From Halobellus sp. MBLA0158 (lineage in GTDB: Archaea > Halobacteriota > Halobacteria > Halobacteriales > Haloferacaceae), in assembly GCF_041477585.1 (NCBI RefSeq), contig NZ_JBGNYA010000001.1, positions 744,001 to 808,000 on the forward strand: a DNA stretch of 64,000 nucleotides, given 5' to 3'. Positions within the stretch are counted from its first letter, which is position 1. The number at the start of each line of letters is the position of its first letter. The translations under genes were made by a program, and so were the position numbers. Shown piece after piece: positions 1 to 64,000 of this stretch. Below the pieces are notes generated by a model. That model was given only the letters and a program-made list of their open reading frames with translations, had not been told where the DNA came from and ran no database searches.

Positions 1-1
1 C

Positions 2-172
2 GAGATCGTCTCGTTCCTCTCGCGGCGGTTCACGTTCCGCCCCGGCGACGTCGTCGCGTTCGGGAGCCCGGCCAACCCCGGGCTGATCGAACCGGGCGAC
101 GAGGTCGAGATCACCTACGAGGGCGTCGGCACGCTCCGGAACGAGGTCGTCGCCGCCGACGGGGACGGCTGA
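2..172 (+). CDS. Fumarylacetoacetate hydrolase family protein, C-terminal fragment
   Basis: The window opens inside a gene; 56 C-terminal residues are visible, ending at TGA 170-172. The segment RPGDVVAFGSPANPG followed by EPGDEVEITYEGVGTLRNEV matches the conserved end of FAH/2-hydroxyhepta-2,4-diene-1,7-dioate isomerase-type proteins (PGD-(V/I)-x-x-(G/T)-(T/S)-P and the final G-x-G-x-LRN). These enzymes act on beta-diketo or enol acids with a bound metal. The catalytic acidic residues lie upstream of the window, so the substrate cannot be inferred. Confidence 0.7.
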   Translation, partial: EIVSFLSRRFTFRPGDVVAFGSPANPGLIEPGDEVEITYEGVGTLRNEVVAADGDG

Positions 173-182
173 GAAAGCGGAG

Positions 183-1325
183 TTACGGCTCGTAGCCCTG
201 CTTTCGCAGCGCGTCTTCGAGCGCGTGCAGGACCAGTTCGACGTTGCTTGTCCGCGCCGAGTACCCCATACAGCCGATGCGGATGATCTCGCCGTCGAGG
301 TCGCCGAGCCCGCTCGCGACTTCGAGATTGTGCTCTTCCTTCATATCGCGGAGCAGCGCCGACTCGTCGATCCCCTCGGGGATCCGCACCGCGTTCAGGG
401 AGGGGAGCCAGTACTCGTCTTCGGGGTTCAGTTCGAGGCCGAGCGTTTCGAGGCCCTCCTTGAGGTGGGTCGCCATCTCGCGGTGGCGCTCCCAGCGCGC
501 TTCGAGGCCCTCCTCGGCGACCAGCTGGAGCGCCTCGCGGAGCGCGTAGACGTTCGTGATCGGCGCGGTGTGGTGGTAGGAGCGCTCGTCGCCCCAGTAG
601 CCCTCAAGCAGCGAGAGGTCGAGGTACCACGACCGGACCTCGGAGTCGCGGTCGAGCACCTTCTCCATCGCGCGGTCCGAGAGCGTGAGCGGGCTCGCGC
701 CCGGCGGACACGAGAGGCACTTCTGGGCCCCGGAGTAGGCGACGTCGATGCCCCACTCGTCCACGCGGAGTTCGACGCCGCCGAGCGACGTGACCGTGTC
801 GGCGATGACGTACGCGTCGTTGTCGTGGGCGATGTCGGTCAGCGCCGGGACGTTCGGCTGGAGCGCGCCCGTGCTCGTCTCGGCGTGGACGAACCCGAAG
901 ACGTCGGGGTCGTGCTGGTGGAACGCGTCGGCGACGGCGTCCGGGTCGAGCGGCTCGCCCCACGGCGCCTCGACGTAGGCGACCTCGCCGCCGGCGCGTT
1001 CGGCCATCGAGGCCATCCGCCCGCCGAAGTAGCCGTTCGTCGGGACGAGCACGGTGTCGCCCGGTTCGACGACGTTCGCGAACGCGGCCTCCATCGCCGC
1101 CGATCCCGTGCCGCTCACCGGGATCGTCCACCGGTTTTCGGTCTGGAACGTGTATCGGAGCAGCTCCTGTACCTCGTCCATAATCTCGATGAACGAGTCG
1201 TCGAGGTGGCCGACGAGCGGCGCGCTCATCACCCGAAGCACGCGCGGGTGGACCTCGCTTGGCCCGGGGCCCATAAGCGTCCGATCCTCCGGCGTGAGCG
1301 GATCCGTGTCTGGCGGCGTCAGCAT
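183..1325 (-). CDS. Class V aminotransferase (alanine-glyoxylate / serine-pyruvate aminotransferase family)
   Basis: A 380-residue PLP enzyme of the AGXT/SPT family, normally moving an amino group between alanine or serine and glyoxylate or pyruvate. It has the N-terminal GPGPSEVHPRV motif, the SGTGSAAMEAA cofactor-phosphate region, ADTVTSLGG with the ring-stacking Asp, and SGAQKCLSCPPG with the Schiff-base lysine near residue 202. Length is normal for the family. I chose the ATG at 1325. A longer reading begins only with TTG at 1349, while a TATA-like box at 1347-1356 sits 27 nt before 1325, fitting a leaderless transcript. Substrate is not determined by sequence alone. Confidence 0.88.
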   Translation of the reverse strand: MLTPPDTDPLTPEDRTLMGPGPSEVHPRVLRVMSAPLVGHLDDSFIEIMDEVQELLRYTFQTENRWTIPVSGTGSAAMEAAFANVVEPGDTVLVPTNGYFGGRMASMAERAGGEVAYVEAPWGEPLDPDAVADAFHQHDPDVFGFVHAETSTGALQPNVPALTDIAHDNDAYVIADTVTSLGGVELRVDEWGIDVAYSGAQKCLSCPPGASPLTLSDRAMEKVLDRDSEVRSWYLDLSLLEGYWGDERSYHHTAPITNVYALREALQLVAEEGLEARWERHREMATHLKEGLETLGLELNPEDEYWLPSLNAVRIPEGIDESALLRDMKEEHNLEVASGLGDLDGEIIRIGCMGYSARTSNVELVLHALEDALRKQGYEP

Positions 1326-1346
1326 ATATTCCGCCAAGGGAAACGA

Positions 1347-1356
1347 CAAAATAAAA
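1347..1356 (-). promoter_or_regulatory. TATA-like promoter element of the class V aminotransferase
   Basis: Read on the minus strand this is GTTTTATTTTG-like. Its centre is about 27 nt upstream of the ATG at 1325, the spacing expected for a leaderless haloarchaeal mRNA. It supports the shorter start. Confidence 0.5.
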
Positions 1357-1398
1357 CCACAGGAAACGGATGCGGGGCGCTCGGCGCTCGGAAAACCA

Positions 1399-1471
1399 CG
1401 CCGTCGCCAGGGCTCGAACCTGGGACCACCTCGTTAACAGCGAGGTGCTCTACCAACTGAGCTACGACGGC
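1399..1471 (-). tRNA. tRNA-Asn (GTT)
   Basis: On the minus strand the sequence folds as a cloverleaf. The acceptor stem GCCGTCG pairs with CGACGGC. The D arm is GCTC-AGTTGGTA-GAGC. The anticodon stem CCTCG/CGAGG encloses the loop CTGTTAA with anticodon GTT. The T arm CCAGG-TTCGAGC-CCTGG follows. No intron and no encoded CCA are seen. It lies just upstream of the divergent CCA-adding enzyme gene. Confidence 0.93.
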
Positions 1472-1636
1472 TCTCCGTCCGCACACGAACGTAGACCGAG
1501 GTGCAATGATAGGGCTTTCGTTTTCACCGCACGGAGCGGAGTACGGCGATCCGCGCCGACGCCGTTGGCGACGCCGACGCGGTCCGGCGCCCGTATCGAC
1601 ACCCTTTCGCCGGCGCCCCGCGAAGCCGCGACAACG

Positions 1637-3010
1637 ATGGCCGCAGAGGAGGCACGCCGCCGCGTGATCGAGCGGGTCCGCGAGCGCGTCACGCCCGACG
1701 CCGACGAGCGCGAGGCGATGCGCGAGGCGACCGCGACGCTCGTCTCGCGCATCGAGGCCGAACTCGACGCGCTGCCGGTCGAGGCCGACGTCGTTCAGGT
1801 GGGCTCGACCGCCCGCGGCACGTGGCTCGCGGGCGACCGCGACATTGACGTCTTCGTCCGCTTTCCGCCCTCGCTCGACCGCGCCACGCTAGAGCGCTAC
1901 GGCCTCGAAATCGGCAACGCAGTCCTCCCCGAGGGCCACGAGGAGTACGCCGAACACCCCTACGTCACCGGCGAGTTCGCGGGGTTCGACGTCGATCTGG
2001 TCCCCTGTTACGACGTCGCTGAGGGCTCGGCTCTCCAGTCGTCGGTCGACCGCACGCCCCACCACAACGCCTACCTCAGGGCGCACATCGACGACGACCT
2101 CGCCGGCGAGATCCGGGTGTTCAAGCAGTTCCTGAAGGGGATCGGCGCCTACGGGAGCGACCTCCGGACGCGGGGCTTCTCGGGCTACCTCTCGGAGCTT
2201 CTGGTCCTCGAGTTCGGCGACCTCGACTCGCTGCTCGCGGCGGCGGCGGACTGGCACCCGCCGGTCGCCTTCGACCCCGAGGGCCACGCGACCACCGAGC
2301 ACGACGACCCGCTCGTGATGGTCGACCCGACCGATCCGTCCCGGAACGTCGCCGCCGTCTGCTCGGCCGAGAACGTCGCGCGGCTCCAGCACTACGCCCG
2401 CGAGTTCCGCGCGGACCCGCGCGAGGCGCTCTTCGAGCCCCGCGAGCCCGAGCCGCTCGACGCGGAGGCGGTTGCGACACACGTCGAACGCCGGGGGACG
2501 ACGCCCGTCGCGGTCGTCTTCGACGCCCCGGACGTCGTCGACGACCAGCTGTACCCCCAGCTCGAAAAGTCGCTGTCGGGGATCCGGGACGCGCTCGACC
2601 GGTGGGGGTTCGGCCCGCTCCGCGCGACCGCCTTCGCCGACGACCGGGCGGCGCTGTTCGTCGAACTCGCCCACCGGACGCTCCCGGCCGTCGAGCGCCA
2701 CCAGGGGCCGCCCGTCCACGTCCGCCGGCACGCCGAGGGCTTCGCGGACGCCTACGCCGACCGATCGGGCGAGCGGGTCGACCCCTACGGCCCGTTCATC
2801 GACGGCGACCGCTACGTGGTCGAGCGCGAGCGCGACTTCACCGACGCGGTCGCGTTCCTGGAATCCGACGAACTGTTCTCTGTGGGGCTAGGCGCCCAGG
2901 TCGAGACCGAACTGGAGAACGACTACGAGGTGCTCGCCGGCGACGAGGTGGCGTCGCTGGCGGCGGAGTTCGGGACCGAACTGGCCCGGTACTTCGCGCC
3001 GCGGCCGTAG
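1637..3010 (+). CDS. cca: Archaeal CCA-adding enzyme (class I tRNA nucleotidyltransferase)
   Basis: A 457-residue protein that builds and repairs the 3' CCA of tRNA from CTP and ATP without a nucleic-acid template. The class I nucleotidyltransferase signature GSTARGTW (from residue 56) is followed by DRDIDVF, holding the catalytic carboxylates near residues 69 and 71. The archaeal pattern continues with NAYLRAHIDDDLAGEIRVFKQFLKGIGAYGSDLRTRGFSGYLSE-type conserved segments. Length is typical. The ATG at 1637 is chosen because upstream in-frame codons lie in non-conserved sequence next to the tRNA. The tRNA-Asn gene encodes no CCA, consistent with need for this enzyme. Confidence 0.95.
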   Translation: MAAEEARRRVIERVRERVTPDADEREAMREATATLVSRIEAELDALPVEADVVQVGSTARGTWLAGDRDIDVFVRFPPSLDRATLERYGLEIGNAVLPEGHEEYAEHPYVTGEFAGFDVDLVPCYDVAEGSALQSSVDRTPHHNAYLRAHIDDDLAGEIRVFKQFLKGIGAYGSDLRTRGFSGYLSELLVLEFGDLDSLLAAAADWHPPVAFDPEGHATTEHDDPLVMVDPTDPSRNVAAVCSAENVARLQHYAREFRADPREALFEPREPEPLDAEAVATHVERRGTTPVAVVFDAPDVVDDQLYPQLEKSLSGIRDALDRWGFGPLRATAFADDRAALFVELAHRTLPAVERHQGPPVHVRRHAEGFADAYADRSGERVDPYGPFIDGDRYVVERERDFTDAVAFLESDELFSVGLGAQVETELENDYEVLAGDEVASLAAEFGTELARYFAPRP

Positions 3011-3020
3011 GCGGGTCGGC

Positions 3021-4037
3021 TCACCCGTCGAGGTCGTGGGCCTCGCGGACGTCCTCGACGAGCCGACGGGTCTTCTCGTCGGGCTCGCCGTCGGGGTCCA
3101 TCGCCTCGCGGCCGTCGAAGGTCTCGTGGACGATCGCGACGCCCTCCGAGAGCGTGTCGAGTCCGTAGCCGCCCTCCAGGACGAACGCGAGCGCGGCGCC
3201 GACGTCGTCGGCGAGCGAGCGGATCCGATCGGTGAGGAGGGCGTAGCCCTCCGTCGAGACGCGCATCCGCGAGATGGGGTCGTGGCGGTGGGCGTCGAAG
3301 CCCGCGCTGACGATGAAGAGGTCCGGGTCGTACCGCTCTGTGACCGGACGGAGCAGTTCCTCGACGGCGAGCAGGTAGTCCTCGTCGCCGGCCCCCGCAG
3401 AGAGCGGGACGTTCAGCGTCGTCCCCTCCCCGTCGCCGTCGCCGGTCTCGGCCACCTCGCCGGTGCCGGGGTAGAGCCCCTCCTCGTGGATCGACGCGTA
3501 GAGGACGTCGCCCTGATCGTAGAAGATGTCCTGGGTGCCGTTGCCGTGGTGGACGTCCCAGTCGAAGACGACCGCGCGCTCGACGCCAGTAGTGGAATCG
3601 TCCAGGAGGGCCTGGGCGGCGACGGCGGCGTTGTTGATGAAGCAAAAGCCCATCGCGTCGTCCTCGACGGCGTGGTGGCCGGGCGGCCGGCCGATCGAGA
3701 AGGGCGTATCGCGACCGTCGGCGCCGTCGACGGCCGCCTCGGCGGCCCACTGGGCCAGCCCAGCGGAGGTGAGCGCGGCGTCCCAGGTGGCGTCGGAGGC
3801 GACCGTGTCGGGGTCCCAGTTGCCGCCGCCGTCCTCGCAGAACTCCCGGATCTCCTCGACGTAGTCGTCGTCGTGGACGGCGGCCACGGCGGCCGCGTCG
3901 GCGGGGTCGGCCTCGACGTAGGAGACGCCGTGGCGCTTCGCGAGCGCCCGCCGGATGGCCCGGAGCCGGTCGGCCGTCTCGGGGTGGCGCTCGCCGGTGT
4001 CGTGTGCGAGACAGGTCTCGCTGTAGCCGAACTGCAT
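3021..4037 (-). CDS. Histone deacetylase-family (AcuC/HDAC-like) amidohydrolase
   Basis: A 338-residue zinc amidohydrolase of the arginase/deacetylase fold. All catalytic signatures are present: GRPPGHHA with the His pair at 121-122, DWDVHHGNGTQ with metal ligands D161 and H163, GFDAHRHDP with D248, and LEGGY with the transition-state Tyr 291. It should therefore be an active lysine (or acetylpolyamine) deacetylase. Its start lies 2 nt after the stop of the histone gene, so the two are almost certainly co-transcribed. Archaeal family members act on proteins or small molecules; histone as the substrate here is inference from position only. Confidence 0.9.
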   Translation of the reverse strand: MQFGYSETCLAHDTGERHPETADRLRAIRRALAKRHGVSYVEADPADAAAVAAVHDDDYVEEIREFCEDGGGNWDPDTVASDATWDAALTSAGLAQWAAEAAVDGADGRDTPFSIGRPPGHHAVEDDAMGFCFINNAAVAAQALLDDSTTGVERAVVFDWDVHHGNGTQDIFYDQGDVLYASIHEEGLYPGTGEVAETGDGDGEGTTLNVPLSAGAGDEDYLLAVEELLRPVTERYDPDLFIVSAGFDAHRHDPISRMRVSTEGYALLTDRIRSLADDVGAALAFVLEGGYGLDTLSEGVAIVHETFDGREAMDPDGEPDEKTRRLVEDVREAHDLDG

Positions 4038-4039
4038 CG

Positions 4040-4471
4040 CTACTCGAAGAGCGCGAAGTACGTCTCGATGTCTTCGGCCTGTACGGTCCGGCGGTCCGCG
4101 TGCCGCGCCAGCGTCGCGGCCGCGCTCGCGACGTTGTCGGCGTAGTCTTCGAGGATGTCCGCCAGGGCGATCCGGGCGTCCATCGCGACGCGGTAGCGGT
4201 CGTCGATCTTCAGCCGGGCGATGCGGTCGACCGGCGCGATCGGGAGTTCGAGTTCGCGTCGGCTGACGACCTGCTGGACGCCGAAGTCCTCGGCCATCAG
4301 CGTCTTGCGGCCGTCGCTCCCCGCTCGCTCGGCCGCGTCGACGGCGAGCTCCGCCCCGTGCTCCTGGACGCGGCGAGCGAGTTCCTCTGCGGCCCCCGAG
4401 CTGACCCGGAGGTCGCCGGCTCTCCGTCGGATGATGGCGTCCACGGGGGCGAACGGCAACTCGACACTCAT
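4040..4471 (-). CDS. Archaeal doublet histone (two histone folds in one chain)
   Basis: A 143-residue protein with two tandem histone-fold units. The first runs from about residue 3 (LPFAPVDAIIRRR) and the second from about residue 76 (LPIAPVDRIARLK). Each ends in a T-(L/V)-x-A-E-D loop-2 motif, as in haloarchaeal end-to-end fused histones (HpyA/HstA type). Such proteins form an intramolecular pseudodimer; in halophiles they are thought to act partly as regulators. The start is the ATG at 4471; a GTG two codons earlier is possible. It is followed 2 nt later by the HDAC-like gene and preceded by the RPA gene in the same direction. Confidence 0.93.
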   Translation of the reverse strand: MSVELPFAPVDAIIRRRAGDLRVSSGAAEELARRVQEHGAELAVDAAERAGSDGRKTLMAEDFGVQQVVSRRELELPIAPVDRIARLKIDDRYRVAMDARIALADILEDYADNVASAAATLARHADRRTVQAEDIETYFALFE

Positions 4472-4639
4472 TACCACTATATCCTGTTCGACCGGCGTAT
4501 AATCCTTTCCGTAGCCGTACTGTGGCGGCCGGTGGCTCGGTGCGAGCGCCGCCGCTCGGTGCCGGCTTTGAGTCGATTCACGAGTCCCCTTCTCGGGGCC
4601 GGGGGCGAAACCGACGACCGACGACTGACGACCGCGGGA

Positions 4640-6139
4640 TCAGTTCGGCCGCTCGATCTCCGTCGCTGCGATCGTCCCGCCGTCGACGGGCCCGGTGACG
4701 GTCACTTCCTCGCCCAGGCGGAGCGACTCGTCGGTCTCGACGCTTCGGGTCTCGGTGCCGTCGTCGAGGACGACCGGGCTCCCCGCCTGGACGACCGTGC
4801 CGGTGAAGGTCTCGGTCTCGTTCGCGCCGTCGCCGGCATCACCCCCTGCGGAATCGGGGCGCTCGGCCACGGCCGCGGCGTTGCCGCCGCTCGCGCTTCC
4901 GCCGGCGTCGGACGCCCCCGACGAGGCGGTCGCCGAGGCCGCCTCGCTCCCGGCCTCGGAGTCGGATCCGTCGCCGAAGGCGCCCAGCCCGGTCGACTGC
5001 GCGGACTCGGTCTCGGTGTCGGCGGCGTCCTCGGGCGCGTCGTCCATCACGCTGACCGCGGACTGCCAGCCCGCCGAGGCTTCGAGGTCGTCCTGCCAGC
5101 CGTCCTGGATCTCGACGTCGGTGAAGACGACGTAGTCCGCGAGGTCGATGTCGAGGTCCGCCTTGTCGCCCCACAGCGCCACGCGGATGTCGCCGGTCTC
5201 GTCCTTGATGCGGACGTTCCGCACCTGGCCCTCCGAGCCGTCGTCGCGGTCGAACGTCCGCTTGGGATCGGTCTCGATCACGCCGCCGGCGATATCGACG
5301 GTCTCGCCCATCTCCAGGTCGGCGACGTCGGTCGTGTCGGGGACGTACTCGATCTCCTCGTCGAGGGCGTCGACCGCGCCGCGGTTCCCTACGTGGAGTT
5401 CGAGCGTCCCGTCGCGCTCGCGGACGTAGCCGTCGACGACCTCGACGGACTCGCCCGGCCCGAACTCCGTCGCCAGGTCGGCCTTCTCGTCCCAGAGGGT
5501 CACTCTGATCCGCCCCGTCGGATCGCCGAGCGTGAGGTTCGAGACCCGGCCCTCCGAGCCGTCGTCGCGGTCGAACGTCCGCACGCTGTCGGTGCTGAGG
5601 ACGCGGCCCTTGAGGTTCACGTCCGAGAGCCCGAGCGCGAGGTCCTCGACGCGGTAGGTGTCCTGGGTGTCGACGTCGACCTCGGCGTCCGGCGCGGGCT
5701 CGACCTTGTCGACGTCGACCTCGACGCCGTTGTAGCCCTCCTTGGGCCGGCCGGCCACGCGGAGGGTCTCCCCCTCTTCGAGGCTCTCGACGGCGTCCTC
5801 GGCCATATCGTCCCACATCGCGATCCGGATGCGGCCGGACTCGTCGGCGACCTCGACGTTGACGACCTTGCCGTCTTCGTCGTCGCCGTCGCGCTCGAAG
5901 CTCCGCAGCTCGCCGATCCGCATCACCTTCGCGAGGAACTTCACGTCGTCCATCCCGGGCGCGACGTCGGCGACGCCCTCGACCTCCTCGTCGCGGAGCT
6001 CGTGGGCGATGAGCATCGCCGCGGTCTCCTCGTCGGCGAGACCGCCCATCTGTTCGACCTTGTCCTCGACGGCGGCCTCGAACTCCTCGAAGTCGACGTC
6101 GGTGTCGAGGTCCTCGTACACCTCCTCGATGGCACCCAT
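4640..6139 (-). CDS. rpa2: RPA-type single-stranded DNA-binding protein with several OB folds
   Basis: A 499-residue haloarchaeal replication protein A. The N-terminus carries a short helical domain (EVYEDLDTDVDFEEFEAAVEDKV-type start, then KVEQMGGLADEETAAML). Three clear OB folds follow at roughly residues 65-160, 170-260 and 285-375, marked by repeated RTFDRDDGSEG and (I/V)R(I/V)(A/T)LWD/GDKAD strands. A Ser/Ala/Asp-rich linker spans about 380-430 and a last small OB-like unit lies near the end. It closely resembles Haloferax Rpa2, hence the symbol. It protects ssDNA in replication and repair. It heads the run to the histone and deacetylase genes after a 168-nt gap. Confidence 0.88.
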   Translation of the reverse strand: MGAIEEVYEDLDTDVDFEEFEAAVEDKVEQMGGLADEETAAMLIAHELRDEEVEGVADVAPGMDDVKFLAKVMRIGELRSFERDGDDEDGKVVNVEVADESGRIRIAMWDDMAEDAVESLEEGETLRVAGRPKEGYNGVEVDVDKVEPAPDAEVDVDTQDTYRVEDLALGLSDVNLKGRVLSTDSVRTFDRDDGSEGRVSNLTLGDPTGRIRVTLWDEKADLATEFGPGESVEVVDGYVRERDGTLELHVGNRGAVDALDEEIEYVPDTTDVADLEMGETVDIAGGVIETDPKRTFDRDDGSEGQVRNVRIKDETGDIRVALWGDKADLDIDLADYVVFTDVEIQDGWQDDLEASAGWQSAVSVMDDAPEDAADTETESAQSTGLGAFGDGSDSEAGSEAASATASSGASDAGGSASGGNAAAVAERPDSAGGDAGDGANETETFTGTVVQAGSPVVLDDGTETRSVETDESLRLGEEVTVTGPVDGGTIAATEIERPN

Positions 6140-6375
6140 CTACGCGACACCCCCCCGGCGACCCGCGGGCCCGATCGGGAGCCCCGCGGGTCGAGCGAAT
6201 ACGGCCACAGGCATATCCACAGCCAAGGTAGGCCGCCGCTTAAGCGTTGTCTTGTCGGCGGTCTCGCCGTCGCTGTCGTGGCCGCGATCGCGCCGCAGTC
6301 CGTCGATCTCCGGCGCGTGGCTCGACAAATGCATACCGGCTGTGGCCCCGCCTTCGGCTATGAACCTTCGCCCGT

Positions 6376-6867
6376 CTATCGCGTCACGTCCGTGACGACC
6401 CGGCGGCCCTCGATGTCGTCGTGGACGACTTCGACCCCGGTCAGCGTCGCGTCGCCGGCGTCGACTCGGACCTCGTAGCCGAGATTGACGAGCGCCTCGG
6501 TGCAGGCCTCGTCCTCGCCGCGCTCTTCGACGGCGGCGACGACGACGGTCGCGACGTCGGTCTCGGCGTCGATCGTCACTTCCCGCAGGCTCGGGACGGT
6601 ACAGCCGTTCTTCCCGACGACGCACCCGCGGACCGTGGCCGAGCCGTCGCCGAGTTCGACGGTCGCGTCGCCGGCCGTCGGGCACTCCTCGCGCGGGACC
6701 AGCGTCCCGCTGACGAGGTCGGCGTCGTCCGCCGTTCGGCTGGGTTCGTCGGTCGCGGTCGCTGACTCGTCGGTCGTCGGCTCGGAACCGTCGTTCGCGC
6801 TGCCGGTACAGCCGGCCAACAGCGGGAGGGACGCGGCGGCGCCTGCGAGGACCGTTCGGCGGCGCAT
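6376..6867 (-). CDS. Tat-exported lipoprotein of unknown function
   Basis: A 163-residue secreted protein. It begins RRRTVLAGAAASLPLLAGC, a twin-arginine signal followed by a lipobox LAGC, so it should be exported folded by Tat and lipid-anchored at the cell surface. A Ser/Thr/Asp linker precedes a beta-rich domain of about 110 residues with conserved cysteines (EECPT, VRGCVVGKNGCTVP, DEACTEALVNLGYEV). No enzyme motif is recognised. The ATG at 6867 is chosen because it places the signal peptide at the N-terminus; a longer reading would bury it. Confidence 0.8.
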   Translation of the reverse strand: MRRRTVLAGAAASLPLLAGCTGSANDGSEPTTDESATATDEPSRTADDADLVSGTLVPREECPTAGDATVELGDGSATVRGCVVGKNGCTVPSLREVTIDAETDVATVVVAAVEERGEDEACTEALVNLGYEVRVDAGDATLTGVEVVHDDIEGRRVVTDVTR

Positions 6868-7008
6868 ACCTCCGCTTGGACAGTCGCCCCAAAAGCCGTA
6901 CCGGAGAATCAAACGCGCCCTTGTCCCTCTTCCGGTTCCGTGCGTCGCCGTACCGCGGGGCTCTCGCATCGTAACCCTCATAAGTCAAAGCGGAGTACGG
7001 AGAGATGA

Positions 7009-7081
7009 GTCCTGATAGGGTAGTGGACTATCCTCTTGGCTTGCGGAGCCAGGGACCGGAGTTCAAATCTCCGTCAGGACG
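7009..7081 (+). tRNA. tRNA-Arg (GCG)
   Basis: Acceptor stem GTCCTGA pairs with TCAGGAC (7074-7080). The anticodon stem TTGGC/GCCAG (one T-G pair) encloses the loop TTGCGGA with anticodon GCG. The T arm reads CCGGA-GTTCAAA-TCTCCG with a usual stem. No CCA is encoded. Copies of its 3' end follow downstream, marking it as an integration target. Confidence 0.88.
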
Positions 7082-7083
7082 CT
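7059..7083 (+). repeat. tRNA-Arg 3'-end repeat, copy 1 (within the tRNA)
   Basis: These 25 nt of the T arm and acceptor recur exactly at 7184-7208, and the last 15 nt recur again at 7258-7272. Repeated tRNA 3' ends are the usual scar of tyrosine-integrase elements. Confidence 0.8.
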
Positions 7084-7118
7084 ACATTTTACCGGCGCCA
7101 CGCGACGAGCGTAGCGAG
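7069..7118 (+). repeat. 50-nt direct repeat spanning the tRNA end and trailer, copy A
   Basis: The tRNA end plus its trailer (with the motif CTACATTTTACCGGCGCC) recurs at 7258-7307. The first 43 nt are identical and one mismatch follows near the end. It overlaps the 25-nt repeat. Confidence 0.8.
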
Positions 7119-7183
7119 TCGCCTGCGCCGGTTTATGCGACTCCCGGAGATCTGAGCAGCGAGCATCGCTTCGCGATGCGAGT

Positions 7184-7208
7184 GAGTTCAAATCTCCGTC
7201 AGGACGCT
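7184..7208 (+). repeat. tRNA-Arg 3'-end repeat, copy 2 (att-like scar)
   Basis: Exact 25-nt copy of 7059-7083, 125 nt downstream. It carries only the T-arm/acceptor half and cannot form a tRNA, so it is read as a former attachment site. Confidence 0.75.
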
Positions 7209-7257
7209 CACTTCGTTCGCGACCTGACGTGCCCACGCTCGCGTTTGCTCGCGTGGA

Positions 7258-7307
7258 CTCCGTCAGGACGCTACATTTTACCGGCGCCACGCGACGAGCG
7301 GAGCGAG
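7258..7307 (+). repeat. 50-nt direct repeat, copy B
   Basis: Second copy of 7069-7118. The 7082-7359 interval holds no gene; it is filled by these nested repeats and by short inverted repeats. Confidence 0.8.
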
Positions 7308-7359
7308 GACTCTGTCCTCAGTCTCTATACGTGAAAAGATCGCGCGTCGACGGCGCCGG

Positions 7360-7581
7360 CTACTCCTCGCGCTCGTCGTACCGCGGGGGCGCGTCGGCCT
7401 CGTCGTCGTCGAGGTGCCGCACCGAGGGGGTCGTCCGACCGCCGAGGCGTCGCGGCTCCGGATCGGCGTCGTGTTCGTCGGTCCACGACTCGTGGCAGTC
7501 GGGGCAGTAGTTCCCCGCGTAGCCGTTCGGGCGGACGAACTCCGCGCCGCAGTCGAGGCAAGTCACGCGCGAGCGGGTCAT
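7360..7581 (-). CDS. Small zinc-ribbon protein
   Basis: A 73-residue protein with the pattern CLDCGAEFVRPNGYAGNYCPDC, two CxxC knuckles that should bind one zinc. An acidic, Arg/Asp-rich tail follows. Short proteins of this kind are common in haloarchaea and mostly uncharacterised; nucleic-acid or protein binding is plausible. It lies beside the tRNA-Arg repeats, so it could be a leftover of a former insertion, but its composition matches the chromosome. Confidence 0.7.
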   Translation of the reverse strand: MTRSRVTCLDCGAEFVRPNGYAGNYCPDCHESWTDEHDADPEPRRLGGRTTPSVRHLDDDEADAPPRYDEREE

Positions 7582-7690
7582 CGTCGGACCGTGGAGGCGG
7601 GCTGTCTGATCATACGCTATTCATCGTACAAGAGGCACTGGACGCGGATAAGTCCGTCACCGGATGACATTCTCGAAGCCCCGAGCGCCG

Positions 7691-7700
7691 AGTATTTACT
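7691..7700 (+). promoter_or_regulatory. TATA-like element of the DUF309 gene
   Basis: AGTATTTACT centred about 27 nt before the GTG at 7723. It supports a leaderless start there. Confidence 0.45.
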
Positions 7701-7722
7701 CCCGCGCGGCCGACGCCCGAGC

Positions 7723-8364
7723 GTGCAGGAGTCCCTGCGGGTCGGCGTCGCGGTGTTCAACGCCGGCGACTACCGCGCGGCCCACGAGGCCTGGGAGGAG
7801 CCGTGGCTGGGGCTCGATTCCGGCACGGCCGACGAGCGGCTCCTCCACGGACTCATCCAGTACGCCGCGGCGGTCCACCACGCCCGCGGACGCAACTGGA
7901 GCGGCGCGCAGAGGCTCGCGGCGAGCGCGGCCGGGTACCTCTCCGACCTCGACGACGACTACCGGGGTATGAACGTCGGCGACGTCCGAGGACACCTCCG
8001 CCGGCTCGCCGCCGACCCGGAGTTCGCCGAGCGCCGCCGCCCGCTCCCGCTGCGACACGAGGGCGCGGAACTGACGCCGCGGGCGCTCTCCTTCGCGGAG
8101 GCGGGGAGCGCCGCCGCGCTCCTCGCCGAGGAGTACGACGCGTTCGACGAATCGGTCGTCGACGACGCGGTCCGGTACGCCCGCGCGGAACTGGACGGGG
8201 ACTCGGACTCGACGCTCGCTTCGGACCGCTCGCGCGGCTTCGCCGGGATGCTGTTCGAGTTCGCCGCCGACCGGGAGCGTCGGACCGTCGTCTACGACCG
8301 ACTGCGGGCCCACGTTGAGCGGCGTCGGAGCCGCGAGCGCGACGTCTCGGGGCTGTTCGACTGA
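7723..8364 (+). CDS. DUF309-family protein
   Basis: A 213-residue all-helical protein. The N-terminal segment VFNAGDYRAAHEAWEEPW, then LLHGLIQYAAAVHHA, is the DUF309 hallmark (an F-N-x-G-x-(Y/F)-x-x-A-H-E-x-W-E helix pair). A second, less conserved helical half follows. No biochemical role is established for the family. The GTG start is inferred from the conserved motif beginning about 10 residues later and from the TATA-like box at 7691-7700. Confidence 0.75.
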   Translation: MQESLRVGVAVFNAGDYRAAHEAWEEPWLGLDSGTADERLLHGLIQYAAAVHHARGRNWSGAQRLAASAAGYLSDLDDDYRGMNVGDVRGHLRRLAADPEFAERRRPLPLRHEGAELTPRALSFAEAGSAAALLAEEYDAFDESVVDDAVRYARAELDGDSDSTLASDRSRGFAGMLFEFAADRERRTVVYDRLRAHVERRRSRERDVSGLFD

Positions 8365-8421
8365 TCCGGCTCGTCCGGACAAAACACTGATACGATTCCC
8401 GGCCCGTACCGACGCGTGGCT

Positions 8422-8709
8422 ATGGTCATCCAAGACGACGTCAAAGACGCGCTCGAAGAGGGCCGAGACGAACTCGTCCGCGTGCTCGCGAGCCACGGCG
8501 TGCTCCCGACCGTCGTCGACGACTCGTCGGGATCCGACCTGCTCGGCTCGTCCACGCCGACGTTCCGCATCGAGACCGCAGACGGCACGAGCGTCGTCGA
8601 CCGCCAGACGCGCTCGCAGGTCGTCGACGCCTTCGAGATGCGCTCCGAGGCGGACTGCGAGGCGGTCCGCGAGGAGATCCGCGCCCACGACGCGTGGAGC
8701 GGATCGTAG
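8422..8709 (+). CDS. Uncharacterised small haloarchaeal protein
   Basis: A 95-residue acidic protein without cysteines, signal peptide or membrane segment. It appears to be a small alpha/beta domain (FRIETADGTSVVDRQTRSQVVDAFEMRSEADCE). I do not recognise a function. The ATG at 8422 is preferred to a GTG two codons upstream. It is the last gene left of the azf-borne element and its stop lies 31 nt before the displaced azf fragment. Confidence 0.7.
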   Translation: MVIQDDVKDALEEGRDELVRVLASHGVLPTVVDDSSGSDLLGSSTPTFRIETADGTSVVDRQTRSQVVDAFEMRSEADCEAVREEIRAHDAWSGS

Positions 8710-8739
8710 GGAACGGACGCCGATCGGCGACGCGCCGCC

Positions 8740-8930
8740 TCAGCGCTCGCCGTCGACGTGGTCTTTGCCGTCCCACTCCGCGGAGTTGTCCTGGGGCTCG
8801 TAGCCCAGCACCTCTCGCGCGCGGTCGATCGAGTAGTACTTTCGATCGTTATCGGAGACACCGCGAGACACGCCTCGCGAGGTCCCGCTCGCAACCTCGC
8901 GGGACTGCCGTAGACGATCTCGGGAGTCGT
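8740..8930 (-). pseudogene. Displaced 3' end of azf (left boundary of integrative element)
   Basis: Positions 8740-8858 match the last 119 nt of azf at 20104-20222 with five mismatches, stop codon included. The encoded residues differ only by two Glu/Asp swaps. After 8858 a 47-nt GC-rich insert (8859-8905) intervenes, and azf homology resumes for 17 nt (TGCCGTAGACGATCTCG, 8906-8922) and a few bases more. There is no start codon or azf N-terminus here. I read it as the original 3' end of azf, left behind when the element recombined in and supplied a replacement 3' end. Confidence 0.85.
8825..8858. repeat. Putative attachment core, left copy (attL)
   Basis: A 34-nt stretch, including GAGTAGTACTTTCGATCG, identical to 20189-20222. 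All five mismatches between the two azf ends lie outside it to the left, and sequence diverges immediately to the right. That is the pattern expected if strand exchange occurred within this core. Confidence 0.75.
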
Positions 8931-8958
8931 CGGTATCGTCCGTCGGTTCGGACCACCG

Positions 8959-10002
8959 ATGAGCCGAGAACACAATCCCCCGACGGACGGGGACCGACCG
9001 AGGCGACTCGAACCGACCGAACCGACCGAAGCGAAACAACTGTATCTGCGATCTCGACAGGATGAATTAGCAGAGCGGTCCCTCGAATTGCACGACAAGC
9101 ACCTTACGTCGTTCTCCGAGTGGTGCATCAAGAACGACATCCGAAACCTCAACGACGTGACGGCCCGCACCGTCCACGAATACCATCTGGCGCTCAAAGA
9201 AGAGTACCAGCAGTCGACGGTGAGTATCTACCTGTCGACGGTGCGGCAATTCGTTCGCTTCTGCGAGGGGATCGACGCCGTCCCGAGGGGCGTCGCCGAG
9301 CGGATCGTCCTTCCCGAGCGAGAGCGAAACGCCAGCTCCGAGATGTTGGAATCGGACGAAGCGACCGAGATCCTCGGGTACCTCCGCAAGTACCATTATG
9401 GGAGCCGCAGTCACGCCCTCTTTGCGCTCTTGTGGCACACGGGGATTCGGACGGGCACGGCCCAGGGACTCGACGTGAGTGATTTTGAAGCCGAGCGGGA
9501 CCGCCTACGGATCCGACACCGACCCGACACAGGGTCACCGTTGAAGAACGGTGAGAACGCCGAGCGGTTCGTGACGTTGTCGACGGACGTCTCGGCGGTG
9601 ATCGACGCCTACGTCGATGAACATAGACACGACGTCGTCGACGATCACGGGCGAGAACCGTTGTTCACAACGCACAACGGACGCCCCGCGAAAAACTCGA
9701 TCCGACGGACGATCTACGCAGTCACACGCCCTTGTCAAACGGGGCGAGGTTGTCCGCACGGGGAAGATCCCGATACCTGCGAGGCGGCCCAACGGACGAA
9801 CGACGCCTGCAAGTGTCCGTCGACGGTGTCGGGCCATCCTGTGCGTAGAGGCGCGATCACCCATCATCTCCGTCAAGACGTTCCTGAAAAAGTTGTGAGC
9901 GATCGGATGAACGTCTCCCAGGACGTGTTGGATCGACACTACGATCGACGGAGTGAGGACGAGAAAGCAGAACAGCGACGGCAGTTCTTAGACAAAATCT
10001 AA
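8959..10002 (+). CDS. Tyrosine-family integrase/recombinase
   Basis: A 347-residue site-specific recombinase. Residues about 30-125 form the SAM-like core-binding domain (ARTVHEYHLALKEEYQQSTV). The catalytic half shows HTGIRTGTAQGL with R164, SGHPVRRGAITHH with H293 and R296, and LDRHYDRR with the nucleophilic Tyr near 328. A cysteine-rich insert (C259, C265, C274, C284, C286) lies just before the H-x-x-R box and may bind zinc; similar inserts occur in other haloarchaeal integrases. It sits at the left edge of the element, as usual for integrases acting at a nearby att site. All catalytic residues are intact. Confidence 0.92.
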   Translation: MSREHNPPTDGDRPRRLEPTEPTEAKQLYLRSRQDELAERSLELHDKHLTSFSEWCIKNDIRNLNDVTARTVHEYHLALKEEYQQSTVSIYLSTVRQFVRFCEGIDAVPRGVAERIVLPERERNASSEMLESDEATEILGYLRKYHYGSRSHALFALLWHTGIRTGTAQGLDVSDFEAERDRLRIRHRPDTGSPLKNGENAERFVTLSTDVSAVIDAYVDEHRHDVVDDHGREPLFTTHNGRPAKNSIRRTIYAVTRPCQTGRGCPHGEDPDTCEAAQRTNDACKCPSTVSGHPVRRGAITHHLRQDVPEKVVSDRMNVSQDVLDRHYDRRSEDEKAEQRRQFLDKI

Positions 10003-10025
10003 CCACGTCTCCCTGTCTCTCTGCT

Positions 10026-10040
10026 GTTTCCAATGGAAAC
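10026..10040. repeat. ORB-like palindrome
   Basis: GTTTCCAATGGAAAC, a 7-bp-arm palindrome around one base, followed by GGTGG. It resembles the TTCCA-xx-GGAAAC plus G-run layout of haloarchaeal origin recognition boxes. An AT-rich run (GATATATATC, 10052-10061) lies just after. No Orc1/Cdc6 gene is present in the element. Confidence 0.35.
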
Positions 10041-10061
10041 GGTGGCCTTTGTGATATATAT

Positions 10062-10087
10062 CAGTCTGTACTCCCACATACAGACTG
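10062..10087. repeat. Inverted repeat with 9-bp perfect arms
   Basis: CAGTCTGTA and TACAGACTG separated by 8 nt, 60 nt past the integrase stop. It could be a transcription terminator of the integrase, an Xis-type binding site or part of an origin. Confidence 0.55.
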
Positions 10088-10790
10088 TTACCCTCTGCAA
10101 TAAGTATAGGATTCCGTATAACTCTCTCACTATTCACTGAAATTTGATACTATCTCACGGGGAGAATCGACGGCATCGACGGCGAGATCGGAAATACTGG
10201 CCCTCTGTGAATCACACCCTTGGAGCGATTTTCTCCGACCAGATGATCCAACCCCCTTGCCCTCGGTGGGAAACGCGATAGTGGGGGGTGATTCTACACT
10301 CACGTTCGTTCTTTTGCCCCCTTCTCGGAGCTGTCGGTGGCGGCGTTCCGAAGGGTATCTTCTCAAAATATCGTCAAGGGCGTACTGTGCAGACCTCTCA
10401 CCAAGAGGATACAGCCTATGTATTACCCACTCGAAGGCTACAGAACGAGGACTAACAGCCATACAGCGGGTTCCATAGTCGGACTGTGGGGTATCAACGT
10501 CGACGGCGACGTTCCTACCAATCTATTCGAGGGCCGATAAGCGAATAATGGGGCCGTGTATTTGATCGCTGAGAGAGTTTTTCGACCGAGATGATGACAC
10601 CCTCTTACCCCACCTCCAAGCGCCAAAGGGCCCACCAAGAGAGATAACACAAGCAAGTTCTTGGGTGACTCTCTCGGTGGCTGTCGCCTCGGTGTTGGCG
10701 TCGTCGATTGGGACGGCGTCGATTCGGTCTCGACTGCTGTTAGCGAAGCCGACGGAGGGAGGGGGGCCGTCGAAAGAACACTTTCTTTTT

Positions 10791-10829
10791 CCCTCCCCGT
10801 AGGGGAGGGTTTTCTTTGTTTGTTTGCAC
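10791..10829. terminator. GC hairpin with T-rich tail
   Basis: CCCTCCCC-GTA-GGGGAGGG (10791-10809), an 8-bp stem with a 3-nt loop, followed by TTTTCTTTGTTTGTTTG. T-rich sequence also precedes it. It looks like a strong terminator on the plus strand; no gene clearly ends just before it. Confidence 0.45.
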
Positions 10830-10883
10830 TCCCCGAGTGAACGTAGTGAACGAGTGGGAGTGGAACGATTGCCGTAGGCAATC
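10827..10883. repeat. Two further consecutive hairpins
   Basis: CACTCCC pairs with GGGAGTG across 10827-10862, with internal GTGAAC-type repeats in the loop. GATTGCC-GTA-GGCAATC forms a second hairpin at 10867-10883. With 10791-10809 they make three stem-loops in 93 nt, two of them sharing a GTA loop. Confidence 0.5.
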
Positions 10884-11082
10884 GCCGCCTACGGAGTAAA
10901 ACCACTCCCTAAACTAACGCTCCTTCAAGAGGTAACATCTCTTTAACCGCAGTACACGGTGAGGGTGGTTGTCGGTGAAGTCGGGTTGTCGGTGGGGGAA
11001 TAGATACTGTATATCAGTAAAACCCCGATACTGTGCCTCGGTCGCCGAAGGTGTTATTACTATCAAGCATATATTTACGGAT

Positions 11083-11193
11083 ATGGGTCGGATTGATCCC
11101 AACGAAATCGCCCTCCAAGTGGCTCGTCGGCGGGAGGAGTGCTACACTTGGAAGGAGGCTCGAAGGCGGTGGGGGGAGGCCGAAAACGAATAG
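11083..11193 (+). CDS. Possible 36-residue small protein
   Basis: An open frame starting ATGGGTCGG encodes a short charged peptide ending REECYTWKEARRRWGEAENE, which looks like an amphipathic helix rather than random translation. No homologue is recalled. The start is uncertain because the nearest AT-rich box (around 11069-11077) is too close for a leaderless transcript. Confidence 0.35.
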   Translation: MGRIDPNEIALQVARRREECYTWKEARRRWGEAENE

Positions 11194-11200
11194 CTATCGG

Positions 11201-11218
11201 AATTTAGTGTACTAAATT
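11201..11218. repeat. AT-rich perfect palindrome
   Basis: AATTTAGT-GT-ACTAAATT, 8-bp arms, directly after the small ORF. It could be an operator or terminator. Confidence 0.5.
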
Positions 11219-11233
11219 AATCTGATACGTATT

Positions 11234-11260
11234 ATGCGCGCAGCGCATACGCGTATGCGC
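11234..11260. repeat. Interlocked GCGCAT palindromes
   Basis: ATGCGC-GCA-GCGCAT (11234-11248) overlaps a perfect 18-bp palindrome GCGCATACGCGTATGCGC (11243-11260). Another GCGCATATG occurs near 11352. The 11194-11491 gap contains no convincing gene, so these are the main structures in it. Confidence 0.6.
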
Positions 11261-11491
11261 ACCGTATGGCCGCACTGATCGAAAAGTCGACGACGACACC
11301 AGAATCGCAATACTGTGGCGTCCCGTCATTCCCTTCTCGGTTATGCCTCACGCGCATATGGGCACCTTACACCCGTTCCTCCGAGGGGCCGACGTCGACG
11401 AAGTCAGCGGAAGCGAGGTGTCCCGTCGAGGGCTACCGTGGCGGGCCATATACTCCTGACTCTCCCGAGTCCGAGAGCTACCCGCCCGCGG

Positions 11492-12775
11492 CTATGCCTG
11501 TTGTTCCCACGAGTCTACGATCTCGATGTCGTCCTCAATATCGGTTTTCAACCCGACGTTCAACTCGGTGTAGTAGGGTTGCTCGTCGGGTGAGGGATTC
11601 GCGTACAGGTGATGATGTACTCGCTGGACCTCGTAGGTCAGCGGTTCTTGGTCAACCTCGTTTTGACACGACGGGACGGCCTCGACGGTGTCGAACGGAA
11701 CGATGGGACTCCGCGGAAGCGTCTGGATCGTTCCCGCCGTCGTCTCATCGATGCGCTCTTTCAGCATCGACCGAGCCTCGTTTTCGACCTCAGTCTTCGA
11801 TTCCGCGTCAGTCTGTTTGACCGTACTCCCACGCAGTTCCGTCCCACCGCTCCGTCGGTACAGTGGTTCGTGACGGGCTTTCACCGTCGTAAACTCCGAA
11901 CGTGAGGCGTTGATTTCGAAATCACCGACAGCGGCGAGCGACCGCGCCGCTTTCCCGTTCACCACGATCGTATTGATTGGGCGAAGTTCCGCGAGCGCGT
12001 CGTTGCTGATGATGATACAGTCGCCGCCGAGGTTGTGGGCGACGTGGTGGCTGCTATCGGCAGTCGGATTCTTTGACCCGACGAGGGCAACACCGTTCGG
12101 GGTCGGCTCCAGCCAGATGCGAGCCCCCGCCTTGTCACGCGCCCACCGAACGACGTCGGCCAGCGTGTGTTTGTTTGCCTGGAAGGTCTTGCGTGTGGAG
12201 ATTTGCCCGACGCCGATCTCGTTAACCAAGTCGGCGACAATCGGGATTGTGAGCGGGGTCGCGGGGTCGCCCTGGACGTCGACGTCGTCGCTTCGGGTAG
12301 CGACGGGGAACGGGAGCTTCTCGGAGAGCCTATCAGCGACATCACTCAGGATCAGTGAAAGATCAGCCCCGTTGTAGTTCTGCGACGCGGGGATCTTATC
12401 GAGGAGTTGCCCTGGCCCTTGGGCTCTGGTCTTCCAGATTCGGCTCCCGCCGTTGGCCGTCGAGCCGACCCCCGTAACGACGCCACGGAAGGTGATCGAG
12501 TAGTCGTCCGTGATGTAGTCTTTCACATCGAGACGGAGGACGTCGGGCGAGGACTGCTCCGAGGGATCGACTCCGTTGAAGGCTTCAATCCAGTCGATGC
12601 CCGCATACGGCGACGGGAATTTCGCCTCGACGTACCGAGTCACGTCGAGCGGCCCTTCCTTGCGAATGTGGACGTCGACGTCGGCGACAGGGAGCCGTGT
12701 CCCGTTGATATAGAAGCGAGTGTTCGTTTCCGTCGTCGTGGCCCCGATGTCAGCAGGGTCGAAGTCGCGGACCAT
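11492..12775 (-). CDS. Phage tail-hub-like protein (late control D / gp27-type)
   Basis: A 427-residue soluble protein without signal or membrane segment. The layout resembles the tail hub family. An N-terminal beta domain (FYINGTRLPVADVDVHI) ends with a FRGVVTGVGS strand and the KTRAQGPGQLLDKIP segment. A middle unit reads TLADVVRWARDKAGARIWLEP, like the 'ADVLRELAREAGL' helix-strand of gpD proteins. A C-terminal beta unit has GTIQTLPRSPIVPFDTVEA and YEVQRVHHHL. In phages this trimer joins tail tube to baseplate. It is the last gene of a minus-strand cassette, abutting the 79-residue gene with no gap. Assignment rests on motif layout, not on a search. Confidence 0.5.
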   Translation of the reverse strand: MVRDFDPADIGATTTETNTRFYINGTRLPVADVDVHIRKEGPLDVTRYVEAKFPSPYAGIDWIEAFNGVDPSEQSSPDVLRLDVKDYITDDYSITFRGVVTGVGSTANGGSRIWKTRAQGPGQLLDKIPASQNYNGADLSLILSDVADRLSEKLPFPVATRSDDVDVQGDPATPLTIPIVADLVNEIGVGQISTRKTFQANKHTLADVVRWARDKAGARIWLEPTPNGVALVGSKNPTADSSHHVAHNLGGDCIIISNDALAELRPINTIVVNGKAARSLAAVGDFEINASRSEFTTVKARHEPLYRRSGGTELRGSTVKQTDAESKTEVENEARSMLKERIDETTAGTIQTLPRSPIVPFDTVEAVPSCQNEVDQEPLTYEVQRVHHHLYANPSPDEQPYYTELNVGLKTDIEDDIEIVDSWEQQA

Positions 12776-13015
12776 CTATAGTTCCTCCTGCGGGACTCGC
12801 CCGATTGTGCCCTCGGTGCCCACGATGGCGCCGCAGTCGAGTACCGCCGCGTTGTCGGGGACGTCCTCGCGGCGAACTATTGGGAGGTCGCTATCTTCGT
12901 CGGTCTGCGGGGCGGTTTCCCCGTCGTCGACCCCTGTGGTAGTGCCCGAAGATCCCGAAGGACCGTCGTTCGTTTCGTCGGTATCGCTCTCGCTGGTATC
13001 CTCGTGGTGTGACAT
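12776..13015 (-). CDS. Small acidic protein of the tail-hub cassette
   Basis: A 79-residue protein with an acidic Ser/Asp/Thr-rich N-terminal half and a short structured C-terminus (PDNAAVLDCGAIVGTEGTIGRV). Its stop codon directly abuts the start of the tail-hub-like gene, so translation is probably coupled. The ATG at 13015 is chosen over upstream readings, which have poor composition. Function unknown; an assembly or adaptor role is only a guess from position. Confidence 0.6.
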   Translation of the reverse strand: MSHHEDTSESDTDETNDGPSGSSGTTTGVDDGETAPQTDEDSDLPIVRREDVPDNAAVLDCGAIVGTEGTIGRVPQEEL

Positions 13016-13110
13016 AGTGTACCGTGGGGTCGATATACTGCTTCGCCGTAGGCGACGGGGATCTTCCGACCCCAACTGATCCCCGTCGATGGCGAACAGT
13101 GCAAGCGGGG

Positions 13111-13224
13111 CTACTCCGAGCGGGCCGTCTGGTCCTCGGTCTCACCGACGACAGCCTGTGCCCGCCGCTCGACACTGTCTTTCGTCGGTGCCTCGCCGAC
13201 GACGATGATGTAGCGGTCAGTCAT
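13111..13224 (-). CDS. 37-residue protein overlapping the upstream gene
   Basis: Begins MTDRYIIVVGEAPTKDS and ends in an acidic tail. Its ATG overlaps the stop of the 117-residue gene as ATGA (13221-13224), a classical coupling arrangement that supports it being real despite its size. No function recognised. Confidence 0.55.
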   Translation of the reverse strand: MTDRYIIVVGEAPTKDSVERRAQAVVGETEDQTARSE

Positions 13225-13574
13225 AGGTCGGTGTCTGGTGCCTCGCTCATCGAGAAAGTCAGTTTGTCCTCGCTCTCGTCCCCGTTGCTCTCGTCGCTCT
13301 CGGTGTCGCCGTCTTCGTCTTCGGTGTCGTCTTCGTCGGGCGGAAGCCCAGGCTTCGGATTGTCGCCGACGAAGACGAAATCCAGTCGCCCGTTGCGCTC
13401 GAAGGCATCGGGGTACTGGTCGGTATATCGCTTCACGAAGTACCGCTTCGCTAACCGCCGAGGCTGATAGACGTCCCACTCAACCGACGCCGCGAGGTGA
13501 CGCCCGATCTCCGACAGCGACGAGTCGATCCGTTTCTCCACGTCGACGACCTCCTCGTCCTGGTCGTCGCTCAT
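13221..13574 (-). CDS. Unknown acidic protein heading the tail-hub cassette
   Basis: A 117-residue protein with a helical N-terminal half (VEKRIDSSLSEIGRHLAA), a basic segment (QPRRLAKRYFVKRYTDQYPDAF), a conserved-looking strand (GRLDFVFVGDNPKPGLPPDE) and a very acidic Asp/Glu/Ser tail. The ATG at 13574 has a GAGG Shine-Dalgarno-like site 7-11 nt upstream. An in-frame ATG at 13619 sits 27 nt after a TATA-like GGTTTTAACC box (13641-13650) and would fit a leaderless start adding 15 residues. I cannot decide between them. First gene of the minus-strand cassette. Confidence 0.6.
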   Translation of the reverse strand: MSDDQDEEVVDVEKRIDSSLSEIGRHLAASVEWDVYQPRRLAKRYFVKRYTDQYPDAFERNGRLDFVFVGDNPKPGLPPDEDDTEDEDGDTESDESNGDESEDKLTFSMSEAPDTDL

Positions 13575-13640
13575 AGTCGTTCCTCGGAGGGGGAGGATTC
13601 GACCGAAAACATTACTCATTTAGGCTATGGGATTCCGTAC

Positions 13641-13650
13641 GGTTAAAACC
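13641..13650 (-). promoter_or_regulatory. TATA-like box upstream of the tail-hub cassette
   Basis: GGTTAAAACC on the plus strand, centred about 27 nt upstream of the ATG at 13619 on the minus strand. Probable promoter of the four-gene cassette 13619-11492. Confidence 0.4.
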
Positions 13651-13857
13651 TACGCTAAAGTTACTCGTAACGTATAATCGACGGCGGAATATTCTGACTC
13701 TCACGAGGAAATTCGCAGAAATAGCACCGTCGGGGTTGGGGATCTCCCCTGACGCGACCGTGACCGTGGGTGCGTCGCCTCGGAGTGTGGGCAGACGAGT
13801 TGTTACCGTGTTTATTTCACTCGTCTTTCGCTGAATCAACCGTGAGAGCTTGTATGC

Positions 13858-14277
13858 TTATATATTTAATAAATCCTCAATCTCTTGTATCTTATCGTCA
13901 TTCTCAATTGGGTCCCCCTGAGACAATCTATTTGATAGAAAAATTAAATTATCATTTGCGTTTTCAATGGCATCTCTAGAAGGGACCAGTTGTAGTGTAC
14001 TCCATAGCCAATAAAATGGCAAGGATTCGGCTTTGGCCACCAATTCTGAAGCATCCTCACGTAATTCGTATCTTGTATCTTCTCTTTCGGATTGTGAGTG
14101 GTTACCACCAGGATTTGTAATGATATGACGGTATGTAGATATGTCTTTATCAATTTTAGCCTTCATATTTCGCAGTTCGACAAGAGGACTAATCAAAAGA
14201 CGCGTAATTGCAGAGCCAATAACAGTTGCCAATACAAGACCAAGAAATCCCGTTAAAGCATCAAACCCCGAACTCAT
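13858..14277 (-). CDS. Small membrane-anchored protein, AT-rich gene
   Basis: A 139-residue protein with an N-terminal membrane segment (about residues 6-30, ALTGFLGLVLATVIGSAITRLL) and a charged, mostly helical cytoplasmic remainder. Base composition is visibly more AT-rich than surrounding genes, suggesting separate acquisition. No family recognised. Confidence 0.65.
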   Translation of the reverse strand: MSSGFDALTGFLGLVLATVIGSAITRLLISPLVELRNMKAKIDKDISTYRHIITNPGGNHSQSEREDTRYELREDASELVAKAESLPFYWLWSTLQLVPSRDAIENANDNLIFLSNRLSQGDPIENDDKIQEIEDLLNI

Positions 14278-14584
14278 AGAACATTATAGCCTTTGAATGT
14301 CACAAGTTAGTTTTGATAACTATACCCACTGCACTGAGCGGTCCCTGTCTGGTGTAGGAAGCCCCCTATGACATAGTCACCTCCTGATTAGTCTGAGGTG
14401 TATCTCCGTGCGAAGGGTGGAGTGTGCGCGAGGTGTCGGATCCCCTCCCCCTGCTGATATAGCCGTCGGTATCTCTCTCATCGTGATGGTGGGGGATAGG
14501 GGCTGTCTACCCCGAACTTTCTTATAGCACCAACTTCAACACTCAAATAAATTATAAGTATCTCCCACCCGTCTATCGAAGTGG
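14278..14584. other. Intergenic region between divergent element genes
   Basis: No convincing gene. It contains the start region of the 13858-14277 gene on the minus strand and, at its right end, the TATA-like element at 14551-14557 for the plus-strand gene. Short C-runs and an imperfect CACCTCCTGATTAGTCTGAGGTG inverted repeat lie in the middle. Confidence 0.5.
14551..14557 (+). promoter_or_regulatory. TATA-like element
   Basis: ATTATAA centred about 30 nt before the ATG at 14585, consistent with leaderless transcription. Confidence 0.5.
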
Positions 14585-15226
14585 ATGTCACTCGATGACA
14601 CCACGCCGACGACCGACGAAACGCCCGACAAACGCCCCACCGACTGCTATTGCAGCGACCTCGACGACGACCTCCCTGGGGAGCTATGTGAACCGTGCGC
14701 GGAAGCGGACTTCGACCAGTCCCCCGCCGACGACGCGGTCTCCGCGGACCACGAGCGTCCGCGAAGGTGTTACTGCTCCGACCTCGACGACAGGGACCGA
14801 AACCGAGTGTGTCGCTTCTGCTATACGGCTTGCTTCCGCGCCCGCCCGTCCGACGATGTCGACGGCACCGACGACACCCCCGAGATGAAAACCATCGGGA
14901 TCGAGGAACGGCAATTCGTGAGCCTGTCGACGGACGTCTACGTTGGCGATCTATCGCCCCCGCGACGGAACGAACTGCTCTCGAAAGCCCGAAAGATAGA
15001 GCGGGACTTTGCCGACGCCGTCGACATCGATCCACAGGACTATCCCGTCGTCGAGGAACCAGTCCCGAAGCGAAAGCGCGTCTACGTCGAGACGACGGCC
15101 TACGTCGGTGACCGATCCGTCGACGAGAAGCGAGAGATGGTCGAGGAAGCCCGCAAAGCCGAACGCCGCCTACTCGCGGAAGCCCGCAGGATCAAAACCA
15201 TTGACGGAATCGAACCCGTCGCGTAG
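14585..15226 (+). CDS. Duplicated cysteine-knuckle protein of the element
   Basis: A 213-residue protein made of two internal duplications. First, two Cys units: DCYCSDLDDDLPGELCEPC near residues 20-38 and RCYCSDLDDRDRNRVCRFC near 61-79, each C-x-C...C-x-x-C and likely to bind zinc. Second, two helical units: RQFVSLSTDVYVGDLS followed by ARKIER, and RVYVETTAYVGDRSV followed by ARKAER. The family is not one I can name. A related C-x-C...C-x-x-C unit ends the product of 15601-16137 in the same element. Leaderless promoter at 14551-14557. Confidence 0.75.
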   Translation: MSLDDTTPTTDETPDKRPTDCYCSDLDDDLPGELCEPCAEADFDQSPADDAVSADHERPRRCYCSDLDDRDRNRVCRFCYTACFRARPSDDVDGTDDTPEMKTIGIEERQFVSLSTDVYVGDLSPPRRNELLSKARKIERDFADAVDIDPQDYPVVEEPVPKRKRVYVETTAYVGDRSVDEKREMVEEARKAERRLLAEARRIKTIDGIEPVA

Positions 15227-15240
15227 GTGTCAGACGCCGC

Positions 15241-15438
15241 TCACTCCGCTTCTGTCGTCTCCCATCGTAGGCTGTTGCCTATCTTCTCCTTCCGTACCTT
15301 TCCGTTCTCTCGGAGCGTGTGCAATCGCTCGTAGGCGGACTGTCTCGCTACGCCGACGGCGTCGGCTATCTCCGACGTCGTCTGATTGCCCTCACGGATC
15401 GCAGTCAGATACTCGTCATCGGAGTGGTGTTCGGGCAT
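15241..15438 (-). CDS. Winged-helix/HTH transcriptional regulator
   Basis: A 65-residue single-domain regulator. The segment TTSEIADAVGVARQSAYERLHTLRENGKVRKEKIG is a clear helix-turn-helix plus wing of the kind found in MarR/ArsR-like and phage repressor proteins. The small size suggests a dimeric DNA-binder with no ligand domain. It is divergent from the SWIM-type gene, and an inverted repeat at 15474-15493 lies just upstream of its own promoter region, a possible autoregulatory operator. Confidence 0.8.
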   Translation of the reverse strand: MPEHHSDDEYLTAIREGNQTTSEIADAVGVARQSAYERLHTLRENGKVRKEKIGNSLRWETTEAE

Positions 15439-15473
15439 TGGTTGTCGTTGGATTCGGGACTACTTGAATCCTG

Positions 15474-15493
15474 ACTTATGGCAGGAAATAAGT
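15474..15493. promoter_or_regulatory. Candidate operator in the divergent promoter region
   Basis: ACTTAT and ATAAGT arms separated by 8 nt, overlapped by CCTG/CAGG. It lies between the regulator and the SWIM gene, about 36 nt upstream of the regulator start. It is the only clear dyad in that 160-nt gap. Confidence 0.35.
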
Positions 15494-15600
15494 GGCTGGC
15501 GTATAGTGTTGCTACTGTCGAAGTCGCCCGCCGTGCGCAGAAACGCGCCCCCTGCTGGTGACAGGGTGCGCGGGTGGCTTCGTTAGGGAACCCGAAGCCA

Positions 15601-16137
15601 ATGTCGAGTACGCACTCAGGGGCAAATAAGCCCCACGACGACAGGAGCATAGACGACTTAGACAAGAGAGACGTCCGTGCGCTCACCGAGGCGATGTCGG
15701 TGTTGCCCGACTACGGACGGGCGAGAGGCGCCGACGGCCTATTCGTCGTCATCGGTGAGAACAGCAACGACCCCTACTTAGTCGACGTCGTCGGGAAGGC
15801 GTGTGAATGTCCCGACGCCGAGTACCGTGATCCCGACGGCGGGTGCAAGCACATTAAGAGGATCGAATACGCGACGGGACGGACGGCAATTCCCCAGTGG
15901 GTCGACCGTGACGTCGTCGACGACAACCTCGGGTGCGCCGTCGACGCCGAACCTCGCTACGCCGTCGCGGACGGCGGCATCATCGAGGCGGACGACGATG
16001 GGGAGATCATCGACGACGACACCAACGGACGTCCCGAGGACTGCGACTGTGGGCCGTGGAACGCAGACGCAGGGCTCCCGTGCTGGCCGTGCTATAGGGA
16101 CGGCTTCCGTATGCCTGTGGGTGAGATCGACGGGTAG
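15601..16137 (+). CDS. SWIM-type zinc-finger protein
   Basis: A 178-residue acidic protein. The segment LVDVVGKACECPDAEY...GCKHIKR is the C-x-C-x(n)-C-x-H pattern of SWIM zinc fingers, which bind DNA or proteins. A second Cys unit near the end (DCDCGPWNADAGLPCWPC) resembles the knuckles in the 14585-15226 product. The ATG at 15601 is chosen; a GTG at 15574 in frame is possible. Small SWIM proteins of this sort are frequent on haloarchaeal plasmids and viruses. Confidence 0.78.
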   Translation: MSSTHSGANKPHDDRSIDDLDKRDVRALTEAMSVLPDYGRARGADGLFVVIGENSNDPYLVDVVGKACECPDAEYRDPDGGCKHIKRIEYATGRTAIPQWVDRDVVDDNLGCAVDAEPRYAVADGGIIEADDDGEIIDDDTNGRPEDCDCGPWNADAGLPCWPCYRDGFRMPVGEIDG

Positions 16138-16211
16138 AGCCCATTCGGTCAGCTCTCCCTCGCAACTGCGTTGCCAAAGGATCTGACCGACAGAGCACCG
16201 CCCTACACCAA

Positions 16212-16217
16212 TTTTAT
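16212..16217 (+). promoter_or_regulatory. TATA-like element
   Basis: TTTTAT centred 28 nt before the ATG at 16243. Confidence 0.45.
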
Positions 16218-16242
16218 CCGACCAGTTAGAGCACGAGACATT

Positions 16243-16707
16243 ATGACAACCGAACGACACAGAAGATACGCAAATCAGTGGCTCCAAGAGGCACTTGGTA
16301 TCGGCGTCGTCCTTGGGATCATCGCCTATGGATTGATAACGATCGGCGGCACGGGAGCGGTGATGGCCGTCGTTGTGGCGCAGTTCCTCGCTGTTATCGC
16401 CTTGGTGTATAGTTTGTTCGGGAAAGTCGAGTCGATGATCTACGAGATTGCAGGAGTTGACGATGCGCTCGAACCCCAAGACGACACGGGGGATACGAAA
16501 GAGTGGTCCCACGAGGTCCGAAGCGATGGCGACGATCACAAAGTCGTGCAAGTAACTGACGGTGTCCAGACGGCAAATTTCGTCCTCACGGATGACGATA
16601 TTCGACTCAAGTCACGGGTGAATCAGTGGCTCATCAGTGACGACTGGACCGAGGAAGCGACTCAGTATTTGGAGGCTGAATTTTGCGGAGGTGGTCCAAA
16701 CAGGTAG
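16243..16707 (+). CDS. Membrane protein with two transmembrane segments
   Basis: A 154-residue protein. After a short basic N-terminus (TTERHRRYANQW) there are two membrane helices at roughly residues 18-37 and 41-62 (ALGIGVVLGIIAYGLITIGG, then AVMAVVVAQFLAVIALVYSLF). A soluble C-terminal domain of about 90 residues follows. The start is set by the TATA-like element at 16212-16217. Function unknown. Confidence 0.7.
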   Translation: MTTERHRRYANQWLQEALGIGVVLGIIAYGLITIGGTGAVMAVVVAQFLAVIALVYSLFGKVESMIYEIAGVDDALEPQDDTGDTKEWSHEVRSDGDDHKVVQVTDGVQTANFVLTDDDIRLKSRVNQWLISDDWTEEATQYLEAEFCGGGPNR

Positions 16708-16758
16708 TCAGTAGTGTAGTCATTAACTATTTACTCAATTGTCACGTTCTTCTATGCG

Positions 16759-17091
16759 ATGGCTGAGTCACTATGTCACGTCTGTGGCTCAAAAACCACC
16801 GATGGCGGACTGACCTATCGGTGTGCGTACTGCGGCGAACCTGTCTGTAGCGACCATCGCTTACCTGAGAACCACAACTGCACGGGGAGCCGACTGCCCG
16901 ATGAAGAATCCGCGAAGGGCCGTGAGGCAAAGTCAATGAAACTGAAAAATGAGCAGACGGTCGGGACGACGCCGTCTGATACAGGGCAATCGAGTCCAGA
17001 TGTGGCCCTTGATGGCTCGGTCGTCGGTGCGGAATCCGAGCCAGAACAATCCGAGACGCAATCTTGGTGGCGGCGACTACTCCCGTGGTGA
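16759..17091 (+). CDS. AN1-type zinc-finger protein
   Basis: A 110-residue protein whose first 45 residues carry a CHVCG...[20 protein letters not shown] pattern, the Cys/His arrangement of AN1-type zinc fingers. The rest is a low-complexity Ser/Glu linker ending in SWWRRLLPW, an amphipathic or membrane-touching tail. Haloarchaeal AN1 proteins often join the finger to a membrane protease; here the two could be separate, since an M48-like protease gene lies just downstream on the opposite strand. Confidence 0.8.
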
Positions 17092-17184
17092 CAGAGTAGA
17101 GAGCCGTCGGTCCGATTACTCCTGCTTCACCGACGCCGTGGAAAACTGACCGACGGGTAATGCTGACAGTCGGAAACGGAGATA

Positions 17185-17829
17185 TTAGTCGGTGTAGAAG
17201 CCGAGTGTCTGAAGACGACGATACAGTTTCTTCGTAGACTCAGGGCTGTTGTAGAATAATCGCGCTAAGATCAGAGCAATAATCCCACCTTCACTGAGTG
17301 AATTGATAGCTTCATACCCCCGAATAAATCGATCTTCACCAACGGCGTGGATAGCGTCCAAGTCAGCAACGGTTTCTTCAGCTCGATTCAGCCCCCACGC
17401 GACGAACGTCAGCGTGGCTCCGAAATAAGCAGCCTCAGCCACAGCCGACGGTTGGGCACCGAGGGCAACGCCGAGTCCTGCGTAGAACAGCAATACAAGA
17501 CCAACTGCAAAGCCTGAAAGAACCAATCCTAACCAGGGACCACGGATGAGCGGATCCCGCTGCTGGTGACTCCGCTCGTGTTCAATGACTACTTCTTTCG
17601 ATTCAGGTGGCAACTCATCAAACATTCCACGATTAAGGATGATTGTGTCGGCAAAAGGGACGTTCTGACCAAACTTCGCCGAATCATCGGAGAACCAGTA
17701 TATCTCTATCTCCTCACCACTGCTAAGCTCGACTGATCCCTGTTTTTCGATAGGTGTGCCTGCCAGTCGAGCGAATAGCCTCACATACCCGTCTTTCAAG
17801 CGTTCTGCCAAGTCTTCTGACGAACGCAT
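17185..17829 (-). CDS. M48-like membrane metalloprotease
   Basis: A 214-residue protein. VVIEHERSHQQRDP holds an HExxH zinc motif (H84, E85, H88) in M48/HtpX context, preceded by a FADTIILNRGMFDELPPESKEV segment typical of the family. Two or three membrane helices follow (about residues 98-121, 128-147 and possibly 180-193). EETVADLDA at about 151-159 should supply the third zinc ligand. It is shorter than chromosomal HtpX and lacks the usual N-terminal membrane pair. Likely a membrane-bound zinc endopeptidase. Convergent with the AN1 gene. Confidence 0.78.
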   Translation of the reverse strand: MRSSEDLAERLKDGYVRLFARLAGTPIEKQGSVELSSGEEIEIYWFSDDSAKFGQNVPFADTIILNRGMFDELPPESKEVVIEHERSHQQRDPLIRGPWLGLVLSGFAVGLVLLFYAGLGVALGAQPSAVAEAAYFGATLTFVAWGLNRAEETVADLDAIHAVGEDRFIRGYEAINSLSEGGIIALILARLFYNSPESTKKLYRRLQTLGFYTD

Positions 17830-17960
17830 ATAGAAATTACGACGTGACAGTTGAAAAGACTTTCACCGCATCGTTTGAAAAACATTGCTACCCGCGTCAC
17901 CGACGCCACAGAATACTGACCAACGCAGTCACTTCCTGAGAAGGCGGGAGTCGCCGCGGA

Positions 17961-18236
17961 TCAGTCTTCGTCGACGAGCGTCAGGACGAGGCCGTCTTCC
18001 CGTAGATCCTCCCACCGATCCCGATGGACCTTCGCGAGGTGATTACTGAGTCCGCGTTTTGTCTCGACCTCACGTGCGCATTCGGGACACCGATACCGAT
18101 CCTCACGTTTCGATAACGACTCACCGTGAGCGAGCTTATGATGGATTCGCATCGCCCGCTCGTCGGCAAAGTCGTCTCGACCGCAATTCGGACACCGTGT
18201 TTCGTCGGCGAAGGCGGTGAGTGACTGCTGACTCAT
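17961..18236 (-). CDS. Two-finger C2H2 zinc-finger protein
   Basis: A 91-residue protein with two C2H2 fingers: CPNCGRDDFADERAMRIHHKLAH and CPECAREVETKRGLSNHLAKVH, spacing about C-x2-C-x12-H-x3-5-H. Probably binds DNA. Its ATG overlaps the HNH nuclease stop as ATGA (18233-18236), so the two are translationally coupled. Confidence 0.85.
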   Translation of the reverse strand: MSQQSLTAFADETRCPNCGRDDFADERAMRIHHKLAHGESLSKREDRYRCPECAREVETKRGLSNHLAKVHRDRWEDLREDGLVLTLVDED

Positions 18237-18631
18237 CGGTCACCTCCGTCGGCGACGAGTGGATTCTCCTCGGGATCGCTCACCGACTCGACGACCCGCT
18301 CGAAGTCCGCCTTCGGGACTCGCCAGACCTTCGCCTCGGCATCGAAGCGAGCGGTGGGCAGCTCCGAGAAGAATCGCAAGAAGGCCTTGAACGAGTCGGT
18401 ATCCATATTGCCTGTACTGCTAAACTGGACTGTGGGAGCCGTCCCGTCGCCGTGGACAGCATCGTGACACTGACGGCACAGGAGGGCGAGGTTGGATAGC
18501 CTGTTGGACCCTCCTTGGCCGCGCGGAACGATGTGATGCACGTCGAGCGTCACGTCGGGACCCGAGGCACGACAGTTGACACACTGACCTCGATCCCGCT
18601 CGTGGACGGCTTCCCGCGTATCTGCGTTCAT
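18233..18631 (-). CDS. HNH endonuclease
   Basis: A 132-residue nuclease. CVNC (C17, C20), DVHHIVPRGQGGSNRLSNLALLC with the catalytic H32-H33 pair and the Asn, then CRQCHDAVHG complete the HNH motif and its zinc cage. A C-terminal domain of about 70 residues (FKAFLRFFSELPTARFD) may direct binding. The ATG at 18631 is preceded by a good Shine-Dalgarno-like AAGGAGAT. Such HNH enzymes in phages assist packaging or homing, and in plasmids may act in defence. The target is unknown. Confidence 0.88.
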   Translation of the reverse strand: MNADTREAVHERDRGQCVNCRASGPDVTLDVHHIVPRGQGGSNRLSNLALLCRQCHDAVHGDGTAPTVQFSSTGNMDTDSFKAFLRFFSELPTARFDAEAKVWRVPKADFERVVESVSDPEENPLVADGGDR

Positions 18632-18783
18632 TGCTATCTCCTTGCCGTGGAAGACAGTGATGCCTCTCACTGGTATGGCCACCTGAGGCACCTCAGCGGG
18701 CGGAGAAGCCCACTTCGCCTCCAGCGGTATATCTAATATCGTTCGGATATAGTACAAATCTTTCGTGTCGACATATTGTGAAC

Positions 18784-18790
18784 TTTTATA
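18784..18790 (+). promoter_or_regulatory. TATA-like element
   Basis: TTTTATA centred about 29 nt before the ATG at 18816, within the 184-nt region shared with the divergent HNH gene. Confidence 0.5.
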
Positions 18791-18815
18791 ACTATTTGCT
18801 AATTCCTGTGTCTCA

Positions 18816-19211
18816 ATGGACCTCCAAGGATACGAGGTTGATCTCACGAGAGAACGGGGTCAAGTTACGATCCAACGACGAAGATATGGACGCCGTGGTT
18901 ATCCTTGGGACTATGTCGTCTCTACTTCGCCCGAGTATTTCGCCGAAGAAATCGAATTTGTACGTCAAGAGTGGGAACAAGCACGCAGCTTGGCGATTAT
19001 ACTGAATCGAGACTACGAGTACGTTGCTTATGCTGAGGATGGTATGGTACCTCAGGAGTTAGCAATAGAGGGAAAACCAGCGATTGCCACATATCTATGC
19101 GGTGTCCACGAGAACTCGACGGAAGAAGTGGCCGAGATGATGGATGTACAACGCGATACCGTAGTCAAGTATCTGTCACGGTTTGATCCTCAAAGACGGT
19201 CTGAAGGTTGA
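18816..19211 (+). CDS. Unknown protein with C-terminal HTH-like segment
   Basis: A 131-residue protein. The N-terminal part is beta-like and rich in Arg/Tyr; the middle is helical (FAEEIEFVRQEWEQARSLAI). The end, NSTEEVAEMMDVQRDTVVKYLSRF, reads as a helix-turn-helix of sigma-region-4 type. Possibly a DNA-binding regulator of the element. The leaderless promoter signal is good. No family named. Confidence 0.65.
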   Translation: MDLQGYEVDLTRERGQVTIQRRRYGRRGYPWDYVVSTSPEYFAEEIEFVRQEWEQARSLAIILNRDYEYVAYAEDGMVPQELAIEGKPAIATYLCGVHENSTEEVAEMMDVQRDTVVKYLSRFDPQRRSEG

Positions 19212-19535
19212 CCACGGAACCCGACTGATGGAGTAACTCCAAACCGAGTAGATACTACTCCACGCCCTCCACCGCGAGGGCGCGGACTCCTGAAGCGTGT
19301 CGGTGTCGCGTGCGGGACGCCGTCGTCGCGTCGACCCCGTCGACCGACGACAAGGAGCGCCGCGACCCGACCGCTTCAACCTCCCTCATCCCTCCGTATC
19401 CTCCGTCACTACGGTAGTACTATCCGTGCAAGTCATACACAGAGGTCACGGGGACAACACCGATATCGGTTCCACAGAGTCCACGAGAGGCCACACGTAC
19501 AATAATCTGTATTGATCGTCAATGGCTGGGCAAAT
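19212..19535. other. Intergenic region inside the element
   Basis: No convincing gene. Two short dyads occur near the left end (GGAGTAACTCC around 19230 and GAGTAGATACTACTC around 19247). The centre is GC-rich and the right end turns AT-rich before the next gene. Confidence 0.4.
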
Positions 19536-19808
19536 ATGTCGGACGAATCTGAGACCGAGATTAAGACCCGAGAAGAGATCCTGGACGAGGCGACCAGAGA
19601 AGCCGATTATAAATCGAATACGGCTCAGTTAGGCGAAGTAAATAATGATCTTACGAGGACTCAGATCCACCAACAACAGAGGCTTGAGCAAGAAATAGAA
19701 GCACTTAGGATAAGTCTGGAAAAATTCACGTTTTGGTCAAGAGCCCTTACGTTTATTTTGATTATCCTCGGTGTTGCCTCACTTCTTGCACAAATTAATG
19801 TAATATAA
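19536..19808 (+). CDS. Coiled-coil protein with C-terminal membrane anchor
   Basis: A 90-residue protein. Residues about 8-65 are charged helix with heptad-like spacing (NNDLTRTQIHQQQRLEQEIEA). A single membrane segment (FWSRALTFILIILGVASLLA) ends the chain, giving a tail-anchored topology. AT-rich codon use. Function unknown; holin-like or membrane-adaptor roles are possible but unsupported. Confidence 0.65.
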   Translation: MSDESETEIKTREEILDEATREADYKSNTAQLGEVNNDLTRTQIHQQQRLEQEIEALRISLEKFTFWSRALTFILIILGVASLLAQINVI

Positions 19809-20103
19809 TATCACATTTCCCACGTCCTAACAGCTAATTTTGCTTTGTTGAAAGATACCTCGTCAAAATGGATCTCTCGCTTGAGCAGGCTCTCTATCCA
19901 TCTAACCCCAGGTTTGATTGTCATCCCGTAACACACTACGGTTGAACCGACGGACGACACTGACCACCCAACACGCAGTGTAGCACTTCACCATCGGATG
20001 TGCGAACCACGTCGAGGCTCGGGCCGATTTGCGAGCGAAACAACGGCAGAGCTGTTTCTATACGAATTAGTCGAGATCGCTCAAACGACCGAAAACCCGC
20101 CCA

Positions 20104-20892
20104 TCAGCGCTCGCCGTCGACGTGCTCTTTGCCGTCCCACTCGGCGGAGTTGTCCTGCGGGTCGTAGCCCAGCACCTCTCGCGCGCGATCGATCGAGTAG
20201 TACTTTCGATCGTTATCGGAGATGCCGTAGACGATCTCGTAGTCGTAGTCCGCGAGCACACAGCGCTCGAAGAGGTGCGCGCAGTCGCGGTAGGAGAGCC
20301 ACATCGCCTGCCCGCGCTCGTAGTCGATCGGCGGGTGTCCCTCGGTGAGGTTGCCGATCCGGACGTTCACCACCGAGAGGTCGTGGTGGTCGTGGTAGTA
20401 CCGGCCCAGCACCTCGCCCGTGGCCTTGCTCACGCCGTAGAGGTTGCTCGGCCGCGGGAGTTCGGTCCCGTCGAGCCGGTAGTCGTCCTCGGGGCGGTAC
20501 ATCTCCGGCGTTCTCGACTCGGTCTCGTAGGCGCCGACCGCGTGGTTCGAGGAGGCGAAGGCGAACTTCTCGACGCCGGCTTCGACGGCCGCCTCGAACA
20601 TCGTCTGGGTGCCGTCGATGTTGTTCTGGAGGACGCTGTCCCAGGGGGCCTCCGGACGCGGGTCGCCCGCCAGGTGGATCACGGCCTCGCATCCGGCGAT
20701 CGCCTCCCGGACAGCCTCGCGGTCGGTGACGTCCGCGACGTAGACGTCGCCCTCGTCGATCCCCTCGGGCCGCCGCGCGGCCGACAGCGGGGCGCGGTCG
20801 AGCAGCCGCCACTCGAACGAATCGCCGAGGTGTCGGAGGATCGCCTTGCCGACCCGTCCGTTCGCCCCCGTCAGGAGCACCGGTTCGTCCAT
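20104..20892 (-). CDS. azf: NAD-dependent glucose-6-phosphate dehydrogenase (Azf-type SDR)
   Basis: A 262-residue extended short-chain dehydrogenase. It has LTGANGRVGKAI (NAD-binding GxxGxxG at 9-15), HLAGDPRPEAPWDSVLQNN, SSNHAVGAYE and the catalytic Y152-x3-K156 in NLYGVSKATGE. The chain matches Haloferax Azf, which oxidises glucose-6-phosphate with NAD+ in the haloarchaeal oxidative pentose phosphate pathway. The ATG at 20892 is chosen because it places the Rossmann motif at the usual distance. Its last 119 nt are duplicated at 8740-8858; the final 28 or so codons are inferred to come from the element yet keep the protein intact. Confidence 0.88.
   Translation of the reverse strand: MDEPVLLTGANGRVGKAILRHLGDSFEWRLLDRAPLSAARRPEGIDEGDVYVADVTDREAVREAIAGCEAVIHLAGDPRPEAPWDSVLQNNIDGTQTMFEAAVEAGVEKFAFASSNHAVGAYETESRTPEMYRPEDDYRLDGTELPRPSNLYGVSKATGEVLGRYYHDHHDLSVVNVRIGNLTEGHPPIDYERGQAMWLSYRDCAHLFERCVLADYDYEIVYGISDNDRKYYSIDRAREVLGYDPQDNSAEWDGKEHVDGER
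20189..20222. repeat. Putative attachment core, right copy (attR)
   Basis: The 34-nt segment is identical to 8825-8858. It lies inside the azf coding sequence, about 28 codons before the stop. Sequence to its left (20104-20188) would be supplied by the element, and sequence to its right belongs to the original gene. Confidence 0.75.
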
Positions 20893-21035
20893 TCGCTCGC
20901 CTATCCGCACAGGGAGGCCAAGAAACGTCCGATTCGCGCCGGTGACAGCCGTCTAACACCTTCGCGGCGCGCCCGGCACGGTCGTCGCTCGACTCCGACA
21001 GTAACGTCCTTTGCCCCCGCGGCCGAGCGTCGACT

Positions 21036-21380
21036 ATGCCGACAGACACGGAGCGCGCGAGCTTCGAGGCCGGGATCAAGTTCGGCTCGCTCTACCACCA
21101 GTTCGCCGGGACTCCCGTCAGTCCGGACAGCGCCGAGAGCCTGGGCCGCGCGATGGAGGAGGCGATCGAGAACCAACCGCACTGCGTCGACGTCGACGTG
21201 ACGGTGCGGACCGACCGCATCGCGGCCGAACTGGACTCCCAGTCGGCCGAGTACACCGAACTCACCGGGCGCTTTCTCGACGTCGAGATGCGGATCGAGT
21301 ACGAGGGCGTCACCGCGCGCACGAAGATGGAGATGGAAGGCGACTACCCGCTGATGCGACTCGTCGCGGTCGAGGAGTGA
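21036..21380 (+). CDS. mptD: Archaeal dihydroneopterin aldolase MptD
   Basis: A 114-residue protein with the MptD-family opening FEAGIKFGSLYHQFAGTPVS and the conserved end KMEMEGDYPLMRLVAVEE. The enzyme cleaves 7,8-dihydroneopterin to 6-hydroxymethyl-dihydropterin and glycolaldehyde, a step towards folate- or methanopterin-type cofactors. Length matches the family. It stands alone, divergent from azf. Confidence 0.88.
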   Translation: MPTDTERASFEAGIKFGSLYHQFAGTPVSPDSAESLGRAMEEAIENQPHCVDVDVTVRTDRIAAELDSQSAEYTELTGRFLDVEMRIEYEGVTARTKMEMEGDYPLMRLVAVEE

Positions 21381-21494
21381 CCGACGGCGGGAATCGACGC
21401 GGACGGGAACGCTGGCGCCGCGCTCCCGACACTTCCGTATTTCACTTTCACTTTCGGGCGTGTTTTTAACCCCTCCGGCGTCGAATCCCCTGGT

Positions 21495-21929
21495 ATGAGT
21501 AGTCAGAGCACGCTCGCGGACGACGACCTGTTCGGCGAGGCCGCCGCCGAGATGCGCGAGGAGGTCGAGGGCCACCTCGCCGACGCACGGGCAAGCCTGC
21601 CCGACTCCGAGGATATCTGGGACGCCGAGGCGGACAACGTCCTCGGCGTCCTCAACGCGCTCAAGTCGGCGCTGGACGTCGGCGACGCCGAGGAGCACCT
21701 CCGACAGGCGAAGAAGACGTTCATCGTCGGCCAGCGCGCCGAGGCCTTCGACGACCCCGACTCCCTGGAGGCAGAGATCGAAGCCATCGAGGAACTGCTC
21801 GCCTCGATCGACGACGCCGAGGCGCTCGTCGGCGACCTCACCGGCACGATGCCGCAACTGCGGAGCCAACTCCAGGAGGCCGCCGAGGCCGCGGCCGACG
21901 CCGAGGACGGCGACGAATCCGACGACTGA
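21495..21929 (+). CDS. Haloarchaeal acidic helical protein (DUF5790-like)
   Basis: A 144-residue, strongly acidic, all-helical protein with an Ala/Asp/Glu-rich tail. Segments DVGDAEEHLRQAKKTFIVGQRAEAFDDPDSLEAEIEAI-type match a conserved haloarchaeal family that I recall as DUF5790. No motif suggests a reaction. A TTTTTAAC-type AT run lies about 25-30 nt upstream. Confidence 0.7.
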   Translation: MSSQSTLADDDLFGEAAAEMREEVEGHLADARASLPDSEDIWDAEADNVLGVLNALKSALDVGDAEEHLRQAKKTFIVGQRAEAFDDPDSLEAEIEAIEELLASIDDAEALVGDLTGTMPQLRSQLQEAAEAAADAEDGDESDD

Positions 21930-22012
21930 ACCGCGGATCGGCCGCCCCATCGGCCCGCGAGCCCCGATTTCCCAACGGCTTTTAAATAGTCGACGGACAT
22001 ATCCACGACGCG

Positions 22013-22684
22013 ATGAGTATCTTCGATACGATCCTGTCGTCGTTGCGTTCGCTGATCGGTGGCGGTGACCGGTCGGGCGCGTCGGGTGGCGGCTCCGACT
22101 CCGGCTCGTCGCGCTCGGAGGGGACCGTCTCCGTCGAACACGACCCCGACGCCGAGGCCGACCGCTCGGAGGCCGACCCCTCGACGGAGTCGGCGGTCAA
22201 GGGGGCCGCGGCCGAGACGGACGCGTCGGCGTCGACCGAGACGCTCGTCGACGAGGCCGAGGGCCGCGAGCCGGGCGAAGCGGTCGAGACCGCGGGCGAG
22301 GGCGAGGAAGCCGTCGAGACCGACCCCGACGCCGCGGACGTAGAGACCGAAGACGACGCCGCGGCGGCCGAGACAGACGCGTCGGCGTCGACCGAGACCC
22401 TCGTCGACGAGGAGACCGGCAAGGAGCCCGCCGAGACCGTCGCCGATCCCGAGGCGCCCGAAGAAGACGAGAGCGAGGAGTCGGCGGACGAGGAAGAACC
22501 CGAGTCCGACCCCGTCGAGACGCTCAAGGGGATCGGCCCGGCGTACGCCGAGCGCCTCGCGAGCGTCGGCATCGAGACGGTCGCGGACCTCGCCGACGCC
22601 GACGTCGACGAGATCACGGCGAACACCGACCTCTCGGAGACGCGCGTCACCACCTGGATCGAGCGCGCCCGTGAGCAGTCGTAG
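22013..22684 (+). CDS. Helix-hairpin-helix protein with long acidic linker
   Basis: A 223-residue protein. A short hydrophobic or amphipathic start (SIFDTILSSLRSLIGGG) leads into about 140 residues of acidic low-complexity sequence. This contains a repeated unit, TDASASTETLVDE, seen twice. A C-terminal helix-hairpin-helix domain follows (VETLKGIGPAYAERLASVGIETVADLADAD), which normally binds DNA non-specifically. The linker repeat probably arose by internal duplication. It is followed 23 nt later by the aminotransferase gene. Confidence 0.8.
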   Translation: MSIFDTILSSLRSLIGGGDRSGASGGGSDSGSSRSEGTVSVEHDPDAEADRSEADPSTESAVKGAAAETDASASTETLVDEAEGREPGEAVETAGEGEEAVETDPDAADVETEDDAAAAETDASASTETLVDEETGKEPAETVADPEAPEEDESEESADEEEPESDPVETLKGIGPAYAERLASVGIETVADLADADVDEITANTDLSETRVTTWIERAREQS

Positions 22685-22707
22685 CGCCTCCCCCGATCGC
22701 GGCTCGA

Positions 22708-23622
22708 ATGGCTGACCTGCGCTACCACGTCGACGGCGACCTCGTCCCCGCCGACGAGGCCACCGTGAGCGTCCGCGACCGCGGTTTTATGTACGGCGAC
22801 GCGGTCTTCGAGACGCTCCGGGCCTACGGCGAGGAGGTGTTCCGCTGGGACGCCCACGCCGAGCGCCTCGCCCGGTCGGCGGCGGCGATCGAACTCGACC
22901 ACGGCCTCGACTCTGGAGAGCTGAAGCGCCGAATCGACGAGACGCTCCGCGCCAACGACCTCGAAGACGCGTACGTCAAACTCTCTGTCACCCGCGGCGT
23001 CCAGCCGGGGAAGCTCACCCCCTCGCCCGACGTCGATCCGACGGTCGTCGTCCAGGCGAAACCGCTCCCCCGCGGCGGCGTCGACGCCGAGCCGATCTGG
23101 GACGGGCCCGCGACGCTCCAGACGGTGAAGACCCGCCGCGTGCCCGACGCGGCGATCCCCTCGCAGGCGAAGACCCACAACTACCTGAACGGCATCCTCG
23201 CGCGCCTGGAGCTCCGCGTTTCCGACGCGGACGAGGCCGTGATGCTCGACGCCGACGGCCACCTCGCGGAGGGCGCGACGAGCAACCTCTTCTTCGTCGA
23301 CGGCGACGCGCTCTGCACGCCGAGCCTCGACGGGCCCGTCCTCCCGGGAATCACCCGTGAGGAGGTCCTCGATATCGCCGGTCAGGAGGGCATCCCGGTC
23401 AACGAGGGCTCCTTCACCCCCGAGGACCTCCGCGACGCCGAGGAGGCGTTCGTGACAAACACGACCTGGGAAGTCCGACCCGTCGAGACTGTCGACGGCA
23501 TCAATATCGGCGGCGGCCCCGTCACGACGCTCTTCCAGCGCGTCTACGACGCCCGCATCGAGCGCGAGCACTACGGCGGCGAGCGGATCGGAGACGGCGC
23601 GGAGTCCGGTCCGGCCGACTGA
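22708..23622 (+). CDS. Class IV PLP aminotransferase (branched-chain aminotransferase / aminodeoxychorismate lyase family)
   Basis: A 304-residue fold-type IV enzyme. It shows DRGFMYGDAVFETLRAY, the PLP lysine in AKTHNYLNGILA (about residue 155), EGATSNLFFV and the PG-ITR segment LPGITREEVL that holds the cofactor phosphate. Family members include IlvE, D-amino-acid aminotransferase and PabC. Length and the NYLN motif fit IlvE or PabC; sequence alone does not decide. mptD nearby would suit a folate-precursor role, but the two genes are not in one operon. Confidence 0.85.
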   Translation: MADLRYHVDGDLVPADEATVSVRDRGFMYGDAVFETLRAYGEEVFRWDAHAERLARSAAAIELDHGLDSGELKRRIDETLRANDLEDAYVKLSVTRGVQPGKLTPSPDVDPTVVVQAKPLPRGGVDAEPIWDGPATLQTVKTRRVPDAAIPSQAKTHNYLNGILARLELRVSDADEAVMLDADGHLAEGATSNLFFVDGDALCTPSLDGPVLPGITREEVLDIAGQEGIPVNEGSFTPEDLRDAEEAFVTNTTWEVRPVETVDGINIGGGPVTTLFQRVYDARIEREHYGGERIGDGAESGPAD

Positions 23623-23681
23623 CTTCCCCTCTCTCCGCGCCGAATCGTCACACTTGAATCGCGCTACTCCCGAGCGGGGGT

Positions 23682-24092
23682 ATGGACGCGGACCGCCGGA
23701 TCGCCGCCGCCGAGGACGTCGCCGCCGACGAGACGATCGTGTTCACCGCGAAGCGGGGCTTCGAGTCGACCGAGGGGATCCTCACCCGGCTCGCCGACGG
23801 GACGGTCGTCGCCTACACGAACTACTGCCCGCACTGGCGGGACGTCCGCCTCGACAAGGGCTCGGGCGCGACCGTCCGGAACGGTGAGCTCGTCTGCGGC
23901 AAACACGGCGCGACCTTCCAGAAAGCCGACGGCCACTGCGACTTCGGCCCCTGCGAGGGTGCCGTCCTCGACACCTTCGAGGTCACCGTCGAGAACGGCG
24001 ACGTCTACCTCACCGACGACGACTGGGACGCCGCGGAACCGGGACTCTCAGAGGAGCGCGACCTCTCGTCCGGCGGCCGGATCGACTTCTGA
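23682..24092 (+). CDS. Rieske [2Fe-2S] protein
   Basis: A 136-residue soluble ferredoxin-like protein. CPHW and CGKHGATF provide the Cys-x-His and Cys-x2-His cluster ligands, in the order and spacing of Rieske domains. There is no membrane anchor and no oxygenase catalytic domain, so it is likely an electron carrier or assimilatory-type Rieske subunit. Partner unknown. Single-gene transcription unit. Confidence 0.85.
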   Translation: MDADRRIAAAEDVAADETIVFTAKRGFESTEGILTRLADGTVVAYTNYCPHWRDVRLDKGSGATVRNGELVCGKHGATFQKADGHCDFGPCEGAVLDTFEVTVENGDVYLTDDDWDAAEPGLSEERDLSSGGRIDF

Positions 24093-24123
24093 CGGCTGCT
24101 TGACGAAGTGCCGTCTCGCAAAT

Positions 24124-24161
24124 TGAGTTCGGCAAAACAGTAGCGGGAAGTAGATTTGAAC
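24124..24161. repeat. tRNA-iMet 3'-end repeat, distal copy (att-like scar)
   Basis: 38 nt matching 24248-24285 with one mismatch (A for G). It includes the tRNA 3' part TAGCGGGA...TAGATTTGAAC and trailer TGAGTTCGGCAAAACAG. It lies on the 3' side of the tRNA gene and cannot form a tRNA itself. Confidence 0.75.
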
Positions 24162-24247
24162 CCCGATCGCTTCGCTCCCTGGCTCAAATCTCCCGTCGCT
24201 ACCGTGCCGAACGCACGTGGTACTCGGCGACGGAGCGCCTCGCGGAG

Positions 24248-24285
24248 TGAGTTCGGCAAAACAGTAGCGGGAGGTAGATTTGAAC
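24248..24285. repeat. tRNA-iMet 3'-end repeat, proximal copy (in tRNA and trailer)
   Basis: Copy of 24124-24161 covering the trailer and the 3' end of the initiator tRNA gene. Confidence 0.75.
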
Positions 24286-24339
24286 TACCGATCTCCGGGT
24301 TATGAGCCCGGCGGAATCTCCTGGCTATCCCATCCCGCT
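24265..24339 (-). tRNA. Initiator tRNA-Met (CAT)
   Basis: On the minus strand it begins AGCGGG and ends CCCGCTA, with the A1-T72 acceptor pair of archaeal initiators. The anticodon arm CCGGGCTCATAACCCGG carries CAT flanked by the GGG/CCC pairs of initiator tRNAs. The T arm is CGGTAGTTCAAATCTACC. No CCA encoded. Confidence 0.9.
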
Positions 24340-24418
24340 ACCGAAACGAAGCCGTGGGCTACGGTTAAGGGTTGTGTTTCGCCCGCAGTGTGGCAATTTC
24401 CCTCGCAGTAGATCCCGA

Positions 24419-24868
24419 TCACGACCGGGTCACACGCCAGGTGAGCAGGCTCTCGGCGACGTAGTTCAACACGACCGAGGCGCCGATCGCGATCGGGATC
24501 GGGATCAGCTGCCAGAGGTCGAAGCCGAACACCGGAACCGTGACCGAGAGCTGTCGGAGCGCGCGGACGATCAGGAACTGGACGGCGAGGCCCCCGCTTC
24601 GGACGATGTTCGAGCGGACGAACCGGCTCAGAGTCGGGACCGCGCCCGACTTCCCGAGTTCGGAGAACGTCCAGCGCTCGTTGATCGCGAACATCACGAC
24701 GATCGCGACCTCAGCGCCGACGAGCTTCGCGTACTCGCCGAGCACGCCGAAGCCGACGATGAGCGCCGTCGTCGTCGCCATATCGAAGACGGCGCCGACT
24801 GCGCCGACGGAGACGAACTTCCCGAAGCGGACGCCCGAGAGCAGGGCGTCGGCCGACTCCCGGAGCAT
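24419..24868 (-). CDS. GtrA-family membrane protein
   Basis: A 149-residue protein with four predicted membrane helices and the family opening RFGKFVSVGAVGAVFDMATTTAL plus FAINERWTFSELG, characteristic of GtrA. Such proteins are thought to flip or present lipid-linked sugars made by a partner GT2 enzyme. That enzyme is encoded directly upstream: the stop of the GT2 gene abuts this ATG, so they form one operon. Confidence 0.9.
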   Translation of the reverse strand: MLRESADALLSGVRFGKFVSVGAVGAVFDMATTTALIVGFGVLGEYAKLVGAEVAIVVMFAINERWTFSELGKSGAVPTLSRFVRSNIVRSGGLAVQFLIVRALRQLSVTVPVFGFDLWQLIPIPIAIGASVVLNYVAESLLTWRVTRS

Positions 24869-25675
24869 TCAGTCGGCCTCGCGGACCTCGGCGTCGGCGA
24901 CGGCGAGGCGTTCGATCAGCGACTGTTCGTCGCGCTGGGAGTCCAGCAGTTCGTGGAGGCGATCGTCGCCGAGCAGCCGGGCACGGTGTCTGGCGGTCAC
25001 GAGCGCCCGGGCCAGGCGGAACGTCGTCCCGACCGTCGAGACCGTCGAGCCGGGGCGGTCCTCCCAGCGGACGGGCACCTCGACGACGCGGTGCCCCAGC
25101 GCGCCCGCGACGGCGACGAGCTCGATATCCCAGGCGAAGCCGGGCTCGTAGAGGTGCGCGCGGACGTCCCGCCACGCGTCGGCGCTGATCGCCTTCGCGC
25201 CGCACTGGTAGTCGTAGAGCGGCTCGTCGAGCATCCGACGCGCGAGCCACGCGAAGCCGTCGCCCAGGCGCCGCCGGGCGAACGTCTGGTGGGCGGCGAC
25301 GTCCGCGTCGGGGTGGCGGCGCGAACCGACCGCGAGGTCGGCCTTCCCGTCGGCGACGGCGTCGACGACGTCGGCGAAAGAGGGCGCGGGCGTGCTCCCG
25401 TCGGCGTCGGCGAATGCAAGCGTGTCGACGTCGTCGGCGAGCGCCTCGAAGCCCGCGGTGATCGCGGTGCCCTTGCCGCGCCGGCGGTCGGCGGTCGCGA
25501 TCTCGACGCGATCGGGGAGGGGCGCGAGCCGATCGCGGACGTCCGGCCGCGGCGCGTCGAGTTCGACGCGGACGACCGCGGGGTCGAGCCGATCGACGAG
25601 GGCGCCGAGGTAGCCGCTGAGACGCTCGGGATCCGGGCGGTAAGCGGGAACGACGATCCCGACGGCGCGAGTCAT
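24869..25675 (-). CDS. Family 2 glycosyltransferase, dolichyl-phosphate sugar synthase type
   Basis: A 268-residue GT2 enzyme. It has VGIVVPAYRPD at the N-terminus, RRRGKGTAITAGFEAL, and the FADADGS nucleotide-sugar/metal motif at about 118. YDYQCGAKAISADAWRDV and ELVAVAGALGHRVVEVPVRWEDRPGS follow, as in DPM1-like transferases that load dolichol phosphate. The ATG at 25675 is chosen because the conserved strand starts 4 residues later. With GtrA and the DUF2298 protein it suggests a lipid-linked glycan pathway. Confidence 0.88.
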   Translation of the reverse strand: MTRAVGIVVPAYRPDPERLSGYLGALVDRLDPAVVRVELDAPRPDVRDRLAPLPDRVEIATADRRRGKGTAITAGFEALADDVDTLAFADADGSTPAPSFADVVDAVADGKADLAVGSRRHPDADVAAHQTFARRRLGDGFAWLARRMLDEPLYDYQCGAKAISADAWRDVRAHLYEPGFAWDIELVAVAGALGHRVVEVPVRWEDRPGSTVSTVGTTFRLARALVTARHRARLLGDDRLHELLDSQRDEQSLIERLAVADAEVREAD

Positions 25676-25811
25676 CACCCACAGGTATCGGCTTCTGTGT
25701 GAAAAACGAATCGCTACCGTCCCGCCCCCGTCCGTCGGCCCTCGGCCGATCCGCGATTCGCCGGCCATCACAAAGCGTATGTTCCGGGCCCGCCCCCGTG
25801 GGATACGGAGA

Positions 25812-28235
25812 ATGGAGTACGCCCTCGTCGCCCGCTGGCTGGTCCTCTATGCCGCCCTCTTCGCCCTCGGCCTCCCCCTCGCGGCGCGGCTGCTCCCCGA
25901 CGCGCGCGGCCGGGGCGCCGGGCTGGCGATTCCGATCGCGCTCGTCGTCCTCAGCGTCCTCGCGTACTGGGTCGGCCACCTCGCGTGGGGGGCGATCGCG
26001 CTCGCCTCGGGCGTCCTCGCGCTCCTCGTCGCCAGCGCGCTCGCGGGACTCGATCTCGGCGCCCTCCGCGAGCGTGAGATCCGCCTAGCCGTCGACGTCG
26101 ACCGCGATGCCGTCACCGACGCGGCGCTCGTTTTCGTCGTCGGCTTCCTCCTCGTGGTCGCGATCCGGTCGTTCGATCCGGCGGTCTACCCCGTCGGCGG
26201 CGAGAAGTTCCTCGACTTCGGTCTCCTGAAGACGCTCCGGCGCTCGCCCGTCCTCCCGCCGGAGGACTTCTGGTTCGCGAACGAGCCGGTGAAGTACTAC
26301 TACGGCGGCCACCTGACGGCGACGCTTCTGGGGTGGCTCGCCGCGACGCCGCCGAAGTTCGCCTACAACCTCGCGCTCGCGGGCTTCTACGCGGCGCTTC
26401 TCTCGGCCGCCTTCGAGCTCGCGGGCGCTGTCGGCGCCGATCGGCTGCCGTCGCTGTCTGGCCTCTCCCCGCGCCGCGCCCGCCGCCTCGCGGGCGCGTG
26501 TGCGGTCCTCTTCGTCGGCGTCGCGAGCAACCTCGCCACCGCGGGTCGGTTCGCCCTGCTCGCGCTTCCCGAACCGCTCCGGCGCTCGGCCGCCGAACTG
26601 GTCGCGGCACAGAGCCAGTACACCGTCGATCGGATCCTCGCCGGCGCCGACTCCTTCTCGTACTGGAGCGCCTCGCGGATCATTCCGGGGACGATCAACG
26701 AGTTCCCCCTGTTCGCGTGGCTGAACGGTGACCTCCACGCGCATATGATCGGCACGCCGACGCTGCTCCTGGCCGCGGCCGTCGGCTACGCGTACTACCG
26801 GACGCCAGAGTCGGCGCTGCGGCGGCGACGCGCGCTCCTGTTCGCCGTGCTCCCGCCGATCGCGGCCTGGCAGGCCGTCCAGAACACCTGGAGCTTCCCG
26901 AGCGTCCTCGCGCTCGGGTGGCTCGCGGCGGTCTTCGCGCCCGCCGCCCCGGCGACGTTGCTCCCGGCGGCGCTCGCGGGTCGGCTCGACACCGACGCGG
27001 ACGTCGCTGCGGACGCCTCGACTCCCGCGCGGCTCCGCGCCGAAGTCCGCCGCGTCGGCGCGGCGACGCTGGCGGCGGCCGTCGCGGCCCTCGTCGCCGC
27101 CGTGCTGGCGTCGCCGTTCCTGCTCGGCGCCGCGACCGGCGCGGGCGGCCGCTCGATCGAGTTCCTCGGCCCGGCGATGCGGAGCGGCTTCGGCGGCCTC
27201 CTCATCGTCCACGGCGCGTTCGTCGTCGGCTTCGCCGCGTACCTCCTCGCGCGGGTGCGCGTCGAGCGCGCCTGGGCGCTCGTCCTCGCGGTCGGTTGGG
27301 CCGCGTACATCGGCCACCGGATCGGCTTCGCGGCGCTCGCCCTGTCGGTGCCGATCCTCGTGCTCGCGTGGGTCGGCCTGCGCGCGTCGCGGTCGCTGGG
27401 CTACGAGGCCGTCCTCGTCGTCGCCGGCGCGGGACTCGTCACGCTCGTCGAACTGGTCTACGTGAAGGAACAGGCCGGACCGGGCCGGATGAACACCGTG
27501 TTCAAGACGTATATGCAGGTGTGGGTCTTCTGGGGCACGGCGATGGGCGTCGCCCTCCCCGGGCTCGTCCTGGGTGCCTTCGACCGCGGAGAGAGCGCGG
27601 GGGGTGACGCCGATCCTGACCCCGACTCGCGGCTCCGGCACGCCGCCGACCTCCCCTGGCGTCGCGCCGGCGCGGTCGGCCTCGCGGTCCTGCTCGTTCT
27701 CTCGACGAGCGTCTACGGCGTCATCGCGGTCGGCGCGCACTTCCAGTCCGCTCCCGCCGGCGGCGCGACGCTGGACGCGACGCAGTTCGTGGAGACCCAG
27801 CATCCCGGCTACGACCGGGCGATCGCGTGGATCGACGACCTGGAGGGCCAGCCGACGATCGTCGAGGCGCCGGGGACGGGCTACTACCCCGGCGGGACCG
27901 ACGGCCGCGAGCGGGTGATGTACTCCTGGCACGCGAACCCCGCCTCCAGCCTGACCGGCGTGCCGACCGTCGCCGGGTGGCAACACGAGGTGGGCTACCG
28001 CGGGAGAGCGGCGTACCGGGAGCGCGTCCGCGACGTCGACGCGATCTACACGGGGAACGCGACGGTCCGCGCGGAGTTACTCCGAAAGTACGAGGTGGAG
28101 TACGTGTGGGTCGGGCCGAGCGAGCGCGCCCGCTACGGGTCGGTGTCGTTCTCGGGGGCGGCGTTCGAGGCGGTCCACCGCTCCGGCGACGTGACGATCT
28201 ACGCCGTCGACCGCGACGCGCTCTCGGAACCGTAG
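25812..28235 (+). CDS. DUF2298 (YYY-domain) multi-pass membrane protein, probable glycosyltransferase-like
   Basis: An 807-residue integral membrane protein with more than a dozen hydrophobic helices. It contains RSFDPAVYPVGGEKFLDFGLLKTLRRS, NEPVKYYYGGHL and GTINEFPLFAWLNGDLHAHM, hallmarks of the DUF2298/YYY family. Members resemble GT-C transferases, with an acidic first-loop region and a C-terminal extracytoplasmic domain (from about residue 660). The ATG at 25812 starts the first helix; an earlier ATG at 25779 would add 11 basic residues. It is divergent from the GT2-GtrA operon, so they may share a pathway. Confidence 0.85.
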   Translation: MEYALVARWLVLYAALFALGLPLAARLLPDARGRGAGLAIPIALVVLSVLAYWVGHLAWGAIALASGVLALLVASALAGLDLGALREREIRLAVDVDRDAVTDAALVFVVGFLLVVAIRSFDPAVYPVGGEKFLDFGLLKTLRRSPVLPPEDFWFANEPVKYYYGGHLTATLLGWLAATPPKFAYNLALAGFYAALLSAAFELAGAVGADRLPSLSGLSPRRARRLAGACAVLFVGVASNLATAGRFALLALPEPLRRSAAELVAAQSQYTVDRILAGADSFSYWSASRIIPGTINEFPLFAWLNGDLHAHMIGTPTLLLAAAVGYAYYRTPESALRRRRALLFAVLPPIAAWQAVQNTWSFPSVLALGWLAAVFAPAAPATLLPAALAGRLDTDADVAADASTPARLRAEVRRVGAATLAAAVAALVAAVLASPFLLGAATGAGGRSIEFLGPAMRSGFGGLLIVHGAFVVGFAAYLLARVRVERAWALVLAVGWAAYIGHRIGFAALALSVPILVLAWVGLRASRSLGYEAVLVVAGAGLVTLVELVYVKEQAGPGRMNTVFKTYMQVWVFWGTAMGVALPGLVLGAFDRGESAGGDADPDPDSRLRHAADLPWRRAGAVGLAVLLVLSTSVYGVIAVGAHFQSAPAGGATLDATQFVETQHPGYDRAIAWIDDLEGQPTIVEAPGTGYYPGGTDGRERVMYSWHANPASSLTGVPTVAGWQHEVGYRGRAAYRERVRDVDAIYTGNATVRAELLRKYEVEYVWVGPSERARYGSVSFSGAAFEAVHRSGDVTIYAVDRDALSEP

Positions 28236-28250
28236 CCGGCGGACTCGGAG

Positions 28251-28508
28251 TTACGCGCCGCGCTTCGAGATGACGTCGATCGCCTCGGCGTCGACCGCGA
28301 CGACGTCCAGGAAGTGCGGGACGAACTGCCGCTTCTCGAAGGTCTCCCGTTCGTCTTCGGTGCCGACGGTACACCACAGCTGCGGGCGGTCCGGACCGTG
28401 GTAGTCGCCCTGGCGGTCGATCGAGAAGCAGACGACCTCCTCGCCGTCGACCTCGATGGTCGCGCCGCGGTTGATGTCCGGGTCGCCGCGAATGATGACC
28501 TTCTTCAT
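28251..28508 (-). CDS. HAH_0734-family small haloarchaeal protein
   Basis: An 85-residue protein beginning KKVIIRGDPDINRGATIEVDG, highly conserved among haloarchaea (a family named after HAH_0734). It is a small beta-rich domain with one Cys (PQLWCTVGTEDERETFEKR). No function known. The ATG at 28508 gives the family's standard start. It is divergent from the ribosomal-protein operon. Confidence 0.8.
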   Translation of the reverse strand: MKKVIIRGDPDINRGATIEVDGEEVVCFSIDRQGDYHGPDRPQLWCTVGTEDERETFEKRQFVPHFLDVVAVDAEAIDVISKRGA

Positions 28509-28669
28509 ACCACGCCGTTGGCTCAGTCGGGGCTTAATCGCTTCGGAGACGGTTCGGCGCGGCTGGGCAGCCGTCGTCGCCCTGCCGCCGGACGGGGCGC
28601 TCGCGGTCCCGCCTCCGAACCAAACGGGTTTTAACCGACGATGTCGAAACGCGGACAAGGTCGATATCT

Positions 28670-28951
28670 ATGGAGATGCCACGCCGATTCAACACGTACT
28701 GCCCGAACTGCGACGGGCACCACGAGCACGAGGTCGAGAAGGTCCGGACGGGCCGCTCGACCGGAATGAAGTGGAACGCGCGGCAGACCCGCCGCGGCAA
28801 AGCGGTCATCGGGAACGCCGGGAAGTTCTCGAAGGTGCCCGGTGGCGACAAGCCGACGAAGAAGACCCACCTGAAGTACATCTGCTCGGACTGCGGCAAG
28901 GCCCACATGCGCGAGGGCTGGCGCGCGGGCCGACTCACGTTCCAGGAGTAA
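28670..28951 (+). CDS. rpl44e: 50S ribosomal protein L44e (eL42)
   Basis: A 93-residue ribosomal protein with [11 protein letters not shown] and [20 protein letters not shown]; the four cysteines bind one zinc. It sits at the E-site region of the large subunit. The start MEMPRRF matches the usual haloarchaeal M-x-MPRRF. It leads a five-gene translation operon and is followed by S27e after 2 nt. Confidence 0.95.
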
Positions 28952-28953
28952 CG

Positions 28954-29151
28954 ATGGCAGGGAACTTCTACCGCGTGCAGTGTCCGGACTGCGACAACGA
29001 ACAGGTCGTCTTCGGCAAGGCCTCGACGACCGTCAACTGCGCCGTCTGCGGGACGACGCTGGCGACGCCGACCGGCGGCGACGCCGACATCCACGGCGAG
29101 GTCGTCGAGACGGTCGAGCGCCGCTCGGCCGACGCCGAGGCCGAGGCATAA
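28954..29151 (+). CDS. rps27e: 30S ribosomal protein S27e
   Basis: A 65-residue zinc-ribbon ribosomal protein: FYRVQCPDCDNEQVVFGKASTTVNCAVCGTTL with two CxxC pairs, then an acidic C-terminus. Order L44e-S27e-aIF2-alpha is conserved in archaea. Confidence 0.95.
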   Translation: MAGNFYRVQCPDCDNEQVVFGKASTTVNCAVCGTTLATPTGGDADIHGEVVETVERRSADAEAEA

Positions 29152-29175
29152 GGCTCCCTTCGGAGGCTCTCATAT

Positions 29176-29973
29176 ATGAAGTACAGCGGATGGCCCGAAT
29201 CGGGTGATCTCGTCGTCGGCGAAGTCGACGAGATCACGGACTTCGGGGTCTTCGTCGACCTCGACGAGTACGAGGACAAGCGCGGCCTCTGTCACATCAG
29301 CGAGGTCGCAAGCGGCTGGATCAAGAACGTCCGCGACCACGTCCGCGAGGGACAGACGGTCGTCGCGAAGGTCCTGGAGGTCGACGAGGGCTCCCAGCAG
29401 ATCGACCTCTCGATCAAGGACGTAAACGAGCACCAGCGCAAGGAGAAGATCCAGGACTGGAAGAACGAGCAGAAGGCCGACAACTGGATGGAGATCGCCT
29501 TCGGCGACGACGTCACCGACGAGCGCTACGGCGCCATCGCGAACGCGCTGCTCGTCGATTTCGAGTCCCTCTACGACGCCTTCGAGTCGGCGGCGATCCA
29601 CGGCGCGGACGCGCTCGAGGACGTCGACCTCGACGACGAGGAGATCGAGGCGATCGTCGAGACCGCCCGCCAGAACGTCTCGGTCCCCTACGTGAACGTC
29701 ACGGGCTACGTCGACCTCCGGTGTCCGACCGGCGACGGCGTCGACCGGATCAAGGAGGCGCTCCAGGCCGCAGAAGGCGAGGACGTCCCCGAGGAGATCG
29801 ATCTGGAAGTCACCTACGTCGGCGCGCCGGAGTACCGGATCCGCGTGCAGGCGCCCGACTACAAGACCGCCGAGGACGCGCTCGAAGCCGCGGCCGACCG
29901 CGCCAGCGACTCGATCATCGCCGACGGCGGCACCGCGGAGTACCACCGCGAGCGGCGCGAAGACGAAGAGTAG
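29176..29973 (+). CDS. eif2a: Translation initiation factor aIF2 subunit alpha
   Basis: A 265-residue protein. Residues 1-85 are an S1/OB domain ([36 protein letters not shown]). A helical domain and a C-terminal alpha/beta domain ([24 protein letters not shown]) follow, as in archaeal IF2-alpha, which joins beta and gamma subunits to deliver initiator tRNA. Length is normal. Third gene of the operon. Confidence 0.95.
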
Positions 29974-29978
29974 CCGGG

Positions 29979-30161
29979 ATGAAATCCGACATCCGGGTCT
30001 GTTCGGCGTGGCGCGACGTCCACGACCGCCCGGTGTACTCGCTCTCCGATACCTGTCCCGACTGCGGCGCGGCGACCGAAAACTCCGCGCCGGCCCCGTT
30101 CGACCCCGAAGACGCCTACGGCGAGTACCGACGCGCTCTTAAACGCCGCGGCCGCGAGTGA
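29979..30161 (+). CDS. nop10: Nop10, H/ACA RNP component
   Basis: A 60-residue protein: SDIRVCSAWRDVHDRPVYSLSDTCPDCGAAT, then PFDPEDAYGEYRRALKRRG. It binds Cbf5 in pseudouridine-guide RNPs. The start is the ATG 5 nt after the aIF2-alpha stop. Operon position is conserved across archaea. Confidence 0.93.
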   Translation: MKSDIRVCSAWRDVHDRPVYSLSDTCPDCGAATENSAPAPFDPEDAYGEYRRALKRRGRE

Positions 30162-30165
30162 GGGT

Positions 30166-30924
30166 ATGGACGACATCGAGGTCGAGACGGTCGCAGAGCC
30201 CGATCTGCGCGATCCGGTGCTGATCGAGGGGCTCCCGGGCGTCGGGCACGTCGGAAAGTTGGCCGCAGAGCACCTGCTGGAGGAATTCGACTCCGAGGTC
30301 GTCGCCCGCGTGTTCTCCGACGAGTTCCCGCCACAGGTCGCCGTCGATGACGACGGCGTCGCCGAACTCGCCTGCGCGGAGTTCCACGCCGTCGAGACGG
30401 CCGACCGCGACCTGCTGGTCCTGACCGGCGACCACCAGGCGCAGTCGCACTCGGGCCACTACCACCTCACCGACGCCTTCCTCGACGTCGCCGAGTCCCA
30501 CGGCGTGAGCGAGATCTACGCCCTCGGCGGCGTCCCCACGGGCGAGCTCGTCGAGGAGCCGGACGTCCTCGGCGCCGTCAGCGACGCCGCCGACATCGAG
30601 GCACTCGAAGACGCGGCTGTGGAGTTCCGCGAGGGCGAGCCCGCCGGCGGCATCGTCGGCGTGAGCGGCCTGCTCTTGGGCCTCGGCGAGCGCCGCGACT
30701 TCCGCGCGGCGTGTCTGATGGGCGAGACCAGCGGCTACCTCGTCGACCCCACGAGCGCGCAGGCGGTCCTCGAAGTCCTCGAAACCGTCGTCGGCTTCGA
30801 GGTCGGCTACGACTCCCTCGAAGAGCGGGCCGAGGAGATGAAGGAAGTCGCAGAAAAGATCCAGGAGATGCAGAACCAACAGCAGGGGATGCCGACCGAC
30901 GACGACCTGCGGTACATCGGCTGA
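30166..30924 (+). CDS. PAC2-family proteasome assembly chaperone homologue
   Basis: A 252-residue protein of the PAC2 family (EGLPGVGHVGKLAAEHLLEEFDSEVVARV; VSGLLLGLGERRDFRAACLMGETSGYLVDPTSAQAVLE). Homologues assist proteasome alpha-ring assembly in eukaryotes; archaeal members are often called ATP-grasp-like or PAC2 proteins and are less studied. A long C-terminal helix ends it. Last gene of the translation operon. Confidence 0.85.
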   Translation: MDDIEVETVAEPDLRDPVLIEGLPGVGHVGKLAAEHLLEEFDSEVVARVFSDEFPPQVAVDDDGVAELACAEFHAVETADRDLLVLTGDHQAQSHSGHYHLTDAFLDVAESHGVSEIYALGGVPTGELVEEPDVLGAVSDAADIEALEDAAVEFREGEPAGGIVGVSGLLLGLGERRDFRAACLMGETSGYLVDPTSAQAVLEVLETVVGFEVGYDSLEERAEEMKEVAEKIQEMQNQQQGMPTDDDLRYIG

Positions 30925-30940
30925 GTCTCTTTTTTCTCAG
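30921..30940. terminator. Putative terminator between convergent genes
   Basis: CTGAG and CTCAG arms flank a T-rich centre with a run of T at 30930-30935, between PAC2 and the convergent PhzF gene. Confidence 0.4.
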
Positions 30941-31836
30941 GCTTCGATGATGCCGTCATCCTCGTCGTCGGGCACCGCCAGCCGCCCGTCGAACGAGGTC
31001 ACGCCGCGGCCGCCGACTCTGACTCCCGTCTTCGCTTCGACGCGAATCCGCCCCGGCCGATCGAGAAAGTGGCCCTGCTCGAAGACCATCTCGTCGGGGA
31101 AGTCGTCGAAGGCGCCGACCTCGCGGAGGTACGCGCCGCAGGCCCCGGCGGCGGTGCCGGTGACCGGGTCCTCGGAGATCCCGAGCGAGGGCGCGAACGC
31201 CCGGGCGTGGAGCGTCGAATCGCCCTCCAGCGCGTCGAAGGTGAACGCATAGACGCCCGCCGCGTCGTGTTCGTCGGTGAGCGTCTCGACCGCGTCGGGG
31301 TCGGGGTCGGCCCGGCTCAGATTCTCCAGGAAGTTCACCGGCACGATCAGGAACGGCAGACCGGTGGAGGCGACCGCGACGGGCGCGTCGGCGCCGACGT
31401 CCCGGAGCGCGGCGGGGTCGATACCGAGCGCCGTCCCCAGGCGGTCGTAGTCGACGTCGACCCGCTCGACGCGCGGCCGGTCCTGGCTCATCCAGACGGT
31501 GCCGTCGGCTTCGACCTCGACGTCGAGGACGCCGACGTTCGTCTCGACCGTGTGCTCGCCGGGCTCGACCTCGCCGGCCTCGCGGAGGTGCGCGTAGGTG
31601 GCGATCGTCGCGTGGCCGCAGAGGTCGACCTCCTGGCTCGGCGAGAAGTACCGCAGCCGGCGGTCGGCGGTCGTCGAGGGGCGGAGGAAGGCCGTCTCGC
31701 TGACGGCGAGCTCGCGGGCGATCGCCCGCATCTGTTCCTCTGAGAGGTCGCCGGCCGCCGGCACGACCCCGGCGGCGTTGCCGGCGAGCGGCTCGTCGGC
31801 GAAGGCGTCGACCAGGAGCGCGCGACGGGTGTCCAT
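30937..31836 (-). CDS. PhzF-family isomerase/epimerase-like protein
   Basis: A 299-residue protein with the PhzF opening RALLVDAFADEPLAGNAAGVVPAAGDLSEEQM and the second-lobe DPVTGTAAGACGAYL motif. SETAFLRPS (with the catalytic Glu) and DLCGHATIATYAHL are intact. The family includes phenazine biosynthesis isomerase and diaminopimelate-epimerase-like enzymes; the substrate is unknown in haloarchaea. Confidence 0.88.
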   Translation of the reverse strand: MDTRRALLVDAFADEPLAGNAAGVVPAAGDLSEEQMRAIARELAVSETAFLRPSTTADRRLRYFSPSQEVDLCGHATIATYAHLREAGEVEPGEHTVETNVGVLDVEVEADGTVWMSQDRPRVERVDVDYDRLGTALGIDPAALRDVGADAPVAVASTGLPFLIVPVNFLENLSRADPDPDAVETLTDEHDAAGVYAFTFDALEGDSTLHARAFAPSLGISEDPVTGTAAGACGAYLREVGAFDDFPDEMVFEQGHFLDRPGRIRVEAKTGVRVGGRGVTSFDGRLAVPDDEDDGIIEA

Positions 31837-31941
31837 ACCCGCTCCAGGGCGCGCCGGGTGAAAAGTCCTGGCTGACCGGCTGCTCGACGAGACGAACAGA
31901 TTAAGGAGCCCACCGGACCCTTACCCGAACGGTGACCCTAT

Positions 31942-32649
31942 ATGGGCGACCTGCCCGATCAGTTCAACTGCACGATCACTAACTGGGAGTACATCTACGG
32001 GCTCTGCCGCGACGTCGCAGACCAGGTGAAGGCCGCGGACTTCGAGCCGGACGTCGTCGTCGCGCTGGCCCGCGGCGGGTGGTTCGCGGGCCGGTGCATC
32101 TGTGACTTCCTCGGCCTCGACGACCTCACGAGCCTGAAGATGGAACACTACGTCGGCACCGCCCAGAAGTCTGACGAGCCCGAGGTCCGCTACCCGATGC
32201 CGGAGGGCAGCGTCGAGGGCAAGGACGTCCTCATCATCGACGACATCGCCGACACCGGCGGGTCGATCGAGCGCGCCTACGAGTACGTGACCGACCGCGC
32301 CGCCGGCGAGGTGCGGACGGCGACGCTCCAGCTCCTCCAGACGAGCGCCTTCGAGCCCGACTTCGTCGGCGAACGACTGGAAGAGTGGACCTGGATCGTC
32401 TACCCCTGGAACTTCATCGAGGATATGATCGACCTGGTCTCGGGCGTGATGGAGAAGGCCGACGCCGAGACCTTCGAGGTCGAGGACATCCGTCATTACC
32501 TCTCCGAATATCACTCCGTCGACCGGATCGAGATGGAGATCGCCCAGCCCGGCCGGATGGACGAGGTGATGACCGAGATGGACCGCCGCGGCTACGTCGA
32601 GTCTGCCGACGGAGCGGCCTGGCGGCTGGTCGACGATTCCGGGGCGTAA
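31942..32649 (+). CDS. Phosphoribosyltransferase (purine-type) protein
   Basis: A 235-residue type I PRTase. VLIIDDIADTGGS is the PRPP-binding loop and DVVVALARGGWFAGR the first loop. A C-terminal helical extension (HYLSEYHSVDRIEMEIAQPGRMDEVMTEMDRRGYVE) resembles a small wHTH-like domain and is characteristic of the haloarchaeal version. It may salvage a purine base, or act as a regulator like other archaeal PRTase-HTH proteins; sequence does not settle which. Confidence 0.82.
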   Translation: MGDLPDQFNCTITNWEYIYGLCRDVADQVKAADFEPDVVVALARGGWFAGRCICDFLGLDDLTSLKMEHYVGTAQKSDEPEVRYPMPEGSVEGKDVLIIDDIADTGGSIERAYEYVTDRAAGEVRTATLQLLQTSAFEPDFVGERLEEWTWIVYPWNFIEDMIDLVSGVMEKADAETFEVEDIRHYLSEYHSVDRIEMEIAQPGRMDEVMTEMDRRGYVESADGAAWRLVDDSGA

Positions 32650-32733
32650 TCAGCTTCAGCCGCCGGCTCCGGCGCCGCCCTACCGTCGGCCATCGATCGA
32701 AGCGCTTGAGTAGCGACTGGCTGTCCCTCCGTT

Positions 32734-33690
32734 GTGGTCTCTCTGGTCTCCGTCTTTGCGACCGCCATCCTCCCGATCGTCGCCGTCGGCGGCGTCGGCT
32801 ACCTGCTCGGCCGGGTTCGGGACGTCGAGACCGACGGGATAAACACCCTCTTGGTCTACGTGCTCGTCCCGGCGCTCATCTTCCACAGCCTGGCGACGAC
32901 GACGCTCGCGGAATCGACGCTCGTGCGGATCACCGTCGCTATCCTGGCGTTCCACATCCTCGCGATCGCCGTCGCCGAGCTGGCGGGCCGGCTCTTCGGC
33001 GCGTCCGAACGAGCCCTGGGAGCCATCGTGCTGGTCGCGGCGTTCGGCAACACCGGCAACTACGGCATCCCCGTCTCGAACTTCGCGTTCGGCGCGACGG
33101 GCCGGGCGACGGCGGTCATCTTCCTCACCGTCCAGTCGGTCCTCATCTGGACCGTCGGCGTCTACATCGCCTCGCGCGGGAACGCCCAGAGCCGCCTCGA
33201 TGGCCTCCGCCGGGTGTTCGGCGTGCCGCTCGTCTACGCCGTCGCGGCCGCGTTGCTCGCCCGTGCGATCGGCGTGGTGCCGCCGACCGGCTCCTCCGCG
33301 ATGTCGACGATCCAGCTCGCCGGCGACGCCTCGATCCCGGTGATGCTGCTGGTGCTCGGCATCCAACTCGCGCGGACGGACATCGGCTCGACGCTGTCGG
33401 CGGTCGGCGGCGTCGTGGTGCTGAAGATGCTCGTCGCTCCGCTGCTCGGGATCGGCATCGCGCTCGCGGTCGGCTTCTCCGAGCCCGCGGTCGCGCGGAC
33501 GTTCGTGCTCGAATCCGCGATGCCGTCGGCGGTGACGGCCGTGATCCTCGCCGCGGAGTTCGCCGATGGAGAGGTCGCGGGCGTCCCCGTCACGGAGTTC
33601 GTCTCGACGGCGATCTTCGCGACCACCCTCGTCTCGGTGATAACGCTGACGGCACTCATCGCCGTCCTAGAGAGCGGCGTCGTCGTGTGA
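32734..33690 (+). CDS. AEC-family (auxin efflux carrier-like) transporter
   Basis: A 318-residue membrane protein with about ten hydrophobic helices in two halves. GVGYLLGRV, FGNTGNYGIPVSNFAFG and FVLESAMPSAVTAVILAAEF are characteristic AEC motifs, with the crossing Asn/Pro helices in each half. It probably exports organic anions. A GTG at 32734 starts the first membrane helix. Confidence 0.85.
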   Translation: MVSLVSVFATAILPIVAVGGVGYLLGRVRDVETDGINTLLVYVLVPALIFHSLATTTLAESTLVRITVAILAFHILAIAVAELAGRLFGASERALGAIVLVAAFGNTGNYGIPVSNFAFGATGRATAVIFLTVQSVLIWTVGVYIASRGNAQSRLDGLRRVFGVPLVYAVAAALLARAIGVVPPTGSSAMSTIQLAGDASIPVMLLVLGIQLARTDIGSTLSAVGGVVVLKMLVAPLLGIGIALAVGFSEPAVARTFVLESAMPSAVTAVILAAEFADGEVAGVPVTEFVSTAIFATTLVSVITLTALIAVLESGVVV

Positions 33691-33907
33691 GCCCCGCTCG
33701 TCGATTGGCTGTGACGCAGGTGTGCGTGGCTGACAGTCGGCCCACGGACTCGTCCCCACGTCGACGGGCCGAACAATCGCTGCCCGACGCGGGGTCGTGT
33801 TCAGTACACACCCGCGCTGGTCCCGTCTTGGTACATAAATCTCCGCGCGGCTGATCTCGAACGCCCGAGACCCACGGATTTTAGCGTCGGCGGCCGAACG
33901 GTCGCCT

Positions 33908-34768
33908 ATGGCCATCGGATTCATCGGCGGCAGCGGCATCTACGACGCCCTGCCGTTGCGAAACACGCGCGAAGTCGACATCGACACGCCGTTCGGGAAG
34001 CCCTCGGCACCGCTCACCGTTGGGGAGTTCGGCGACACCGGCCGCGAGGTCGCCTTCGTCCCGCGACACGGCGTCGACCACGAGTACTCGCCCACGACGC
34101 TGCCGTACCGCGCGAACATCTTCGCGCTGAAGAAGCTCGGCGTCACCCACGTCATCGCCTCGAACGCCGTCGGGAGCCTCCGCGAGGACCTCCCCCCGCA
34201 GACGCTCGTGCTCCCGGACCAAATCTACGACCGGACCAAGCACCGCGACCTGACGTTCTTCGACGAGGACGTCGTCGTCCACCAGCAGTTCGCCGAGCCC
34301 TACTGCGCGGAGTTGAACGGAATCCTCGCCGAGGCGGCCGAGTCCGCGACCGACGCCGACGTCGTCCGCGGCGGTACCTACGTCTGCATCGAGGGCCCGC
34401 AGTTCTCGACGCGCGCCGAGAGCGAGTTCTACCGCTCGCAGGGCTGGGACGTCATCGGGATGACGACGATCCCGGAGGCGAAGCTCGCCCGCGAGGCCGA
34501 ACTGGCCTACGCGACGATCACGGGCGTCACCGACTACGACGTCTGGAAGGAAGACAGCGAGGTCTCCTTGGAGGAGGTGCTTGAGAACGCCGCCGCGAAC
34601 GAGACCGCGATCAAAGAGACCGTCGAGGCTGCCATCCGGGCACTCCCCGCGGACCACGAGTGCGACTGTCACTCGGCGCTGGCGGGCACCGTCAACACGC
34701 CCGACGAGGCGATCCCGGCCTCGACGAAGGACGCGCTGGAGCCGCTGCTCGGCGAATACGTCGACTGA
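33908..34768 (+). CDS. mtnP: S-methyl-5'-thioadenosine phosphorylase
   Basis: A 286-residue purine nucleoside phosphorylase-family trimer subunit. IGFIGGSGIYD, VPRHGVDHEYSPTTLPYRANIFALK, ASNAVGSLREDL and TYVCIEGPQFSTRAESEFYRSQGWDVIGMTTIPEAKLAREAELAY-type segments match MTAP. It releases adenine and methylthioribose-1-phosphate from MTA in methionine salvage. Cys pair CDCH near the C-terminus is typical of archaeal forms. Standalone gene. Confidence 0.93.
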   Translation: MAIGFIGGSGIYDALPLRNTREVDIDTPFGKPSAPLTVGEFGDTGREVAFVPRHGVDHEYSPTTLPYRANIFALKKLGVTHVIASNAVGSLREDLPPQTLVLPDQIYDRTKHRDLTFFDEDVVVHQQFAEPYCAELNGILAEAAESATDADVVRGGTYVCIEGPQFSTRAESEFYRSQGWDVIGMTTIPEAKLAREAELAYATITGVTDYDVWKEDSEVSLEEVLENAAANETAIKETVEAAIRALPADHECDCHSALAGTVNTPDEAIPASTKDALEPLLGEYVD

Positions 34769-34783
34769 AATCCAAATCCAGAG

Positions 34784-35833
34784 TCAATCGTCGTCGGTCG
34801 TCGGCGCGAGCGCCTCTGCTTCGGCGTCGGATTCGTTTTCGTCCGCGCCGTCGACGTCCGCCTCGCCCGTCTCGGCCTCGGTTTCGGTGGCTTCGTCGCC
34901 GTCGTCGAACTCCGCCTCGGGGTTCCGCACCCACAGGTCGCCGAAGAGGTCGTCCTGCTGGAGCTGGATCTGCCCCCGGTGGGAGAGGAACAGGAGCGCG
35001 AGGTACGTCGTCACCGGCGTCTCGGCGGCGTCTTTGATCTCGGCGAACAGCACCTCGTCGCGGCCGTTGTCGTAGTGGACCTCGACGGCCTCCCGCACCG
35101 CGGCGATCGAGGTCTCGATGTCCTCGGTGTGGGCCGTATCGGTCACGTCGGCCGCGGTCGGCTCGTTCGTGTCCCGGAAGTCGTCGGCCGACCGGTAATC
35201 GAGCGTCTGGGTCCCGCGCTGGGCGCCCCGCGGCGAGTCGGAGGTGTCGTACTCGCGGCGGCGCTTCCACCACGATTCCCGCTCGGCCTCGCGGAGTTCG
35301 CGGACGAGTTCGTCCAGCGTCTCCGGCGACCCGCGGGCGTGTTTCCGGTCGAGCCGGCGGTCCATCTCGGCTTCGAGCGCGTCGACGGGGTCGAATCCCG
35401 GCGCGCTGTCGCCGTCGGCGCCGCCGGCGATCGGGCCGCTCCCGCCGCGTTCGAGCGCTTCCTCCCACGGCTCCAGTTCGTCTTCCTCCTCTTCGTCGGG
35501 TTCGAGCAGCGCGTCGCTCTTCATCCGCAGGAGCACCGCGGCGTAGAAGAGCGCCCGCCCCGACGTCCGCAGGTCGGTCTCGTCGAGCGCGTCGAGGAAG
35601 GCGTCCGTCGCCTCGACGAGGTCGACGTCCCAGGGGTCGATCTCGCCCTCCTCTGCGAGCTGGACGAGCAGTTCGACCGGCTCGACCTCGTCCTCGTCGA
35701 CGTCGCCGCCCGAGGGGTCGCCCGGGCCGCCGGGGAGGCGGTCGCCGTCGGCGTTCGCGTCGGGGTCGCCCCCGCTCCCCAGACCGCGCGCGAGGCCCTT
35801 CGTTCCCGGCGCGGAGCCGGCCGAGTCAGTCAT
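34784..35833 (-). CDS. scpA: Segregation and condensation protein ScpA
   Basis: A 349-residue kleisin. The N-terminal VELLVQLAEEGEIDPWDVDLVEATDAFLDALDETD helix pair contacts the SMC neck, and the C-terminal winged-helix (EVLFAEIKDAAETPVTTYLALLFLSHRGQIQLQQDDLFGDLWV) caps an SMC head. Between them is a long charged linker. The start overlaps the smc stop by 8 nt, so the two subunits are co-translated. It acts in chromosome organisation. Confidence 0.93.
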   Translation of the reverse strand: MTDSAGSAPGTKGLARGLGSGGDPDANADGDRLPGGPGDPSGGDVDEDEVEPVELLVQLAEEGEIDPWDVDLVEATDAFLDALDETDLRTSGRALFYAAVLLRMKSDALLEPDEEEEDELEPWEEALERGGSGPIAGGADGDSAPGFDPVDALEAEMDRRLDRKHARGSPETLDELVRELREAERESWWKRRREYDTSDSPRGAQRGTQTLDYRSADDFRDTNEPTAADVTDTAHTEDIETSIAAVREAVEVHYDNGRDEVLFAEIKDAAETPVTTYLALLFLSHRGQIQLQQDDLFGDLWVRNPEAEFDDGDEATETEAETGEADVDGADENESDAEAEALAPTTDDD

Positions 35834-38800
35834 CCGCGGGCACCTCCGGTTCCTCCTCGGCGCCCAACTGGATCCCCGTCACGGCGCTGACGTTGTCGCC
35901 CTGCATCGTCACGCCGATGGCGCGCTCGGAGCGCTCCAGGAGGGCAGAGCGGTGCGAGACAACGACGAACTGCGCGTCCGCCGAGAGGTCGTCGACCATC
36001 TCGCCGACGCGCTCGGCGTTGGCGGCGTCGAGGAACGCGTCGATCTCGTCGAGCGCGTAGAACGGCGCGGGATTGTGCCGCTGGATCGCGAAGATGAACG
36101 CGAGCGCGGTCAGGGACTTCTCGCCGCCGGACATCGCGTTCAGCCGCTGGATCGGCTTGTCGCCGGGCTGGGCCTTCATCGTCAGCCCGCCCTCGAACGG
36201 GTCTTCGGGGTCTTCGAGGTGGAGTTCGCCCGTCCCGTCGGAGAGGCGCTCGAAGATCTCGGTGAAGTTCTCGTTGATCGCGTCGAAGGCGTTCATAAAC
36301 GTCTCCTTCTTCTGGGCCTCGAAGCGCTCGATCCGCTCTTCGATCGCTTCGCGCTCCTCGACGAGGACGTCGCGGCGCTCCTGGAGGTCCTCCAGGTCGG
36401 CCTTCACGTCGTCGTACTCGTCGATCGCGAGCATATTCACCGGCTCCAGCGCCTCCATCTCCTCGGTGAGGCGCTCGATCTCGGCCTCGACCTCGTCGTG
36501 GTCCGGGATCGCCTCGGGGTCGTAGTCGCCGACCTCGCTCTCGAGCTCGTCGATCTCCCAGGCCAGCCGCTCGGCGGTGTCTTCCAGGGAATCGAGCTTC
36601 GACTCGATCCGCTCGACCTCCTCGCGCTTTGCGTCGCGCTCGCTCTTCGCCTCGCGCAATGTCTCCTTGAGGTCCGAGCGCTCCGCCTTCAGGTCTTCGA
36701 GCTCCGATTCCAGCTCCTCGACGGCCGCGCGCTTCTCGTCGAGTTTCTCCTCGCGGGCTTCGATCTCGCCCTCCTTCTCGCGGATGGCGTCGCGGGCGTC
36801 GGCCTTCCGCTCTTGGGCCGTCTCGATCGTCTCTTCGAGGTCGTCGATGGCGTCCTCGGCGTACTCCTTCTCCAGTTCGAGCTCGTTGAGCCGACCGTCG
36901 AGGTCGTCCATCCGATCTTCCTTCTCTGCGATCTCCGCGCGGATCTCGTCGGCCTCGCTCGTGAGCTCGGGGATCTTCGAGTCGGCGAGCTCCTGCTCTA
37001 GGTCGTCGATTTCGGCTTCGACCTCCGCGATCTCGCCTTCCAGCTCGTCGATTTCGGCGTCGATCTCCCGCATCTCCGCGTCGACGTCGGCCCGCTCCTC
37101 GCGGAGCTCCTCGGCCTCGGCTTCGAGGTCGTCGATCCGGTCTTCGGCCTCGGCGACGTCGGCCTCGGCGTCCTCGATGTCGGATTCGACCTCCCGGACG
37201 CGCTCTCGGGCGTCGGCCGCACGGCCGCGGGCGTCCTCGATGTCCTCGTCGAGCTCGCGGATCTCCGCCTGGAGCTCCCGGCGCTCGTCTTCGAGGTCTT
37301 CGATCTCCTCGGCGAGGCGTTCGAGCCGGCCGCTGCCGGACTTCGAAAAGGAATATCGGGAGCCGCCGCCGGAGCCGCCGGTCATCGCACCCGAGCGCTC
37401 GACGAGGTCGCCGTCGAGCGTCACCATCCGGTAGTCGCCCATCAGGTCCCGCGCGGTCTGCATATCCTCGACGACGAGCGTCGAGCCGAGCACGTACGAG
37501 AAGACGCCCTCGTACTCGGCGTCGTAGTCGACGAGGTTGCGCGCGAAGTCGACGACGCCGGGGTGGCTCGGCAGCGACGGGAGGCCGCGGTCGTCCATCT
37601 CCGTGATGGGGAGGAACGTCGCGCGGCCGGCGTTCCTCGATTTGAGGTAGTCGATCCCGTCGGAGCCGACGCCGTCGTCGTCGACGACGACGTGGGCGAG
37701 TCGGCCGCCCGCGGCGGTCTCGCAGGCGGTCGCGTACTCGCCGTCGACGGCGCCCAGCTGGCCGACGGTGCCGTGGACGCCGCTCATTCCGGCGTTGAGG
37801 ATCGTCGTGACCGCCCGCGGCCAGGAGTCGTCGCCGTCGTCGCCGGCGCGGGCTTCGAGGGTCGCGTACTCGGACTGCTTGGACTGGATCTCCTCGACGA
37901 CCTCGTCGAGGTCGCTCTTCAGCTCCGATTTCTCCTCTTGGAGGTCGTCGACGATCCCCTCGATCTTCGCCTCGTTCTTCTCGGCTTTGTCCAGCTCCGA
38001 GCGGAGGTCCGAGACCTCGGCCTTCAGATCGGGGAGCTTCTCTCGGAGCTCTTGGGCCTCGGCTTCGAGTTCGTCGATCTCGCTGGCCCGCCGCCTGGTC
38101 TCGTCCAGCAGGCGGTCCTTCTCGCGCTGTTTGTCGTTGCGCTCGGTCTTGAGCTCCTCTAAGCGCTCCTTCTTCGATTCGAGGTCGGCCTTCAGTTCGT
38201 CGAACTCGGTGTCGACGTTCTCGATTTCGGCCTGCACCTCCGCGAGGTCGGTCTCCAGCGAGCCGATGTCGGACTTCACCGAGGCCTTCTCGACCTTCAC
38301 CGATCGGATCTCCTCGTCGAGCTCGTCGATCTGCTCTTGCTTGCGGTCGAGCTGGACGAAGGCGTTCCGGCGGTCGCTCTCGGCGTCGTCGATCCGCTCT
38401 TCGGCGGCCTCGATCTCGTTTTCCAACCGGGAGATCTCGCCTTTGATCTCCTCGATCTCGGATTTGATCCGGAGCTGTTCGTCCTCGCCCTTCCGCTCGA
38501 TCTCCCGCGTGAGCTCGTCGAGCTCGTCCTCCAAGCGCGTGACGCGCCCCTGGCGTTTGTCGAGCTCCTCGCGGTGGGACTGGAGCTTCGCTTCCGTTGC
38601 TTCGACCTTCGCCTCGGTCGATTCGAGGTCCGCGCGCTTGTCTTCGAGTTCTGCGGCCTTCTTGTAGCCCTCGTACTCCTCGCGCTCGTCGCGGAGGGAC
38701 TGGTATTCGAGGGCGGTCTCGCGCTCGTCCGCCAGCTGTTCGAGCCGGTCTTCCTTCTCTTCGATCCGGAGGTCGGCCTCCTCGATGCGGTCTTCGACCG

Positions 38801-39419
38801 CCTCCAGCTCCTCGAAGGCGTCTTCCTTCTTGGCGTCGAACTCCGCGACGCCCGCGATCTCGTCGATGATGCCCCGGCGCTGGTGGGGCGTCATGTTGAT
38901 GATCTCGGTCACGTCGCCCTGCATCACGACGTTGTAGCCCTCGGGGGTGATGCCGGCCTGCGCCAGGAGATCTTGGATGTCCGAGAGGTTGCAGGCGCGG
39001 CCGTTGAGGTAGTAGTACGAGTAGTAGTTCTCTTCGGTCTCCTTGACGCGCCGCCTGACCTCGATCTCGGAGACGTCGCCGACGTCCTCGCTGCCGGCGG
39101 CGTTCACGACCTGCGAGCGGTCGAGCGTGCCGTCGCCGTTGTCGAGGACGACCGTGACGGTCGCCTCGTTCGGGCCGGTCGGGGCCGCGTCGCCGTCGCT
39201 GCCGTCGGCGTGGCCGGGATTGTAGATGAGGTCTGTGAGCTTCTCGGCGCGGATGCCGCGGGTCCGCGCGAGCCCCAGCGCGAACAGCACGCCGTCGATG
39301 ATGTTCGATTTCCCGGAGCCGTTCGGCCCCGTGACGACCGTGAAGTCCTCGTAGAACGGAATCTCGGTGGTCCGCCCGAAGCTCTTGAAACCGTCGAGGA
39401 CGAGCTTTTTGATGTGCAT
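35826..39419 (-). CDS. smc: Chromosome segregation ATPase SMC
   Basis: A 1197-residue SMC protein. The N-terminal head has TGPNGSGKSNIIDGVLFALG (Walker A). Coiled coil 1 spans about 170-510. The hinge at about 520-680 contains GVHGTVGQLGAVDGEYATACETAAGGRL. A glycine-rich SGGSGGGSRY turn leads into coiled coil 2. The C-terminal head has LNAMSGGEKSLTALAF (signature) and FYALDEIDAFLD (Walker B). It is full length, with all ATPase motifs intact. Confidence 0.96.
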   Translation of the reverse strand: MHIKKLVLDGFKSFGRTTEIPFYEDFTVVTGPNGSGKSNIIDGVLFALGLARTRGIRAEKLTDLIYNPGHADGSDGDAAPTGPNEATVTVVLDNGDGTLDRSQVVNAAGSEDVGDVSEIEVRRRVKETEENYYSYYYLNGRACNLSDIQDLLAQAGITPEGYNVVMQGDVTEIINMTPHQRRGIIDEIAGVAEFDAKKEDAFEELEAVEDRIEEADLRIEEKEDRLEQLADERETALEYQSLRDEREEYEGYKKAAELEDKRADLESTEAKVEATEAKLQSHREELDKRQGRVTRLEDELDELTREIERKGEDEQLRIKSEIEEIKGEISRLENEIEAAEERIDDAESDRRNAFVQLDRKQEQIDELDEEIRSVKVEKASVKSDIGSLETDLAEVQAEIENVDTEFDELKADLESKKERLEELKTERNDKQREKDRLLDETRRRASEIDELEAEAQELREKLPDLKAEVSDLRSELDKAEKNEAKIEGIVDDLQEEKSELKSDLDEVVEEIQSKQSEYATLEARAGDDGDDSWPRAVTTILNAGMSGVHGTVGQLGAVDGEYATACETAAGGRLAHVVVDDDGVGSDGIDYLKSRNAGRATFLPITEMDDRGLPSLPSHPGVVDFARNLVDYDAEYEGVFSYVLGSTLVVEDMQTARDLMGDYRMVTLDGDLVERSGAMTGGSGGGSRYSFSKSGSGRLERLAEEIEDLEDERRELQAEIRELDEDIEDARGRAADARERVREVESDIEDAEADVAEAEDRIDDLEAEAEELREERADVDAEMREIDAEIDELEGEIAEVEAEIDDLEQELADSKIPELTSEADEIRAEIAEKEDRMDDLDGRLNELELEKEYAEDAIDDLEETIETAQERKADARDAIREKEGEIEAREEKLDEKRAAVEELESELEDLKAERSDLKETLREAKSERDAKREEVERIESKLDSLEDTAERLAWEIDELESEVGDYDPEAIPDHDEVEAEIERLTEEMEALEPVNMLAIDEYDDVKADLEDLQERRDVLVEEREAIEERIERFEAQKKETFMNAFDAINENFTEIFERLSDGTGELHLEDPEDPFEGGLTMKAQPGDKPIQRLNAMSGGEKSLTALAFIFAIQRHNPAPFYALDEIDAFLDAANAERVGEMVDDLSADAQFVVVSHRSALLERSERAIGVTMQGDNVSAVTGIQLGAEEEPEVPADD

Positions 39420-39449
39420 AGATGTGCTCGTGGCGGGCGGAGCGCCCGA

Positions 39450-39938
39450 TTACGCGACGATGATGTCGTCGTCTTCGGTCGCCGCCTCGTCCTCACTCTC
39501 GGCGTCGTCGGCCTTATCCCCGTCGCCCGCGGCGTCGGTCCGGCCCTCGGGGCCGACCTCGCTCGGGATCTGCTCGTCCGCGTCGGCGTCGATGAAGTCG
39601 GCGTCGTCGGCGGTCTGCGCGGAGGTCTCCCGCCGCGACTCGGCCTGCGCGGGCGACTCGGAGAGCGGCCCCCCCGCCGGCTCCTCGTCGGCCGTCTCCT
39701 GGGCGGCGTCCGTTGTCGCGGTCGCATCGGCGGTCGACTCGACGGCGTCGGCGCCCTGCTCGGCCCCCTGTTGCGGCTCGTGACCGACCGGGCGGCTCCC
39801 GGCCGCGAGGTCGACCTCGATCTCCTCTTCGAGGAGCCGCACCCGCTCTTTCGTCTCGACGAGCTCTTCTGTCAGTCCGTTGACGGCGGCCTGTAGCTCG
39901 GCGACCTTCGACTCCAGTTCCTCCACGCGGTTGCTCAT
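39450..39938 (-). CDS. Coiled-coil acidic protein upstream of smc
   Basis: A 162-residue protein. Residues 1-42 are a heptad coiled coil (RVEELESKVAELQAAVNGLTEELVETKERVRLLEEEI). The remaining 120 residues are an acidic, Ala/Asp/Glu/Thr-rich disordered tail. It leads the smc-scpA operon (30 nt before smc). I recall a haloarchaeal DUF of this layout in the same position. A role as an SMC-associated factor is inferred from linkage only. Confidence 0.75.
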   Translation of the reverse strand: MSNRVEELESKVAELQAAVNGLTEELVETKERVRLLEEEIEVDLAAGSRPVGHEPQQGAEQGADAVESTADATATTDAAQETADEEPAGGPLSESPAQAESRRETSAQTADDADFIDADADEQIPSEVGPEGRTDAAGDGDKADDAESEDEAATEDDDIIVA

Positions 39939-40056
39939 AGGGTAGATAGCCCGTCTCCGGCCACATAAACGTACGTCAGACACCTACCCGGAAGATGATA
40001 GTTCTCGTGAATGTGTGAGGGCGGACCACGGACGGTTCCGCCGACCGCCTCCCGCG

Positions 40057-40929
40057 CTACCGGAGGTGCCGATCGAGGAAGCCCGCGGTCCACTCCAGGA
40101 CGAACGCCCGCTGGGTTTCGTGGACGTCGTGGCCGGCGTCCGCGGCGACGACGCAGTCCGCGGGCGCGTCGCGGGCCTCCAGGAGGTCGTAGAACAGTTC
40201 CGAGCCCATTGGGGGGACGACGTCGTCGTCCTCGCCGTGGAGGAGCAGGACCGGCGGGGGGGAGTCGGCGCCGTCCGCACCGAGGTACGTCGACGGCGAC
40301 GCCCGCTTCCAGGCCTCGGGCTCGGCCTCGCGGTCCCCGCCGAGGAGCGCGACGAGGGCGTCGGTCTCGGGCTGGTGTTCGAGCGCGTACGTGCCCGCGA
40401 CGCCGACGACGGCCGCCAGCGCGTCGCTCGCGGCCGCGGCGCCCTCGCGCGTCGACTCCGCGAACGCCGTCGCCCGCGGCGCCAGTTCGTCGCCGCCGGC
40501 GGAAAGCGCCGCGAGCACCGCGAGGTGCGCTCCGGCGCCGTGGCCGAACGCCCCGATCCGGGCCGGATCGATTCCGATATCGCCGCCGCGGGCACGGAGC
40601 CACTTGACTGCGGCCTTCAGATCCCGCACCTGCGCCGGGAAGGTCGCCGCGTCGCTCCCGCGGTACGCGGGGACGGCGCAGACGTACCCTCGCTCGGCCA
40701 GATCGAGCGCGTAGCGGGCCCACTGGCCGCGGTCCGGCGATCGCCAGTCGCGGCCCGGCACCAACACGACGGCGGCGCGGCGGGCGGCGGCCGGATCGGT
40801 TCCCGCAGGGGATCCGCGCGGCCGACCCGGACGGTAGAGATCGAGGCGCAGCGTCGCCCCGCCGGGCGCCGCGAACGGCACCCCGCGGTCGACGTCGATC
40901 GGCGTCGCGTCGCCGAGGCCGGAGGTCAT
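40057..40929 (-). CDS. Alpha/beta-hydrolase fold protein lacking the nucleophile
   Basis: A 290-residue protein of the esterase/peptidase_S9-like family. VVLVPGRDW, the AVPAYRGSDAATFPAQVRDLKAAVKWLR helix, HGEDDDVVPP (acid) and AGHDVHE (His) are present. The nucleophile elbow reads FGHGAGAHLAVL, so the usual Ser is Gly at residue 131 (codon GGC). The elbow geometry is otherwise preserved. It is therefore either catalytically dead as a serine hydrolase, or uses another chemistry. Divergent from gatB. Confidence 0.8.
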   Translation of the reverse strand: MTSGLGDATPIDVDRGVPFAAPGGATLRLDLYRPGRPRGSPAGTDPAAARRAAVVLVPGRDWRSPDRGQWARYALDLAERGYVCAVPAYRGSDAATFPAQVRDLKAAVKWLRARGGDIGIDPARIGAFGHGAGAHLAVLAALSAGGDELAPRATAFAESTREGAAAASDALAAVVGVAGTYALEHQPETDALVALLGGDREAEPEAWKRASPSTYLGADGADSPPPVLLLHGEDDDVVPPMGSELFYDLLEARDAPADCVVAADAGHDVHETQRAFVLEWTAGFLDRHLR

Positions 40930-41022
40930 CGCTCCCGCCGTCTCCGCGCGGCGCGGAATAGGTTTCGCTTTGCTATCCCGGTCCCGTTAGCCTTTAGCCG
41001 CGCTACGTCGAACCGAGCGGTA

Positions 41023-42510
41023 ATGACCGCGAAGGCGCTCTCCCAGCGGGATCTCGCCACCGTCATCGGGCTGGAGGTCCACGTCCAGCTCGAGACGGAC
41101 ACGAAGATCTTCTGCGGATGCTCGACGGAACCGGCCGACGACGAGGAGCCGAACAGCCGGACCTGCCCCGTCTGTCTGGGCCTGCCCGGCGCCCTGCCCG
41201 TCCTGAACGAGGGGGCCGTCGAGGCCGCCGTCAAGGTCGGCAAGGCCCTCGACGCCGACGTCGCCGAGCACACCCGCTTCCACCGGAAGAACTACTACTA
41301 CCCCGACCTCCCCAAGAACTTCCAGATCACGCAGTACGACGCGCCGATCTGCGCCGACGGGACCCTGGAGATCTCCGTCGAGGGCGAGCGCCGCGAGATC
41401 GGCATCCAGCGCGCTCACCTCGAAGAGGACCCCGGGAGCCTCCAGCACAAGGGCGGCAGCATCGACACCGCCGACTACACGCTCGTCGACTACAACCGCG
41501 CCGGCACCCCGCTGATGGAGATCGTCACGAAGCCGGACTTCCGCAGCCCCCAGGAGACGCGCGCGTTCCTCGCCAAACTGGAGGAGGTCCTCGAATACCT
41601 CGGCGTCTTCGACTCCACGCGCGACGGTTCGCTCCGGGTCGACGCCAACATCTCGCTCGTGCCCGCCGAGGAGGTCGACGACGACGGATCCATCGCCGTC
41701 GAGTCACTGGAGGCCGCGAACCGGACCGAAGTGAAGAACATCTCCAGCCACAAGGGCGCGGAGCAGGCGCTCGCCTACGAGGTGACGCGACAGAAGAACG
41801 CCGTCCAGCGCGGCCGCGCGGTCGAACAGGAGACGCGCCACTGGGACGAGTCGCGGGGGATCACCGTCTCGATGCGCTCGAAGGAGGAAGAAAAGGACTA
41901 CCGCTACTTCCGCGAGGCCGACCTCCCGCCATTGGAAGTCTCCGACTGGAAGGAGAAGATCGCGATCCCCGAACTCCCGGACGCCCGCCGCGAGCGCTTC
42001 CGCGCGGAGTACGGCCTCGATCAGGAGTCCGCCGCGAAGCTCACTTCGACCAAGGAGGTCGCGGACTTCTTCGAGGACGTCGCAGAGCAGTTCGACCCGG
42101 ACCTGGCGGCGACGTGGGTCGCGGACAACCTCCTCGGGGAACTGAACTACCGCGATATGTCGATCACCGACGTCGACCACCGCCTCGAAGAGTTCACACG
42201 CCTCGTCGAACTCGTCGACGGCGAGGAGATCACGACCAAGAACGCCGAGGAGATCGTCCTCCGGCGGATGCTCGACGAGGGCGAGGCCCCGGACGCGATC
42301 ATCGAGGCCGAGGACCTCGGCACGGCAGACGACGACGAGGTCGCCGTCGCCGTCGCGGAGGCGATCGAAGAGAACCCCGACGCCGTCGAGGACTACCACG
42401 CCGGCGAGGGCGGCGCGATCAACTTCCTCGTCGGGCAGGTGATGCAGAAGACCGGCGGCAGCGCCGACCCCGGCGACGTGAACCAGATGCTCCGCGAGGA
42501 ACTGCAGTAG
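41023..42510 (+). CDS. gatB: Asp-tRNA(Asn)/Glu-tRNA(Gln) amidotransferase subunit B
   Basis: A 495-residue GatB. VIGLEVHVQLETDTKIFCGC and TCPVCLGLPGALPVLNEGAVE give the Zn-binding cysteines (CGC...CPVC). KNYYYPDLPKNFQITQYD and HLEEDPGSLQH are the kinase active site. The YqeY-like C-terminal tail domain follows (about 340-495). With GatC and GatA it turns misacylated Glu-tRNA(Gln) or Asp-tRNA(Asn) into the amide. The partner genes are not in this window. Confidence 0.95.
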   Translation: MTAKALSQRDLATVIGLEVHVQLETDTKIFCGCSTEPADDEEPNSRTCPVCLGLPGALPVLNEGAVEAAVKVGKALDADVAEHTRFHRKNYYYPDLPKNFQITQYDAPICADGTLEISVEGERREIGIQRAHLEEDPGSLQHKGGSIDTADYTLVDYNRAGTPLMEIVTKPDFRSPQETRAFLAKLEEVLEYLGVFDSTRDGSLRVDANISLVPAEEVDDDGSIAVESLEAANRTEVKNISSHKGAEQALAYEVTRQKNAVQRGRAVEQETRHWDESRGITVSMRSKEEEKDYRYFREADLPPLEVSDWKEKIAIPELPDARRERFRAEYGLDQESAAKLTSTKEVADFFEDVAEQFDPDLAATWVADNLLGELNYRDMSITDVDHRLEEFTRLVELVDGEEITTKNAEEIVLRRMLDEGEAPDAIIEAEDLGTADDDEVAVAVAEAIEENPDAVEDYHAGEGGAINFLVGQVMQKTGGSADPGDVNQMLREELQ

Positions 42511-42658
42511 CGACGGCCGGATCCCCCTTCGTCGGGATGGAGGTGCGCTTTGCCAAGCTACTTGAGTCGCCGGAGCGTAGTACGGATGTGTCTGTTCTCA
42601 CGCTTGTCGGACTCGGATTCGTGCTTCCTTCGCAGGTGACGTTCGGGCCGGGTGCAGC

Positions 42659-43258
42659 GTGAACCCGAGCAGCGTCGACTCGATCGTCGACCTGATCTAC
42701 GGGCTGCTGATCGCGGTTTCGGTCGTCTTGATCGTCGTCGCCGGCAACGTCGTCGGGCTGGCGTTCGGGTTCGGGGTGCTCCTCTCGTACGTCCTGCACG
42801 TGGTCTGGAAGATGGCCCGCTTTGACCCCAACTGGATGACGACCGCAGTCGAAGAGACGGTCAACGAGACCGTCGAGCAAACGGTCGACGAAACCGTCGA
42901 AAAGACCGTCGACGAGACGGTCGAGCGAACGGTCGGCGAGACCGTCGACGAAACCGTCGAAGAGAAAATCAGCGAGACGGTGGAGACGACAGTCGGTGAG
43001 ACGGTGGAAAAAACCGTCGACGAAACCGTCGAGAAAACCGTCGAAGAGACTGTCGGCGAGAGCGTGGAAAAGGCGGTCGACGAAACCGTCGAAGAGACGG
43101 TAGAGCAGACGGTCGGCGAAACCGTCGAGGAGACCGTCGAAGAGAAGGTGAGCGAGAAAGTCGAAGCCACCCTGGACGAACAGCGCGCCGGTGAGCGCGC
43201 GGACGAGGCGGCGGACGAAGGCGCCGACGAAGACGACGATCCGGACGGGAATCGATGA
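42659..43258 (+). CDS. Membrane protein with 28 tandem V-x-x-T-type tetrad repeats
   Basis: A 199-residue protein. Two membrane helices occupy about residues 7-28 and 31-51. After a WKMARFDPNWMTTA link, residues 64-175 consist of 28 consecutive four-residue units dominated by VEET, VDET, VEKT and VGET, ending in a short acidic tail. The coding DNA is a matching 12-nt repeat series. The GTG at 42659 starts the chain. The last codons overlap the Pit transporter start as ATGA. No family recognised for the repeat; a long stiff helical rod on the membrane is inferred. Confidence 0.7.
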   Translation: MNPSSVDSIVDLIYGLLIAVSVVLIVVAGNVVGLAFGFGVLLSYVLHVVWKMARFDPNWMTTAVEETVNETVEQTVDETVEKTVDETVERTVGETVDETVEEKISETVETTVGETVEKTVDETVEKTVEETVGESVEKAVDETVEETVEQTVGETVEETVEEKVSEKVEATLDEQRAGERADEAADEGADEDDDPDGNR

Positions 43259-44433
43259 TCAGCCCCCTCCTCGTCGTCGGGATCCTCGTCGCGATGTTCG
43301 TCGCCTACAACATCGGCGGCTCGACCACGGGACCGGCGTTCGGGCCGGCCGTCGGCGCTGACGCCATCTCCAAGCCCGTCGCCGCGGCCCTGATGGGCGT
43401 GTTCTTCTTTCTCGGCGCCTGGACGCTCGGCCGCAACGTCGTGACGAAACTCGGCAGCGAGCTGGTCGTCGACACCGGCGTCTTCACCCTCGAAGCCTCG
43501 ATTGCGGTGCTGTTCTTCATCGGCATCGCCCTGCTCGTCGGCAACGTCTTCGGCGTGCCGGCCTCGACCTCGATGACCGCCGTGGGCGCCATCGCCGGGC
43601 TGGGGTTAGCCGGCGGGGTGCTGGACCTCGCCGTGATGGGTGAGATCGTCATCTGGTGGGTCGTCTCCCCGATCATCGGCTTCTGGGTCTCGCTGATCAT
43701 CGGCCGGTACTTCTACGCGCGGCTGAACCGGATGGTCGCGATGGAGCGCAGCACGGGACCGCTGTTCGACGTCGATCGGTCGGGGGCGGTCCCGATCCCG
43801 CGCGTCCACCGGACGACCAACCGTCGGGAACTGGCCGGGACGGCCACCGTTGTCGCGATCGGCTGTCTGATGGCCTTCTCTTCGGGCACCTCGAACATCG
43901 CCAACGCGGTCGCGCCGCTGGTCGGCAGCGGCGAACTCGCGATGGATCCGGCGATCGTCTTCGGCGGCATCGCCGTCGCCGTCGGCGCGTTCACCATCGC
44001 CCGACGGACGCTGGAGACGATGGGCAGCGACATCACCGAACTGCCCCTGACGGCGGCCATCGTGGTCGCCTCGGTCTCCTCGACGCTCGTGGTCTTCCTC
44101 TCGGCGCTCGGCATCCCCGCGAGCTTCGTCATCATCGCGACGATGTCCATCGTGGGACTGGGCTGGGGCCGGGCGACCCGGCCGATGACCGCCTCCGAGT
44201 TCGTCACCGGCGAGGAGAGCGCCCCAGTCACGGTCGACGCCTTGGCGGCCGACGAGGAGGGCGAGTCGCTCCCCCCGATCGGCGCGGAGGACGCGGCGGA
44301 CATCCCCAGTCCGGGGGCGCTGTTCAATCCGGTGACGACCGCCAGAGTCGTCCTGATGCAGAACGTCGTGCCGGCGATCGCGACGATCGGTGCCTATCTC
44401 ACCTTCCGGTTCGTTCCGGTGTTCGGAATCTGA
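43255..44433 (+). CDS. Inorganic phosphate transporter, Pit family
   Basis: A 392-residue membrane protein with about ten helices. The two Pit signatures are recognisable as AYNIGGSTTGPAFGPAVGA near the N-terminus and FSSGTSNIANAVAPLVG in the second half (GANDxANA-like), with GTVFGVPASTSMTAVGAI-type helix ends. It is shorter than bacterial PitA and of the archaeal type. It overlaps the tetrad-repeat gene by 4 nt, so the two are coupled and may work together. Confidence 0.85.
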   Translation: MISPLLVVGILVAMFVAYNIGGSTTGPAFGPAVGADAISKPVAAALMGVFFFLGAWTLGRNVVTKLGSELVVDTGVFTLEASIAVLFFIGIALLVGNVFGVPASTSMTAVGAIAGLGLAGGVLDLAVMGEIVIWWVVSPIIGFWVSLIIGRYFYARLNRMVAMERSTGPLFDVDRSGAVPIPRVHRTTNRRELAGTATVVAIGCLMAFSSGTSNIANAVAPLVGSGELAMDPAIVFGGIAVAVGAFTIARRTLETMGSDITELPLTAAIVVASVSSTLVVFLSALGIPASFVIIATMSIVGLGWGRATRPMTASEFVTGEESAPVTVDALAADEEGESLPPIGAEDAADIPSPGALFNPVTTARVVLMQNVVPAIATIGAYLTFRFVPVFGI

Positions 44434-44543
44434 GTGGCCGGCCGACCCGATAGCGTTCGTCGCGCACACGCGCGCAGTCGTCCGATTTTCTTCGATTCCA
44501 CGCCACGAAAGGTTTAGGCCGACCCCTCGCTTAGCGGCCTCCA

Positions 44544-47072
44544 ATGAGCCAGGGCCCGGAACTCATCATCACCGAGAAGGACAACGCCGCTCGGCGGATC
44601 GCGGACATCCTGAGCGGCGGGTCCGCCGAGGCCGACCGCCTCAACGGCGTCAACGTCTACAAGTGGGGCGGCAAGCGCTGCATCGGCCTCTCCGGCCACG
44701 TCGTCGGCGTCGACTTCCCGCCGGAGTACAACGACTGGCGCGACGTCGAGCCGGTCGAACTGATCGACGCGCCGATCGACAAGCACCCGACCCAGGAGAA
44801 CATCGTCGCGGCGCTCCGCCGGCTCGCCCGCCGCGCCGGCAGCGTCGTGATCGCGACCGACTACGACCGCGAGGGCGAGCTCATCGGCAAGGAGGCCTAC
44901 GAGCTGGTCCGGGAGGTCAACGAGGAGGTCCCAGTCGACCGCGTCCGCTTCTCGTCGATCACCGAAAACGAGGTCCAGGAGGCGTTCGCGAACCCCGACG
45001 AGCTCGACTTCGACCTCGCGGCCGCGGGCGAGGCCCGCCAGATCGTCGACCTCGTGTGGGGCGCGGCGCTCACCCGCTACCTCTCGCTTTCGGCCCGACA
45101 GCTCGGCGACGACTTCATCTCCGTCGGCCGGGTCCAGGGGCCGACGCTGAAGCTCATCGTCGACCGCGAACGCGAGATCGAGGCGTTCGACCCCGAGGAC
45201 TACTGGGAGCTGTTCGCCGACCTCGAGAAGGACGAGGGGAGCGACGGCGCCTTCGAGGCGCAGTACTTCTACCTTGACGAGGACGGAAACGAGGCCGAGC
45301 GCGTCTGGGACGAAGCCGCCGCCGAGGCCGCCTACGAGACCCTGGAGTCGGCGTCGACGGCGACGGTCGAGTCGGTCCGCCGGCGCACCCGGACCGACGA
45401 CCCGCCGGCGCCGTTCAACACCACCCAGTTCATCCGCGCGGCGGGCTCGCTCGGCTACTCCGCCCAGCGCGCGATGAGCATCGCCGAGGACCTCTACACC
45501 GCCGGCTACGTCACCTATCCCCGGACGGACAACACGGTCTACCCGGACGACCTGGACCCCCGCGAACTGCTCGATTCCTTCACCGGCACCCGGACCTTCG
45601 GCGACGACGCCGACTCCCTCCTGGAACAGGAGTCGATCGAGCCCACCGCGGGCGACGAGGAGACGACAGACCACCCGCCGATCCACCCGACGGGCGAACT
45701 GCCGGGCCGGTCGGACCTCACGGAGGACGAGTGGGAGGTCTACGAGCTCGTCGTCCGGCGGTTCTTCGCGACCGTCGCCGAGCCGGCCACCTGGGAGCAC
45801 CTCCGGGTCGTCGCCGCCGTCGGGGGCGACGAGGACGAACTCTCGCTGAAGGCCAACGGCAAGCGCCTCCTGGAGCCGGGCTACCACGCGGTCTACCCCT
45901 ACTCCAACGCCAGCGAGTCGTTCGTTCCCGACGTGACCGAGGGCGAGGAGCTGGCCGTCACCGACACCGCGTTCGAGGCGAAGCAGACCCAGCCGCCGCG
46001 GCGCTACGGCCAGTCGCGGCTCATCGAGACGATGGAGCAGATGGGCATCGGGACGAAGGCCACCCGCCACGACGTCATCCAGAAGCTCTACGACCGGGGC
46101 TACATCGAGAGCGACCCGCCGCGGCCGACCCGCCTCGCGCGCGCCGTCGTCGAGGCCGCCGAGGAGTTCGCCGACCGGATCGTGAGCGAGGAGATGACCG
46201 CCCAGCTGGAGCAGGATATGCAGGCCATCGCCCGCGGCGAGGCCAGCCTGGAGGAGGTGACCGCCGAGTCCCGGGAGATGCTCGACGCCGTCTTCGAGGG
46301 GCTGATGGAGTCCGGCGAGGAAGTGGGAAAACACCTCCAGGAGTCGCTGAAGGCCGACAAAACCGTGGGAGAATGCCCCGAGTGCGGCGGCGACCTCGTG
46401 ATCAGAAAGAGCCGGCGCGGCTCGTACTTCATCGGCTGTGACTCCTACCCCGACTGCGAGAACACGCTGCCGCTGCCCTCGACGGGCAAGCCCCTGCTGC
46501 TCGAAGAGACCTGCGAGGACCACGGCCTCCACCACGTCAAGATGCTGGCCGGTCGGAAGACGTTCGTCCACGGCTGTCCGCTCTGCAAGGCCGAGGAGGC
46601 CGACGAACAGGAGGATCTGGTGATCGGGCCGTGTCCGGACTGTGGCGAAGAACACGGGGGCGAACTCGCGATCAAGCGCCTCCGCTCGGGCTCGCGGCTC
46701 GTCGGCTGTACGCGCTATCCCGACTGCGATTACTCGCTTCCCCTCCCCCGCCGCGGCGACGTCGAGGTGACGGACGCGACCTGCGAGGAACACGGCCTCC
46801 CGGAGCTCCGGATCGTCTACGAGGACGACAGCGAGCCCTGGGAACTCGGCTGTCCGATCTGCAACTACCGCGAGTACCAGGCCGAACAGAGCGAAAGCGG
46901 CACCGACCTAGAGAGCGTCAGCGGCATCGGCTCGAAGACGGCGGAGAAACTGAAGGACGCGGGCGTCGAGGACGTCGACTCGCTGAAGTCCGCCGAGCCC
47001 GACGCCCTCGCCGAGCGGGTCGACGGCGTCGGCCCCGACACCGTGCGGAAGTGGCAGGCCGACGCGGACTGA
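44544..47072 (+). CDS. topA: DNA topoisomerase I (type IA) with zinc ribbons and C-terminal HhH
   Basis: An 842-residue type IA topoisomerase. The TOPRIM domain (LIITEKDNAARRIADIL; ATDYDREGELIG) is followed by GYVTYPRTDNT with the nucleophilic Tyr 325. Three zinc-binding units (CPECGGDL..., CPLCKAEE/CPDCGEEH..., CPICNYRE) follow, then a helix-hairpin-helix (VSGIGSKTAEKLKDAGVEDVDSLKSAEPD). It relaxes negative supercoils. Full length. Confidence 0.95.
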   Translation: MSQGPELIITEKDNAARRIADILSGGSAEADRLNGVNVYKWGGKRCIGLSGHVVGVDFPPEYNDWRDVEPVELIDAPIDKHPTQENIVAALRRLARRAGSVVIATDYDREGELIGKEAYELVREVNEEVPVDRVRFSSITENEVQEAFANPDELDFDLAAAGEARQIVDLVWGAALTRYLSLSARQLGDDFISVGRVQGPTLKLIVDREREIEAFDPEDYWELFADLEKDEGSDGAFEAQYFYLDEDGNEAERVWDEAAAEAAYETLESASTATVESVRRRTRTDDPPAPFNTTQFIRAAGSLGYSAQRAMSIAEDLYTAGYVTYPRTDNTVYPDDLDPRELLDSFTGTRTFGDDADSLLEQESIEPTAGDEETTDHPPIHPTGELPGRSDLTEDEWEVYELVVRRFFATVAEPATWEHLRVVAAVGGDEDELSLKANGKRLLEPGYHAVYPYSNASESFVPDVTEGEELAVTDTAFEAKQTQPPRRYGQSRLIETMEQMGIGTKATRHDVIQKLYDRGYIESDPPRPTRLARAVVEAAEEFADRIVSEEMTAQLEQDMQAIARGEASLEEVTAESREMLDAVFEGLMESGEEVGKHLQESLKADKTVGECPECGGDLVIRKSRRGSYFIGCDSYPDCENTLPLPSTGKPLLLEETCEDHGLHHVKMLAGRKTFVHGCPLCKAEEADEQEDLVIGPCPDCGEEHGGELAIKRLRSGSRLVGCTRYPDCDYSLPLPRRGDVEVTDATCEEHGLPELRIVYEDDSEPWELGCPICNYREYQAEQSESGTDLESVSGIGSKTAEKLKDAGVEDVDSLKSAEPDALAERVDGVGPDTVRKWQADAD

Positions 47073-47093
47073 CGGGGCCGTTCCGGCGTCGCC

Positions 47094-48134
47094 TCACTCC
47101 GCCTTCGGGAGCCGAACGACGAACACGCTCCCGCGGGGATCGTTGTCCTCGACCGCGACGTCGCCGCCGTAGCCGTCGATGAGCGTCTCCACGAGGTGGA
47201 GCCCGAGCCCCGCCCCGGAGCTCTTGATGCTCTTTTTGCCCTTCTGGAAGATCAGGTCGCGTTCGTCCTCGGGGATGCCAGGGCCGTTGTCGGCGACGCG
47301 CACGATCGCTTCTTCGTCGGTCGTCTCGCCGGACACCTCGACGACCGGGTCGTCGCTGTCGTTGTGCTGGACGGCGTTGTTCAGGAGGTTTCTGAACACC
47401 GACGCCAGCATATCGTTCGCCGTCACCTCGACGTCCGGGAGGTCCTCGACGACGAACTCCGCGTCCGGGTAGGACTCCCGGCGGAGCTCGACCTCCTGGT
47501 CGAGTATCGGCTCCAGCGCGACGGGATGGATGTCGACCTCGCCCTCGCCCACCACCGCCTCGGCGTAGTCGCGCGCGATCTCGGTGAGCTCGACGACGTG
47601 CTCGCCCGAGCGGATGATCCGCCGGAGGTGCTCGCGTCCCTCCTCGTCGAGGTGGGATTCCAGGAGCTCCGCCCACCCGAGGATCACGCTCATGTCGTTC
47701 CGGATGTCGTGGCGGACGATCCGGTTCAGCACTTCGAGCTCCTCCTCGCGCCGCTTCACGTCGGTGATGTCCACCGTGATCCCGACGACGCTGTAGTCTC
47801 CGCTGTCGTCCTGAATCGGGAAGTGCCGGGTCTGGGTCCACCGCACCGTCCCGTCCGGGCGGACGACCCGCGCCTCGTAGAACGCCTCGGACACCTCGTC
47901 CGCCGACGTCGCGACGCGCGATCGGACCATCTCCCGATCCTCGGGGTGGATCGTCTCGAACAGCCGCGTGACGTCCGATTCGACCTCCTCGGAGGGGATC
48001 CCCCAGATGTCCTCGAAGCCCGCGCTGATGTACTCGAACTCCCCGGGCTCGCCGACGATCCAGATCGACACCCCGTCGATGTGGTCGATCAGCGTCCGGA
48101 AGTCCGAACGCTGCTGGAGCGGCTGTTGATTCAT
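47094..48134 (-). CDS. PAS-domain sensor histidine kinase
   Basis: A 346-residue soluble kinase. One PAS fold lies at about residues 8-125 (GEFEYISAGFEDIWGIPSEEV; ARVVRPDGTVRWTQTRHFPI). The phosphoacceptor H-box is IVRHDIRNDMSVI (H142), and the ATPase domain carries the N box (NLLNNAVQHND), VADNGPGIPEDERDLIFQKG and GAGLGLHLV. No membrane segment, so it senses a cytoplasmic cue, as many haloarchaeal kinases do. No response regulator adjacent. Confidence 0.93.
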   Translation of the reverse strand: MNQQPLQQRSDFRTLIDHIDGVSIWIVGEPGEFEYISAGFEDIWGIPSEEVESDVTRLFETIHPEDREMVRSRVATSADEVSEAFYEARVVRPDGTVRWTQTRHFPIQDDSGDYSVVGITVDITDVKRREEELEVLNRIVRHDIRNDMSVILGWAELLESHLDEEGREHLRRIIRSGEHVVELTEIARDYAEAVVGEGEVDIHPVALEPILDQEVELRRESYPDAEFVVEDLPDVEVTANDMLASVFRNLLNNAVQHNDSDDPVVEVSGETTDEEAIVRVADNGPGIPEDERDLIFQKGKKSIKSSGAGLGLHLVETLIDGYGGDVAVEDNDPRGSVFVVRLPKAE

Positions 48135-48374
48135 ACACGATCTTGGGTCACCCGCGCAATAAGTCCTCTGTGAACGCCACCTCGAAACGCACAGTTTATC
48201 GCGGTTTCGATCCTGAAACGCGCGTTTTCGGTGCGGCTTCGCGTCCGTCCGCGGGTCTCTCGGACGCGCCGCGGGGATCCCGGGGCCATCGACGTCGAGC
48301 CGCGAACGGACGCGCGGCGCCGCTGTCGTTCGCGGACTGAAAGGGACTTTAGTCGCGAACCGTTCTGGTGACGT
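48135..48374. other. Intergenic region between kinase and MFS transporter
   Basis: It holds the kinase promoter region on the left and, on the right, the TATA-like TTTA at 48348-48351 that serves the upstream ORF. No gene seen in the middle. Confidence 0.4.
48348..48351 (+). promoter_or_regulatory. TATA-like element of the MFS leader transcript
   Basis: TTTA in GGACTTTAGTCG, 27 nt before the ATG at 48375, so transcription probably starts at that codon. Confidence 0.4.
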
Positions 48375-48446
48375 ATGTGTCCGGTTTCGCTGCCGTGTGG
48401 GTCTCCCGACCGGGGCTTCGACTCCGGAGGTGATCCCGACCGATGA
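48375..48446 (+). CDS. 23-residue upstream ORF overlapping the MFS start
   Basis: It begins MCPVSLPCGSPDRG and ends DPDR. Its TGA overlaps the MFS ATG as ATGA. Its last codons contain GGAGGTGATC (48426-48435), a near-perfect anti-16S match that would serve as Shine-Dalgarno for the transporter. Leaderless position supports translation. Confidence 0.45.
   Translation: MCPVSLPCGSPDRGFDSGGDPDR
48426..48435 (+). promoter_or_regulatory. Strong Shine-Dalgarno of the MFS gene
   Basis: GGAGGTGATC is complementary to the 16S rRNA 3' end, 7 nt before the ATG at 48443. Unusual in a set of mostly leaderless genes. Confidence 0.6.
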
Positions 48447-49747
48447 TCGGCGACACGGACGAGCGGGTGATCGCCCTCGGTCTCGCCCGGATGGCCGACG
48501 CCCTGGGGAACTCCTTTCTCATCATCGTGCTGCCCCTCTACATCGCCAGTGGACAGGTCTCGATCGACGCCCTCGTCGGCGGGGACCTCTTCGGGTTCGT
48601 CGTCGGCGAGGAGTTCCTGATCGGCTTCGTCCTCTCGCTGTTCGGCTTTCTCAACAGCTTCGGCCAGCCGTTCACCGGCCGCCTGTCGGACCGGACCGGC
48701 CGGCGCAAGGCGTTCGTCCTGTTCGGGCTGGTGCTCTTCGCGATCGGGAGCGTCGCCTACCCCTTCCTGAGCAACTACTGGGCGGTCCTGCTCGCGCGGG
48801 GCTTCCAGGGCGTCGGCGCGGCGTTCAGCGTCCCGGCGACGGTCGCGCTCGTCAACGACTACGCCCGCTCGGACCGCGAGCGCGGCGGCAACTTCGGCGT
48901 CTTCAACACCTTCCGGCTGATCGGGTTCGGCTTCGGGCCGATCGTCGCCGGAATCGTGATCCGGTTCGGCCCCTACGCGACGCCGTTCGGCGCGCTCTCC
49001 GGCTTCAACGCCGCGTTCGGCATCGCCGTGCTGGGCGCGGTCGTGAGCTTCCTGCTCGTCGCCGCGGTCGTCGACGACCCGCCCTCGGTCGACGCCGAGG
49101 CGGGCGAGGACCTCTCGATCCGGATCCTCGACCGCGGCGGCCCTCGTCTGCTCGATTCGGTGTTCGTCCTCGGCGTCGGCACCTTCTTCATGGCGGCCAC
49201 GATCGCGCTGTTCGCGCCGCTGGAGGCGCCGATCCGCGCCCGGCTCGACGAGGGGACGTTCCTCTTCAGCGTCCAGTTCGCCGCCGTCGTCATCGCGAAC
49301 GTGCTCCTCCAGATCCCCATCGGCAACGCCAGCGACGCCTACGGCCGGCGCCCGTTCCTGCTGGCGGGCTTCGTGCTCCTCGTGCCCTCGGTGTTCGCCC
49401 AGGGCGTGGTCACGACCCCGCTGACGATGCTGGGCGCGCGGCTGCTCCAGGGGGTCGCGGTCGCGCTCGTGTTCGCGCCGTCGCTCGCGCTCGCGGGCGA
49501 CCTCGCGGGCGAGGGCCAGTCCGGGAGCACGCTCTCGGTGCTGACGATGGCGTTCGGTCTCGGCGTCGCGGTCGGCCCGCTGGCCTCGGGGTTCCTCTAC
49601 AACCTCGGCGGCTTCGCGACGCCCTTCACCGTCGGCGCCGTCGCGGCGCTCGCGGCGCTCGTCCTCGTCTACTCGCAGGTCCGCGAGTCGCTGACTGACG
49701 ACCCCGGCGGCGGCGCCGGCCCGGCCGCGGCAGTCGCAGAAGAGTAG
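48443..49747 (+). CDS. Major facilitator superfamily transporter
   Basis: A 434-residue protein with 12 hydrophobic helices. It has GRLSDRTGRRKAFVLFG, the MFS loop 2-3 motif, and a weaker second copy GNASDAYGRRPFLLAG. GFLYNLGGFATPFTVGAVAAL ends the last helices. Drug/sugar-proton antiporter type; the substrate is not predictable. Translation is likely coupled to the upstream ORF. Confidence 0.9.
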   Translation: MIGDTDERVIALGLARMADALGNSFLIIVLPLYIASGQVSIDALVGGDLFGFVVGEEFLIGFVLSLFGFLNSFGQPFTGRLSDRTGRRKAFVLFGLVLFAIGSVAYPFLSNYWAVLLARGFQGVGAAFSVPATVALVNDYARSDRERGGNFGVFNTFRLIGFGFGPIVAGIVIRFGPYATPFGALSGFNAAFGIAVLGAVVSFLLVAAVVDDPPSVDAEAGEDLSIRILDRGGPRLLDSVFVLGVGTFFMAATIALFAPLEAPIRARLDEGTFLFSVQFAAVVIANVLLQIPIGNASDAYGRRPFLLAGFVLLVPSVFAQGVVTTPLTMLGARLLQGVAVALVFAPSLALAGDLAGEGQSGSTLSVLTMAFGLGVAVGPLASGFLYNLGGFATPFTVGAVAALAALVLVYSQVRESLTDDPGGGAGPAAAVAEE

Positions 49748-49771
49748 CGAGAGCGGGAACGCCGGAGCGGT

Positions 49772-50725
49772 TCACACCGCGATCTCGGTCTCGTGGGGCG
49801 ACGTCGAGAGCGCCTCACAGACGCGCTCTGCGGCGTCGAGGTCGGCGGCCTCCACGACGTTCTCCATCAGCACGGTCTCGGACGGAAAGAGGTGCTCGCC
49901 GAGGATCAGCCCGTGCTCGCGGGCGGTCGAGCCCGTCATCGTGAGGTAGACGCCGAGGCCGACGTCGGCGATGGCGGCCTCCTCCTCGCGCTCGTCGTCG
50001 GGGTACGCGAAGGTGACGCCCTCCAGGGGGCGCGTCCCGAGGACGGCCTCGACGAGCCGCTCGTACCGGGGCGAGATGCACAGCGGCCCCTCGTAGCCGG
50101 CGACGAACTCCCGGTCCAGGTCCGCGCCGGGCGGGAGGATCTCGGGGCGGGCCATCAGCGTGTGATAGACCGTGTCGCCGAGGCCGGAGACGACGCGGAC
50201 GTCGGTGTTCATCGGGTCGATCCGGGCGTTGACGTCGGCGATGGACTCCACGCCCTCGGGTTCGAGTTCGACCACCTCTTCGAGGACGAGGTCGGCGCTG
50301 TCGAAGCCCAGCGCGAACTCGTGGGTCCGGAGCGCGCGGAAGGGCTCCTCGCGGCCGACGAACTGGACCGGCACGCCCGCGACGTCGACCGTCAGGCTGT
50401 CGAAGACGATCCGCCGGGGCATCCCCTCCCGCTGGTCGCGGAGGAGCGTGTACTCGGGCGCGTAGTCGTCGTCGAGGTCCGAGTAGGTCGCGAGGCGCTG
50501 GTAGACGTCCGCGCCCGGCTCGGCGTTGCCCTTCGTGATCGCCTTCTCGTGGCGGAGCGTCGAGATGATCTCGTCGGCCACGTGCTCGGGGTCGCGGCCG
50601 TCGCCGGACTGCGCCCGGTCGCTCGGCTGGCGGGTCTCGCCGACGTCGGCGACGCGTTCGAGCACGGCTTCGAGCGGGCGGCCCTTGCGCGGGACGGCGA
50701 CGCGAATCGCCTCCGTCTGGGTCAT
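49772..50725 (-). CDS. Haloarchaeal protein with HisG-like periplasmic-binding fold
   Basis: A 317-residue protein. It opens IRVAVPRKGRPLEAVLERVAD, close to ATP-phosphoribosyltransferase (HisG) starts. RRIVFDSLTVDVAGVPVQFVGREEPFRALRTHEFALGFDSADLVLEE parallels the HisG second-lobe strand and GxxD-LV motif. The rest is diverged, and the canonical PRPP loop is not evident. Probably a HisG paralogue of unknown task. It follows the coiled-coil gene by 57 nt on the same strand. Confidence 0.6.
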   Translation of the reverse strand: MTQTEAIRVAVPRKGRPLEAVLERVADVGETRQPSDRAQSGDGRDPEHVADEIISTLRHEKAITKGNAEPGADVYQRLATYSDLDDDYAPEYTLLRDQREGMPRRIVFDSLTVDVAGVPVQFVGREEPFRALRTHEFALGFDSADLVLEEVVELEPEGVESIADVNARIDPMNTDVRVVSGLGDTVYHTLMARPEILPPGADLDREFVAGYEGPLCISPRYERLVEAVLGTRPLEGVTFAYPDDEREEEAAIADVGLGVYLTMTGSTAREHGLILGEHLFPSETVLMENVVEAADLDAAERVCEALSTSPHETEIAV

Positions 50726-50782
50726 TACCGGACCCACGAGTGGGCGCGCTAAACCGATTGCGCTTCGCGGTCTCTGCCTCAG

Positions 50783-52669
50783 TTACTCTCCGTTCCCGGC
50801 GCCGCCGGGGCCGAAGGCGCTGTTGAGCCGGTCGCGGAACTGCTTGAGCGTCTCGATGTCGTCTTCGATCGACTCGATGCGGTCGAGCGCCGCAGACAGC
50901 TCCGAGAGCTCCCGGCGGACGTCGTCGATCTCGGCTTCGAGCGCCTCGCGCGTGTCGAGGACGTCGCTGTCGAGGGCCGCGATGTCCTCGCGCACGTCGC
51001 CCATCTCGTCGTCGAGCCGCGCGACCCGCTCGTCGGTGTCGGCGACGTCGAGCGCGACGTCGTCGAGGTCGCTCGCGAGGTCGTCCACGTCGCCCGTGAC
51101 CGCCTCGACGTCGGCGGCGACGGCGTCGAGCCGTTCTGCCGTCTCGTCGAGCCGGTCTTCGATCGCGTCGGTCTGCTCCTGGAGGTCGTCGACGCCGGCG
51201 CTCGCGGCCGCGGCCGTCTCCGCCACGTCGTCGAGGCGCTCGTCCGTCGCCGCGAGGTCCGACGCGGTCGACTCGACGTTCGTGCGGACTCCGGTCACGT
51301 CCTCGCGGATGGCCTCGCGTTCCTCTGCGGCGTCGTCGACGGCGTCCCGGAGGTCGTCGAGCTCCGCTTCGACCTCGGTCAGCTCGGTGTCGACCCGCTC
51401 TACGAGCTCGGCGCCGGTGCCCTCCTCGTCGATGAACTCCGCGATCGCGTCGGCGTAGGCGTTGAGGTCTTCCATCTGCGCCTGCACACGGCGGATGCGC
51501 ACGTCGGCGCTCCGCGGGAGGCCGGCGTCGAACTCCTCGCGGAGCGTCTCCAGGTCGTCGTCGTCGACCTCGCCCGCGCGGATCTCGGCGGCGAGCGTCG
51601 CCGCCAGTCCGCCCTCGGGACTCGTCGATGCCGCGGCCGCGCCGCCGGCGGGCTCGGCCTCACTCGCCGGCTCCTCGTTGGCGCCCGCGGTCTCGCCGTC
51701 TTCGACGTCGACCTCCGCTTCGATGTCGACGTAGTCCGCGTCGGCTTCGGCTTCGACTTCGGCTCCCTCGTCGACCGACGGCTCTGCCGCCTCTGGCTCG
51801 GCCTCTTCGGCCGCCTCCGCGGGCTCCGGCTCCGGTTCCTCCGCGGCTTCCTCGGGCTCGGAGTCTGCCGATTCTGCGGCGGCTTCGGCTTCCGCTTCTG
51901 CCTCTTCGGTGCCCGTCTCGACCGGAGAGACCGTGGCCTCCTCCGTCCGCTGGAGCGCCGGCGTCAGTCCGGGGGCGACGGCTCGGGGCGTCGGCGACTC
52001 CTCGGCGTCCGACGGCGTCGGCTCCGCGTCGGCGTCCACGTCGTACTCTACGACCTCCGGCTCGATGTCGGCCTCTTCGGCCCCGACGTCCGGGTCGGCC
52101 TCGACGTCGTCGGGGGCCGCTTCGACGCCCGGCTCCTCGCCGGGCTCGGCCGCCGGGGGCTCTTCCGCCTCGCGGGCTTCCTGGGCCTCGTCGGCGAGTC
52201 GTCCCCGCCCCTGGAGCGCGTCGCGCACGAGCTGACTGCGGTCGGCGCCGAGGATGTCCTCGACGTTCGAGCCGGCCTCGTCGCCCTCGGCCATCTCCTC
52301 GGGGCGCGGCGGGCGTTCGAGGATCGGCTCGCCGAGGAAGTCCTCGATCTCCGCGGAGTCGTCCAGTCGGATGCCGTAGACCGTCGTCACCGACTCGCCG
52401 GGCTCGAGCGTCCGCTCGAACTCGACGCGGTGGTCCTTGTAGGCCGTCCAGGCCTCGCTCTCGTAGTCCGGGTGGAACCCCACTCCCTCCATCGGGAAGT
52501 CCTCGGGGATCTGGTCGACGATGCGGACGTGGACGGGTTCGTCGCTCTCGGAGGTGAGTCGGAACTTGATCGCCGGGACCGGGAACTCCTCGCCGGCGAA
52601 CGATTTCTCGACGCGCACCTCCTCGTCTGCAACGGAGACCGTTCGGTCGGGGTCGGCGTCGTGGCTCAT
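50783..52669 (-). CDS. Large coiled-coil protein with acidic linker, divergent from the pilus operon
   Basis: A 628-residue protein. Residues 1-110 form a beta-rich domain (VRVEKSFAGEEFPVPAIKFRLTSESDEPVHVRIVDQIPEDFPMEGVGFHPDYE-type). Residues 130-360 are acidic low complexity (Glu/Ala/Asp/Pro). Residues about 380-610 are a long heptad coiled coil (LVERVDTELTEVEAELDDL; IAALDSDVLDTREALEAEIDDVRREL). No signal or membrane segment. It is transcribed away from pilB over a 103-nt gap, suggesting co-regulation and perhaps a scaffold for the machine; that is inference. Confidence 0.7.
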   Translation of the reverse strand: MSHDADPDRTVSVADEEVRVEKSFAGEEFPVPAIKFRLTSESDEPVHVRIVDQIPEDFPMEGVGFHPDYESEAWTAYKDHRVEFERTLEPGESVTTVYGIRLDDSAEIEDFLGEPILERPPRPEEMAEGDEAGSNVEDILGADRSQLVRDALQGRGRLADEAQEAREAEEPPAAEPGEEPGVEAAPDDVEADPDVGAEEADIEPEVVEYDVDADAEPTPSDAEESPTPRAVAPGLTPALQRTEEATVSPVETGTEEAEAEAEAAAESADSEPEEAAEEPEPEPAEAAEEAEPEAAEPSVDEGAEVEAEADADYVDIEAEVDVEDGETAGANEEPASEAEPAGGAAAASTSPEGGLAATLAAEIRAGEVDDDDLETLREEFDAGLPRSADVRIRRVQAQMEDLNAYADAIAEFIDEEGTGAELVERVDTELTEVEAELDDLRDAVDDAAEEREAIREDVTGVRTNVESTASDLAATDERLDDVAETAAAASAGVDDLQEQTDAIEDRLDETAERLDAVAADVEAVTGDVDDLASDLDDVALDVADTDERVARLDDEMGDVREDIAALDSDVLDTREALEAEIDDVRRELSELSAALDRIESIEDDIETLKQFRDRLNSAFGPGGAGNGE

Positions 52670-52772
52670 AGGGCCCCTTACCGAAACGGCTCACATAAAA
52701 CAACCGGGCAAAATACCGCCTCTGAGAACCGCGGCAGAAGTCTTTTTCCCTGACGGCACCCTCCGTCGAACG

Positions 52773-55700
52773 ATGGCAACCGACGACGACGCGTCGGTGA
52801 CCGCCGAGGGGGGCGGCGACGACGCGTCGGAGGGCGACGGGGACGACCCGCCGTCGACCCTCGAGGGGGGCACCGTCGATCGTGCCGCAGCGGCGGCCGA
52901 GGCGACCGACCAGCTCGCGGTCCGAGCGGACGATCCGTCGGCCGAAGGCGGCTCTGAATCCGCCGACGGCGATGCCGACGCCGACGCCGGCCCGGGCGCG
53001 GTCCGCGGCGAGTACACCTGGGCGGACTTCCTCGACGAGTACGGCGCCGACGGCGACGTCGAGTCGCTGTATCGCGGCCGCGACCCCCGCGAACTGGACC
53101 GGGCCGACGCCGACAGCGCGCGCTGGGACGACGGCGTCGAGATTCCGACGCCGACCCGCGAGGACTGGGACGGGGTGAGCCTCGATCCCGAGTCGTACCT
53201 CGATTTCCACCCCGTCGACGTCGACGGCGAGGTCGCCGACGCCGTCGCGGAGGCGGTCCGGCTCGACCGCGAGTTCGAGGACTTCTGCGACCCCGAGACC
53301 ACGCCCGTCGTCAAGGACGTCTGGCTCTGGGAGCACTACAAGCGGGAGCACTACTACGAGGCCGACGGGTCGCGACCGCGCGACGACGCGGGCGAGATCG
53401 AGCCCTTCGACGCGACGGAGGCGCTGGGCTTCGATCCCGACCACGTCGAGAACGCGCTGGCCCGCGGCGGGCAGCGCGCCGCAGAGCTCAAGGACCTCGT
53501 CGACGAGCGGACGGTCGACGTCGACCCCGAGTTCGACGAGGACGCCTTCTTCACCGACGCCCGCGGGGCGACGACAGTCGTGAACCGCTACGACCTGGAG
53601 AAGGCGGTCCCGATGGAGAAGAAGACCCACTTCCGGGAGGTCGAGCGCTACTGGGTCAACAAGCCCCACGCGTTCGTGATCCTGTTTCACTCCGAGAAGG
53701 AAAACGAGAAGAAGTACTACGTGATCGAGCCGCACCGCAACCGCATCGAGGCCGACCTCGTCGAGTTCCTCACCGGGAAGCTCCGGACGGCGATCAAGTA
53801 CGACGACGAGAGCGTCGTCGCCGAGGGCCCCGACACGCGGCGGCGGGTGATCGAACAGCAGGCGCTCGAACTGCTCGAACGCTACAATCTCTACCGGACG
53901 CCGGAGCGACCCTGGGAGGCCGGGCTCTCGGTGCTTCCGACCGGATCGAGCGACGGCGGCGACGGCGGACTGCTCGCCGGGCTCGATCTGGACCTCGGAT
54001 TCGGCTCCGACGACGGCTCGGCGAGCGGCGAAGCCGACGACAGCGCCGACGCGCCGTCCTTGAGCGGCCGCTCGCTCTCGTCGGTCGCCCGCGCGCTCGG
54101 CCTCCGCGAGGGCTCGCTCGGCGGCCGGCTGGACGGCCTCCTCGCCGACGACACGCGCGGCCCGCCGGACCCCTCGCTCGACGGGATCGCGGCGCGCCCC
54201 GAGCCCGCGGTCCTGGAGGAGGACCCGACGGAACTGAACGACTACCAGGTCGAGAAGCTGCTCTACGCGCTCCGCCGGGACTTCATCGGCTACGAGCGGA
54301 TCGACGGCATCAAACACGACGTCAACGTCGAGGACATCTCCTGCGACGGCTACAACTCCCCCGTCTTCGTCTACCACTCCGACTACGAGCAGATCATCAC
54401 CAACGTCTACCACGGCGAGGAGGAGCTCGACGACTTCGTGGTCAAGCTCGCCCAGCGCTCGGGCAAGGGCATCTCGAAACGCCGGCCCCAGGTCGACGCC
54501 ACCCTCCCGGACGGGTCGCGGGCGCAGTTGACCCTCGGCCGGGAAGTGTCGGACCACGGCACAAACTACACGATCCGACAGTTCAAGGACGTCCCCTACA
54601 CGCCGATCGACCTGGTGAACTGGAAGACCTTCTCCTTGGAGGAGATGGCCTTCCTCTGGCTCTGCATCGAGAACGACAAGAGCCTGATCTTCGCCGGCGG
54701 CACGGCCTCGGGGAAGACCACCTCGCTGAACGCCGTCTCGCTTTTCATCCCCTCGAACGCGAAGATCGTCTCGATCGAGGACACCCGCGAGGTCGAACTC
54801 CCCCAGCGCAACTGGGTCGCCTCCGTCACCCGGCCGTCGTTCAGCGACGACGACCGCGGCGACGTCGACGAGTTCGACCTCCTCGAAGCCGCGCTCCGCC
54901 AGCGCCCCGACTACATCGTGATGGGCGAGATCCGCGGCGAGGAGGGCCGGACGCTCTTCCAGGTGATGTCGACCGGCCACACCACGTACACGACGTTCCA
55001 CGCCGACAGCGTCGGCGAGGTCCTCAAGCGGTTCACGACCGATCCGATCAACGTCTCGAAGACGATGTTCACGGCGCTGGATCTCGTCTCCGTCCAGACC
55101 TCCACGCGGGTCCAGGGCGACAAGGTCCGCCGGAACAAGGCCCTGACCGAGATCAACCACTACGACGCCGAGAACGACGAGATCAACGTCCAGGACGTCT
55201 ACCAGTGGCAGGCGGAGGGCGACGAGTTCCTGAAGATGGGCTCGTCCAACACCTTAGAGGACATCCGCTTCGACCGCGGGTGGACCCGCGAGCGGCTCGA
55301 TGACGAGCTGTTCCAGCGGCACGTCGTCCTCGCGTACCTGATTGACCGCGGGCTCAACACCTACACCGAGGTCGCAGCGACGCTCCAGGCGTTCATCAAC
55401 GACCCCGAGGCGATCCTCGCGCTGATGGCGCGCGACGAACTCGAACGGAGCCTGGAGGACCTCCGCGAGATGGAATCGGTCGAGATCGACGTCGACCCCG
55501 AAAAGGAGGAGATGGTCCCCCGACCGGACCCGACGGCCGACGTCCAAGACCAATGCCGCGAGATCCTCGACCGGGCCGAAGAGGAACTGTGGCCCGACTA
55601 CCGCGACCTCGACGACGTCGACGTCGCCGACGCCCTGGTCGACGTCGAGTCCGCCCCGGACCTCGCCGCCGACCCCGGCGACGAGCACCCCGAACTCGAC

Positions 55701-56309
55701 GCGCTCGACGAGCGGACCGAGACGCCCGAACTCGACGCGGGTGACGCGGCGGACGACGGCCCGGCCGCAATCGACGCGGACGCGGACGCGGATGCCGAAG
55801 ACGACGACGTCCCCGCACTCGACGGGGACACCGAGGGGCCCGCAGAGGCGGGCTCCGATTCCCGGTCCGGGTCCGGGTCTGAATCCGGATCCGGTGACGT
55901 CACGTTCGAGGACCTCGTCGAGAGCGGCGGCCCGACAGAAGCACAGAGTGACGACGCCGAGGACGCCGGCAGCGACTCTCCGGAGACGGACGACGGTAGT
56001 GATCCGCTCGCCGCCGACGGCGACAGCGATGCCGGGATCGCCGACGGGAGCGATCTCGGGGACGGTCGCGACGCCGGCGCGGGAGATGACTCGGATGCGG
56101 ATTCGGACTCGGAATTGAATGCGGATTCGAATTTGGACTCAGACCCGGCCGCAGATTCCGATTCGGGCTCGGACGCGGATTCGGATTCAGGCTCGGACGC
56201 CACCGTCGACGAGTCCGACTGGGACTTCGGGGACGTCGAGGGCGCGGCGGACGACGAACGCGACGGCGAGACGACCGACACCGACGACCGCTCGGGTGAG
56301 GACGGATGA
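52773..56309 (+). CDS. pilB: PilB/GspE-type secretion ATPase with long acidic extensions
   Basis: A 1178-residue ATPase. After an acidic N-terminal region (1-80), a large N1-type domain and a Gly/Ser linker (about 380-465), the catalytic core carries Walker A FAGGTASGKTTSLNAV (about 640-655). The Asp boxes SIEDTREVELPQ and Walker B YIVMGEIRGEEGRTLF with GHTTYTTFHAD follow. After about residue 930 the chain is a 250-residue acidic Asp/Ser/Glu tail with no recognised domain. It powers pilus assembly with PilC. Start ATG at 52773; the TGA overlaps the next ATG. Confidence 0.92.
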   Translation: MATDDDASVTAEGGGDDASEGDGDDPPSTLEGGTVDRAAAAAEATDQLAVRADDPSAEGGSESADGDADADAGPGAVRGEYTWADFLDEYGADGDVESLYRGRDPRELDRADADSARWDDGVEIPTPTREDWDGVSLDPESYLDFHPVDVDGEVADAVAEAVRLDREFEDFCDPETTPVVKDVWLWEHYKREHYYEADGSRPRDDAGEIEPFDATEALGFDPDHVENALARGGQRAAELKDLVDERTVDVDPEFDEDAFFTDARGATTVVNRYDLEKAVPMEKKTHFREVERYWVNKPHAFVILFHSEKENEKKYYVIEPHRNRIEADLVEFLTGKLRTAIKYDDESVVAEGPDTRRRVIEQQALELLERYNLYRTPERPWEAGLSVLPTGSSDGGDGGLLAGLDLDLGFGSDDGSASGEADDSADAPSLSGRSLSSVARALGLREGSLGGRLDGLLADDTRGPPDPSLDGIAARPEPAVLEEDPTELNDYQVEKLLYALRRDFIGYERIDGIKHDVNVEDISCDGYNSPVFVYHSDYEQIITNVYHGEEELDDFVVKLAQRSGKGISKRRPQVDATLPDGSRAQLTLGREVSDHGTNYTIRQFKDVPYTPIDLVNWKTFSLEEMAFLWLCIENDKSLIFAGGTASGKTTSLNAVSLFIPSNAKIVSIEDTREVELPQRNWVASVTRPSFSDDDRGDVDEFDLLEAALRQRPDYIVMGEIRGEEGRTLFQVMSTGHTTYTTFHADSVGEVLKRFTTDPINVSKTMFTALDLVSVQTSTRVQGDKVRRNKALTEINHYDAENDEINVQDVYQWQAEGDEFLKMGSSNTLEDIRFDRGWTRERLDDELFQRHVVLAYLIDRGLNTYTEVAATLQAFINDPEAILALMARDELERSLEDLREMESVEIDVDPEKEEMVPRPDPTADVQDQCREILDRAEEELWPDYRDLDDVDVADALVDVESAPDLAADPGDEHPELDALDERTETPELDAGDAADDGPAAIDADADADAEDDDVPALDGDTEGPAEAGSDSRSGSGSESGSGDVTFEDLVESGGPTEAQSDDAEDAGSDSPETDDGSDPLAADGDSDAGIADGSDLGDGRDAGAGDDSDADSDSELNADSNLDSDPAADSDSGSDADSDSGSDATVDESDWDFGDVEGAADDERDGETTDTDDRSGEDG

Positions 56310-58351
56310 GTCTCGACGTCGGCGACGGCGAGGAAATCGACCGCAGCACCGACACGCTCGGCGACGCGTTCTATCCCCTCTTCCAGTTCCTCTTCGACGA
56401 GGACGGCGACTTCGTGGCCGACGTCGGGACGAAGCTCGAACAGGCGCGGATCGGCGCGACCGTGGAGCTGTATCTCTCCCACGCGCTGGCCATCGGCGTC
56501 ATCGTCGGCGGCGCGCTGTGGCTCCTCGGCACGCTCGTCGGCTGGGCGGTCTTCGAGTTCGGCCTCGTCGACCCCGCCGTGTTCAGCATCGGCCTCCCGG
56601 TATCCGACAGCGCGACGGCCGCGGCCCTCAACGCGCTCACGGCGCCGGCAGTCACGATCGTCTCGGGGCTCGTCTTCGGCTCGATCGGATTCGCGCTCGG
56701 GTTCGGCACGCTCGTCGCGATCCCGTACTCGCGGGCCTCCGCGCGGGAGCGGGAGATCAATATGCTGCTCCCCGACGCGATCTCGTTCATGTACGCGCTG
56801 TCGGTCGGCGGGCTGAACCAACTCGAAATCCTGGAGGCGATGGCCCGCGCCGACGACACCTACGGCGAGGTCGCAAAGGAGTTCCAGAGCATCGTCCGCG
56901 AGACGGAGTACTTCGGGACCGACTACCGGAACGCTATCCGTGATCAGGCGATGCTGACGCCCTCCGAGGAGCTCTCGCAGTTCCTCACCGACATGCTCTC
57001 GATCGTCAACTCCGGCGGCGATATGGAGGGCTTCCTCGACGACAAGAAGGAAAAGCACCTCAGGACTGCAAAGCAGGAACAGGAGACGATCCTCGAAACG
57101 CTGGAGCTGTTCGGCGAGATGTACATGACGCTCTCGCTGTTTCCCCTGCTTCTCATCATCATCCTCGTGATCATGAGTATGCTCGGCAACTCCCAGGAGC
57201 GCCTCCTGTACGCCACCGTTTATGCCCTCATCCCGCTCACCGGCGTGGGCTTTCTCGTGCTCGTCTCGACCGTGAAGCAGGACGAGCCCGGCGACGGCTA
57301 CCTCCAGCCCTCCGAGAGCACCGACCGCCTCGAACAGGTGACCCGCGAGGGGCTGATCCACATGGGCCTGATCGAGAGCTTCGTCGGGGAGTTCCGGCTG
57401 TTCGACCGCATCCGCGACCGCGAGGGGACCCACAAGACCGCCCAGCTCCTCCGCCGGCCGCACATCTTCTTCCGCGACCACCCGCTTTATACCCTCGTCG
57501 TGACGGTGCCGGCGGCGGTCGCGCTCCTCGCGGTCGCGGTCGTCAACGGGGCCGCACCGCTCTCCTGGGGGCGGATGCTCGACTCGCCCGTCTGGGGGAC
57601 CTTCGTCTGGTGGTACGTCCCAACCTACGTGGTCGGGATCCCGCTCGCGTTCTTCCACTCCTGGAACGTCCGCTCGCGGAACGCCATCACCGGCAAGCTC
57701 TCGGACGACCTCCGGAAGCTCTCCAGCGCGAACGACACCGGCCAGACGCTCCTGGAGTCTGTCAAGACCGTCGCCGACACCTCCTCGGGCAAGCTCGCCG
57801 ACGAGTTCGAGGTGATGCACGCGAAGGTGAACTACGGGATGAGCCTCCGCAGCGCCCTCGTGGAGTTCAACAACAAGTATCACATCCCCCGCCTGGCCCG
57901 CACGGTCAAGCTCATCTCGAAGGCCCAGGAGGCCTCAAGCGAGATCACCGAGGTGCTGACGACCGCGGCGCAGGCCTCCGAGAACCAAGACGACATAGAA
58001 CGCGAGCGGAAGTCCAGAACGCGGATGCAGGTGGCGATCATCCTGATGACCTACCTCACGCTTCTGGGCGTGATGGCGATCCTCAAGACGCAGTTCCTCG
58101 ACGTGATGGCCGGGCTGGCCTCGCAGGCCTCCTCGGCCGGCGGGAGCGAACTCTCCGGGCAGGGGTTGAACTTCGGCGAGGGGGTCGACACCGCTGTGCT
58201 GTCGCTTCTGTTCTTCCACGCCGTGACGCTCCAGGCGGGGCTATCGGGGTTCATCAGCGGCTACATCCGGGACGCCGACATCGTTTCCGGGGTGAAGTTC
58301 GTGGTCGTCCTCCAGACCGTCGCGCTCGCCGTGTGGATGGTGGTCGGGTGA
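56306..58351 (+). CDS. pilC: PilC/TadC-like membrane platform (T2SSF)
   Basis: A 681-residue membrane protein with two T2SSF halves (about 150-270 and 510-640) and about nine hydrophobic helices. INMLLPDAISFMYALSVGGLNQLEILEAMA and ETLELFGEMYMTLSLFPLLLI are characteristic of archaeal PilC/FlaJ. It anchors the ATPase and extracts pilins. It overlaps pilB as ATGA. Confidence 0.9.
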   Translation: MSLDVGDGEEIDRSTDTLGDAFYPLFQFLFDEDGDFVADVGTKLEQARIGATVELYLSHALAIGVIVGGALWLLGTLVGWAVFEFGLVDPAVFSIGLPVSDSATAAALNALTAPAVTIVSGLVFGSIGFALGFGTLVAIPYSRASAREREINMLLPDAISFMYALSVGGLNQLEILEAMARADDTYGEVAKEFQSIVRETEYFGTDYRNAIRDQAMLTPSEELSQFLTDMLSIVNSGGDMEGFLDDKKEKHLRTAKQEQETILETLELFGEMYMTLSLFPLLLIIILVIMSMLGNSQERLLYATVYALIPLTGVGFLVLVSTVKQDEPGDGYLQPSESTDRLEQVTREGLIHMGLIESFVGEFRLFDRIRDREGTHKTAQLLRRPHIFFRDHPLYTLVVTVPAAVALLAVAVVNGAAPLSWGRMLDSPVWGTFVWWYVPTYVVGIPLAFFHSWNVRSRNAITGKLSDDLRKLSSANDTGQTLLESVKTVADTSSGKLADEFEVMHAKVNYGMSLRSALVEFNNKYHIPRLARTVKLISKAQEASSEITEVLTTAAQASENQDDIERERKSRTRMQVAIILMTYLTLLGVMAILKTQFLDVMAGLASQASSAGGSELSGQGLNFGEGVDTAVLSLLFFHAVTLQAGLSGFISGYIRDADIVSGVKFVVVLQTVALAVWMVVG

Positions 58352-58356
58352 GACCG

Positions 58357-58866
58357 ATGGCCGTCGGACCCGAGACCGCGCGCGGCCAGACCACGATCGA
58401 CTTCGCGATCGCGATCGGGCTCTTCCTCGTCGTCGTCGCGTTCGTCGTCGCCTTCGTGCCGACGATCTTCGCGCCGTTCCAGAGCGCCGACGGCCCACAG
58501 GCGGCCGACCGGGTCGCGACGTCGCTCTCGACGGACCGCCTCGGCGACCCCGCGGAGCCGTACGTCCTGAACGAGACGTGTACGAGCGCGTTCTTCGAGC
58601 AGTTGGACGGCGACGCCGACGACGGCGGCGCGCCGACGACGTGCCGGTACGACACCACCGTCGACAACACCTCCGCGATGTTCGCGCTGCCGGACCCGGG
58701 CGGCGTCAACGTCTCGGTCCACCGCCTCGACGGCCCGGTGGCGGCCCCGTTCGGCGAGGCGCTCGCCGCCGGCCCCGCGGTCCCCGACAGCGGCACCGTG
58801 ACGGCCGCGCGGCGGGTCGTCCTGCTCGACGGCGAGACGTACCGGCTCCTCGTGCGGGTGTGGTGA
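58357..58866 (+). CDS. Pilin-like secreted protein 1 of the pil operon
   Basis: A 169-residue protein. N-terminus GPETARGQTTIDFAIAIGLFLVVVAFVVAFV has the archaeal class III signal pattern: basic residue plus Gly before a hydrophobic stretch, likely cut by PibD at RG/Q. The rest is an extracytoplasmic beta-rich domain with two Cys (ETCTSAFFEQL; PTTCRYDTT). I recall DUF7287 for such proteins. Start ATG 58357; a GTG at 58348 overlapping the pilC stop is possible. Confidence 0.75.
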   Translation: MAVGPETARGQTTIDFAIAIGLFLVVVAFVVAFVPTIFAPFQSADGPQAADRVATSLSTDRLGDPAEPYVLNETCTSAFFEQLDGDADDGGAPTTCRYDTTVDNTSAMFALPDPGGVNVSVHRLDGPVAAPFGEALAAGPAVPDSGTVTAARRVVLLDGETYRLLVRVW

Positions 58867-58868
58867 CA

Positions 58869-59453
58869 ATGGCGCGCGCACAGGCTCACACGCTGGAGGC
58901 GATCGCCGCCGCGATGATCCTGGTCTCCAGTCTCGTCTTTGCGCTCCAGGTGACGGCGGTGACGCCGCTCACGGGCAGCACCTCCAGCCAGCACATCGAG
59001 AACCAACAGGCCGCCGTCGCCGAGGGGCTGCTCGCGACGGCCGACGCGAACGACACGCTCCGGCCGACGCTCCTGTACTGGAACGAGTCGGACGAGAACT
59101 GGCACGGCGCCACGGACGACGGCTACGTCCAGGGGCCGCCGCCGACGGCGTTCGGCGCGGTCCTCGACGACGCGCTGTCGAACCGGGGCATCGCGTTCGA
59201 CCTGACGGTATATTACGTGGACGAGGAGGGCGACAGGCGCCGACTGCCGATCGTCGACCTCGGCGAGCCGAGCGACCACGCCTCGACCGCCCGCCGGCTC
59301 GTCACCCTCACGGACGACGACCGGCTCCGCGCGGCCGACGGCACTCGCACCGACGACACGCTCGGAAATTCGTCGTACTTCGTCGGCGACGCCGATCCCG
59401 AACAGAATCTCTACGCGGTCGTGGAGGTGGAGCTCGTCGTATGGCGGATCTGA
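58869..59453 (+). CDS. Pilin-like secreted protein 2 of the pil operon
   Basis: A 194-residue protein. ARAQAHTLEAIAAAMILVSSLVFALQVTAVTP is a short pilin-like N-terminal hydrophobic helix, with an outside domain rich in beta strands (YYVDEEGDRRRLPIVDLGEPSDHASTARRLVTLTDDDRLR-type). Matches a haloarchaeal family next to PilC (I recall DUF7288). The stop overlaps the next start. Confidence 0.75.
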   Translation: MARAQAHTLEAIAAAMILVSSLVFALQVTAVTPLTGSTSSQHIENQQAAVAEGLLATADANDTLRPTLLYWNESDENWHGATDDGYVQGPPPTAFGAVLDDALSNRGIAFDLTVYYVDEEGDRRRLPIVDLGEPSDHASTARRLVTLTDDDRLRAADGTRTDDTLGNSSYFVGDADPEQNLYAVVEVELVVWRI

Positions 59454-60439
59454 GGCGTCTCTCCTCCGTTCGGACGGGCGCGCCGGAAAACGGCGGCGAC
59501 GGCGGAGCGGACCGCGGCCAGCTCCTCCTGGTGGGAGCGCTCGCGCTCGCGGTGCTCTTCGTCGCGCTCGCGCTCCTCCTGAACACCGCCATCTACACGG
59601 GCAACCTCGCGACGCGGGAGGCCGGCGTCGACGGCACCGCCGGGATCGACTACGCCGGGGCGGCCGAGTCGGCCGGCGTCGACGCCGTGCGGTCCGTCAA
59701 CGAACGGAACGACAGCTCCCACGCGGCGCTGCGGACGGCCCTCGAAGACACGATGCGAGCCTGGGACGACGCCGCCTCGCACCACCGGGCGACCGCGGGC
59801 GACCTGGCCGACGTCGACGTCGTCGCCGTCACGAACGGCACGCAGTTCCGACAGAACGACTCCTCGCGGAACTTCACCAGCCACGGGGGCGCCGAGAACT
59901 GGACGCTCGTCGCCGACTCCGAGGGCGTCTCCGGCGTCCACTCGATCCGGCTAGCCGTCGACGCGACGCGGCTCACCGACGACCCCGCCGACGTCGTCGC
60001 CGCCGACGTCTTCCACGTGAACGTCTCCTCCGACGTCGGGACGCGGAGCCTCTTCCTCTACAACGACTCCGGCACGCCCACGGCCCGGATCGTCGAGCCC
60101 GCCGGGACGACGACCTGCGCCGCCGGCTCCGTGACCGACGGCACCGTCGTCGTCAACGTCGCGAACGCCTCCGTCGGCGGCGCGTCGTGTCCGGCGCTCG
60201 CCCGCCTCGACGACACCTCCGGGAGCGTCTCCGTCGACTACCGCGACGGCGGTGCGGCCGGCGGGACCTATCGCCTCGTCGTCGACGAGCCGCCGTCGGC
60301 GCTCTCGCGCTCGGGCTTCGCCGACGCCGGTTCGGGCCAGCCGTACTGGACCTACGGGCTCTACGCGGCGGAGTTCCGCGTCACCTACCGGACGCCGCAA
60401 CTGGACTACGCGGCGCGAATCGAGGTGCGGCCGCCGTGA
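59441..60439 (+). CDS. Pilin-like secreted protein 3 of the pil operon
   Basis: A 332-residue protein. GGADRGQLLLVGALALAVLFVALALLLNTAIYTG is an RGQ-type class III signal and helix. The large outside domain has one Cys pair (TTCAAGS; GASCPAL). N-glycosylation sequons (NDS, NFT, NWT, NVS) are frequent. Overlaps the neighbouring gene by 13 nt. Confidence 0.75.
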   Translation: MADLRRLSSVRTGAPENGGDGGADRGQLLLVGALALAVLFVALALLLNTAIYTGNLATREAGVDGTAGIDYAGAAESAGVDAVRSVNERNDSSHAALRTALEDTMRAWDDAASHHRATAGDLADVDVVAVTNGTQFRQNDSSRNFTSHGGAENWTLVADSEGVSGVHSIRLAVDATRLTDDPADVVAADVFHVNVSSDVGTRSLFLYNDSGTPTARIVEPAGTTTCAAGSVTDGTVVVNVANASVGGASCPALARLDDTSGSVSVDYRDGGAAGGTYRLVVDEPPSALSRSGFADAGSGQPYWTYGLYAAEFRVTYRTPQLDYAARIEVRPP

Positions 60440-60972
60440 TCCGAGAGCCGCGCGGCACCGGTGGGGACGCGGACCGCGCCGTCTCGATCACGGTGAACTA
60501 CGTCATCGCGCTGGCGATCACGGCCGTCCTGATCTCGGGGCTCCTGATCGGCGCCGGCGGCTACGTCGAGGACCAGCGCGACCGGGTCGTCCGCGAGGAG
60601 CTGGACGTCGTCGCCGAGCAGCTCGCGGCCGGGATCGCCGACGCCGACCGGCTCGCGGCGGCCGAGGCCGTCTCCCGCTCGGTCCGGGTCGGCGTCGACC
60701 TCCCGCGGCGGGTCGCCCGCGAGTCCTATCGGATCGAGGTCACCGAAATCGCCGCGCCCGGCTCCGAACCGGCGCGACACGACCTGACGCTGCGCGCCGC
60801 GCGCTCCGACGTGAGCGTCACGCTTACCCTCACCACCAGCGTAGACCTCACCGAGGGCTCGACCGCCGGCGGCTGGACCGTCGTCCGACTCGACGCGGCG
60901 AACGACACGCTCGTCGTGGCGGACGGCGACCGGGAGGGGACGCTGGCGCTCGAACCGATGCGGGGAGTCTAA
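60436..60972 (+). CDS. Pilin-like secreted protein 4 of the pil operon
   Basis: A 178-residue protein starting at GTG 60436, which overlaps the preceding stop as GTGA. DRAVSITVNYVIALAITAVLISGLLIGAGGYVEDQ is the N-terminal helix, followed by a helical stalk (REELDVVAEQLAAGIADADRLAAAEA) and beta strands. Unlike the others it is short and charged; a minor pilin or initiation subunit is plausible. Confidence 0.7.
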   Translation: MIREPRGTGGDADRAVSITVNYVIALAITAVLISGLLIGAGGYVEDQRDRVVREELDVVAEQLAAGIADADRLAAAEAVSRSVRVGVDLPRRVARESYRIEVTEIAAPGSEPARHDLTLRAARSDVSVTLTLTTSVDLTEGSTAGGWTVVRLDAANDTLVVADGDREGTLALEPMRGV

Positions 60973-60973
60973 T

Positions 60974-62515
60974 ATGACCGCAGGAACCAGGGGGCAGTCG
61001 TCGAACATCGGGCTCGTGCTGCTGCTCGCTTTGACGATCGTGGGCGCGGGCGTCGTCGTCGCCGTCGGCTCGTCGGCGCTCGCCGACGTCCAGAACGAGG
61101 CGTCGCTCGACCGGACGGCCAACGCGATGACGCTGCTCGACGCCCGGACCGCGATCGTTGGCCTCGGCGAGGGCTCGGTCCAGACCGTCCGGCTCGGTCG
61201 CACCGACGGCGGCCGCTACGTCGCCGACGCCGAGCGCGGGTGGATCCGGGTCACGCACACGAACTACACGGCGAGCGAGACGGAGACCATCTACAACGCC
61301 AGCCTCGGGACCGTGGCGTACGAGGACGGCGAGACCACGATCGCCTACCAGGGCGGCGGCGTCTGGCGCGCCCGCGACGGCGGCACGTCGATGGTGTCGC
61401 CGCCGGAGTTCCACTACCGCGGCACGACGCTGACGCTTCCCGTCATCCGGATCCGCTCGAACGACGCCGCCGGCGGCACGACGACGGCGACGATCCGGCG
61501 CACCCACGAGACGGTCCGGGTCTTCCCGAACGAGACGGACGCGACCGGCGACGGCGTCGGCGCGCCCTACGACGTCGACGACCCCGACGGGTCGACCAGA
61601 CAGTACGTCAATCCGGTCCGCAACGGCACCGTCTCGGTGACGGTCCACAGCCAGTTCTACGAGGGCTGGGCCGACTACTTCCGGACGCGGACGAGCGGGA
61701 ACGTCTCCGTCGACGACGACGCCCGCACCGCCACGGTCGTCCTGGAGACGACCCGCGGCGTCGGCACCTTCGACTTCCCGCAGAAGGAAGACAGCATCGC
61801 GGTCCGCGGGATCGCCGCGGGCCACGCCGTCACCGACTTCCAGGTGTCGGTGCGGAAGGACGACGGGACGTTCAACAACCTCTATGTCTCCTTCTACATC
61901 GAGGAGGGATCGAAGGCCTGGGAGACGCGCGTCGGCGTCCCGAACGGCATCGGTAACAGCTACTGTCCCGGCCAGACGTCCACGGAGTCCGTCCCGATGG
62001 ATGTCTACTACCACGACGCCGCGACGCCCGAAGGCGTCCACCTCTGGTCGAACGACTCGATCCCCTCGGACTCGGGCCCGGTCCAGCTCGCCTGCGACGG
62101 CGACGATATGATCATCCAGGTCGACTTCACGAGCCCCGACCAGCCGCTGACCTACACCGACGGCGACTTCGACGGCGACGACGGCGACGAGACCGCACTC
62201 GACTGGGCGGACCGGAACGACTCGTCGGCGCAGGCGCCGAGCCCGACCACCTTCGCCCACCCCGGCGACGACGGCGAGAACACCACCTACTCGTTCGGGG
62301 ACCGGCAGAACCTCCGGATCCTCACCCGCCACTACTTCGCGACCTTCGACTCGGACTTCAAGCTCGCTGTCAGCCACGGGCCGGGCGACCGCGGCACCTC
62401 ACAGATCGACGTGAGCGGCTCTGGCGGGACGCTCCGCTACAACACCACCGGCGAGGGCTCCTACATCACCTACCTGCACGTGACCGAAAACAACGTGAGC
62501 GTGGCGCTGAACTGA
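60974..62515 (+). CDS. Pilin-like secreted protein 5, large
   Basis: A 513-residue protein. GTRGQSSNIGLVLLLALTIVGAGVVVAVG is an RGQ-type class III signal. The exported part is about 480 residues of beta-rich domain with many N-x-(S/T) sequons and one Cys pair (NSYCPGQTST; VQLACDGDDM). Largest member; a tip or adhesin role is possible from size. Last gene of the operon. Confidence 0.75.
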   Translation: MTAGTRGQSSNIGLVLLLALTIVGAGVVVAVGSSALADVQNEASLDRTANAMTLLDARTAIVGLGEGSVQTVRLGRTDGGRYVADAERGWIRVTHTNYTASETETIYNASLGTVAYEDGETTIAYQGGGVWRARDGGTSMVSPPEFHYRGTTLTLPVIRIRSNDAAGGTTTATIRRTHETVRVFPNETDATGDGVGAPYDVDDPDGSTRQYVNPVRNGTVSVTVHSQFYEGWADYFRTRTSGNVSVDDDARTATVVLETTRGVGTFDFPQKEDSIAVRGIAAGHAVTDFQVSVRKDDGTFNNLYVSFYIEEGSKAWETRVGVPNGIGNSYCPGQTSTESVPMDVYYHDAATPEGVHLWSNDSIPSDSGPVQLACDGDDMIIQVDFTSPDQPLTYTDGDFDGDDGDETALDWADRNDSSAQAPSPTTFAHPGDDGENTTYSFGDRQNLRILTRHYFATFDSDFKLAVSHGPGDRGTSQIDVSGSGGTLRYNTTGEGSYITYLHVTENNVSVALN

Positions 62516-62529
62516 GGGCGGTCCTATCC

Positions 62530-62976
62530 CTATCGGTCGTGCAGCCCTTCGGTGAGGCTGAGCACGCCGTTGCCGACCTCGACCAGGACCGTCCCGTCGG
62601 GCGAGTCGTCGATCAGACAGCGAAGGGTCCGGCTGCGTTCGTCATCGAGCGTCGCCCGGACCTCGTAGGCGCCCGTCGGGAGCGCGTTGATCTCGCTCCT
62701 GAGCGCGCCCGGCTCCAGCGCGTACGTCGTCTCGAACGCGACGTCGCCGTCCGGCGCGCGGACTTCGAGGTCGAGTTCGTAGGTCGTCTCGTGGGCGTAG
62801 CTCCGGACGTGGACGTCCTCGCTGTTCAGCGTTCGCGGGTCGTCGACGCCGACGTCGCTGTCGATGTCGTCGCTTTCGACCTCATCGGCGACCGCTTCGC
62901 GGGAGGGGCTGGGGGCGGCGCCGGCGTCGGTTCGCTCGTCGGTGACGCGTCGCCGCGTCGTCTGCTGCGGGGCCAT
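62530..62976 (-). CDS. Small acidic cytoplasmic protein of unknown function
   Basis: A 148-residue protein. N-terminal 50 residues are acidic and disordered. The C-terminal 90 residues form an Ig-like or beta-sandwich unit (VHVRSYAHETTYELDLEVRAPDGDVAFETTYALEPGALRSEINALPTGAYEVRATLDD-type) with no signal peptide. Start ATG at 62976 with a TATTTG box about 30 nt upstream (63003-63010). Convergent with the pil operon. Confidence 0.65.
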   Translation of the reverse strand: MAPQQTTRRRVTDERTDAGAAPSPSREAVADEVESDDIDSDVGVDDPRTLNSEDVHVRSYAHETTYELDLEVRAPDGDVAFETTYALEPGALRSEINALPTGAYEVRATLDDERSRTLRCLIDDSPDGTVLVEVGNGVLSLTEGLHDR

Positions 62977-63041
62977 ATTCGAGACGTTGTATTCGACTAA
63001 CAAATAGCCACCCTAGGGTCAAAGCGCCTTTTGAGTGATCG

Positions 63042-63842
63042 CTACTCGAAGGCGGTCGTCACCCGCGTCCAGACGACGGTGACCCGCTCGACGTCGCCGA
63101 CGTCCGAGACGGTACAGGCGATCCGGCCGGACGCGTCGGGCGTCGGCGCCGCGACCTCGTCGCAGGCGAACCCCCGCGACTCGTAGTGCCGCGCCCAGGC
63201 GTCGGTGTAGGGCGTCGTCACGTTCACGCGGACCATATCGTAGCTCGCCGAGTCCTCGTCGTAGAACACCCGCGACCTGTCCGCGAGCATCCGGATCCGG
63301 ACGGTGTCGGAGCCGCCGACGGCCGGCGTACCGACGTGTTCCTGCTTGATCAGCCGCAACAGCACCCGGTCGTCGGCGACGACGAGCGGCGGCCCCCGGA
63401 CGACCGTCGCGCCGCCCCGCTCGCTGTCGCGGATGACCGCGCCGTTTGCGAAGCGGATCTCGCCGCCCGTCTCGACATCGTAGACGAGCGCGGCGGTCGC
63501 GTACGACCACGACTCCGCCGGACCGCTCGCCGGGTCGACCGTCACGTTCACCGCGACGCCGTCGGTCGAGCGGAGGGTCGCGTCCGCGAGCCTCACCTCC
63601 GTCCCCCGGCTCGGCGCGCCTTCCAGGAGGTCGCCGAGGTTGTCCGCGAGGACGTCGAACGCCCGCTGGGCGTTCTCGACCCGCTCGGCGTCGCGGGTGG
63701 ATTCGAGCTCGGAGACCCCGAGTGCGTAGACCGTGCCGACCGAGGCGACGACGAGCGCGAAGACGAGGACGAAGCTGATCGTCTCGCTGACCGCGCGGTC
63801 GCGGCTGTCTCCCCCCGCTTTCCTCCCGCCCCCGCGTCCCAT
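63042..63842 (-). CDS. Pilin-like secreted protein, divergent unit
   Basis: A 266-residue protein. SRDRAVSETISFVLVFALVVASVGTVYALGVSELE is a pilin-type N-terminal helix (DUF7289-like as I recall). It is followed by a beta-rich outside domain with one Cys pair near the C-terminus (GFACDEVAAPTP; GRIACTVSD). The ATG at 63842 gives the helix its usual position. No gene is seen in 63843-64000. Confidence 0.75.
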   Translation of the reverse strand: MGRGGGRKAGGDSRDRAVSETISFVLVFALVVASVGTVYALGVSELESTRDAERVENAQRAFDVLADNLGDLLEGAPSRGTEVRLADATLRSTDGVAVNVTVDPASGPAESWSYATAALVYDVETGGEIRFANGAVIRDSERGGATVVRGPPLVVADDRVLLRLIKQEHVGTPAVGGSDTVRIRMLADRSRVFYDEDSASYDMVRVNVTTPYTDAWARHYESRGFACDEVAAPTPDASGRIACTVSDVGDVERVTVVWTRVTTAFE

Positions 63843-64000
63843 ACCCGAAGCTATCACGGTCGCGGAGTTAAGTGTGCTGTCGGCGACTCCTCCGCGTTGC
63901 CGGACGTTTATACGCGATGACGGACCCACGACCCCCGTGATCTGACGACGGCCTCGCGTCGGACCGCGGGTGTTCGGCATCCCGACGCGAGGAACGGTGG

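Follow-up and report, generated by a model that had tools for sequence, protein, structure and literature searches.

Many genes for SWIM and cysteine-knuckle proteins of haloarchaea share a leader RNA, which is a covarying RNA family whose structure ends at the AUG start codon. The leader is built as a three-way junction (helices P1, P2, and P3) with a further hairpin, P4, between it and the AUG, which P4 directly adjoins. It is a stronger result than the second one reported here, a small four-cysteine module, the SWIM-tail knuckle, that ends many SWIM proteins and short open reading frames (ORFs). The window, by which we mean the whole 64,000-nucleotide stretch of Halobellus sp. MBLA0158 DNA that was analyzed, has a copy of the leader, a SWIM protein with the knuckle (P0002), and an orphan protein with two knuckles (P0001). 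We lean slightly toward an explanation in which zinc-knuckle SWIM regulators stand under a leader-RNA translational switch and P0001 is an orphan with a diverged knuckle.

Both proteins are encoded within one integrated element of ~11.4 kb, flanked by two 124-nt direct repeats (8740-8863 and 20104-20227, 94% identical). The repeats are a duplicated 3′ end of the gene at 20104-20910, which matches the NAD-dependent epimerase family. The genes of the element that concern us here are as follows.

8959-10002, within the element: tyrosine integrase, by Pfam and PHROGs matches
14585..15226, (+): P0001, 213 aa, with two knuckles in its N half and two YVGD beta-alpha modules in its C half
15241..15438, (-): winged-helix regulator, 65 aa, divergent from the SWIM gene (Pfam TrmB, E 8.1e-07)
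15601..16137, (+): P0002, 178 aa, a SWIM protein with a C-terminal knuckle (phrog_17897, E 4.9e-40)

When 10 proteins were compared with a library of defense systems, only the HNH gene at 18233-18847 matched, through its HNH part.

An inverted repeat stands directly before the SWIM start codon; at this place, many relatives have repeats that differ from it yet pair just as fully. Covariance model R1 was built from 16 leaders, with P1 and P4 set by hand; an automatic consensus of the leaders gave P2 and P3 only. In 32 leaders outside the R1 training set, most of them found by R1 and all aligned to it, which favors pairing (alignments A7 and A8 are fitted to R1), 91.5% of cells were paired and two-sided changes occurred in 21 of 25 pairs, a result that none of 500 shuffles gave. 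Cells with two-sided changes numbered 146, compared with 52.8 ± 5.4 in shuffles and at most 43 in slid controls. Five pairing measures were taken on these leaders; none was reached by any of the 500 shuffles, and sliding the partners destroyed the signal.

Given that most of the 32 leaders were found with R1 and all were aligned to it, pairing energies were also compared without an alignment. The summed energy of pairing between a leader's own P4 strands beat 20,000 of 20,000 between-locus permutations, both in a set of 22 leaders and in the 32, whereas a control region of the 22 was equaled by 9,618 of 20,000. Locus by locus, the P4 partners were less distinctive, with no swapped partner binding as well in only 2 of the 22. 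This set was drawn from 72 leaders of SWIM and knuckle ORFs, of which 26 were picked by eye for having the structure and 22 stayed after removal of leaders at least 80% alike; likeness was scored ungapped, and some near relatives remain in both the 22 and the 32.

The position of the start codon offers a further view of the family. An ATG stands at the end of the R1 model in 52 of 52 distinct leaders, the AUG being itself part of R1; these are 55 of 60 R1 matches (the five weakest were excluded) minus 3 duplicates. Model R2, which describes the junction alone, without P4 or AUG, was followed 18 to 31 nt downstream by an ATG opening at least 40 codons in 25 of 28 correctly placed loci, compared with 229 of 4,000 random places in the same loci. 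Thirty of 35 R2 matches were handled, and two of these (L215 and L221) were misplaced by contig edges, leaving the 28. The exceptions are L197, where the ATG at +22 opens 8 codons, L207, where the ATG at +17 opens 28, and L219, which has none. At another locus, L205, the reading frame is possibly wrong. R2 matched 12 of 13 genomes, which is not a frequency, as these genomes already had knuckle or leader matches and some of their leaders trained R2.

Matches to R1 at E ≤ 0.01 occurred in 92 of 174 genomes of the class, with several copies in some, in a scan that scored 25 candidates per genome and included the window's genome and some training genomes. R1 had no match in two plasmid SWIM loci and one virus SWIM locus (L097 to L099). 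At the places searched, Rfam 15 gave no relevant covariance-model match, and no description of either the leader RNA or the SWIM-tail knuckle was recognized in the titles and abstract openings of the open-licence papers listed.

The window itself holds a divergent copy of the family, which is weak by the model. Its parts are listed here.

15519..15600, (+): divergent leader RNA belonging to the SWIM gene (R1 match 15525-15603, 14.1 bits, E 0.34 for 64 kb)
15519..15526, (+): strand 1, CGAAGTCG, which with P1 makes a 13-bp helix, 15519-15531 / 15570-15582
15575..15582, (+): strand 2, TGGCTTCG, which can pair with strand 1 or strand 3
15593..15600, (+): strand 3, CGAAGCCA, which ends one base before the AUG at 15601

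The R1 match is the only one in the window at E ≤ 1 and ends exactly at the SWIM ATG. This leader is absent from the four genome-wide R1 matches at E ≤ 1 and was not found in the R2 search; its fold is just mildly more stable than shuffles (z −1.69), 10 of 200 of which were as stable. Its P4 would consist of 8 bp between 15575-15582 and 15593-15600. Three further leaders in this genome are credible: one at 58.5 bits before a SWIM-knuckle gene, one at 37.9 bits before a 59-aa CxnC..CxxC gene, and one at 35.7 bits before a SWIM gene. A strong copy in this genome is located at 2684899-2684981 of the same contig.

Pairing energies, taken in leaders selected as described above, support the view that the 5′ strand of P4 is contested by an upstream strand, as in a translational switch. 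As we read them, single folds of 12 leaders favored pairing of strand 2 upstream of P1, as an extension of P1, in 9 cases and P4 in 3. For strand 1 taken together with P1 against strand 2, no permutation out of 20,000 was as good in summed energy in the 22 leaders, and no swapped partner bound as well in 9 of the 22 taken locus by locus. With P1 left out, 94 of 20,000 permutations were as good in the 32 leaders, which is significant but not extreme, compared with 2,317 of 20,000 for strands 1 and 3, which should not pair.

We consider it likely that the leaders act as a switch, and we infer its direction, its signal, and the role of the regulators as follows. In the extended P1 state, the 5′ strand of P4 would pair upstream and the AUG region would be freed; in the other state, P4 would form a helix packed against the AUG, and translation would be lowered. 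The choice between the two states would fall to a signal that the junction binds or to the zinc protein. Since many leader products bear Cys units, our leading guesses for that signal are a metal ion and the protein. The SWIM-knuckle proteins may be small zinc-stabilized regulators that bind nucleic acid or a partner and are carried partly on mobile elements, and the translation of their genes would be set by the leader where one is present. We further speculate that the leader represents a class of its own, new among the natural switch RNAs of archaea, in which the junction senses an ion, a metabolite, or the zinc protein and toggles the AUG hairpin of a SWIM- and knuckle-rich gene set that spans the haloarchaea and includes genes of integrated elements; we give this extended proposal a little less than an even chance.

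The genes behind the leaders are a mixed set in which cysteine-rich products look enriched. Among the 52 distinct leaders, many of which were collected via SWIM or knuckle proteins, the ORF behind the leader is SWIM in 26 cases; of the non-SWIM ORFs, 14 have two or more Cys pairs (5 of these are knuckle-like), 3 have one, and 9 have none. The 27 distinct leaders that came from the RNA search (L160 to L192) divide into 7, 8, 3, and 9 in the same order; with 12 of 27 ORFs having one Cys pair or none, the set is not purely one of zinc proteins. For comparison, 282 ORFs that are likely genes, taken from stretches around SWIM genes, include 13 SWIM ORFs and 12 non-SWIM ORFs with two Cys pairs. Two of the leader-preceded ORFs, L170 and L174, have an RRxFLGAAAA stretch, which we take to resemble a Tat signal, and some others are possibly degraded genes.

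These counts bear on an alternative hypothesis, that the leader is an autoregulatory site whose junction is bound by the SWIM or knuckle protein, which would thereby stop its own translation. The 26 SWIM ORFs and the 14 others with two or more Cys pairs would fit such a loop, set against the 12 non-SWIM ORFs in the 282, but the same loop sits poorly with the one or no Cys pair in 12 of the 52 ORFs and in 12 of the 27 from the RNA search, even if some of these are degraded. We consider autoregulation of this form rather doubtful, although worth keeping in mind. Another reading would dispense with RNA structure altogether, the palindromes being DNA operators for the divergent winged-helix regulator or for the SWIM protein. 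In the window, a winged-helix gene does lie next to the SWIM gene in divergent orientation, and a comparable one occurs in 5 of 36 locus records (some of which are the same place twice); at the cutoff used, most of the 36 lack such a regulator. Operators would keep their sequence, whereas the stems vary between loci while pairing is kept; also against operators are the apparent contest of two different partners over one strand and the end of the hairpin at the AUG. We regard operators as improbable and return to the leader as a translational switch.

In its behavior, such a leader would be akin to translational riboswitches or to autoregulatory leaders; to count as a riboswitch, it would have to bind a ligand. 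It shares with translational riboswitches a conserved junction, a possible alternative helix, and a hairpin at the start codon, and the conserved, covarying 5′ leader structure expected of a riboswitch is present in the family, the window copy being weak. According to a 2021 source, the fluoride switch of Thermococcus kodakarensis was then the only natural archaeal riboswitch shown experimentally, and natural switch RNAs were scarcely documented in archaea (PMC8241225). The leader described here, in contrast, is found in haloarchaea, is widespread and strongly covarying, and matched no Rfam 15 family at the places searched. Ribosomal-protein leaders are cis-acting mRNA leaders too, and the S15 leader RNA of Halobacteria is among them; S15 leaders precede rpsO and part of them resembles a multistem junction of rRNA (PMC7247131). 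The genes here encode SWIM and other small proteins, and this gene context sets the leaders apart from those of S15.

The initial annotation had proposed that a cysteine knuckle shared by P0001 and P0002 defines a family specific to the element. The leader RNA ahead of the SWIM gene forms no part of that proposal. The family is not element specific, as many SWIM proteins and short ORFs of diverse haloarchaea have the same tail at their end. The suggestion that the unit lies outside known catalogs stands, in that no Pfam, PHROGs, or NCBIfam model and no PDB sequence matched it; likewise, no established zinc-finger family covering both proteins, which would have overturned the proposal, was found in the catalogs searched. 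The relevant features of the two proteins are as follows.

15802..15852, (+): SWIM finger CxC...CxH of P0002, C68-H84, sequence CECPDAEYRDPDGGCKH
16042..16092, (+): C-terminal knuckle of P0002, C148-x-C150...C161-x-x-C164, 53.3 bits
14645..14698, (+): knuckle 1 of P0001, C21-x-C23...C35-x-x-C38
14768..14821, (+): knuckle 2 of P0001, C62-x-C64...C76-x-x-C79, a duplicate of knuckle 1
14906..15010, (+): YVGD module 1 of P0001, residues 108-142, predicted strand and helix
15068..15172, (+): YVGD module 2 of P0001, residues 162-196, predicted strand and helix

As judged from sequence, the SWIM-tail knuckle is a coherent module, class-wide in its distribution and uncataloged in Pfam, PHROGs, and NCBIfam. 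Its consensus is CxC-x(5-10)-CxxC, typically RPxDCxC...LPCWPCYRxGF; a typical tail reads RPxDCDCx(n)LPCWPCYRDGF, and close relatives of P0002 keep it. Among the ORFs of 159 fetched loci, 69 distinct ones matched the knuckle, and the complete four-Cys motif was present in 60 distinct ORFs (41 SWIM, 17 short, and 2 other long ones), lying no more than 23 residues from the ORF end in 60 of 60. A knuckle profile (A1) found 161 of 391 genomes of the class at E ≤ 0.1, a count that leans toward the window sequences included in the profile. Without window sequences, a profile found 23 of 246 genomes of the phylum at E ≤ 0.01, 18 of them of the same order (the window's own included). The other 5 lie outside the Halobacteria and had short partial matches (E 0.0026 to 0.008), which we judged to be chance. 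Named carriers (21 loci) include Halolamina, Halorientalis, Halovenus, Halalkalicoccus, Haloglomus, and Halostella.

The spacing CxC-x8-14-CxxC is rare: the six frames of 780,348 bases, mostly loci fetched for the knuckle motif or its SWIM carrier, hold 48 distinct stretches, and 42 of these score at least 32 bits with the family model. In viral contigs, 8 stretches were detected and none was confirmed as a knuckle, and the strings CWPCYR and LPCWPC were not found in the open-licence literature searched. In the 30 best P0002-like loci, which include that of the window, the tail slot is taken by a knuckle in 13 and by a second SWIM finger in 13. Two more have a CxnC..CxxC unit of wider spacing, and the last 2 have neither, though one of them (L030) carries a variant spaced more widely still. 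The 13 proteins with a second SWIM finger look closely related by sequence. Conservation of the knuckle in alignment A3 is biased, as its loci were found via the knuckle.

By its sequence, P0002 is a typical member of this family, and P0001 is an orphan of marginal membership. The SWIM finger of P0002 reads CECP...CKH, in keeping with CxC...CxH, and the protein does end in a knuckle similar to those of P0001, as had been noted from the sequence: the tail, CxC-x10-CxxC, scored 53.3 bits (E 8.5e-16) with a model free of window sequences. The phrog_17897 match covers residues 13-132, and the Pfam SWIM model PF04434 gave 12.2 bits, under its cutoff of 19.6, while the relatives L100 and L101 pass that cutoff with 22.5 and 43 bits. 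P0002 is like known SWIM proteins in CxC...CxH, and both matches stop before the knuckle. Relatives of P0002 are present in 333 of the 391 genomes of the class (E ≤ 0.001) and in 146 plasmid records; 6 phage records have one, and there the match spans residues 26-122 only, before the tail. A fold search with P0002 returned nothing at E ≤ 0.001. We postulate that the four cysteines of the tail would bind one zinc and help the protein to bind nucleic acid or a partner.

In P0001, the claim of two knuckles and two YVGD modules, each duplicated, was borne out, as both duplications beat all 2,000 shuffles. Knuckles 1 and 2, which have the pattern CxC-x11-CxxC twice, align with a score of 91 (best of 2,000 shuffles, 53), and the two 35-residue YVGD modules align with a score of 69 (best shuffle, 48). 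Identical residues have different codons at 7 of 15 positions in the knuckles and 11 of 14 in the YVGD modules. The claim that both proteins share the Cys unit fared unevenly, being strong for the P0002 tail and moderate for knuckle 1; knuckle 2 was not recognized by the family model. Knuckle 1 scored 13.2 bits with the family model free of window sequences (domain E 0.003; whole-ORF E 2.7) and is probably a distant member of the family; knuckle 2 scored −4.2 bits, and its membership would rest on its likeness to knuckle 1. The P0001 knuckles lie in the N half of the protein, not near the C terminus as in the family.

An independent origin of the P0001 knuckles, with only cysteine spacing in common with the SWIM tail, has to be weighed against this. 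Those low model scores are what such an origin would predict, and knuckle 2 was equaled or exceeded by 1,171 of 2,000 Cys-preserving shuffles. Knuckle 1, on the other hand, was matched by 1 of 2,000, keeps RPxDCxC..DLP..CxPC..F, and lies about 1.4 kb from a true family member, and a profile of both P0001 knuckles matched the knuckle family with a probability of 94.6%. We find a separate origin unlikely, if conceivable. Still less probable is the idea that the knuckle came from a SWIM finger by shortening, with CxC..CxxC derived from CxC..CxH, and is not a unit of its own. The CxC start is common to both, and a second SWIM finger occupies the same slot in 13 of the 30 proteins, yet the knuckle matched the SWIM core profile with a probability of 1.2% over 7 columns, and the P0001 knuckles matched it with 4.0%. 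We continue to treat the knuckle as a module of its own, to which knuckle 1 of P0001 is probably a distant relative.

Zinc binding by these knuckles is something we infer from their cysteines, and neither of the two structure models was confident over them. Retroviral-type zinc knuckles have the spacing CX2CX4HX4C, whereas P0001 and P0002 have CxC..CxxC and no His. A closer parallel is offered by the C(P)XCG zinc-finger micro-proteins of Haloferax volcanii, likewise short haloarchaeal proteins with four clustered cysteines; the source reports that 9 of 14 tested bound zinc and that AlphaFold2 could not tell which ones did (PMC11241148). These have two C(P)XCG motifs, whereas P0001 has CYC..CEPC and CYC..CRFC and P0002 has CDC..CWPC, and the knuckle, unlike the micro-proteins, mostly sits at the end of a longer SWIM protein (in 41 of 60 ORFs). 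A SWIM protein is listed in a haloarchaeal prophage region by another source (PMC4866403). The searches here named no role for haloarchaeal SWIM proteins, on which the leader gives a handle, and the knuckle adds a small Cys4 unit that is absent from the protein catalogs searched.

The knuckle and the YVGD module had been proposed for separate searches, and only the first found relatives, class-wide in the haloarchaea. No full-length relative of P0001 was detected, whether in the 391 genomes of the class, in viral contigs, in phages and plasmids, or among named genomes. In the class genomes, P0001 had 10 other matches (E 0.001 to 0.008), of which 1 (L007) has a knuckle by pattern; in the named genomes, 56 candidate stretches were examined and 0 confirmed. 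A YVGD profile matched 28 of the 391 genomes at E ≤ 0.05, the window's own included, and only the window's fell below 0.003. The weak matches that were inspected were partial and were judged to be chance, and in viral contigs none of 126 pattern stretches was confirmed as a YVGD module. No sequence relative was found for the YVGD half, and we regard P0001 as an orphan. None of the 5 loci inspected has a P0001 counterpart adjoining the winged-helix gene.

A structure model predicts strand-helix-strand-helix over residues 111-207 of P0001 at moderate confidence. The fold search found nothing at E ≤ 0.001 with what was a low-confidence model, and weak resemblances to 3cxj, 3ueb, and MscS were set aside. 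The YVGD half has 22 K+R to 24 D+E, compared with 11 to 29 in the N half, and a less acidic half could fit nucleic-acid binding in a haloarchaeal protein. P0001 is probably a small, zinc-stabilized binding protein; it lies in the same element as P0002 and may be the outcome of doubling a diverged knuckle and uniting the pair with a beta-alpha module that was doubled as well. A TATA-like stretch, TTATAA, lies at 14552-14557, about 30 nt before the P0001 ATG, a spacing that would presumably fit a leaderless transcript. GC content by codon position is 0.67/0.45/0.77 in the P0001 gene, similar to the 0.65/0.46/0.80 of the SWIM gene and the 0.64/0.44/0.72 of the integrase gene.

The integrated element of the window, which is about 11.4 kb long, is flanked by two 124-nt direct repeats, adjoins the 3' terminus of a gene that resembles an epimerase gene, and contains the tyrosine integrase gene (8959-10002). 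In Halovenus aranensis (L116/L131), a SWIM gene also has a gene resembling this epimerase-like gene close by. The boundaries and some of the other genes are as follows.

8740-8863 and 20104-20227, direct repeat (94% identity) bounding the element
13858-14277, gene matching phrog_7512, a family of unknown function
16759-17091, AN1 finger protein
17961-18236, C2H2 finger protein
18233-18847, HNH nuclease

With the last three, the element has a high content of zinc-type proteins. The phrog_7512 gene has a low GC3 (0.29), in contrast to the neighboring GC-rich genes for the SWIM protein and P0001 (the 213-aa orphan protein).

The integrase and P0001 genes share a 25-nt near repeat (9568-9592 and 14915-14939; 22/25 identical), which is in frame in both and encodes FVTLSTDV in the integrase and FVSLSTDV in P0001. 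Shuffled sequences gave an expectation of zero for this pattern, which was chosen after the fact.

Genome G104 carries several similar copies of the candidate leader RNA (L204, L213, L217, and L222), each before an ORF beginning MTTNRLARLK; these copies are perhaps a repeat family. The leader also precedes ORFs beginning MSMKT (L163, L164, and L180), which look degraded, and two ORFs with an RRxFLGAAAA stretch (L170 and L174), which we take to be Tat-like. Different, hairpin-rich leaders (for example, CCCCTCAGGGGTGCGGGG) occupy the 60 nt ahead of the SWIM ATG in genes with a second SWIM finger in place of the knuckle (L023-L041) and in another SWIM group (L134-L145), and these may represent distinct leader classes.
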